8,060 nt of DNA from an uncultured Prevotellaceae bacterium (GTDB lineage Bacteria; Bacteroidota; Bacteroidia; Bacteroidales; Bacteroidaceae), in contig CAMJNN010000055.1 of assembly GCA_946407325.1 (NCBI GenBank), positions 1 through 8,060 of the forward strand, in the 5' to 3' direction. The first letter of the stretch is position 1. Each line of letters begins with the position of its first letter. The notes below the pieces were generated by a model. It was not told where the DNA came from. It did no database searches and saw only the letters and a list, made by a program, of their open reading frames with translations. Positions 1 through 8,060 of the stretch are shown piece after piece. Both the position numbers and the translations under genes were made by a program.

Positions 1-46
1 TTTCATTTTTACCTCAAAAGCAGGTAGGTTTAACGCTAACATTTGC

Positions 47-54
47 TATCTTTG
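47..54 (+). promoter_or_regulatory. -7 promoter element upstream of AMP nucleosidase
   Basis: TATCTTTG is an exact match to the Bacteroidetes primary-sigma -7 consensus TAnnTTTG and lies 38 nt before the AMP nucleosidase ATG. No good TTTG is present at the -33 position, so the call rests on the -7 element alone. It would drive amn and holA together. The exact reverse complement of this octamer occurs at 75-82. Confidence 0.55.
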
Positions 55-74
55 TAACATCATTAGTTTCTTGA

Positions 75-104
75 CAAAGATACGCTTTTTTTATGAAAAC
101 CAAA
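75..104 (-). promoter_or_regulatory. possible leftward promoter overlapping amn start
   Basis: On the minus strand TATCTTTG (75-82) matches the Bacteroidetes -7 consensus, with TTTG (101-104) 18 nt upstream as a -33 element. It would transcribe toward position 1, where a minus-strand ATG (4-6) preceded by a GAGG-like site could begin a divergent gene of which only two codons are inside the window. This is inference from motif matches. Confidence 0.3.
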
Positions 105-869
105 GAAGAAATTGTAGCTAACTGGCTACCAAGATACACGAAACGTCCGTTGGAGGATTTCACCAAGTATATTCTGTTGACCAACTTCAACAATTATGTG
201 GATATTTTTGCCGAGAAGTTTGATGTGCCCGTGATGGGACAGGATGCCAATATGCGTTCGGCAACTGCCAACGGCATCACCATCATCAATTTCGGCATGG
301 GCAGTCCTAATGCCGCCATTATCATGGATCTGCTCAGCGCCATACAGCCAAAGGCCTGTCTGTTCTTGGGAAAATGTGGCGGAATCGACAAGAAGAACCA
401 GTTGGGCGACTATATCCTGCCCATAGCAGCCATCAGGGGCGAAGGTACCAGCAATGACTACTATCCGCCCGAAGTGCCTGCACTACCGGCGTTTATGCTA
501 CAGCGTGCCGTCTCGACCGCCATCCGAAACTTCGCACACGACTATTGGACGGGCACCGTCTATACCACCAACCGCCGCATCTGGGAGCACGACGATGATT
601 TTAAGGAGTATCTCAAGAAAACACGTGCGATGGCGGTAGATATGGAAACCGCTACGCTCTTCACCTGCGGCTTTGCCAATCATATACCTACCGGTGCCTT
701 GTTGCTGGTATCCGATCAGCCCATGACGCCCGAAGGCATAAAGACCGAGCAGAGCGACAAGAAAGTCACCTCAAAGTTTGTGCACGAGCATGTGGAGATT
801 GGCATCGAGGCACTGCGTATGATCATCGAGGAGAAGAAGACAGTCAAACACCTGAAATACGAATGGTAA
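93..869 (+). CDS. amn: AMP nucleosidase (PNP/UDP phosphorylase family)
   Basis: Predicted cytoplasmic enzyme hydrolysing the N-glycosidic bond of AMP to give adenine and ribose 5-phosphate, which helps control adenylate levels. The 258-aa protein fits the short Bacteroidetes form, which lacks the N-terminal regulatory domain of the longer E. coli Amn. Visible family motifs are the phosphate-binding GMGSPNA (68-74), LGKCGG (92-97), RGEGTSNDYYP (115-125), the ribose-contacting VDMETATLF (182-190, Glu185) and SDQP (207-210), whose Asp208 is the expected catalytic acid. The start is the first ATG after a perfect -7 promoter element. It is followed by holA after only 3 nt, so the two are likely co-transcribed. 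The family is secure. The distinction of AMP nucleosidase from another nucleoside phosphorylase rests on overall resemblance to the Bacteroidetes AMN-like proteins. Confidence 0.88.
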   Translation: MKTKEEIVANWLPRYTKRPLEDFTKYILLTNFNNYVDIFAEKFDVPVMGQDANMRSATANGITIINFGMGSPNAAIIMDLLSAIQPKACLFLGKCGGIDKKNQLGDYILPIAAIRGEGTSNDYYPPEVPALPAFMLQRAVSTAIRNFAHDYWTGTVYTTNRRIWEHDDDFKEYLKKTRAMAVDMETATLFTCGFANHIPTGALLLVSDQPMTPEGIKTEQSDKKVTSKFVHEHVEIGIEALRMIIEEKKTVKHLKYEW

Positions 870-872
870 GTT

Positions 873-1892
873 ATGGCAAAACAAGAACTTACATTTGATG
901 ATATCATGTCCAGCCTCAGGGCTAAGCAATATGCGCCCATCTATCTGTTGATGGGTGATGAAGGCTATTACATCGATGAGATAGCCAACTATATCATCGA
1001 TCATGTGCTAACCGATAGCGAGAAGGAGTTCAACCTTACCATTGCCTACGGCTCGGACGTAGATATAGCCGCTATCATCAATGCCGCCAAACGCTATCCC
1101 ATGATGGCCGAATACCAGGTGGTGGTGGTGAAAGAGGCACAGAACGTCAAGAACATGGACGAACTGGCCTTTTACCTCCAAAAGCCGTTGAAATCTACCA
1201 TTTTGGTCATCTGCCACAAGCATGGGAAAATTGACGGTCGTAAGAAATGGGTGAACGAAGCGGCTAAAATGGGCGTGGTGTTTGAGTCGAAGAAGCTGAA
1301 AGAACAGCAAATGCCTGCGTTCATCAATAGCTACATGCAGCAAAAAGGCTATGAGATGGATGCCAAAGCCACGCAGATGATGGCCGATTTCGTGGGAACC
1401 GACCTGGGGCGCATGACTGGCGAGCTGGACAAGCTGATCATCACGCAACCCAAAGGACAGAAACGGGTAACCCCTGAGCAGATTGAGCGAAATATCGGCA
1501 TCAGCAAGGACTACAACGTCTTCGAGCTGCGCAACGCTATCATAGCAAAAGATGTGATGAAGGCCAACCGCATCATCAAATACTTTGCTGAAAACCCCAA
1601 GACCAACCCCATACAGATGACCTTAGCGCACTTATTCAGCCTCTTCTCCAATCTGTTCATGGCGTATTACGCCCCTGAGAAGAGTGATGCAGGGGTGGCC
1701 ACCTTCCTAGGCTTGAAATCGCCCTGGGCGGCAAGGGATTATACAACGGCCATGCGCAACTATTCCGGCTTGAAGGTGATGCAGATTATTCATGAAATAC
1801 GCATGACCGATGCCCGTTCTAAGGGAGTAGAGAATAATTCGGTGGAAGATGCCGATCTCCTGCGCGAACTGGTCTTCAAAATTCTACATTAA
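873..1892 (+). CDS. holA: DNA polymerase III subunit delta
   Basis: Clamp-loader delta subunit, which opens the beta sliding clamp during chromosome replication. The 339-aa length is normal for the family. The N-terminal segment IYLLMGDEGYYIDEI (about 23-37) is the degenerate AAA+ P-loop region of HolA, where nucleotide-binding residues are lost. The middle has the family signature GTDLGRMTGELDKL (175-188), followed by ISKDYNVFELRNAI (210-223), which opens the C-terminal collar domain. The ATG lies 3 nt after the amn stop with no separate promoter, so it probably relies on the amn transcript. The long gap after its stop suggests this two-gene unit ends here. No truncation or frameshift is visible. 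Confidence 0.93.
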   Translation: MAKQELTFDDIMSSLRAKQYAPIYLLMGDEGYYIDEIANYIIDHVLTDSEKEFNLTIAYGSDVDIAAIINAAKRYPMMAEYQVVVVKEAQNVKNMDELAFYLQKPLKSTILVICHKHGKIDGRKKWVNEAAKMGVVFESKKLKEQQMPAFINSYMQQKGYEMDAKATQMMADFVGTDLGRMTGELDKLIITQPKGQKRVTPEQIERNIGISKDYNVFELRNAIIAKDVMKANRIIKYFAENPKTNPIQMTLAHLFSLFSNLFMAYYAPEKSDAGVATFLGLKSPWAARDYTTAMRNYSGLKVMQIIHEIRMTDARSKGVENNSVEDADLLRELVFKILH

Positions 1893-1942
1893 TAGGATAG
1901 GGCACGAGAATCGCGTTTTTTCGATGAACTCGACCATTTGTA

Positions 1943-1970
1943 CGAAAAATCGCAAGGATTTTCATTTTCG
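1943..1970 (+). terminator. weak terminator-like hairpin after holA
   Basis: GAAAA (1944-1948) can pair with TTTTC (1959-1963) around a GCAA tetraloop (1952-1955), with one internal mismatch, and T-rich sequence follows. CGAAAA at 1943-1948 can alternatively pair with TTTTCG at 1965-1970. The stem is AT-rich, so this is only a candidate end of the amn-holA transcript. Confidence 0.25.
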
Positions 1971-1993
1971 CTTCTTAAAAATTATTAGCCATT

Positions 1994-2095
1994 TCATCGG
2001 TAAACGCAAGTTGACCAAAAGGGGAGACTTCTATCTTTATAAATGTACACTTTCGGCAAACTTCCAACACCCATTTTGAGGCAAAGTTTTCCCAT
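1994..2095 (-). CDS. possible 33-aa micro-ORF, unknown
   Basis: I do not recognise this ORF. It begins at the ATG at 2095-2093 with a weak GGAAG-like site upstream and ends at TGA (1994-1996). The peptide starts MGKLCLKMGVG, contains aromatic and basic residues in its second half and ends CVYR. It lies about 50 nt downstream of a minus-strand promoter match (2155-2185), which is its main support. An ORF of this size can easily occur by chance. It could instead be part of an untranslated RNA or a conserved intergenic element. There is no signal peptide or clear domain. Confidence 0.15.
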   Translation of the reverse strand: MGKLCLKMGVGSLPKVYIYKDRSLPFWSTCVYR

Positions 2096-2154
2096 TAACT
2101 TCCGTTTACATTTACATTTATACAAATTATTTCTGTAATTTTACTATAATAATA

Positions 2155-2185
2155 CAAAGATACACGTCTATCTATGTTTTTACAA
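2155..2185 (-). promoter_or_regulatory. leftward promoter-like site in intergenic region
   Basis: On the minus strand TTG (2183-2185), a 20-nt spacer and TATCTTTG (2155-2162) match the Bacteroidetes -33/-7 arrangement. Transcription would run left across 2148-1900, where only a 33-codon minus-strand ORF (1994-2095) is seen. No known gene is recognised there. Confidence 0.4.
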
Positions 2186-2532
2186 CCATCAATTCTACTG
2201 TAGTATTGTAAACAAATAGCCCTGTTTCTTACAATGATAGTTGTTTTAAAATAGCCTTTTCAGTACTATATACGCTTATTTCCCAATATTTTATCACTAA
2301 TTATTAAACTAAACAATCGTACAAAGGTGCAGTACGAGGGTATTACCAACCTAAAATGTCTATTATTGTACTATATTGCATTAATAACGTCTAAATACCA
2401 ATTAATTACGCAATTTTGCTAAACTAAATTACGAAACGGAAACGCCCTATTTTCGTGTCAGGTATGTTGATAGCTCTTATTCTTATATCGATTTCATCGT
2501 ACAATTATACAAGTTACTTTTGTATAAAAATA

Positions 2533-2564
2533 TTTGCATTTGTAAACAGAAGTTTCTATTTTTG
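2533..2564 (+). promoter_or_regulatory. promoter of the helix-turn-helix gene
   Basis: TTTG (2533-2536), a 20-nt spacer and TATTTTTG (2557-2564) exactly match the Bacteroidetes primary-sigma promoter pattern, placing a start site near 2570 and a leader of about 30 nt. TTGTAAAC at 2540-2547 lies between the two elements and its inverse GTTTACAA lies just after the start at 2581-2588, a suitable place for an operator. A second -7-like TACTTTTG occurs at 2515-2522. Confidence 0.65.
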
Positions 2565-2603
2565 TAGCAGCATTAAAAACGTTTACAATTGTAGTTTTCC
2601 AAA

Positions 2604-3059
2604 ATGATGACCATTATCGACCGCCTGAAGCTGATTTTAGAGCGTGTAAACCTCACGCCAGGCAACTTTGCTGACAAAATTGGAGTAGCGCCTGCTACCA
2701 TCTCCCACATCCTTAGCGGCAGGAACAAATATCCCAGCGCTGAGGTTATGTTACGTCTGCATGAGACCTACCCTGACATAGATCTCAACTGGTTGCTCAC
2801 CGGCGAGGGCACTTTGGTCAAGGATGATCCTGATTCCATGTTTACAGGTTCTTTGTTTGGCGACAATGCGATAAATCCCGCCCAACGTACGATTGAAAGC
2901 GAAAATCGCAAGGAAAATGCGTTGGAATCGGCAAAAAATGATGATAATGTAGTTGTAAAACAGGAGATTATCTATAAAGAAAAGCCTGCAAGAAACATTG
3001 CTGAAATAAGAATTTTCTACGACGACGGCACTTACGAGACGTTTACGCCCAACAAATAG
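2604..3059 (+). CDS. Xre-family helix-turn-helix transcriptional regulator
   Basis: Small DNA-binding protein of 151 aa. Residues 5-68 form a Cro/C1-type (HTH_3) domain: RLKLILERVNLTPGNFADKI, then GVAPATISHILSGRNKYPSAEV (27-48), where ATISHILSGR is the recognition helix region, closing with NWLLTGEG (62-69), which is typical of Bacteroidetes members. Residues 75-125 are a polar, probably flexible linker rich in Asn, Asp, Lys and Glu. The C-terminal end, IAEIRIFYDDGTYETFTPN (132-150), looks like a beta-hairpin. No S24 peptidase or toxin partner is present. Translation could begin at either of two adjacent ATGs (2604 or 2607). It has its own strong promoter and possible flanking operator repeats, which suggests autoregulation. 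Its targets are unknown, and there is no direct evidence that it controls the nearby pyr genes or the peptide array. Confidence 0.85.
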   Translation: MMTIIDRLKLILERVNLTPGNFADKIGVAPATISHILSGRNKYPSAEVMLRLHETYPDIDLNWLLTGEGTLVKDDPDSMFTGSLFGDNAINPAQRTIESENRKENALESAKNDDNVVVKQEIIYKEKPARNIAEIRIFYDDGTYETFTPNK

Positions 3060-3090
3060 TTGGTTGGTTGAATTTATTTTCTTACCTTTG
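3060..3090 (+). promoter_or_regulatory. promoter of the pyrK-pyrD pair
   Basis: TTG (3060-3062), a 20-nt spacer and TACCTTTG (3083-3090, exact TAnnTTTG) form a Bacteroidetes promoter, predicting a start around 3096 and a very short leader before the ATG at 3112. It begins immediately after the stop of the helix-turn-helix gene. Confidence 0.65.
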
Positions 3091-3111
3091 ACTTCGTAAT
3101 ATCATCTTATT

Positions 3112-3888
3112 ATGAAGAAATACCTTTTAGATCTCAAGGTGGTGGCAAATGAGCGACTGGCTTCCAACTTCGTGTTGTTGAAGCTACAAGGCGACCAACC
3201 GTTGCCTGACATGTTGCCAGGACAGTTTGCCGAACTCCGTGTGGACGATGCTCCCCATACTTTCCTGCGTCGTCCTATATCCATCAATTTCGTTGACAGA
3301 CAGCAGAATAGCGTATGGTTTCTCATACAGCTTGTAGGCGAAGGCACCAAACGATTGGCTACCCTCGAACTGGGTAGTGTGGTGAATGTGCTACTGCCTT
3401 TGGGCAATGGTTTCGCTATGCCCCAGCGTGCTGACGAGCAACTGTTGCTGGTGGGAGGAGGTGCCGGCACAGCCCCCATGCTCTATTTTGGCGAGCAACT
3501 TCAGCAGCAAGGCATCCGTCCGTCGTTCCTCCTGGGCGCCCGCACCGCATCCATGTTGCTGCAGCTCGATGAATTCAATAAATATGGTGATGTATATACC
3601 ACCACAGAAGATGGCAGTCACGGCGAGAAAGGCTTTGTCACCCAACATTCCATCCTGAGCGACAAGCACTTCGACCGCATCTGCTGCTGTGGCCCCAAGC
3701 CCATGATGCTGTCGGTTGCCCGCTACGCCAAGGCCAAAGGCATCACCTGCGAAGTCTCTTTGGAAAACAAAATGGCCTGTGGCTTAGGCGCTTGCCTCTG
3801 TTGTGTGGAAAACACCACCGCAGGTCATGTATGTGTGTGTACAGAAGGTCCCGTGTTTAATATCAACGACTTGTTATGGCAGATTTAA
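3112..3888 (+). CDS. pyrK: dihydroorotate dehydrogenase electron-transfer subunit (FAD, 2Fe-2S)
   Basis: Iron-sulfur flavoprotein that passes electrons from dihydroorotate dehydrogenase B to NAD+ in de novo pyrimidine synthesis. The 258-aa length matches the family. The order of domains is an N-terminal FAD-binding barrel with the flavin motif RRPISI (53-58), a NAD-binding Rossmann-like domain with VGGGAGTAP (114-122), a CGPKPMM segment (193-199) and a C-terminal [2Fe-2S] site. The cluster ligands by position are Cys223, Cys228, Cys231 and Cys243, in MACGLGAC and the Cys before TEGPVF. Extra Cys residues (191-193, 230, 241) make this region unusually Cys-rich, but all four expected ligands are present. 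Its 3' end overlaps pyrD by 13 nt, consistent with translational coupling and a stoichiometric complex. Confidence 0.92.
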
Positions 3889-4787
3889 GAGTAAATATAG
3901 GCGCGTTGGCGTTGAAGAACCCCGTGCTCACCGCCTCCGGCACATTTGGTTATGGTGAGGAGTTCGCTGATTTTATCGACCTCACCCGTTTGGGAGGTTT
4001 CATCGTAAAGGGTACCACCTTGCATCCCCGTGAGGGCAACCCATATCCCCGTATGGCAGAAACCCCTATGGGCATGCTTAATGCGGTAGGTCTTCAGAAC
4101 AAGGGCGTGCATTATTTCGTTGAGCATATCTACCCCCGTCTCAAGGACATAAACACCCATGTTATTGTCAATGTATCAGGCTCATCGATAGAAGATTATA
4201 GCGAAACGGCCGCCATTGTCAACGACCTTGACAACATCCCCGCCATTGAGCTGAACATCTCCTGTCCGAATGTCAAGAAGGGAGGCATGACCTTTGGTGT
4301 GCAACCCAACGCTGCAGCCGAGGTGGTGAGTGCTGTGCGCAAGGCCTATCATAAAACACTCATTGTCAAGCTCACGCCCAATGTGACAGACATCACCGAG
4401 ATTGCCAAAGCCGTTGAGGGAGCCGGTGCCGACAGTGTTTCCCTTATCAACACCATGCTGGGTATGGCCATCGATGCCGAGCGCCGCAAGCCCTTGCTCT
4501 CTACCGTAACAGGCGGATTGTCAGGACCTTGCGTCAAGCCAGTAGCCCTGCGTATGGTGTGGCAGGTGGCCAAGGCCGTGAAAGTGCCGGTAGTAGGGTT
4601 GGGAGGCATCATGAACGCCACCGATGCCATCGAGTTCATGTTGGCAGGTGCCACAGCCGTTGAGATTGGCACAGCCAACTTCATCGACCCATCCATCACC
4701 GTCAAGGTGGTTGATGGCATCAACGACTACCTCGATCGCCACGGTTTCAAGTCTGTCCGCGACATCATCGGTGCCTTGGAAGTATAA
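3876..4787 (+). CDS. pyrD: dihydroorotate dehydrogenase, class 1B catalytic subunit
   Basis: FMN enzyme oxidising dihydroorotate to orotate, the fourth step of pyrimidine synthesis, acting in the cytoplasm with the overlapping pyrK product. The 303-aa TIM barrel has the class 1 features [10 protein letters not shown] (18-27), [15 protein letters not shown] (45-59), NAVGLQN (69-75), [10 protein letters not shown] (125-134) with Cys130 as the catalytic base expected for class 1 (class 2 uses Ser), KLTPN (165-169), the phosphate-binding GGLSGP (213-218), GLGGI (241-245) and GTANF (265-269). The ATG at 3876 lies inside the end of pyrK, 13 nt before its last base. The protein is complete and intact. 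It is the last housekeeping gene before the peptide array. Confidence 0.95.
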
Positions 4788-4810
4788 TGCGAGTTAAAAC
4801 TTATTAAAAG

Positions 4811-4843
4811 TTTGCGTTTTAGCAGAGAAATCTTTTACTTTAC
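4811..4843 (+). promoter_or_regulatory. candidate promoter of the peptide array
   Basis: TTTG (4811-4814), a 21-nt spacer and TACTTTAC (4836-4843, six of eight to TAnnTTTG) lie about 30 nt before the first peptide gene. A short AAACTT/AAGTTT hairpin (4797-4813) just upstream could partly end pyrD transcription. The sequence after the -7 element (CTTTACAACAATTATA) resembles that before the fifth peptide gene (CTTTAAAACAATATTA, from 5896). Confidence 0.45.
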
Positions 4844-4872
4844 AACAATTATACACCAGAAACCGTTATTCT

Positions 4873-5118
4873 ATGGAAGATAATAAAGAAAAACGCGTGT
4901 TACGAGTAGAGCTCGACAACGAGGTAAAGAAAGTATCCATCACTGGAAAGAATAGTGATGAGAAGGTAGTAATGCGCCAGGAACTCAGCGAGGACGAACT
5001 GGATCTGGCTGCAGGAGGTACAACAGGCATTGGGCATAGAGTTTGTGTTAAAGTTGATGATAATGGTCAATGCAAGCAAGTCATTAACGTGCCCAGAGGC
5101 GGCAGCTCAAGGCCTTAA
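4873..5118 (+). CDS. array peptide 1, double-glycine leader with 32-aa core
   Basis: 81-aa precursor-like peptide. The leader (1-49) starts MEDNKEKRVLRVEL, contains VKKVSITGKN and ends LSEDELDLAAGG, the form expected for cleavage after Gly49 by a C39 peptidase/ABC exporter. The 32-residue core has Cys58 and Cys67, which could form a disulfide with eight residues between, and ends in an Arg/Ser/Gly/Pro-rich tail (RGGSSRP). The second Gly-Gly at 76-77 lacks the leader context. It is first in the array, 85 nt after pyrD, with its own candidate promoter. The leader differs from later copies at a few positions (R at 11, LAA before Gly-Gly). Function is inferred from architecture only. It could be a bacteriocin, an unmodified secreted peptide or a modified natural product. 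Confidence 0.75.
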   Translation: MEDNKEKRVLRVELDNEVKKVSITGKNSDEKVVMRQELSEDELDLAAGGTTGIGHRVCVKVDDNGQCKQVINVPRGGSSRP

Positions 5119-5132
5119 CAGCAAATAGCATT

Positions 5133-5393
5133 ATGGAAGAAAACAAAGACAAGCGTGTGTTACGAGTAGAGCTCGGCGACGATGTGAAGAAGGTCTCTAT
5201 CACCGGAAAGAACGAAGAGGAACAGGTGGTGATGCGACAAGAACTTGACGAGGATGAGCTGGATATGGTGACGGGAGGAAGCAAATCGTTGAAAGATCTT
5301 CACTTCCACATGGAAATTAATGAAAATCAGATTAATGAGGGAGTAAAACGCTATGTTAATTTTGATGGCGGATGCCATCCCGTAATGCCATGA
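5133..5393 (+). CDS. array peptide 2, double-glycine leader with 37-aa core
   Basis: 86 aa, the longest array member. The leader (1-49) is MEENKDKRVLRVEL..., with VSITGKN and ELDEDELDMVTGG, and cleavage is expected after Gly49. The 37-residue core begins SKSLKDLHFHMEINEN, contains two His, and ends FDGGCHPVMP with a single Cys81. The internal Gly-Gly at 79-80 is part of the core. The ATG lies 14 nt after the stop of peptide 1, so the two are surely co-transcribed. With peptide 1 it shares the RVLRVEL variant and GAGCTCG codons in the leader, so these two form a subgroup. No known bacteriocin family is recognised in the core. Confidence 0.72.
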   Translation: MEENKDKRVLRVELGDDVKKVSITGKNEEEQVVMRQELDEDELDMVTGGSKSLKDLHFHMEINENQINEGVKRYVNFDGGCHPVMP

Positions 5394-5438
5394 TAATGGT
5401 TCCAACTGAAAACATAAAGAATTGTAAAACCAGGCAAT

Positions 5439-5639
5439 ATGGATGAGCAGAAAGACAAAAGAGTGCTGAACATTGAGCTTAGCAACGAGGTAAAGAAGAT
5501 CTCCATCACAGGAAAGGACGGTGATGAGAAGGTCGTGATGCGCCAGGAACTGAGTGAAAATGACCTCAATCAGGCAACGGGAGGGTTACTAGATCGAACC
5601 TGGTATTGCCCCAAGGTAGGCTGTGTCGGTAAAAGCTGA
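5439..5639 (+). CDS. array peptide 3, double-glycine leader with 17-aa core
   Basis: 66 aa with the shortest core. The leader begins MDEQKDKRVLNIEL and ends LSENDLNQATGG (Gly48-Gly49). The 17-residue core, LLDRTWYCPKVGCVGKS, holds two Cys four residues apart around CPKVGC, next to aromatic WY, a compact motif that could be disulfide-closed. Leader DNA is almost identical to that of peptide 4 at 5664, including the upstream CCA-GCAAT spacer, which marks a recent duplication. The cores of these two peptides show no resemblance. The ATG at 5439 is chosen because it aligns with the other copies. Confidence 0.72.
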   Translation: MDEQKDKRVLNIELSNEVKKISITGKDGDEKVVMRQELSENDLNQATGGLLDRTWYCPKVGCVGKS

Positions 5640-5663
5640 TGAAATAAAAACGAGCCAAGCAAT

Positions 5664-5873
5664 ATGGATGAGCAGAAAGACAAAAGAGTGCTGAACATTG
5701 AGCTTAGCAACGATGTAAAGAAGATCTCCATCACTGGAAAGGACGGTGATGAAAAGGTCGTGATGCGCCAGGAACTCAGCGAGGACGACCTGGAACAAGC
5801 CACAGGAGGGATTGATCTGGGCAAGATTCAAGCGGGGCTTCAGTTTGATCTTCAATGTTCCCCCAACAGTTAA
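5664..5873 (+). CDS. array peptide 4, double-glycine leader with 20-aa core
   Basis: 69 aa. The leader MDEQKDKRVLNIELSNDVKK... with ISITGKDGDEKVVM and LSEDDLEQATGG differs from peptide 3 at only a few residues. Cleavage after Gly49 would release a 20-residue core that starts IDLGKIQAGLQ and carries one Cys near its end (CSPNS). It lies 24 nt after peptide 3. The core is mildly amphipathic and nearly neutral, unlike the cationic peptide at 7400. This is the last copy before a new promoter-like element at 5893-5900. Confidence 0.72.
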   Translation: MDEQKDKRVLNIELSNDVKKISITGKDGDEKVVMRQELSEDDLEQATGGIDLGKIQAGLQFDLQCSPNS

Positions 5874-5892
5874 TCGTTACTTGAACATTTCT

Positions 5893-5900
5893 TAACTTTA
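5893..5900 (+). promoter_or_regulatory. -7-like element before array peptide 5
   Basis: TAACTTTA matches TAnnTTTG at seven of eight positions and is followed by AACAATATTATAT, resembling the sequence ahead of the first peptide gene. No TTTG is seen about 20 nt upstream, so it is a weak candidate for an internal promoter. Confidence 0.25.
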
Positions 5901-5915
5901 AAACAATATTATATC

Positions 5916-6110
5916 ATGGAAGAGCAGAACAACAACAAGCAAAAGTTGAGCGAAGAGCTCGACAACGAAGAGAAGAAAGTAATGAAGCAGGAAATCAGCG
6001 AAGATGACCTTGACGTATCAGCAGGAGCAGATAAGACTTTTTGTAGTGGTCATTGTGTAGTTGTAAAGCATAAATCTAAATTTTCCTGTGATTTATTTAC
6101 CTTACATTAA
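5916..6110 (+). CDS. array peptide 5, shortened leader ending Gly-Ala, 3-Cys core
   Basis: 64 aa and the most divergent array member. Its leader begins MEEQNNNKQKLSEEL, lacks about 12 residues present in all other copies (the VSITGxNxDEK block between KK and VVM) and ends EDDLDVSAGA, with Gly37-Ala38 where the others have Gly-Gly. Gly-Ala is an accepted site for some C39 peptidases, so export may be retained. The 26-residue core (from Asp39) has Cys43, Cys47 and Cys58 in TFCSGHC and FSCDL, and is basic (four Lys and two His). The reading frame is intact, so it is probably a functional variant, although a decaying copy is possible. A strong hairpin terminator follows immediately. Confidence 0.65.
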   Translation: MEEQNNNKQKLSEELDNEEKKVMKQEISEDDLDVSAGADKTFCSGHCVVVKHKSKFSCDLFTLH

Positions 6111-6116
6111 GCTATT

Positions 6117-6140
6117 AATCCCTCGCTTTTGCGAGGGATT
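6117..6140 (+). terminator. Rho-independent terminator inside the peptide array
   Basis: AATCCCTCGC and GCGAGGGATT form a perfect 10-bp stem with a TTTT loop, and TGACTTTT follows. It lies between peptides 5 and 6 and should divide the array into two transcripts or reduce expression of the distal genes. Confidence 0.8.
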
Positions 6141-6176
6141 TGACTTTTGAAGTAACAGCAAGAATACTATAAGATT

Positions 6177-6413
6177 ATGGAAGAGCAGAAAGATAAGCGC
6201 GTGTTGAAAGTAGAACTCAACGACGAAGTTAAGAAAGTCTCCATCACTGGTACTGACAGCGATGAGAAGGTGGTGATGCACCAAGAGCTGAACGAGAAAG
6301 ACCTGGAGCAGGCAATAGGCGGGGATGCTGCCTCTAATAAAATCCCAGAAATTTTAAAAAAGGAAAAAGGAGAATATCTTATTCAACATCCAGAGCTACA
6401 GATCTTTTTATAA
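6177..6413 (+). CDS. array peptide 6, double-glycine leader with Cys-free core
   Basis: 78 aa. The leader MEEQKDKRVLKVEL... VSITGTDSDEKVVMHQELNEKDLEQAIGG keeps all conserved blocks, with small changes (H for R, AI before Gly48-Gly49). The 29-residue core starts DAASNKIPEILKKEKGEYL and contains no Cys, so disulfide or thioether closure is excluded for this product. Its middle is Lys/Glu-rich and could be helical, ending in a hydrophobic QIFL. By my count the leader codons are about 49% G+C while the core is about 31%, a sharp shift within one small gene. It is the first gene after the internal terminator, and I see no good promoter in the gap. Confidence 0.7.
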   Translation: MEEQKDKRVLKVELNDEVKKVSITGTDSDEKVVMHQELNEKDLEQAIGGDAASNKIPEILKKEKGEYLIQHPELQIFL

Positions 6414-6446
6414 AGCTTTTGAACTAAAATTCTAAAATGAATCAAT

Positions 6447-6671
6447 ATGGAAGAGCAGAACAACAACAAGCGAGTGTTGAACATCGAACTAGACAACGAC
6501 GTGAAGAAGGTCTCCATCACTGGCACAAACGGTGATGAGAAGGTTGTGATGCGTCAGGAACTAAGTGAAGACGACCTTGATCAAGCATCGGGCGGCGGAA
6601 ATCATGTAAATTACTTATATGCGGGTTGTGATCCAAATTGTGAACCTTTAAAATGTAGTGCAGTTCATTAG
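6447..6671 (+). CDS. array peptide 7, double-glycine leader with 3-Cys core
   Basis: 74 aa. The leader MEEQNNNKRVLNIELDNDVKK has the NNNK variant also seen in peptide 5, which makes it one residue longer, so cleavage is expected after Gly50 in DQASGG. A third Gly follows. The 24-residue core begins GNHVNYLYAG and has three closely spaced Cys in CDPNCEPLKC (61, 65, 70), before SAVH. Three Cys leave one unpaired unless it is modified or dimerised. The leader is otherwise full length with VSITGTNGDEKVVMRQEL, unlike peptide 5. The shared NNNK start suggests peptides 5 and 7 have a common ancestor copy. Confidence 0.72.
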   Translation: MEEQNNNKRVLNIELDNDVKKVSITGTNGDEKVVMRQELSEDDLDQASGGGNHVNYLYAGCDPNCEPLKCSAVH

Positions 6672-6692
6672 AAGAACTAAAACTTTAAGATT

Positions 6693-6899
6693 ATGGAAGA
6701 GCAGAAAGACAAGCGTGTGCTGAACATTGAGCTTAGCAACGACGTGAAGAAGGTCTCCATCACTGGCACGAACGTTAATGAGAAGGTAGTAATGAAGAAA
6801 GACCTCAGTGAAGAGGACATTGATCAAGCAACGGGAGGAGTAACACCAGGAAACGTACCAAGAGCAATAACAGAAATTTGTTCTATAGTTTTATTATAA
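6693..6899 (+). CDS. array peptide 8, double-glycine leader with hydrophobic core
   Basis: 68 aa. The leader MEEQKDKRVLNIELSNDVKK, VSITGTNVNEKVVMKKDL and SEEDIDQATGG ends at Gly48-Gly49. The 19-residue core, VTPGNVPRAITEICSIVLL, has one Cys and a strongly hydrophobic C terminus. The four residues PGNV are encoded by the same 12 nt as PGNV near the start of the next core (6846-6857 versus 7061-7072), which is the only core similarity visible in the array. It is 21 nt after peptide 7 and 11 nt before peptide 9. Core DNA is about 32% G+C. Confidence 0.7.
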   Translation: MEEQKDKRVLNIELSNDVKKVSITGTNVNEKVVMKKDLSEEDIDQATGGVTPGNVPRAITEICSIVLL

Positions 6900-6910
6900 A
6901 ATAATTGATT

Positions 6911-7147
6911 ATGGAAGAACAGAAAGACAAGCGTGTGCTGAACATTGAGCTTAGCAACGACGTGAAGAAAGTCTCCATCACTGGCAAGAACAGTGATGAG
7001 AAAGTAGTAATGCGCCAGGAACTCAGCGAGGACGACCTGGAGCAGGCCACGGGCGGGTATCCAGGAAACGTATTAGACAATATGTTTGATTGTATAAGTG
7101 ATTCTAGTGGTTTACCCGACCTATTATGTTCATGGAAACAAAAATAG
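6911..7147 (+). CDS. array peptide 9, double-glycine leader with 29-aa core
   Basis: 78 aa from the ATG at 6911. An in-frame TTG at 6905 is possible, but the ATG aligns with all sister genes, which start MEEQKDKRV, so it is preferred. The leader VSITGKNSDEKVVMRQELSEDDLEQATGG is close to the array consensus, ending at Gly48-Gly49. The 29-residue core begins YPGNVLDNMFDC, has two Cys (Cys60 and Cys73) and several Asp, and ends CSWKQK. The acidic and hydrophobic character contrasts with the basic peptide at 7400. It is the last gene of the homologous array. A terminator hairpin follows at 7186. Confidence 0.72.
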   Translation: MEEQKDKRVLNIELSNDVKKVSITGKNSDEKVVMRQELSEDDLEQATGGYPGNVLDNMFDCISDSSGLPDLLCSWKQK

Positions 7148-7185
7148 TTAGGCAATGATATAGAAGTTGGCACTACTAATTCTTA

Positions 7186-7211
7186 AAATGCAGTCAGAAA
7201 TGGCTGCATTT
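7186..7211 (+). terminator. terminator after the nine-gene array
   Basis: AAATGCAG (7186-7193) pairs with CTGCATTT (7204-7211), extended by a T-G and a C-G pair, with a six-base loop AGAAAT. The following ATTGT is only modestly T-rich. The position after the last homologous peptide fits the end of the transcript. Confidence 0.6.
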
Positions 7212-7272
7212 ATTGTATAACATAACTTGTGTTATTGTCATTTATGAACGTGTTATATAAACCATAAATGCG

Positions 7273-7292
7273 GTTTGCAATGTCGTTTGCAA
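7273..7292 (+). repeat. direct repeat GTTTGCAA upstream of peptide 10
   Basis: GTTTGCAA occurs at 7273-7280 and 7285-7292, 12 nt start to start, upstream of the promoter-like TACTTTTG of the tenth peptide gene. The spacing of about one helical turn would suit a dimeric regulator. A hairpin CATTTATG/CATAAATG (7239-7246 with 7263-7270) precedes it. No regulator is identified. Confidence 0.3.
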
Positions 7293-7339
7293 GAAAGAAA
7301 ATTATAGCTCAAAATGAATGCTTTTTTGAAAATATTACT

Positions 7340-7347
7340 TACTTTTG
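7340..7347 (+). promoter_or_regulatory. -7 promoter element of peptide 10
   Basis: TACTTTTG is an exact TAnnTTTG match 52 nt before the ATG at 7400, giving this gene its own promoter separate from the array. The only TTTG upstream (7325-7328) is at 11 nt, too near for a standard -33 element. Confidence 0.45.
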
Positions 7348-7399
7348 CAATGAGTAGCGGAAAATCCGTCGCATACTAAAAATTGGAAACTATATAATT

Positions 7400-7627
7400 A
7401 TGGCAACTTTAACTAACGAACAGATTGAGCAGAGGAAGCAACTGCTCGCAGAGAAAGTGAAAGAAATGGATGCTATCTACAATGAGCTCAAGGATAGTGG
7501 CATCATGGAGTTATCAGATGAGGAACTCGATAACATAACTGGTGGTGGTAAGTTCTTAGATTTTTTTAAGAAGATCGGAGAAAGCACTTTTGTGTATAAG
7601 ATGGTTGATTTGATCCGAAAACGGTAA
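7400..7627 (+). CDS. peptide 10, unrelated double-glycine leader, cationic amphipathic core
   Basis: 75 aa. The leader (1-49) is different from the array family: MATLTNEQIEQRKQLLAEKV and the following residues form one or two amphipathic helices, ending IMELSDEELDNITGG. This general form is seen in many Gly-Gly and Nif11/NHLP-like natural product leaders. Only the last dozen residues and the exact Gly48-Gly49 position are shared with the array peptides. The 26-residue core, starting GKFLDFFKKIGESTF, has no Cys, carries seven Lys/Arg against three Asp/Glu, and can be drawn as an amphipathic helix ending IRKR. That suits a membrane-active bacteriocin, but activity is inference. It has its own -7 element and is followed by a strong terminator. 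Confidence 0.72.
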   Translation: MATLTNEQIEQRKQLLAEKVKEMDAIYNELKDSGIMELSDEELDNITGGGKFLDFFKKIGESTFVYKMVDLIRKR

Positions 7628-7688
7628 AATATTTAAAATACTCTTAAGGATAAGATCATACGCCCTTGCCGCTGAGCCGTAAAAGATA

Positions 7689-7711
7689 AAACCCCTCGAA
7701 TTGAGGGGTTT
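7689..7711. terminator. bidirectional terminator between peptide 10 and smalltalk gene
   Basis: AAACCCCTC and GAGGGGTTT form a perfect 9-bp stem around GAATT. On the minus strand it is followed by TTATCTTTTA, and on the plus strand by the weaker AGTCTT. It sits between convergent genes and can end both transcripts. Confidence 0.8.
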
Positions 7712-7715
7712 AGTC

Positions 7716-7742
7716 TTACATATAGATGGGGCCATGTCCCAT
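7716..7742 (-). repeat. duplicated C-terminal tail of the smalltalk gene
   Basis: Read on the minus strand this is ATG GGA CAT GGC CCC ATC TAT ATG TAA (MGHGPIYM and stop). It repeats the last nine codons of the smalltalk gene at 7777-7803 (MGHGPMFF and stop). The first 15 nt differ at one silent base, and the remaining codons give similar residues. The 17-nt core of each copy also folds as a 7-bp hairpin (ATGGGGC/GTCCCAT on plus). The copies begin 61 nt apart. Confidence 0.65.
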
Positions 7743-7776
7743 AGCTCAAAATATTTTCTCTAAAATATATCTATTT

Positions 7777-7893
7777 TTAGAAAAACATGGGGCCGTGTCC
7801 CATACAACTTGTTGTGCTCATGGCAGTCAATGCTGCCGTCAGTATCGAGATGGTGAACTGAATCACCGTCTTCAAAAGGTCTTTATTTTTCAT
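7777..7893 (-). CDS. smalltalk protein
   Basis: A 38-aa protein, too short for most gene callers. It begins MKNKDLLKTVIQFTISILTA, continues with a hydrophobic stretch to about residue 27, then TTSCMGHGPMFF. This matches the small Bacteroidetes 'smalltalk' family: a short basic N terminus, one hydrophobic segment and a Cys in a T-S-C-M context. The family is commonly found just after a HU-like DNA-binding gene, and the remnant at 8012-8060 on the same strand fits that. The Cys30 setting resembles a relaxed lipobox, so a tiny membrane lipoprotein is conceivable. Molecular function is unknown. No amidase gene, a frequent third partner, follows; instead a terminator and a copy of its tail are found. 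Confidence 0.75.
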   Translation of the reverse strand: MKNKDLLKTVIQFTISILTAALTAMSTTSCMGHGPMFF

Positions 7894-7944
7894 AGTTAAG
7901 TTAGATTAAGGTTAGTTACTGGCTCTTCGCCTTATGAATGTGCC

Positions 7945-7973
7945 GGCAGCTGACTGCGAGCAGATATGCTGCC
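7945..7973 (-). repeat. inverted repeat between HU-like and smalltalk genes
   Basis: GGCAGC (7945-7950) and GCTGCC (7968-7973) enclose a smaller CTGC/GCAG pair (7954-7957 with 7960-7963), forming a two-part hairpin in the 118-nt gap between the two minus-strand genes. No T-run follows in either direction, so it looks more like an mRNA stability or processing structure than a terminator. Confidence 0.3.
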
Positions 7974-8011
7974 TACACACATCCATTAGGCTCCCGAGCT
8001 TTATTTACGGT

Positions 8012-8060
8012 TTAAATCTGCATGCCGTCGCCGCCATCACCGCCACCGTTGTCACCGCCA
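8012..8060 (-). CDS. C-terminal end of a probable HU-family DNA-binding protein (partial)
   Basis: Only the last 15 codons are inside the window, reading GGDNGGGDGGDGMQI and stop (TAA at 8014-8012). The rest lies past position 8060. A low-complexity Gly/Asp tail of this kind is typical of the extended HU-like proteins of Bacteroidetes, and the following smalltalk gene on the same strand, 118 nt downstream, is the usual neighbour. The identification depends on that context, since no DNA-binding domain is visible here. Another Gly/Asp-rich protein end cannot be excluded. Confidence 0.55.
   Translation of the reverse strand, partial: GGDNGGGDGGDGMQI

Follow-up and report, generated by a model that had tools for sequence, protein, structure and literature searches.

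The locus described here raises the question of what is made by nine adjacent small genes that begin alike and, past a Gly-Gly motif, end quite differently. It lies in an 8,060-nucleotide stretch of DNA (the window) from an uncultured Prevotellaceae bacterium of the gut, probably that of a ruminant; according to passages of PMC10352776, the RiPPs of Bacteroidales are poorly known. The row of nine has the look of a naturally occurring collection of secreted peptides, and its relatives in other genomes hint at export and at modification of a Cys near the peptide end. Judging from sequence comparison, we give a probability of about 0.6 to a RiPP library whose cores would be modified in trans by a radical-SAM enzyme, at a Cys in the C-terminal region, and would be cleaved and secreted by a single exporter.

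Organization of the array

The ORF list and sequence comparison place nine adjacent precursor genes at 4873-7147, as a preliminary description had stated, and all on the + strand. The features of this part of the window are as follows.

3876..4787, + strand: pyrD, left neighbour of the array
4873..5118, + strand: precursor 1, 49-residue leader, core TTGIGHRVCVKVDDNGQCKQVINVPRGGSSRP, last Cys 14 residues from the end (an exception to the Cys rule given below)
5133..5393, + strand: precursor 2, core end GGCHPVMP, last Cys 5 from the end
5439..5639, + strand: precursor 3, core LLDRTWYCPKVGCVGKS
5664..5873, + strand: precursor 4, core end QCSPNS, Cys 4 from the end
5916..6110, + strand: precursor 5, shortened 38-residue leader without the VKKVSITG block, ending in Gly-Ala (Ala-Gly-Ala)
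6117..6140, + strand: terminator-like hairpin 3' of gene 5 (pattern only)
6177..6413, + strand: precursor 6, core without Cys (breaks the Cys rule)
6447..6671, + strand: precursor 7, 50-residue leader, three Cys, core end KCSAVH, Cys 4 from the end
6693..6899, + strand: precursor 8, core end ICSIVLL, Cys 5 from the end
6911..7147, + strand: precursor 9, core YPGNVLDNMFDCISDSSGLPDLLCSWKQK, Cys 5 from the end
7400..7627, + strand: tenth Gly-Gly precursor with a second leader type (MATLTNEQIEQ...), core without Cys

The hairpin after gene 5 suggests that the nine genes are transcribed in more than one unit. By pattern only, six terminator-like sites are present on the two strands of 4700-8060, against 2.2 ± 1.5 in shuffled sequence. 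Nothing in the window matched Rfam at gathering scores.

Several cores have relatives elsewhere. Cores similar to that of precursor 2 occur in the metagenomic proteins P0080 and P0116, and a near-identical core to that of precursor 6 occurs in P0114, while precursor 9 is matched over 100% of its length by P0001-P0004 (86-94% identity). The core of precursor 5 resembles one at L003 7448-7672 (= L082 9041-9265), where the leader is full length.

The shared leader

The preliminary description gave all nine genes a 49-residue leader ending in Gly-Gly. The length holds for seven (gene 7 has 50 residues and gene 5 has 38) and the ending for eight, gene 5 being the exception. That the leaders are nearly identical in DNA was too strong a claim, identity being 52-90% with a mean of 72% over the 36 pairs; a repeat finder recovers eight copies of 156 nt, seven of them 68-90% identical to the reference copy. 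The abrupt divergence past Gly-Gly is borne out, with a mean core DNA identity of 43.2% against 43.3% in shuffled cores, as are the reported core lengths of 17-37 residues and Cys counts of 0-3. "Hypervariable" suits the cores insofar as their DNA is no more alike than shuffled DNA, but they have in common a rule for the C-terminal Cys.

The leader was also said to belong to no recognised family, and no NCBIfam or Pfam model scores over its cut-off for the nine genes. The family extends far past what chance would produce: precursor 9 as query retrieves 353 database proteins at E<=1e-3, and a wider-family profile at least 1199 (clustered at 90%) at E<=1e-5; no Pfam domain is present in the best 120 of these 1199. 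No description of the leader was recognised in the RiPP and maturase literature, as covered by titles, the starts of abstracts, and passages of PMC10352776, PMC13289728, PMC2887384, PMC10783134 and PMC6363468. Within this literature and the databases searched, the leader, the maturase subfamily and the Cys rule look new.

The end of the leader carries the hydrophobic residues expected of substrates of C39 (PCAT) exporters before Gly-Gly/Ala. Across 106 catalogued genes, V/A/I occupies position -4 in 105, L/M/I position -7 in all 106 (a count partly built in, as the cut finder itself requires L/I/E near -7), and L/I/V/F position -12 in all 106. Positions -1/-2, -4, -7 and -12 thereby fit the published C39 recognition pattern, as given in passages of PMC6363468. 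A predicted fold of the leader (pLDDT 54, helix at 40-46 only) was set aside for its low confidence.

Distribution in related genomes

Six of the 158 genomes examined from the nearest genus contain the leader, with 7-20 scattered matches each. None of these six carriers is a complete genome (completeness 59-89%, 50-310 contigs), and the leader is absent from all 93 genus genomes with completeness >=90% and contamination <=5%. In these relatives the precursors are scattered genome-wide, and the array is one kind of site; several precursors also lie side by side in L011, L012 and L013. Truncated leader copies occur at L081 12172-12282 and L083 5324-5434, and one copy in L011 is split over two frames. 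A viral origin was considered and rejected, 12 pattern matches in viral contigs yielding no relatives by tblastn.

A cysteine rule in the cores

Cys makes up 6.2% of the core residues, compared with 1.2% in long ORFs of the G001 loci (G001 being one of the six carriers), and is present in 92 of 105 first-leader cores (absent from 13) against 0 of 11 second-leader cores. In 54 of 79 core clusters of a first set, the last Cys stands 3-6 residues before the core end, where shuffling gives 18.2 ± 3.6 and at most 33 in 5000 shuffles; in 36 of the 79 it stands 4 or 5 from the end. This set comprises 107 genes catalogued at E<=1e-6, with one lacking a stop left out, giving 105 distinct complete cores. 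Clustering was by single linkage with the alphabetically first core as representative, one merged cluster holds 10 unlike cores, and the L141 core was re-cut by hand.

The 3-6 window was chosen after inspection of the first set and kept unchanged for two further ones. In the second, new clusters follow the rule in 25 of 29 cases (shuffled 7.7 ± 2.3, maximum 18); it was drawn from the best 120 of the 353 proteins, excluding P0095 (no recognised cut) and 10 that were already known or shorter than 6 residues, and yielded 109 proteins in 43 clusters, 29 of them unlike the first set. In the third, 10 of 17 new clusters do so (shuffled 4.2 ± 1.7, maximum 11); here the best 120 of the 1199 were reduced by 8 without a recognised cut, several of which obey the rule by eye, and by 14 already known, leaving 98 proteins (the mis-cut P0264 included) in 42 clusters, 17 unlike both earlier sets.

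Genes 1 and 6 of the window break the rule, and in Tb.RUG.396 only 1 of 5 cores obeys it. In G014, where no maturase hit is present, 9 of 19 cores still do. No acceptor residue is evident, because the residues flanking the Cys vary.

The exporter

The preliminary description proposed that one C39 exporter serves a diversified library, and this is well supported. Examined across the 158 genus genomes, the leader does occur together with a C39 exporter: all six carriers encode a C39 ABC protein and its NHLM partner ABC, and in L011 exporter and precursors are physically linked. C39 by itself is unspecific, being also present in 11 of 22 non-carriers tried. The partner ABC (TIGR03797), at E<=1e-150, is found in 6/6 carriers versus 3/152 other genus genomes, and exceeds its own cut-off in 3/6 carriers. 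The Fisher p of 4e-9 for its association with the leader is inflated by shared ancestry, related genomes being treated as independent; because the carriers are related, the profile and Fisher statistics are not independent. In G001 both TIGR03796 (869.9 bits, cut-off 853.3) and TIGR03797 (718.9 bits, cut-off 709.4) are over cut-off. A tree of the exporters is little resolved (4/6 inner branches open) and carries no weight. The genome G007 keeps the exporter in synteny and yielded no maturase orthologue; its two short candidate precursors lack the VKKVSITG block and end in Gly-Gly and Gly-Asp, respectively.

The radical-SAM maturase

On contig L011 a single strand encodes precursors, a pair of radical-SAM maturases and the exporter.

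3843-4884: precursors
4881-6233: first maturase, its start overlapping the stop of the last precursor
8321-9673: second maturase
10771-11607: HlyD
11639-13777: C39-ABC
from 13781: second ABC

The overlap of maturase start and precursor stop is a sign of coupled translation. A 219-residue minus-strand ORF, perhaps spurious, lies between the second maturase and HlyD. The arrangement that marks a radical-SAM RiPP system, a maturase encoded with its precursors, is found in L011 and L082, and in G001 the maturase lies 86 nt 3' of a precursor. Orthologues in G009, G113 and G136 are 64-69% identical to that of G001, so that 4/6 carriers have one, versus 0/152 other genomes (next match E 4.6e-37, 30%). 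Neither G014 (89% complete) nor G114 (59%), both with precursors, gave a hit. No precursor was seen in the stretches around the maturases of G009, G113 (whose contig ends 1.4 kb past the gene) and G136, and maturase homologues in G345, G475 and G524 stand alone within about 20 kb. A bare count of SPASM matches was rejected as a marker, 21 of 24 genomes matching; only the orthologue search separated the carriers.

The maturase has a radical-SAM domain (55.3 bits) and a SPASM region scoring 19.0 bits, below the Pfam cut-off of 21.5, with TIGR04085 at 27.5, over its cut-off of 27 (genome search). A PqqD-type domain scores 45.7 bits in the relative P0191 and 23.3 in the G136 maturase, just below the cut-off of 23.4. 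Among solved structures, its best relative by profile is 5wgg (E 1.4e-19), followed by SkfB (3.4e-7), and by fold 5why (E 5e-15, TM 0.52). Both entries are CteB according to passages of PMC10352776, and this best solved relative is a thioether-forming enzyme. Curated maturase equivalogs are matched far under the cut-offs shown, the best being TIGR04463 (125 of 525 bits), with PapB at 107 of 340.

Proposed pathway and alternatives

In the proposed pathway, the nine genes would encode RiPP library precursors whose common leader would have a double role. The stretch of ~35 residues at its start (KRVLxIEL...VKKVSITG...EKVVMRQEL) would serve to bring in a radical-SAM/SPASM maturase acting in trans, and the final ~13 (LSEDDLEQATGG) would be recognised by the C39 peptidase that is part of an NHLM-type ABC exporter. 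Modification by the maturase very probably precedes export; its target would be the Cys located 3-6 residues from the C-terminal end, with a thioether between the Cys sulphur and a neighbouring residue as the most likely product. The exporter (C39-ABC, second ABC, adaptors and a TolC-like protein) would then cut after Gly-Gly and release the mature peptide, which may serve in competition or signalling. For the window strain, we infer both exporter and maturase from G001.

The main competitor, which we regard as unlikely, is that the cores are secreted unmodified after cleavage by the NHLM exporter, with the Cys forming disulphides within or between peptides or being receptor-bound, and the maturase serving other substrates or a few members. 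The exporter's presence in all carriers compared with the maturase's in four agrees with this, as do the lack of a conserved acceptor residue and G007, whose exporter without a maturase orthologue indicates that export alone is workable. However, an internal disulphide is impossible for 52 of the 106 distinct cores, which contain only one Cys, and the maturase start in L011 overlaps the last precursor stop; moreover, a 49-residue leader exceeds the length that C39 export by itself requires. Considerably less probable is a thiolactone-like small ring between this Cys and the C-terminal carboxylate, as in staphylococcal autoinducing peptides (AIPs), which would make the library one of signals. 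With the last Cys at position 4 or 5 from the end, as in 36 of the 79 clusters, the ring would be similar in size to that of AIPs, but the distances vary less in AIPs, and the enzyme linked to the precursors is of the radical-SAM maturase type, which is not known to make thiolactones; we count these objections as weak evidence. That the peptides are not exported at all, being small cytoplasmic proteins with a coincidental Gly-Gly or decaying repeats, is scarcely credible: the truncated and frame-split leader copies point that way, against the near-complete conservation of the C39 recognition positions (105 or more of 106 genes), the Cys rule, and the conservation of some cores between genomes.

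A further possibility concerns location only and is compatible with any of these readings: the array at pyrD may in part be an assembly artefact joining two genome places. The window is 99.1% identical to G001 at 967-4789; the identity stops at the pyrD stop, beyond which G001 has other genes. Leader genes are repeats, typical join points, and the right end of the window resembles another G001 place at 86.5%. Yet the break falls at the pyrD stop rather than within a leader repeat, precursors stand side by side in other contigs (L011, L012, L013), and close relatives of genes 3, 6 and 9 (P0042, P0114, P0003) each have 70,913 bases given as their longest contig, presumably one and the same. We consider such a join improbable, if slightly less so than the thiolactone.

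Comparison with known systems

The library logic resembles that of the prochlorosins. NHLP/N11P precursors have a long conserved Gly-Gly leader, a hypervariable core, scattered paralogues, a promiscuous trans-acting enzyme and an NHLM exporter (passages of PMC2887384 and PMC10783134). As far as these descriptions go, the window family shares the Gly-Gly leader, variable cores, many scattered paralogues, NHLM exporter (TIGR03796 + TIGR03797, the NHLP/N11P partner exporter, in G001) and, on the proposed reading, a promiscuous enzyme acting in trans, but differs in its radical-SAM maturase, its single-Cys C-terminal rule and its occurrence in Bacteroidales. None of the ten window precursors matched an NHLP or Nif11 (N11P) leader model of NCBIfam/Pfam up to an E-value of 10, in a search whose speed filters drop most weak matches.

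Of the tailoring enzymes sought alongside the leader, the radical-SAM maturase is found in 4/6 carriers, and full-length LanC and YcaO in none. Tailoring by a LanC-type cyclase was rejected: in the six incomplete carriers PF05147 detects no full-length one, four giving no match and G001 and G113 a weak partial one to a 212-residue ORF, which in G001 lies within a TIGR04148 cluster. TOMM azole tailoring was likewise rejected (YcaO, PF02624, in 0/6 of these carriers).

The family is like ranthipeptides and sactipeptides (CteB, PapB, SkfB) in its radical-SAM/SPASM maturase beside the precursors, the Cys in most cores, and CteB and SkfB as best solved relatives. It departs from them in a maturase under the curated cut-offs shown, in cores without an evident Cys-rich or CX3D-type pattern, and in having one maturase for many unlike cores. 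The TIGR04148/TIGR04150 system of Bacteroidales is similar in its Gly-Gly precursors, radical-SAM enzyme and C39 exporter, whereas the window family has a different maturase, a double ABC exporter of NHLM type, numerous precursors dispersed over the genome and no pseudo-rSAM partner seen. In G001 a TIGR04148-type cluster is present separately (L077, contig C12), and TIGR04148 does not appear in the top 25 of the linked maturase's 48 matches. Bacteroidetocins, class II-like bacteriocins of Bacteroidales, also combine a Gly-Gly leader with a C39 exporter (PMC6671954; passage of PMC10352776); going by description, they are set apart by the many unlike cores of the window family and the linked maturase in L011.

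Possible diversification of the library

New members would be added to the library through gene duplication and through recombination within leader DNA, the latter moving cores between places. At the DNA level, one mosaic breakpoint falls within a leader: window 5518-5668 (the 3' part of the leader, core and spacer of gene 3) matches G001 L008 10080-10230 at 150 of 151 nt, and the core at 54 of 54. Extending this, we tentatively suggest, at somewhat less than even odds, a new RiPP class in which one promiscuous radical-SAM enzyme would place a ring or crosslink on a single Cys chosen by its distance from the C-terminus, leaving the rest of the core free, and in which leader DNA would be a recombination handle shuffling cores between dozens of places, so that 99%-identical strains differ in their libraries. 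The precursor family with its linked enzyme and exporter makes the proposal testable by co-expression. If the Cys rule reflects one promiscuous enzyme, it would be a ready tool for making libraries of crosslinked peptides; should leader DNA mediate a shuffling of cores, the family would be a natural experiment in bacterial diversification of secreted peptides.

The L008 match belongs to the same gene as L086 8590-8790. Beside this precursor 3 look-alike, at L086 8832-9068 of G001, lies a homologue of the tenth window gene with a similar core. The tenth gene scores 16.4 bits against TIGR01847 (bacteriocin_sig, cut-off 15.7), while the nine array genes exceed the cut-off of no Gly-Gly bacteriocin model.

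The precursor array

The window carries the following genes and features 3' of pyrD.

4873-7147, plus strand: nine adjoining precursor genes
5916-6110, plus strand: gene 5 of the nine, with a 38-aa leader that lacks the VKKVSITG block and ends in Ala-Gly-Ala
6117-6140: terminator-like hairpin
7400-7627: tenth Gly-Gly gene, with a leader unlike that of the nine
7726-8060, minus strand: short ORF (MKNKDLLKTVIQ...); also the end portion of a protein rich in Gly

The preliminary description held the nine leaders to be nearly identical and all to end in Gly-Gly. A leader is indeed shared, but its pairwise DNA identity is 52-90% (mean 72%), and a 49-50-aa leader with a Gly-Gly end is present in eight of the nine genes, gene 5 being the exception. 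The sharp divergence described after Gly-Gly is borne out: the cliff is real, since leader DNA averages 72% identity while core DNA (43.2%) lies at the level of shuffled cores (43.3%). The hairpin suggests that the array may be read as at least two transcripts.

Leader family and its hosts

For the nine genes, no NCBIfam or Pfam model scores over its cut-off. Gene 9 has 353 relatives in the protein database at E ≤ 1e-3, and a wider family profile recovers 1199 at E ≤ 1e-5; no Pfam domain was found in the best 120 of either set. The named genome records bearing the leader (20 loci) are Bacteroidaceae, Prevotellaceae or Prevotella assemblies. To judge by their titles, RGIG-named records among the leader-bearing ones come from rumen, reticulum or omasum; RUG in record names stands for rumen uncultured genome. 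Within the genus, the leader is present in 6 of 158 genomes (completeness of the six carriers 59-89%), with 7-20 matches per carrier spread over several contigs (E ≤ 1e-8). The carrier nearest to the window, G001, is 99.1% identical to it over 967-4789. A further genome, G007, has a single weak leader match at E ≤ 1e-3.

A fixed Cys in the cores

In a catalogue of 107 leader genes, Cys makes up 6.2% of the cores, compared with 1.2% in long ORFs of the G001 loci, and the CP dipeptide occurs 30 times, compared with 11.1 in shuffles. The last Cys lies 3-6 residues from the end in 54 of 79 core clusters (shuffles 18.2 ± 3.6, maximum 33 in 5000), a range picked after this first set had been seen and then kept unchanged to score the later sets. 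The placement is matched by none of the 19 other residues (next z 2.2 vs 9.6 for Cys). It recurs in 25 of 29 new clusters in a second set, of metagenomic proteins (shuffle 7.7, maximum 18), and, less strongly, in 10 of 17 clusters in a third set (shuffle 4.2, maximum 11). Seven of the nine window genes follow the rule, which genes 1 and 6 break; in Tb.RUG.396 it is followed by one of five. Cys is found in 92 of 105 cores behind the first leader type, vs 0 of 11 behind a second type. The cores, proposed to be hypervariable, are therefore not so throughout: the placement of the C-terminal Cys is constant in most of them. One fixed point inside variable cores is as would be expected if one enzyme acted there. 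In another locus, a single precursor (L112, 986-1666) has a core of 159 residues that contains 9 Cys and, on visual inspection, seems to be made up of some four diverged CSGYE repeats.

Candidate maturase

A radical-SAM protein is the candidate for this enzyme. The features linking it to precursors are as follows.

L082 (G001), 4986-6410: radical-SAM maturase, 474 aa, 86 nt 3' of a precursor
L011 (contig ONCZ01000059.1), 3843-4884: five or six precursors, one split over two frames

L011 offers the firmest tie between precursors, maturase and exporter. Here the GTG start of the first maturase gene overlaps the TGA stop of the last precursor, and the order on one strand is precursors, maturase, SpoIIE-phosphatase-like protein, second maturase, HlyD, C39-ABC and second ABC; a 219-aa opposite-strand ORF, perhaps spurious, lies between the second maturase and HlyD. 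The 696-aa protein between the two maturase genes (6230-8320; SpoIIE phosphatase domain, 145.5 bits) is a possible regulator.

G009, G113 and G136 encode orthologues that are 64-69% identical to it, so that, with G001, the maturase is present in 4 of the 6 carriers vs 0 of 152 other genomes; the next match drops to E 4.6e-37 and 30% identity. Relatives at E ≤ 1e-60 were found in 4 of 399 family genomes, three of which belong to other genera and have the gene standing alone, and some relatives contain a PqqD domain. The best solved relatives in a profile search are 5wgg/5why and SkfB; a fold search with the predicted structure (pLDDT 81.8) returned 5why, 5wgg, then TigE and SkfB (TM 0.44-0.52). 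The titles of 5why and 5wgg refer to thioether bond formation in sactipeptides, and 5WGG is CteB, a ranthipeptide maturase, according to PMC10352776.

Formation of a thioether is the leading guess for the activity of the maturase, judging from these sequence and model matches. The maturase was not found in the carriers G014 (89% complete) and G114 (59% complete), and no precursor adjoins it in the stretches fetched from G009, G113 and G136. Export of the cores without modification is an alternative that seems rather unlikely; closure of the Cys into a thiolactone ring is improbable. Prochlorosins follow the same logic of a conserved leader, scattered precursors and a trans-acting enzyme (as outlined in PMC10783134), whereas the present family differs in leader, enzyme type and phylum. 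No immunity gene or target was noticed, and a role in competition or signalling is a guess.

Exporter and leader recognition

A C39 protein (PF03412) is encoded in all six carriers; it is also encoded in 11 of 22 non-carriers tried, so C39 alone carries little information. The proposed co-occurrence with an exporter was upheld at the level of type: a C39 protein of 714-729 aa is common to the carriers. In G001 this protein is an NHLM peptidase ABC (TIGR03796 over cut-off), and the gene order is short HlyD-like protein, TIGR03796 ABC, TIGR03797 ABC, adaptor and TolC-like protein. TIGR03797 at E ≤ 1e-150 is restricted to 9 of 158 genomes, namely the six carriers, G007, G154 and G160. The exporter operon was seen in every carrier (split over two contigs in G136) and in G007, where just two short candidate precursors were seen; this single case hints that the N-terminal leader block may be dispensable for export.

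Hydrophobic residues occupy leader positions -12 (106 of 106 genes), -7 (106 of 106, a count partly built in by a cut finder that partly presupposes this residue) and -4 (105 of 106). C39 peptidases recognize hydrophobic leader positions, as stated in PMC6363468, and the last 13 leader residues fit this rule. The leader may have two parts, the VKKVSITG block and LSEDDLEQATGG, serving separate roles. Second NHLM ABC2-like genes occur at L098 10785-12902 (G001) and L102 4800-6902 (G136), scoring 592.9 and 611.7 bits vs a cut-off of 709.4; no leader gene was found near them within the stretches fetched.

Changes in the library

Window gene 3 and a G001 gene located elsewhere agree at 150 of 151 nt over window 5518-5668, a stretch that begins in the leader, takes in its 3' portion and all of the core (54 of 54 nt), and runs through the spacer as far as the next start codon. 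Over the initial 79 nt of the leader they agree at just 54 positions, and further upstream their DNA is dissimilar, which places a breakpoint inside the leader; as one clean mosaic, this sets no rate. Among 17 related-core pairs compared (upstream, leader, core, downstream), some, e.g. L014/L121 (48, 85, 95, 96%) and L114/L119 (53, 98, 93, 100%), are unlike upstream and similar from the leader onwards, and other pairs are without such a pattern, e.g. L107/L142 (67, 68, 59, 67%; the level for alignments of random cores is 62.6 ± 9.1%). These comparisons fit gain, loss and shuffling of cores via leader DNA. Truncated leader copies at L081 12172-12282 and L083 5324-5434 both end in DAIR and are probably pseudogenes from one event.

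At window 4789 (L153 16179 in G001), genomes that are 99% identical become wholly different 3' of pyrD: downstream of the same gene, G001 has other genes, cobalamin-type by eye, and no array. An assembly join is a possible but unlikely cause of the array's place at pyrD.

Second leader type and flanking genes

A second Gly-Gly leader family (MATLTNEQIEQKK...) includes the tenth gene of the window and members in L012, L015, L080, L083, L086 and L087. It is often interleaved with the first (L012), a pairing subject to bias, since every member except the one in L080 comes from a locus retrieved on account of the first family. The short minus-strand ORF at the window's end we take to be a 'smalltalk protein'. 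The loci that belong to this observation are listed below.

L081, 10850-11503
L086 (matching region of G001), with a gene that is HU-like by eye
L091, 1756-2409
L079, 15772-16188

HU-like genes recur in several leader loci and, in G001, G009 and G114, adjoin the exporter; the one scanned scores 60.9 bits vs a model cut-off of 68.6. G001 also encodes a separate RiPP cluster of known type (L077, 8003-18565), with a TIGR04148 maturase and a TIGR04150 pseudo-rSAM protein that each exceed their cut-off, a TIGR04157-like glycosyltransferase that falls short of its own, a partial LanC-like protein and an HlyB-like C39 exporter.
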